This document shows positions 1 to 10,021 of a stretch of 10,021 bases of DNA, in pieces. The DNA is from Candidatus Margulisiibacteriota bacterium (lineage in GTDB: Bacteria > Margulisbacteria > Termititenacia > Termititenacales > Termititenacaceae). The translations under genes and the position numbers were made by a program. Every line of letters begins with the position of its first letter. Position 1 is the stretch's first letter. The stretch covers positions 1 to 10,021 of the forward strand of contig JAITIE010000073.1 of the NCBI GenBank assembly GCA_031279615.1, given 5' to 3'. The notes under the pieces are model-generated. The model was given only the letters and a program-made list of their open reading frames with translations, was not told where the DNA came from and searched no databases.

Positions 1-241
1 TTAACTCGTAACTTCGCCCGCTACGCGGGCTTGTTGTTTCACACGGCGCAGACTTCGTCTGCTTGCGCCTGTGTGCGACCACAAGTCGCCGCAGAAGTGT
101 CACTGGCTGACCGAGCCAGCGACCGGGTCTCTCTTCACGTCGTGCCTGCGGCACTTGTGAAGTTCGACGCACTTAACTTCGCGGCCTCGCCGCTTGTGAT
201 CTCATATTTTGGCACATCATAAAACCAACTTTCACGCCTGC
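1..241. repeat. Tandem hairpin-rich repeat, unit A
   Basis: First visible copy of a direct repeat of about 242 bp; position 1 corresponds to 242 and 484. It encodes no credible protein but holds a chain of inverted repeats: GCCCGC/GCGGGC (16-30), GCAGAC/GTCTGC (48-62) nested inside CACAC/GTGTG (40-75), GCGAC/GTCGC (75-89), a 10-position stem at 99-108/114-123 with one A-C mismatch, GTGCC/GGCAC (142-154) nested in CTTCAC/GTGAAG (133-162), and GCGGC/GCCGC (181-193). The last ~45 bp (197-241) are AT-richer and lack an obvious stem. The array may continue left of the window. Function unknown; the structure could act as DNA or as RNA, and the strand cannot be decided. Confidence 0.9.
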
Positions 242-483
242 TTAACTCGTAACTTCGCCCGCTACGCGGGCTTGTTGTTTCACACGGCGCAGACTCCGTC
301 TGCTTGCGCCTGTGTGCGACCACAAGTCGCCGCAGAAGTGTCACTGGCTGACCGAGCCAGTGGCTGGGTCTCTCTTCACGTCGTGCCTGCGGCACTTGTG
401 AAGTTCGACGCACTTAACTTCGCGGCTAAAGCCGCTTGTTATCTCATATTTCGGCACGTCATAAAACCAACTTTCACGCCTAC
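242..483. repeat. Tandem hairpin-rich repeat, unit B
   Basis: Second copy in direct orientation, nearly identical to the first, with roughly ten differences by eye. Several fall in hairpin loops (TTC to TCC at 295-297; CTC to TAAA at 427-430) or keep a stem: the 340-349/355-364 helix stays paired although three bases in or beside its 3' arm changed. All six hairpins of the first copy are present: stems 257-271, 281-316, 316-330, 340-364, 374-403 and 422-435. No credible coding potential on either strand. Confidence 0.9.
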
Positions 484-562
484 TTAACTCGTAACTTCGC
501 CCGCTACGCGGGCTTGTTGCTCTCACTTAACTTCGCGGCTAAAGCCGCTTGTTAAGTTCGAG
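484..562. repeat. Truncated third repeat copy abutting tRNA-Pro
   Basis: The first ~36 bp (484-519, with the GCCCGC/GCGGGC hairpin at 499-513) match the start of the other units. The sequence then jumps to the equivalent of 411-440, so about 130 bp of the middle is missing. The retained right part makes a longer hairpin than in the full copies: ACTTAAC (525-531) pairs with GTTAAGT (551-557) around the GCGGC/GCCGC stem (535-548). The copy ends one base before the tRNA-Pro discriminator, so it is immediately downstream of the tRNA genes in their transcription direction. It may help end or process the tRNA transcript, but no T-run follows on the minus strand. Confidence 0.8.
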
Positions 563-636
563 TCGGGGTGACAGGACTCGAACCTACGACTTCCTGCTCC
601 CAAAGCAGGCGCTCTAGCCAACTGAGCTACACCCCG
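563..636 (-). tRNA. tRNA-Pro (anticodon UGG)
   Basis: Read on the minus strand, this folds as a full cloverleaf: acceptor CGGGGTG/CACCCCG, D-stem GCTC/GAGC, anticodon stem CCTGC/GCAGG around loop TTTGGGA (anticodon TGG), and T-arm GTAGG-TTCGAGT-CCTGT. The discriminator is A (563). The next bases are CTC, so CCA is not encoded and must be added after transcription, presumably by the cca product encoded just upstream. It lies 14 nt after the CCA of tRNA-Gly, so the two are probably co-transcribed. Confidence 0.96.
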
Positions 637-650
637 TTGCCGCTTATTGC

Positions 651-726
651 TGGAGCGGACGAAGGGGTTCGAACCCTCGACATTCAGCTTGGAAGGCTGA
701 CACTCTACCAACTGAGTTACGTCCGC
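651..726 (-). tRNA. tRNA-Gly (anticodon UCC), CCA apparently encoded
   Basis: Minus-strand cloverleaf: acceptor GCGGACG/CGTCCGC, D-stem ACTC/GAGT, anticodon stem TCAGC/GCTGA around loop CTTCCAA (anticodon TCC), and T-arm GAGGG-TTCGAAC-CCCTT with one G-U pair. The discriminator is U (654), as usual for bacterial tRNA-Gly. It is followed directly by CCA (653-651), included here in the coordinates; the mature body without CCA is 654-726. It lies 54 nt downstream of cca on the same strand. Confidence 0.96.
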
Positions 727-746
727 ATAATTCAGGCTATATTTAA

Positions 747-752
747 ATTATA
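747..752 (-). promoter_or_regulatory. Candidate -10 box for the tRNA-Gly/tRNA-Pro pair
   Basis: A perfect TATAAT lies on the minus strand in the 54-nt AT-rich gap between cca and tRNA-Gly, predicting a start about 15 nt before the tRNA. No good -35 hexamer is visible 16-18 bp upstream. An alternative extended -10 (TGTTAAAAT, 766-774) lies just upstream, inside the same GATGTTAAAATC 12-mer that precedes cca. Read-through from cca is also possible. Confidence 0.45.
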
Positions 753-780
753 GTAGAAAAAATGGATTTTAACATCTCAT

Positions 781-1887
781 TCACAAAGCCAGCGGGCCTT
801 TGGCCAGCGCTTTTTTCTCCTGTTCGCGCCGCAAAATATCCTGCGCCGACAGGCCGGCCATAATATCCTTGGCCAATTCCAGCAAAAGCGGCTTTTTATT
901 CAGACTGCGTTTTTCCACCACGACTTCCAGCAAGGTTTCCAGCACGCGGCCGACTTCCGCGCCGCGCGGCCCCAGCCCCATGATGTCAATGCCGTCAACT
1001 TTGAGATCGGCGATTTCCAGCGAGGCTTTGTCCACATCGAGGTCGTAACGCAAAAGTTTGTCGATCCAGCGGTTGAGTTTTTTTTCTAAAATTACCCCGC
1101 GCACTTCCGGATGCTCGCGCGCGACCGCCGCCCAGCGCACTTGCTTGTCCAGCTCATTCAGCGCTGGCCAGCCCAGCAAAGCCGCGCCGTTGTCCGGCAC
1201 ATCGCTTAAAATCATTTTATTTAATTCCTCAAAAATCCTTTCTTTCGCGGCCAGATTTAAAAAATCCGGCAGCCGCGCGGCCACTTCACGGGCGGTGTTT
1301 TCCTCCAGCGTAAAATTTTCCGCGGCAATATTTTTTTCCGCGTCAGCTTTGACCGAGAGCGTAGCGAGAAAACGCAAAGCCCGCAGGACGCGCAGGCCGT
1401 CCTCTGTAAACCGCCGCGCCGGATCGCCGACCGTGCGCAGGATTTTGTGCCGCAAATCTTCCAGCCCGTTGAACTCATCGATCAGCTCATTGGCGGCCGG
1501 ACTGTAAGCCAGCGCGTTGATTGTGAAATCGCGCCGCGCCACATCTTCACGAATATCTTTGGTATAGACGATCGCGTCAGGATGGCGGCTGTCGGAGTAA
1601 CCAGTTTCTTTGCGCAAAGTCGTGATCTGATAATGCCCGCCGTTGAAGCGTACCGTGATTGTGCCGTAAGCCTTGCCGGTCGGCAGTGAATCCGGAAAAA
1701 TTTCCTCGACCTGTTCCGGCAGAGCATCCGTCGCCAGATCAATGTCCTTGGCGGATTCGCCGCGCAGGATGTCACGCAATGCGCCGCCGACCACAAAACA
1801 GGCAAAATCCTTTTCCGCCAAAACCGCGGCTAAGTCTTTGATATTCTGCGGGAGATATTCTCCTAACTTTTTCGCTTTTAGAAACAC
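781..1887 (-). CDS. cca: CCA tRNA nucleotidyltransferase (class II)
   Basis: Adds or repairs the 3'-terminal CCA of tRNAs from CTP and ATP in the cytoplasm. The 368-residue product shows the class II nucleotidyltransferase motifs in order: GGALRD at 34-39, the metal-binding DID at 48-50, RRDFTINALAY at 118-128, and EDGLRVLRALRF at 162-173. The EDxxR there is the amino-acid template for CTP and ATP. A helical RNA-binding C-terminal half follows. The reading frame stays open far upstream, but that part runs antisense to purE and cvpA. The GTG at 1887 is chosen because AGAGG lies 8 nt before it and the conserved head domain begins just after. The family usually has 400 or more residues, so this is slightly short at the C terminus. 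A poly(A) polymerase of the same family cannot be fully excluded, but proximity to a tRNA lacking CCA supports this role. Confidence 0.93.
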   Translation of the reverse strand: MFLKAKKLGEYLPQNIKDLAAVLAEKDFACFVVGGALRDILRGESAKDIDLATDALPEQVEEIFPDSLPTGKAYGTITVRFNGGHYQITTLRKETGYSDSRHPDAIVYTKDIREDVARRDFTINALAYSPAANELIDEFNGLEDLRHKILRTVGDPARRFTEDGLRVLRALRFLATLSVKADAEKNIAAENFTLEENTAREVAARLPDFLNLAAKERIFEELNKMILSDVPDNGAALLGWPALNELDKQVRWAAVAREHPEVRGVILEKKLNRWIDKLLRYDLDVDKASLEIADLKVDGIDIMGLGPRGAEVGRVLETLLEVVVEKRSLNKKPLLLELAKDIMAGLSAQDILRREQEKKALAKGPLAL

Positions 1888-1895
1888 TGACAAAA

Positions 1896-1900
1896 CCTCT
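1896..1900 (-). promoter_or_regulatory. Ribosome binding site selecting the cca GTG start
   Basis: AGAGG on the minus strand, 8 nt before GTG (1887). A TTG two codons earlier (1893) would be only 2 nt from this site, and no better start with a Shine-Dalgarno sequence was seen between here and the divergent purE gene. Confidence 0.6.
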
Positions 1901-1972
1901 GTAAAACTAATTTCTGAGACCCCGCTTTTTGGCGCCGCTAAATGTGACTCTGGCCGAGGGTTCAGCGGCAAG

Positions 1973-1981
1973 ATTTTAACA
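1973..1981 (-). promoter_or_regulatory. Candidate extended -10 promoter for cca
   Basis: The minus strand reads TGTTAAAAT, an extended -10 form (TGn plus TAAAAT), about 80 nt upstream of the cca start. It is part of the 12-mer GATGTTAAAATC, which recurs before tRNA-Gly at 765-776. It sits back to back with the purE promoter, so the two would compete for the same DNA. No clear -35 is visible. Confidence 0.35.
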
Positions 1982-1989
1982 TCAATATT

Positions 1990-1998
1990 TGCTACAAT
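1990..1998 (+). promoter_or_regulatory. Extended -10 promoter for purE
   Basis: TGCTACAAT fits the extended -10 pattern TGnTAnAAT. It predicts a start near 2005 and an 18-nt leader carrying GGAGG (2010-2014) before ATG 2023. The surrounding motif TGCTACAATAAAG, with AATATT just upstream, recurs almost exactly at 3778-3797 before another gene, which supports it as a real promoter element. A -35 is not evident, as is common for extended -10 promoters. Confidence 0.6.
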
Positions 1999-2022
1999 AA
2001 AGCCGCTACGGAGGTTTAAGAA

Positions 2023-2463
2023 ATGATCGGCATTATCATGGGCAGTCAGTCGGATCTCGAAATAATGAAAGAGGCCGCGGAGATTCTGGACAAACTCGGC
2101 GCCGCGTATGAACTGGAGATTGCCAGCGCGCACCGCAATCCCGAAAAAGTCAGCGCGTTTGCGCGGAGTGCGTCTCAGAAATACAAATGCATCATCGCGG
2201 GCGCGGGCAAAGCCGCGCATTTGCCGGGCGTTATTGCCGGCCAAACCACTTTGCCGGTTATCGGCGTGCCGATCAAAACTTCCGATTTGGGCGGACTGGA
2301 TTCTTTGCTCTCTATTGTGCAAATGCCCAAAGGCGTGCCGGTCGCCACGGTCGCTATCAACGGCGCGCAAAACGCCGGTATTTTGGCCGCGCAGATTTGC
2401 GCTTTGACCGACGCCAAGCTCGCCCAAGCTCTCACAGCCTACAAAGAATCGCTCAAAGCCTGA
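2023..2463 (+). CDS. purE: N5-carboxyaminoimidazole ribonucleotide mutase (class I PurE)
   Basis: Converts N5-CAIR to CAIR in de novo purine synthesis, in the cytoplasm. The 146-residue product has the PurE nucleotide-binding start GSQSD (7-11), SAHR (35-38) with the catalytic His37, [11 protein letters not shown] (59-69) and [13 protein letters not shown] (90-102). The AAHLPG and SIVQMP motifs mark the bacterial class I mutase rather than the animal-type class II carboxylase. Lys62 replaces the second Gly of the usual GAGGAAHLPG and Asn39 replaces Thr in SAHRTP; both positions vary within the family. GGAGG sits 8 nt before ATG. The partner PurK is not in this window. It is the first gene of a tight cluster; its TGA is separated by one base from the next ATG. 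Confidence 0.96.
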
Positions 2464-2464
2464 C

Positions 2465-3085
2465 ATGCATTTCAACTGGCTGGACGGACTGATCACGATT
2501 ATTCTAGTCGTCAACATGCTGTACGGTCTGCGCCGCGGTCTGCTGCGCACTTTTTTCGGCGCGCTGGGCGCTCTGCTCGGATTACTTTTTTGTATTTTTG
2601 GCGCGCCAGCCACCGCGGAGCTTTTGCAGGCGCTCAAAATTCCCGGCACGGCAGCCTACATTACCGCGCTGTTGATTATTTTTGTCATAGTTTATTTTTT
2701 AATCAACGAGATTGGCCGGCATTTACAGGCCATCATCAAAAATACCGCTCTGCAAACGCTCGACCAAGTCTGCGGTTTATTCGGCGGCTGCGGCAAAGGA
2801 ATCCTGTACACGCTTTTTGTCATTTTTCCGCTGTGGAATAATATTTTTCTCTCACCGGCTATGACTAAAACTTTTATGGAATCCACATTCGTCAGCAAAG
2901 GCTGGCCGCTGGTGCGTTTTAGCGAGCCGCTGATCCAAGACTTGTTTCATCACGCTGGCCGCAGCTGGCAAAAATACCACAGCGCCCTGCCCAAACGCTT
3001 GATCACGCCGCCGCCCGGCCTGCTGGAAACCATCAGCGCGCCGCCACCTTTACTGCCGGAATATAAAAGTTTAATCTATTACTAA
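2465..3085 (+). CDS. cvpA: CvpA-family membrane protein
   Basis: Integral inner-membrane protein of the CvpA (colicin V production) family, whose biochemical role is poorly defined. The 206-residue product starts NWLD with a helix around 7-21, then GLRRG (21-25), a second helix near 29-47, a third near 63-83, and the family's LDxxxGxxxGxxKG-like segment at 99-112 leading into a fourth helix to about 122. The remaining ~80 residues form a tail with proline runs near 186-198, longer than in many family members. No good Shine-Dalgarno is visible. The ATG lies one base after the purE stop and its own TAA overlaps the next ATG (TAATG), so translational coupling is likely. CvpA genes also neighbour purine genes elsewhere (purF in E. 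coli). The symbol denotes the family, not a proven colicin function. Confidence 0.82.
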   Translation: MHFNWLDGLITIILVVNMLYGLRRGLLRTFFGALGALLGLLFCIFGAPATAELLQALKIPGTAAYITALLIIFVIVYFLINEIGRHLQAIIKNTALQTLDQVCGLFGGCGKGILYTLFVIFPLWNNIFLSPAMTKTFMESTFVSKGWPLVRFSEPLIQDLFHHAGRSWQKYHSALPKRLITPPPGLLETISAPPPLLPEYKSLIYY

Positions 3086-3795
3086 TGGAAATCCCGCTGG
3101 AAAATCTGGCCAAGCTCCGTCAGGAAATCGCCAAAGCTCTAGGCACGGAAACTTGGCCGGCGCAGGCCGACTATTTGCTGGAGTACCGCGCCAAAGATCT
3201 GATCAAGGCCGAAATCTGGAGGGATTTACTGTTGCTGCTGACCAACAGCAGACTGCGCGATGCCAGCAATCTGCCGCTGGAGCATAAAATAATTCTGCTG
3301 GACACACTGCGCCTCAATCTGATCCGCGCCAACCGGCCGCTGGACCGCGCGCTTTTCAAAACCATCAAAGAAAAACTTCTGCGCAGCAAAGAAATATTTT
3401 TGGATATTCAGGATGTGCTGAATTATCAAAAAACGCAAAAAGAAAAATACAGAACGGCCAGTCTGCGTAAGTACGGGCCGGTCAAAGGCGGCACATTTAA
3501 AAATCAGCTGCGGGAAAATTTCGCGCAGGCTCTGCAGAAAAAAAATTTCCCGGCCGCGCTGGAGATAATTCTGCAAGTGCGTTTTCGCAAAATCACCGGC
3601 ATCACCGGCGTCACGCGGGAATATCTCGACCGTGTGCAGATCGAACTGCTGACCGTCGCCGGCGAATTGCGGCTGGACACCGCCAAACTTAAAAAAGGTT
3701 TTCTTGATGACCTGGCCAGATTAAATCTATCCTACGAACTGCCGGACCCGCAAAAATATTTGATTATCAAACCCTCAAATATTATGCTACAATAA
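3085..3795 (+). CDS. Hypothetical helical protein downstream of cvpA
   Basis: A 236-residue product not recognised. It appears soluble, largely alpha-helical and rich in Lys, Arg and Leu, with no signal peptide or membrane segment. Residues 1-115 look like a series of amphipathic helices. A Gly/Lys-containing turn (LRKYGPVKGG, 127-136) separates them from a second helical half ending near 215, followed by a short tail. The gene is probably real: it keeps an open frame for over 700 bp with codon use like its neighbours, starts in a 1-nt overlap with the cvpA stop, and shares that operon. No Shine-Dalgarno is clear, so it likely depends on re-initiation. Its 3' end (3785-3793) doubles as the promoter of the next gene. 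The position suggests work alongside the CvpA protein, but no function can be assigned. Confidence 0.8.
   Translation: MEIPLENLAKLRQEIAKALGTETWPAQADYLLEYRAKDLIKAEIWRDLLLLLTNSRLRDASNLPLEHKIILLDTLRLNLIRANRPLDRALFKTIKEKLLRSKEIFLDIQDVLNYQKTQKEKYRTASLRKYGPVKGGTFKNQLRENFAQALQKKNFPAALEIILQVRFRKITGITGVTREYLDRVQIELLTVAGELRLDTAKLKKGFLDDLARLNLSYELPDPQKYLIIKPSNIMLQ
3785..3793 (+). promoter_or_regulatory. Extended -10 promoter for the small membrane-protein gene
   Basis: TGCTACAAT lies inside the last codons of the preceding gene. A possible -35, TTATCA (3764-3769), is 18 bp upstream. The core TGCTACAATAAAG is identical to the one before purE, with AATATT also conserved upstream apart from one extra A. 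It is followed by AGGAGG (3810-3815) 5 nt before ATG 3821. Confidence 0.55.
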
Positions 3796-3820
3796 AGAAA
3801 ATTATTTTTAGGAGGCTTTT

Positions 3821-4189
3821 ATGGCAGAAAAAGCAAAGAAAAACTGGGAGCCAAAAATTATCTATGTTTATCTGGTCTGCCTGTTAGCCATGAGTGTGGT
3901 TCTTTTTAATTCCGTGCTGTTGCCTTATAAAATCACCGATTTGTTTTTCGTTGTTCAGCCTTATTATGTAAATTCCGACACTAAAATAGACCGCCTGCAA
4001 AGCTATAACAAAAATAACGCCGGTAATCAAATGTCTTTTGAGGAATACAATAAAATACTTGATGAGCAAAAAACGAAAAAATTGCAAGATAGAAAAATTG
4101 AAAAAATAAAAGACCTCATCAACAGTCTGCTGGCCATTGCCATAGCCGCGCTATTTTTTAAATGGCACTGGGCAATGCGTAAAGACTAG
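3821..4189 (+). CDS. Hypothetical small membrane protein, two transmembrane helices
   Basis: A 122-residue product of unrecognised family. The basic N terminus (KAKK at 4-7) precedes a hydrophobic helix at about 13-34. A hydrophilic segment of about 60 residues follows (YY, many Asp, Asn and Lys; a charged, possibly coiled stretch at 72-98), then a second hydrophobic helix near 98-114 and a basic end (KWHWAMRKD). By the positive-inside rule both termini face the cytoplasm and the middle loop is outside. A strong AGGAGG sits 5 nt before ATG. Base composition is visibly more AT-rich than its neighbours, with many AAA and AAT codons, which could reflect transfer or simply its amino-acid makeup. 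Its TAG overlaps the convergent map stop. Confidence 0.83.
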   Translation: MAEKAKKNWEPKIIYVYLVCLLAMSVVLFNSVLLPYKITDLFFVVQPYYVNSDTKIDRLQSYNKNNAGNQMSFEEYNKILDEQKTKKLQDRKIEKIKDLINSLLAIAIAALFFKWHWAMRKD

Positions 4190-4944
4190 GCCGTCAGCAC
4201 GCGGCTGCCGCCTTTGACGACGGCGATAGTGTGTTCGTACTGCGCGGAAAGTTGGCGGTCTTTGGTCACGACAGTCCAGCGGTCTTTTAAGACTTCCGTT
4301 TCCCAGCCGCCAGCGTTAATCATCGGTTCGACAGCAATGACCATGCCTTCCTGCAAAACCAGTCCCTTGCCGGCCTGACCGTAATGCGGCACGGACGGAG
4401 GCTCATGCATTTGCGTCCCGACGCCGTGGCCAACATACTCACGCACGACCGAAAAACCCAGCGGCTCGACATGCGACTGTATCGCGTGGCCGATGTCGCC
4501 GATAGTCGCGCCCGGCCGTATAATTTTAATCGCCTTGTCCAGAGCTTCGCGCGTCGCGTCGCACAATTTTCTGGCCTGCGGCGAAACCTTGCCGACCATG
4601 TATGTATAGCAGCTGTCGCCGATGTAGCCGTCCAGCGTTACGCCAATATCCACGCTGACAATATCGCCGTCTTGAATAATTTTTTGTTTGGCAGGAATGC
4701 CGTGCACGACTTCCTCATTGATCGACACGCACAGCGCCCAGTGATAACGCGGTTCGGCTTTGAAAGTTGGAAACAATCCATGTCTGTCGCAAAACGCGCA
4801 GGCAAAATTTTCTAAATCCATGGTGCTCAAGCCGGGTTTGATATACTGCCCCAGCTCCCGAAAAAATAAAGCGTTGTATTTGCCAGCTTCGGCCATTTTC
4901 ATTATTTCGTATTCGGATTTGAGAATTACCCGACCTTCTGCCAC
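4186..4944 (-). CDS. map: Methionine aminopeptidase, type I
   Basis: Removes the N-terminal methionine from nascent proteins; a two-metal cytoplasmic enzyme. The 252-residue product carries the complete active site at E. coli-like spacing: His81 (VVHGIP), metal ligands Asp99 (VSVDIG), Asp110 (GDSCYT), His173 (GHGVGTQMHEPP), Glu206 (AVEPMI) and Glu237 (YEHT), plus His180. The length matches type I enzymes without an N-terminal extension. GTG 4944 is preferred because AAGGGG lies 7 nt upstream and the product then begins close to the family's usual ILKSE start. A TTG at 4971 would only add an unconserved tail. It overlaps the dxr end by 19 nt and is the last gene of the minus-strand operon, at a place where rseP often follows dxr in other bacteria. 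No terminator is visible after it. Confidence 0.95.
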   Translation of the reverse strand: MAEGRVILKSEYEIMKMAEAGKYNALFFRELGQYIKPGLSTMDLENFACAFCDRHGLFPTFKAEPRYHWALCVSINEEVVHGIPAKQKIIQDGDIVSVDIGVTLDGYIGDSCYTYMVGKVSPQARKLCDATREALDKAIKIIRPGATIGDIGHAIQSHVEPLGFSVVREYVGHGVGTQMHEPPSVPHYGQAGKGLVLQEGMVIAVEPMINAGGWETEVLKDRWTVVTKDRQLSAQYEHTIAVVKGGSRVLTA

Positions 4945-6095
4945 AGGCTCGCCCCTTGTTGTTTTGCCCAATCCGCCGCCGCTAAAATATCATCCAGCGT
5001 TGGATTATTTATTGTATCATGCTTTTGCATAATGTCTTCCAGCAGGCGCGGGATTTCCGTAAATTTAAGTTTGTCCTGACAAAAAAGCTCCACTGCCGCC
5101 TCATTGGCCGCGTTAAAAACCGCTGGCATGGTGCCGCCGAGCCGTCCCGCTTCGTAAGCCAGAGCCAGCCCGCGGAAATTGCGCAAATCGGGCGCCTGAA
5201 AAGTCAGATTTTTTATTTCCAGCAAATTTAATTTCGGCACAGCGCCCGCGACGCGCTGCGGATAAGTCAGCGCGTGCTGAATCGGCAGGCGCATATCCGG
5301 CAGACCCAGCTGCGCCAGCACCGAACCGTCGCGGTACTCGACCAGCGAATGCACAATGGACTGCGGATGGATCAAGACTTCAATCCGCGCGTAAGGAACG
5401 CCGAACAACCAATGCGCTTCGATAACTTCCAGCCCCTTATTGACCAGCGTGGCGGAATCGATCGTGATCTTTTTGCCCATCTGCCAATTGGGATGTTTGA
5501 GCGCCGCGGCGGAGTTCTGCAACGCCAGCTGCGCGGCGGGCAGATCGCGAAAAGCGCCGCCGGAAGCGGTCAAAATCAACCGGCTGATAATTTCCACCGG
5601 ATAACTAAAATAACCGCCCGTAATTTCCGGCGGGCAGGCCTGCATAATCGCCGAGTGCTCGGAATCCACCGGCAGGAGTTTCACGCCATGCTTTTTGACC
5701 AGCGGCAGGATTATCTCGCCAGCGGCGACCAAAATCTCCTTATTGGCCAGCGCGATGTCTTTTTTTAATTTTACCGCCTCGAGCACCGGCAAAATACATT
5801 CCGTGCCGACCACCGCGGCTAGCACAAGATCCGCGTCGTCAGCGGCCGCGCGCGCCAGGCCGTCCGCTCCGGAAAACACCGCCAGGTCGGGAAATTCTTT
5901 TTTGACTTTCGCGGCGTCACTCGCGCGCGCGACGGAAACCAAATTTGGCTTAAACTCCTTGATCTGCCGCAGCAGCAATTCGACATTATTGCCAGCAGTC
6001 AAAGCGGTTACCCGATAATCCGGCAGATTTTTGATAACCGCCAGAGCCTGCGTGCCGATCGAGCCGGTGGAGCCGAGGATAGAAATTTTTTTCAT
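4926..6095 (-). CDS. dxr: 1-deoxy-D-xylulose 5-phosphate reductoisomerase
   Basis: Converts DXP to MEP with NADPH, the first committed step of the MEP isoprenoid pathway, in the cytoplasm. The 389-residue length is typical. Visible motifs: the NADPH-binding GSTGSIG (8-14), ANKE (117-120), metal ligands Asp144 and Glu146 in VDSEHSA, ASGGAFR (177-183), HPNWQMG with His201, KITIDSATLVNKGLE (209-223) with the third metal ligand Glu223, MRLPIQHAL (268-276) and NAANE (328-332). Start ATG 6095 overlaps the cdsA stop by 4 nt (ATGA), and no Shine-Dalgarno is present, so translation is probably coupled to cdsA. The pathway supplies IPP and, via FPP, the substrate of UppS encoded two genes upstream. Its presence means isoprenoids are made by the MEP rather than the mevalonate route. 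Confidence 0.97.
   Translation of the reverse strand: MKKISILGSTGSIGTQALAVIKNLPDYRVTALTAGNNVELLLRQIKEFKPNLVSVARASDAAKVKKEFPDLAVFSGADGLARAAADDADLVLAAVVGTECILPVLEAVKLKKDIALANKEILVAAGEIILPLVKKHGVKLLPVDSEHSAIMQACPPEITGGYFSYPVEIISRLILTASGGAFRDLPAAQLALQNSAAALKHPNWQMGKKITIDSATLVNKGLEVIEAHWLFGVPYARIEVLIHPQSIVHSLVEYRDGSVLAQLGLPDMRLPIQHALTYPQRVAGAVPKLNLLEIKNLTFQAPDLRNFRGLALAYEAGRLGGTMPAVFNAANEAAVELFCQDKLKFTEIPRLLEDIMQKHDTINNPTLDDILAAADWAKQQGASLWQKVG
4952..4957 (-). promoter_or_regulatory. Ribosome binding site inside dxr selecting the map GTG start
   Basis: The minus strand reads AAGGGG, 7 nt before GTG 4944, inside the last codons of dxr. It decides between GTG 4944 and the upstream TTG 4971, which has no such site. 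Confidence 0.65.
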
Positions 6096-6979
6096 CGGAC
6101 AAAGTAAACCACGAAATAATAAAAGATCGGGAAAGTCAGGACAAAAGAATCCATGCGGTCCAAAACGCCGCCGTGTCCGGGCAGGAGACTGCCGGAGTCT
6201 TTGGCCTGCAAAGCGCGTTTGAGCAGTGACTCGATCAGGTCGCCCATTTGCGCGAAAACCGAAATTGCCGCGCCCAAAAACACCGCCTGCCAGACGCTGA
6301 TCCGCAAACCGCTGATTATCACCGGCCAGCCGCCGACAGAAAAATCCCAGCCCTTAAACCAGCTAAATAAAACCGAAACAAGCACCGCGCCGCACAGCCC
6401 GCCCGCCGAGCCTTCCCAGGATTTTTTGGGGCTGATGTCCGGCGCCAAACGATGCCGGCCAAAAACAATCCCGACCAGATAAGCCAGAATATCATTGGCC
6501 CAGATCACGCCGAATAAATACAAGCAATACTCAAAACCCTGCGGCTGCGCGCGCAGCAAAATCAGATGCACGTACATCAGGCCGGTGTACAGCACCGAAC
6601 GCAGTAAATAAAAAAAGCCGTTGCGCAAAAAGAAAATTTTCTTGCAAAATAATTCCAGCACCAAAAAGCCGATCACCGCCGCGGACAGCAGCAAGAAAAT
6701 ATTGTTTTCCCAGGTGTACCGGCCTTCCTGCAAATAAACGGCTAGCAACAGCAGCACCGTCAACAAATAACCGTAATAAAAATTATCGTGATGTTTTTGC
6801 AAATAAAGATTGTACATATTGTAGATTTCCAGCAGTGAAATAAACACGCCCACCAGCACGGCGATAAAAAACAACAGGTCGCCAAAATACAGCGCGACCA
6901 CGACCGCCGGCGCGTAAACCACAATAGTCAGCACGCGCTGCCAGAATTTCCGTAGATCAAACGAATGAAAATTAAGCAC
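6092..6979 (-). CDS. cdsA: Phosphatidate cytidylyltransferase (CDP-diglyceride synthase)
   Basis: Makes CDP-diacylglycerol from phosphatidic acid and CTP, the branch point of phospholipid synthesis, in the inner membrane. The 295-residue product is highly hydrophobic with about seven or eight predicted membrane segments. It carries the complete CDS signature near the C terminus: SLLKRALQAKD (251-261), then LPGHGGVLDRMD (266-277). Upstream it has SPKKSWEG (183-190), also typical of the family. The frame is open to 7048, but GTG 6979 is chosen because AGGAG lies 6 nt before it and the product then begins at a normal position. It overlaps the uppS stop by 8 nt and its own TGA overlaps the dxr ATG, so the three genes are likely translated in a coupled way. 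Confidence 0.96.
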   Translation of the reverse strand: MLNFHSFDLRKFWQRVLTIVVYAPAVVVALYFGDLLFFIAVLVGVFISLLEIYNMYNLYLQKHHDNFYYGYLLTVLLLLAVYLQEGRYTWENNIFLLLSAAVIGFLVLELFCKKIFFLRNGFFYLLRSVLYTGLMYVHLILLRAQPQGFEYCLYLFGVIWANDILAYLVGIVFGRHRLAPDISPKKSWEGSAGGLCGAVLVSVLFSWFKGWDFSVGGWPVIISGLRISVWQAVFLGAAISVFAQMGDLIESLLKRALQAKDSGSLLPGHGGVLDRMDSFVLTFPIFYYFVVYFVR

Positions 6980-7712
6980 GCAGCGCTCCTCTCCGGCGCT
7001 GGCGCCGCTGAAAACTGCGCACCGCCTGCCGGAATAAACGCCCGTCAAAATCCGGCCAGCGCTTGCGCGTAAACCAAAATTCCGTATAGGCCGACTGCCA
7101 GAGCAGGAAATTGCTGAGGCGCAGCTGGCCGGAGGTGCGGATCAAAAGGTCTGGGTCCGGCAAGCCGGTCGTGTACAGGTATCGGGTGAAAGAATTTTCC
7201 GTAAGTTTCTTTTCTTTGGCCTGAAGCGCCGTGTTGACCGCGCGGACTATTTCCGCCCGCCCGCCGTAATTAAGCATGACATTGACGGTCAGCAGCGGCT
7301 TGGCGGCATAAGTGGTTTTTTGCTCCGCCGCTTTCATTAATTTTTGCAGCTGCGGTGAAAACTTTTTCAGCCCGCCCAAAAAACGAATAGTTATTTTATT
7401 CTGGACCAAATCCGGCACTTTTTCCCGCAAATATTTCAGAAATAAATTCAGCAAATAATCAATTTCCGCTTTCGGCCGTTTCCAGTTTTCCGTGGAAAAA
7501 GCGTAAACGGTTAAATACTCCACACCCAAAGCCGCGGCCTCTGTGGTCGCGCGGCGCAAAGCCTCCGCCCCTCTGGCATGTCCCGCGGTGCGCGGCAGTC
7601 TGCGGCGCGCCGCCCAGGTGCCGTTGCCGTCCATAATGACAGCCACATGTTTGGGAATATTTCCCGAGCGTAATAAGCGGCGTCTTTGAATATCCGTCCA
7701 GATACTCAACAT
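6972..7712 (-). CDS. uppS: Isoprenyl transferase (undecaprenyl diphosphate synthase family)
   Basis: Cis-prenyltransferase that extends FPP with IPP to the C55 lipid carrier for cell-wall precursors; a peripheral cytoplasmic enzyme. The 246-residue product has HVAVIMDGNG with the catalytic Asp28, GHARG (44-48), YAFSTENWKRP (70-80), NYGGRAEI (148-155), IRTSG (191-195), RLSNFLLWQ (198-206) and Glu211 (AYTEFWF). Two normally conserved positions differ: MDGNGRW reads MDGNGTW (Thr32, E. coli Arg30), and RTSGE reads RTSGQ (Gln196, E. coli Glu198). Both lie at the diphosphate/IPP site, so product length or kinetics could differ, though the overall architecture is intact. The ATG lies 2 nt after the frr stop with no clear Shine-Dalgarno, suggesting coupling. 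The C terminus is unusually Arg-rich (232-245). Confidence 0.95.
   Translation of the reverse strand: MLSIWTDIQRRRLLRSGNIPKHVAVIMDGNGTWAARRRLPRTAGHARGAEALRRATTEAAALGVEYLTVYAFSTENWKRPKAEIDYLLNLFLKYLREKVPDLVQNKITIRFLGGLKKFSPQLQKLMKAAEQKTTYAAKPLLTVNVMLNYGGRAEIVRAVNTALQAKEKKLTENSFTRYLYTTGLPDPDLLIRTSGQLRLSNFLLWQSAYTEFWFTRKRWPDFDGRLFRQAVRSFQRRQRRRGALRA
6986..6994 (-). promoter_or_regulatory. Strong ribosome binding site within uppS, selecting the cdsA GTG start
   Basis: GGAGAGGAG on the minus strand lies 6 nt before GTG 6979, within the last codons of uppS. It is among the strongest Shine-Dalgarno sequences in the window and rules out the longer frame that begins at 7048. Confidence 0.75.
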
Positions 7713-7714
7713 GT

Positions 7715-8251
7715 TTATATTTCGTTTATTTCAGCTTCTTTGGTTTTGAGTAATTCTTCCACTTTGGCATTATACTGGTCGGTCACTTTCTGCACTTTGT
7801 CCTGCAAGCCTTTGATTTCGTCCTGCGATGCGCCGGACTTTTTCGCCTCTTCCAGAAAATCGCGGCGCAGATTGCGGATCGCGATCTTGCCCTCCTCGGC
7901 CATGCCTTTGGCGATCTTTTCCAGCTCCTTGCGCCGCTCCTGAGTCAGCTCCGGCAGGCGCACATAAACCACGCCGCCCTCATTTTTGGGCGTCAAGCCC
8001 AGATCGGACAGGGAAATCGCTTTTTCGATGGCCTGCGCGCTGGAACGGTCGTACGGTGTGATGCTGATAATTTTATTTTCGGGAATATTAATCGCCGCGA
8101 TGGTACGCAGCGCCATTTTTTGGCCGTAAACTTCCACCGGCACGTTTTCCACCAGCCCGGGATTGGCGCGGCCAGTGCGCACACCGGCGAAATTCCGTTT
8201 CAAATTGTCGATCGCCTTATCCATTCTGGTTCTGATTTCCTGTTCCTGCAT
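7715..8251 (-). CDS. frr: Ribosome recycling factor
   Basis: Splits post-termination ribosomes together with EF-G. The 178 residues are close to the usual 185. Conserved stretches are visible: VRTGRANP (24-31) in the first long helix, VEVYG (39-43), LRTIAAI (48-54), the domain II region INIPENKIISITPYD (54-68), VRLPELTQERRKEL (97-110), and IAIRNLRRD (123-131) followed by the long C-terminal helix DEIKGLQDKVQKVTDQY (144-160). A perfect AGGAGG sits 8 nt before ATG 8251 and overlaps the pyrH stop codon. It lies 11 nt after pyrH and 2 nt before uppS; pyrH-frr-uppS is a widely conserved order. Confidence 0.97.
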   Translation of the reverse strand: MQEQEIRTRMDKAIDNLKRNFAGVRTGRANPGLVENVPVEVYGQKMALRTIAAINIPENKIISITPYDRSSAQAIEKAISLSDLGLTPKNEGGVVYVRLPELTQERRKELEKIAKGMAEEGKIAIRNLRRDFLEEAKKSGASQDEIKGLQDKVQKVTDQYNAKVEELLKTKEAEINEI

Positions 8252-8262
8252 AAAATTCCCTC

Positions 8263-8871
<609 letters not shown>

Positions 8872-9879
8872 TTACCTGTACTTGATCAACGCTTTCACAT
8901 CCCGCATTAAATCACCAAACAATTTCGGTTTCAAACACTGCCCGCCGTCGCAGGCCGCTTTTTCCGGATTGCTGTGCACCTCAATAATCAAGCCGTCCGC
9001 GCCAGCCACCACCGCCGCTTTGCTCATCGCCGGCACATAATCCCAGTGCCCGACCGCGTGCGACGGATCAATGATAATCGGCAAATGCGACATTTTTTTA
9101 ATAACCGGCACGGCGGAAAGGTCTAGCGTGTTGCGTGTATATTTTTCCATAGTGCGAATGCCGCGCTCGCAGAGCAAAACCTTGGTGTTGCCACCGGCCA
9201 AGATGTACTCCGCGGACATCAGCCATTCCTCAATCGTGGCGGCCAAGCCCCGTTTCAACAAAATCGGCTTGTCGATTTTGCCCAGCTCTTTGAGCAGCGA
9301 AAAATTCTGCATATTGCGCGCGCCGATTTGAATAATATCCACATACTCGAGAAAAAGCGGAATGTCTTTGGTGTCCATCAATTCTGAAACGACGGGCAGG
9401 CCGGTTTCCTCACGGGCTTTGGCCAAAAGCTTTAAGCCCTCCTCGCCCAGCCCTTGAAAAGCGTAGGGCGAAGTGCGTGGTTTCCAGGCGCCGCCGCGCA
9501 GAACTTTGGCGCCAGCCGCTTTAACCGCCTGAGCAATCTCGATCAGCATTTCCCAGTTTTCCACCGTGCAAGGTCCGGCCATGACCACCGGCTCGTTTTG
9601 TCCGCCGATTTTCAGGCCGTTGTCCAGAGTGACTACCGTGTCGTCAGGATGCATTTCCCGCGCCGCGCGCTTGTACGGCTTGGACACGTCGATAATCTCC
9701 GCCACATCTGCCAGGCTTTCCAGCACACTGCGGTCTACTCTGGTCTTGTCGCCGATCAAGCCGATGACCGTGCGTTCCACACCTTTGCTAATCTGCGTTT
9801 TTAAACCGGCGCTTTCCACAAACGCCGCCACTTGCTTGATGCTGTCCTCGCTGCTGTTGTGATTCATTACAACTATCAT
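8872..9879 (-). CDS. aroF: 3-deoxy-7-phosphoheptulonate synthase, type I-beta
   Basis: First enzyme of the shikimate pathway: condenses PEP and erythrose 4-phosphate to DAHP. The 335 residues fit the I-beta form with an N-terminal ferredoxin-like regulatory domain (about 1-70) joined to the TIM barrel, as in Thermotoga maritima. Metal ligands are all present at the T. maritima spacing plus two: Cys104 (AGPCTVE), His274 (DPSHAVG), Glu300 (IIEVH) and Asp311 (CDGGQ). Substrate motifs GGAWKPRTSPYAFQGLG (129-145), IQIGARNMQNF (183-193), LLKRG (207-211) and CERGIRT (237-243) are also visible. The N-terminal domain normally mediates feedback inhibition by aromatic amino acids. ATG 9879 has an AAGGAG site that overlaps the aroH stop. 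The pyrH start lies 9 nt downstream of its TAA. Confidence 0.96.
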   Translation of the reverse strand: MIVVMNHNSSEDSIKQVAAFVESAGLKTQISKGVERTVIGLIGDKTRVDRSVLESLADVAEIIDVSKPYKRAAREMHPDDTVVTLDNGLKIGGQNEPVVMAGPCTVENWEMLIEIAQAVKAAGAKVLRGGAWKPRTSPYAFQGLGEEGLKLLAKAREETGLPVVSELMDTKDIPLFLEYVDIIQIGARNMQNFSLLKELGKIDKPILLKRGLAATIEEWLMSAEYILAGGNTKVLLCERGIRTMEKYTRNTLDLSAVPVIKKMSHLPIIIDPSHAVGHWDYVPAMSKAAVVAGADGLIIEVHSNPEKAACDGGQCLKPKLFGDLMRDVKALIKYR

Positions 9880-9886
9880 TTTTTAT

Positions 9887-10021
9887 TTACTCCTTTTTGA
9901 CTAAATCCGGCCGCAGAATTTCCGCGCCAGCCAGATATTGATGCTTGATTTTCTCCTGCGGAATTTTGCTGTGACAGGTCAGCATGAGGCGAATGCACTT
10001 GCGCAGGCTGCCCGGCACATC
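9887..10021 (-). CDS. aroH: Chorismate mutase, AroH type (3' end only)
   Basis: The last 44 residues of a protein that runs off the right edge. It begins DVPGSLRKCIRLML, ends IKHQYLAGAEILRPDLVKKE, and stops at TAA 9889-9887. It aligns without gaps to the C-terminal third of the monofunctional Bacillus subtilis AroH. Residues 11, 29 and 37 of the fragment (Arg, Tyr, Arg) correspond to active-site Arg90, Tyr108 and Arg116. The enzyme converts chorismate to prephenate for Phe and Tyr synthesis in the cytoplasm. Its stop overlaps the Shine-Dalgarno of aroF (AAGGAGTAA), giving a pathway-coherent pair. The start and promoter lie outside the window. Confidence 0.88.
   Translation of the reverse strand, partial: DVPGSLRKCIRLMLTCHSKIPQEKIKHQYLAGAEILRPDLVKKE

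Follow-up and report, generated by a model that had tools for sequence, protein, structure and literature searches.

Layout of the array and the neighboring tRNA genes

The DNA analyzed here, which we call the window, is a stretch of 10,021 nucleotides that makes up an entire contig (G000:C154) of a metagenome-assembled genome (MAG; 1.02 Mb, 165 contigs, 80% complete) from Candidatus Margulisiibacteriota, within a bacterial family that we take to be termite-gut bacteria of the Termititenax group. The protein encoded by the open reading frame (ORF) at 4926-6095 had Ca. Margulisiibacteriota MAGs as its two closest named matches (89% identity). Positions 1-562 are rich in hairpins and comprise two direct copies of ~242 bp plus a 79-bp piece. 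The copies at 1-241 and 242-483 are identical at 230 of 242 aligned columns, and Tandem Repeats Finder reported 1-519 with a period of 241. Because the array extends to the contig end, this copy count covers the contig portion only. Compared with dinucleotide shuffles, the two units on the plus strand folded with z-scores of -4.43 and -5.18 and the whole of 1-562 on the minus strand with -7.31; no shuffle reached the native stability in any of these three tests. A hairpin-rich array of two units and a shorter piece, as a sequence-only reading of this DNA had described it, was thus borne out by both the alignment and the folding. ORFs inside the array are at most 92 residues long. Rfam models matched only two tRNAs in the window, at the gathering threshold as well as at E-values up to 1. 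An Rfam RNA family was rejected as an identity for the repeat, since the window and seven other loci gave only tRNA and LSU rRNA at E-values up to 1. A CRISPR array was likewise rejected, in agreement with the earlier reading: the unit itself is repeated whole, with no pattern of identical repeats and unique spacers.

The array reads in the tRNA direction on the minus strand, immediately 3' of tRNA-Pro(UGG). Its parts are listed below from the tRNA genes toward the contig end, with A denoting an element of two adjacent hairpins (H1 and H2) and B a second two-hairpin module; the words host and nested express our interpretation of the layout.

651-726, minus strand: tRNA-Gly(UCC), unoccupied, CCA encoded (ARAGORN)
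562-636, minus strand: tRNA-Pro(UGG), the insertion site, with no CCA after the discriminator base; ARAGORN takes the first C of the element as the last base of the tRNA
492-562, minus strand: simple A element right after the discriminator base of tRNA-Pro, with H1 at 520-562 and H2, including a 3' CGAG, at 488-519 (covariance model R1, 91.3 bits; motif scan)
442-487, minus strand: AT-rich, stem-poor tail, copy 2 (motif scan)
410-441, minus strand: H1-type hairpin of the interrupted host A element, unit 2 (motif scan; direct repeat D3)
368-409, minus strand: H1 hairpin of the nested A element, outer stem CTTCAC/GTGAAG, unit 2 (R1 match 341-409; motif scan)
303-367, minus strand: B module, two hairpins, unit 2 (model R2, 97 bits for 303-377; motif scan)
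280-309, minus strand: H2-type hairpin of the nested composite, unit 2, whose GCGCAAG overlaps the end of B (R1 match 250-309; motif scan)
246-279, minus strand: H2 hairpin of the host A element, unit 2 (motif scan)
200-245, minus strand: stem-poor tail, copy 1 (motif scan)
169-199, minus strand: H1-type hairpin of the host A element, unit 1 (motif scan)
127-168, minus strand: H1 hairpin of the nested A element, unit 1 (R1 match 100-168; motif scan)
62-126, minus strand: B module, unit 1 (R2, 92.5 bits for 62-136; motif scan)
39-68, minus strand: H2-type hairpin of the nested composite, unit 1 (R1 match 9-68; motif scan)
5-38, minus strand: H2 hairpin of the host A element, unit 1, with the contig end 4 nt beyond (motif scan)

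Starting from the tRNA, the order is the simple A element (562-492), the tail, an H1-type hairpin (441-410), the nested H1 (409-368), B (367-303), the nested H2 (309-280), and the host H2 (279-246), after which the unit repeats. The tails at 442-487 and 200-245 correspond to the stem-free, AT-richer tail noticed in the earlier reading. The same reading took the third piece for a deleted copy, and it does share blocks with the unit: 484-519 equals the unit's first 36 nt and 524-554 equals 411-441 (31 nt), both at 100% identity. The piece is nevertheless better read as a complete two-hairpin A element at 492-562. A plain A match was also found at tRNA-Pro(UGG) of the relatives G002 (locus L171) and G004 (L176), which supports the plain form as the older state. 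This makes insertion into the long units more plausible than deletion from the short piece. The 242-bp unit looks like an A element into which a second, B-carrying A element has been inserted, the whole then being duplicated in tandem. A pure assembly artefact is an unlikely source of the array, given that the units differ at 12 of 242 columns and that the family recurs in seven other assemblies.

A gene of the CCA-adding/poly(A) polymerase family lies at 781-2649 on the minus strand, beside the two tRNA genes, only one of which (tRNA-Gly) encodes CCA. It matched PF01743, and its best NCBIfam match was CCA tRNA nucleotidyltransferase, at 213 bits and thus under the cut-off of 290. Such a gene would fit with re-addition of CCA, and its proximity may be due to chance.

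Distribution of the A and B repeats

A DNA search of 95 genomes returned matches in all eight genomes of the same family and in none of the 87 others. For structure-aware counts, copies gathered by regular expression were built into two covariance models, R1 for the A element (15 aligned copies) and R2 for the B module (20 aligned copies). Model R1 gave 25, 79, 28, 6, 58, 51, 27, and 13 A matches in G000 through G007, a total of 287 in which at most 150 candidates were scored per genome and one composite can contribute several matches (the window contributes five). Under filters strict enough to lose weak matches, R1 found no A match in 66 further genomes of the phylum, and R2, searched with the stricter filters throughout, found 96 B matches in seven of the eight family genomes (none in G007) and none in the 66. 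The suggestion of a lineage-specific structured repeat is therefore strongly supported (8/8 family genomes versus 0/66 others of the phylum). A unit that occurs only here and shows no covariation would, according to the sequence-only reading, have told against its own view; neither part holds, given the 287 A matches and the very strong covariation reported below.

Carriage by phages or plasmids was rejected. Positions 242-562 of the window had no blastn match in either the phage or the plasmid collection. A 16-base A pattern matched 46 viral contigs; these hits were rejected when the covariance model found nothing in the 46 pieces. A 20-base B pattern matched no viral contig. Literature searches at the level of titles and abstract openings, mostly outside subscription papers, for Termititenax, tRNA-downstream repeats, repeats of Margulisbacteria or termite bacteria, and palindromic families returned no published description of the A element.

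B-like modules also occur away from complete A elements, alone in mnmA of G000 (L008, 1463-1538) and, by eye, reversed in a 5S fragment of G007 (L244); the B module may be mobile on its own. G003, which has only the six A matches, contains at two loci (L033, L040) B-like variants with a second stem of the CTCG/CGAG type, in series with H1-like hairpins. Several contigs of these MAGs (L206, L225, L234, L257, and the window) start within ~130 nt of an A or B element, and the repeats may therefore break assemblies and hide larger arrays.

The A element is a covarying pair of hairpins with strand-asymmetric loops

For sequence-level analysis, we took the window, 80 stretches around A matches (of 112 planned, and drawn from among the matches listed), and 20 stretches around B matches. 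The window and the 80 stretches together held 139 R1 matches. The A element measures ~60-75 nt and consists of two adjacent hairpins with a common grammar. Hairpin 1 has three variable pairs, a GA/GA internal loop, the stem RCTTMAC/GTKAAGY, an AA/GAM internal loop, and a variable stem that often ends in a C-GNA-G loop; hairpin 2 follows after a one-base linker and has NAC, an AA/GAM loop, a variable stem, and GTN'. The full grammar was found in 92 of the 139 matches, and the outer three pairs were complementary in 82 of these 92.

Stem pairing was maintained across extensive sequence change. Among the 139 matches (135 distinct rows), 96.4% of cells were paired and 497 were changed on both sides, compared with a shuffle mean of 131; double changes occurred in 19 of 22 pairs, and controls with slid partners were 25-39% paired. 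This alignment was fitted to the model and so leans toward pairing. In the seed alignment A1, made by MAFFT without structural input from members whose selection pattern dictated part of the outer stem, 11 of the 22 pairs showed double changes with no one-sided change. G-U pairs filled 38 of 2850 cells (1.3%) and A-C 18, with 87 other mismatches, of which 58 were G-A. For the B module, a candidate pseudoknot between the first loop and upstream GACC/AGCC was paired in 82.5% of cells, one of the four pairs being open in 9 of 20 copies.

The loops distinguish the two strands. The 184 hairpins comprised 95 GNA and 23 GNNA loops versus two TNC loops, the mirror form, and 90 of the 95 GNA loops were closed by C-G; counting the 124 distinct hairpins only, the numbers were 51, 16, and two. 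Loops of the GNA and GNNA types on G-C stems are described as extraordinarily stable DNA mini-hairpins (PMC4686876). RNA parameters favored the sense strand in 98 of 124 sequences and DNA parameters, less clearly, in 73 of 124; the DNA parameters express only a slight strand preference and gave no GNA bonus in a test hairpin. The repeat may thus also act at the RNA level, and of the alternatives in the sequence-only reading, a repeated non-coding RNA and a DNA-level structural element both stay plausible.

The near-identity of the window's units had led the sequence-only reading to propose recent amplification or ongoing homogenization. Recent amplification fits the tandem units. Homogenization of stems by gene conversion within a genome was not supported: identical inner cassettes of at least 11 nt were equally common between genomes. 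For H1, they made up 5 of 488 pairs within a genome versus 14 of 1403 between genomes (label shuffles at least as high in 223 of 500), and for H2, 6 of 941 versus 21 of 2975 (272 of 500). As the cassettes are no commoner within than between genomes, genome-wide homogenization is without support. At the same tRNA isoacceptor, copies from different genomes differ in at least one stem.

Paired stem changes of this kind could reflect selection on structure or template switching, which can create and mend hairpin stems and even produce multibase compensatory changes (PMC8794818). Mutation alone might then account for the repeats, with template switching keeping the palindromes perfect and tandem duplication spreading them, and no transposition involved; the small number of G-U intermediates among the changing pairs and the frequency of repeated flanks are what such a process would leave. 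It should, however, also erase the mismatched internal loops, which are conserved, and inversion of the spacer should mix GNA and TNC loops, which were seen 95 to 2. Nor can it place the same grammar in unrelated genes or give the clean insertion in mnmA described below. We regard mutation alone as very improbable, and selection on structure is favored because of the fixed mismatched loops and the GNA bias.

Movement into mnmA

The empty site in mnmA shows that the A element moves. In G001, mnmA contains a clean 60-bp A copy (GGAGA, element, CGCC) that is in frame and adds 20 residues; the genes of G004, G005, G006, and G007 are without this copy, and G002 and G003 had no mnmA match. At most 1 bp (A) is duplicated at the G001 site. 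The gene of G000 has a different A copy, in frame beside a tandem duplication of ~33 bp, as well as a B module near the G001 insertion site, where some residues are replaced. The G000 MnmA protein passes the NCBIfam MnmA model (332 versus 284 bits). Frames stayed open through 8 of 120 testable copies, only one of which (L194, mnmA) is gene-like.

Insertion sites and repeated flanks

Of the 139 matches, 23 directly adjoin the 3' end of a tRNA in sense, 22 are antisense with a tRNA no more than 190 nt away, and 38 are further downstream in sense or overlapping; 53 had no tRNA in the piece, and for three the tRNA was further off. Copies at tRNA 3' ends begin straight after the discriminator base. 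At these loci, which were selected for copies, an encoded CCA followed the discriminator in none of 22 occupied tRNAs versus 30 of 40 tRNAs without a copy there. Four isoacceptors, tRNA-Val(CAC), Ala(GGC), Val(GAC), and Val(UAC), are occupied in one genome and CCA-bearing in another, as matched by isoacceptor and not by gene orthology. The unoccupied tRNA-Val(CAC) of G005 reads GCCCACCAAG and the occupied one of G002 reads GCCCAC-TCGA...GTGA-CAAG, from which the copy may sit within the encoded CCA; the exact element ends are ambiguous by a few bases at the CCA and groEL sites. At tRNA-Trp, the copy follows an intact CCA, and this gene is counted among the 30.

Truncated tRNA copies hold 22 of the 139 matches by motif, with the junction CTGA/GCTA or alike. 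At L228 and L244, a full 5S rRNA gene (Rfam) is followed by a piece of its 3' half that carries a copy at the junction of GA and TGATACTG. At L174, L206, L221, and L236, two or three truncated 5' tRNA copies form a chain, and every one of them has an A element; the chains of L174, L221, and L236 sit upstream of an intact tRNA gene, and in tRNA-Gln chains, the repeated piece includes, by eye, a TATAAT-like box. Across 54 distinct flanks, A occupied position -1 in 39 and G position -2 in 27, with no fixed tetranucleotide. The replication-strand bias inferred from GC skew was weak (mean +0.036, s.e. 0.014, n = 51).

At loci without a tRNA, 18 long frames terminate close to a sense copy and 16 close to an antisense one. 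Seven of the 18 sense frames have their stop codon from -3 to +2 relative to the first base of the element, and three of these are groEL. A copy lies exactly at the groEL stop in G000, G001, G004, and G005, and G007 has an H1-like hairpin after the stop; no groEL copy was found in G003 or G006, and the G002 pattern match is not groEL. The copies of G000, G001, and G004 start with ACTGA, which begins no other of the 139 matches. Their H2 stems are all different, and in H1 the G000 copy differs from those of G001 and G004, which match each other; all stems are still paired.

These placements raise the question of whether the copies are mainly 3'-end RNA structures that serve the host, as trailer or 3'-UTR stabilizers or processing signals under selection, with movement old or incidental. 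The 23 copies directly after tRNAs in sense and the groEL copies exactly at the stop in four genomes fit this explanation, and differing yet paired stems behind a shared ACTGA start are expected from vertical descent with compensatory change. The greater stability of the sense strand as RNA (98/124) points the same way, and G-U, at twice the frequency of A-C, is a mild lean toward RNA. On the other hand, G-U was rare compared with the tRNA stems of the same loci, where it filled 68 of 1056 cells (6.4%) and A-C none, a control biased in that ARAGORN selects pairing. Moreover, copies take both orientations to ORFs and lie antisense in half-tRNAs, and the in-frame mnmA copies are not at 3' ends. 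A mainly host-serving role is hence unlikely in our judgment.

Sequence flanking the element was repeated within 300 bp for 52 of 108 testable copies versus none of 268 control positions taken from these loci. By site, this applied to 3 of 19 copies at tRNA 3' ends, 15 of 22 antisense near tRNAs, 12 of 24 downstream, and 22 of 43 others. Simple paste-in does not explain these repeated flanks, to which tandem amplification after insertion and unmasked neighboring modules contribute in some measure.

Candidate enzymes

One Y1_Tnp match was found in each of three family genomes (G001, G005, G006) and in three of four element-free outgroups. The G005 protein passes the model of REP-associated tyrosine transposases (RAYT; NF047646, 81.2 versus a cut-off of 80), and the G001 and G006 proteins look alike. 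No A match was present at any of the seven Y1_Tnp loci, those of the family being covered for up to ~1.5 kb on each side. G007, a 100% complete genome with 13 A matches, is without Y1_Tnp, and some of the other MAGs are incomplete. Spread driven by a reverse transcriptase was rejected, as RVT_1 was found in only two of the eight family genomes.

The presence of RAYT-like proteins in three genomes, together with the use of two hairpins as the mobile unit, which is the REPIN design (PMC3116915), would be consistent with a REPIN-type element moved by the family's own RAYT. Five of the eight genomes have no Y1_Tnp match, however, and the three family loci lack an A match and carry a different palindrome around TTTTTGCCAACTGGCATTTTT; in addition, GTAG occurs near the 5' end in only 2 of the 139 matches. 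Taken together, we consider movement by this RAYT quite improbable.

The palindrome around TTTTTGCCAACTGGCATTTTT lies upstream of the RAYT-like gene at L273, L274, and L275 (G006, G005, and G001, respectively) and is imperfect in G006. Sequence resembling TTTTTGCC is found beside A elements of one class, most of which start with GCGGAACTT (e.g., L224, L232, L237). The TTTTTGCC likeness, common to these A elements and the RAYT palindrome, suggests that a second repeat family may serve as a target.

A model for the element and the array

Beyond what the sequence-only reading proposed, the element is mobile, the array sits at a tRNA 3' end, and the 242-bp unit looks like a nested composite. That this is a mobile, structured, lineage-specific repeat is, in our view, close to certain. 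The explanation that we favor, and judge probable, is a lineage-specific miniature mobile palindromic element recognized by a putative enzyme as folded single-stranded nucleic acid; the last part, that the folded single strand is the substrate of such an enzyme, we hold to be more likely than not. One strand would fold while single-stranded, and a putative trans-acting enzyme would recognize both hairpins and paste the element in, duplicating one target base at most. Copies at tRNA 3' ends would survive because they are trimmed off during processing and an enzyme can restore the CCA, and copies in essential RNA genes presumably survive only next to an intact copy. In the window, A may have entered the 3' end of tRNA-Pro, followed by nesting of an A+B composite in a copy of it and then by tandem duplication.

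A more specific version can be offered tentatively. The repeat could represent a new class of element whose folded DNA strand is recognized through ultrastable C-GNA-G hairpins and the conserved GA/GA and AA/GAM loops, which targets tRNA CCA ends and other RNA-gene sites, whose insertion frequently comes with a short duplication nearby, so that an intact copy of the target persists, and which a putative enzyme moves.

With some hundreds of natural copies in which stems change as pairs and loops and internal loops stay fixed, structure-guided mobility can be read from comparative data. The data also point to a genomic parasite through which many tRNAs lose their encoded CCA, which inserts in frame into a tRNA-modification gene, and whose traces include truncated tRNA and 5S pieces. 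Such a parasite is relevant to the growth and breakage of genomes in uncultured bacteria, and possibly to the fragmentation of their assemblies.

Comparison with known systems

Integron attC sites have an R-box of the form RYYYAAC/GTTRRRY, with a GTT core at the crossover. The outer stem of A, RCTTAAC/GTTAAGY, fits the R-box, and recombination of a folded strand offers an analogy; the core is nevertheless GTG, not GTT, in 37 of 92 H1 stems, on which ground an attC cassette array was rejected, and no cassettes were seen. BOX and ERIC are modular or structured bacterial repeats, with boxB in tandem. The A element is likewise modular and structured, and its sequence and grammar appear to differ from theirs.

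REPs carry a GTAG tag at the hairpin base. REPs and REPINs are miniature mobile DNA predicted to form hairpins in single-stranded DNA or mRNA (PMC3116915), and A shares their small size, mobility, and hairpins. It differs in that GTAG is absent from 137 of 139 A matches (from 12 nt before to 8 nt after the start) and that Y1_Tnp is missing from five of the eight carriers and unlinked to the element. Rickettsia palindromic elements (RPEs) are characterized in PMC10969869 as small palindromic elements of one lineage, ~150 bp long, found in frame in metabolic genes. The three in-frame inserts in mnmA of two genomes (G001, G000), with frames open, resemble them; set apart by description, the A element has ~60-75 nt, two hairpins, and shared internal loops, and often lies at tRNA 3' ends and with truncated tRNA or 5S copies. 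Finally, ends-only elements of the IS200/IS605 group (PATE) have terminal hairpins, make no target duplication, and are thought to be moved by a transposase in trans (PMC7290912). A too has hairpins at both ends and no target duplication, judged from one clean site (G001 mnmA); in place of a fixed target of 4-5 nt, it has only a weak A at -1 and G at -2, and no full-length element bearing its ends came up among the loci analyzed. The A element therefore works like RPEs, REPINs, and ends-only IS200/IS605 elements, while departing from each of them in at least one tested defining feature.
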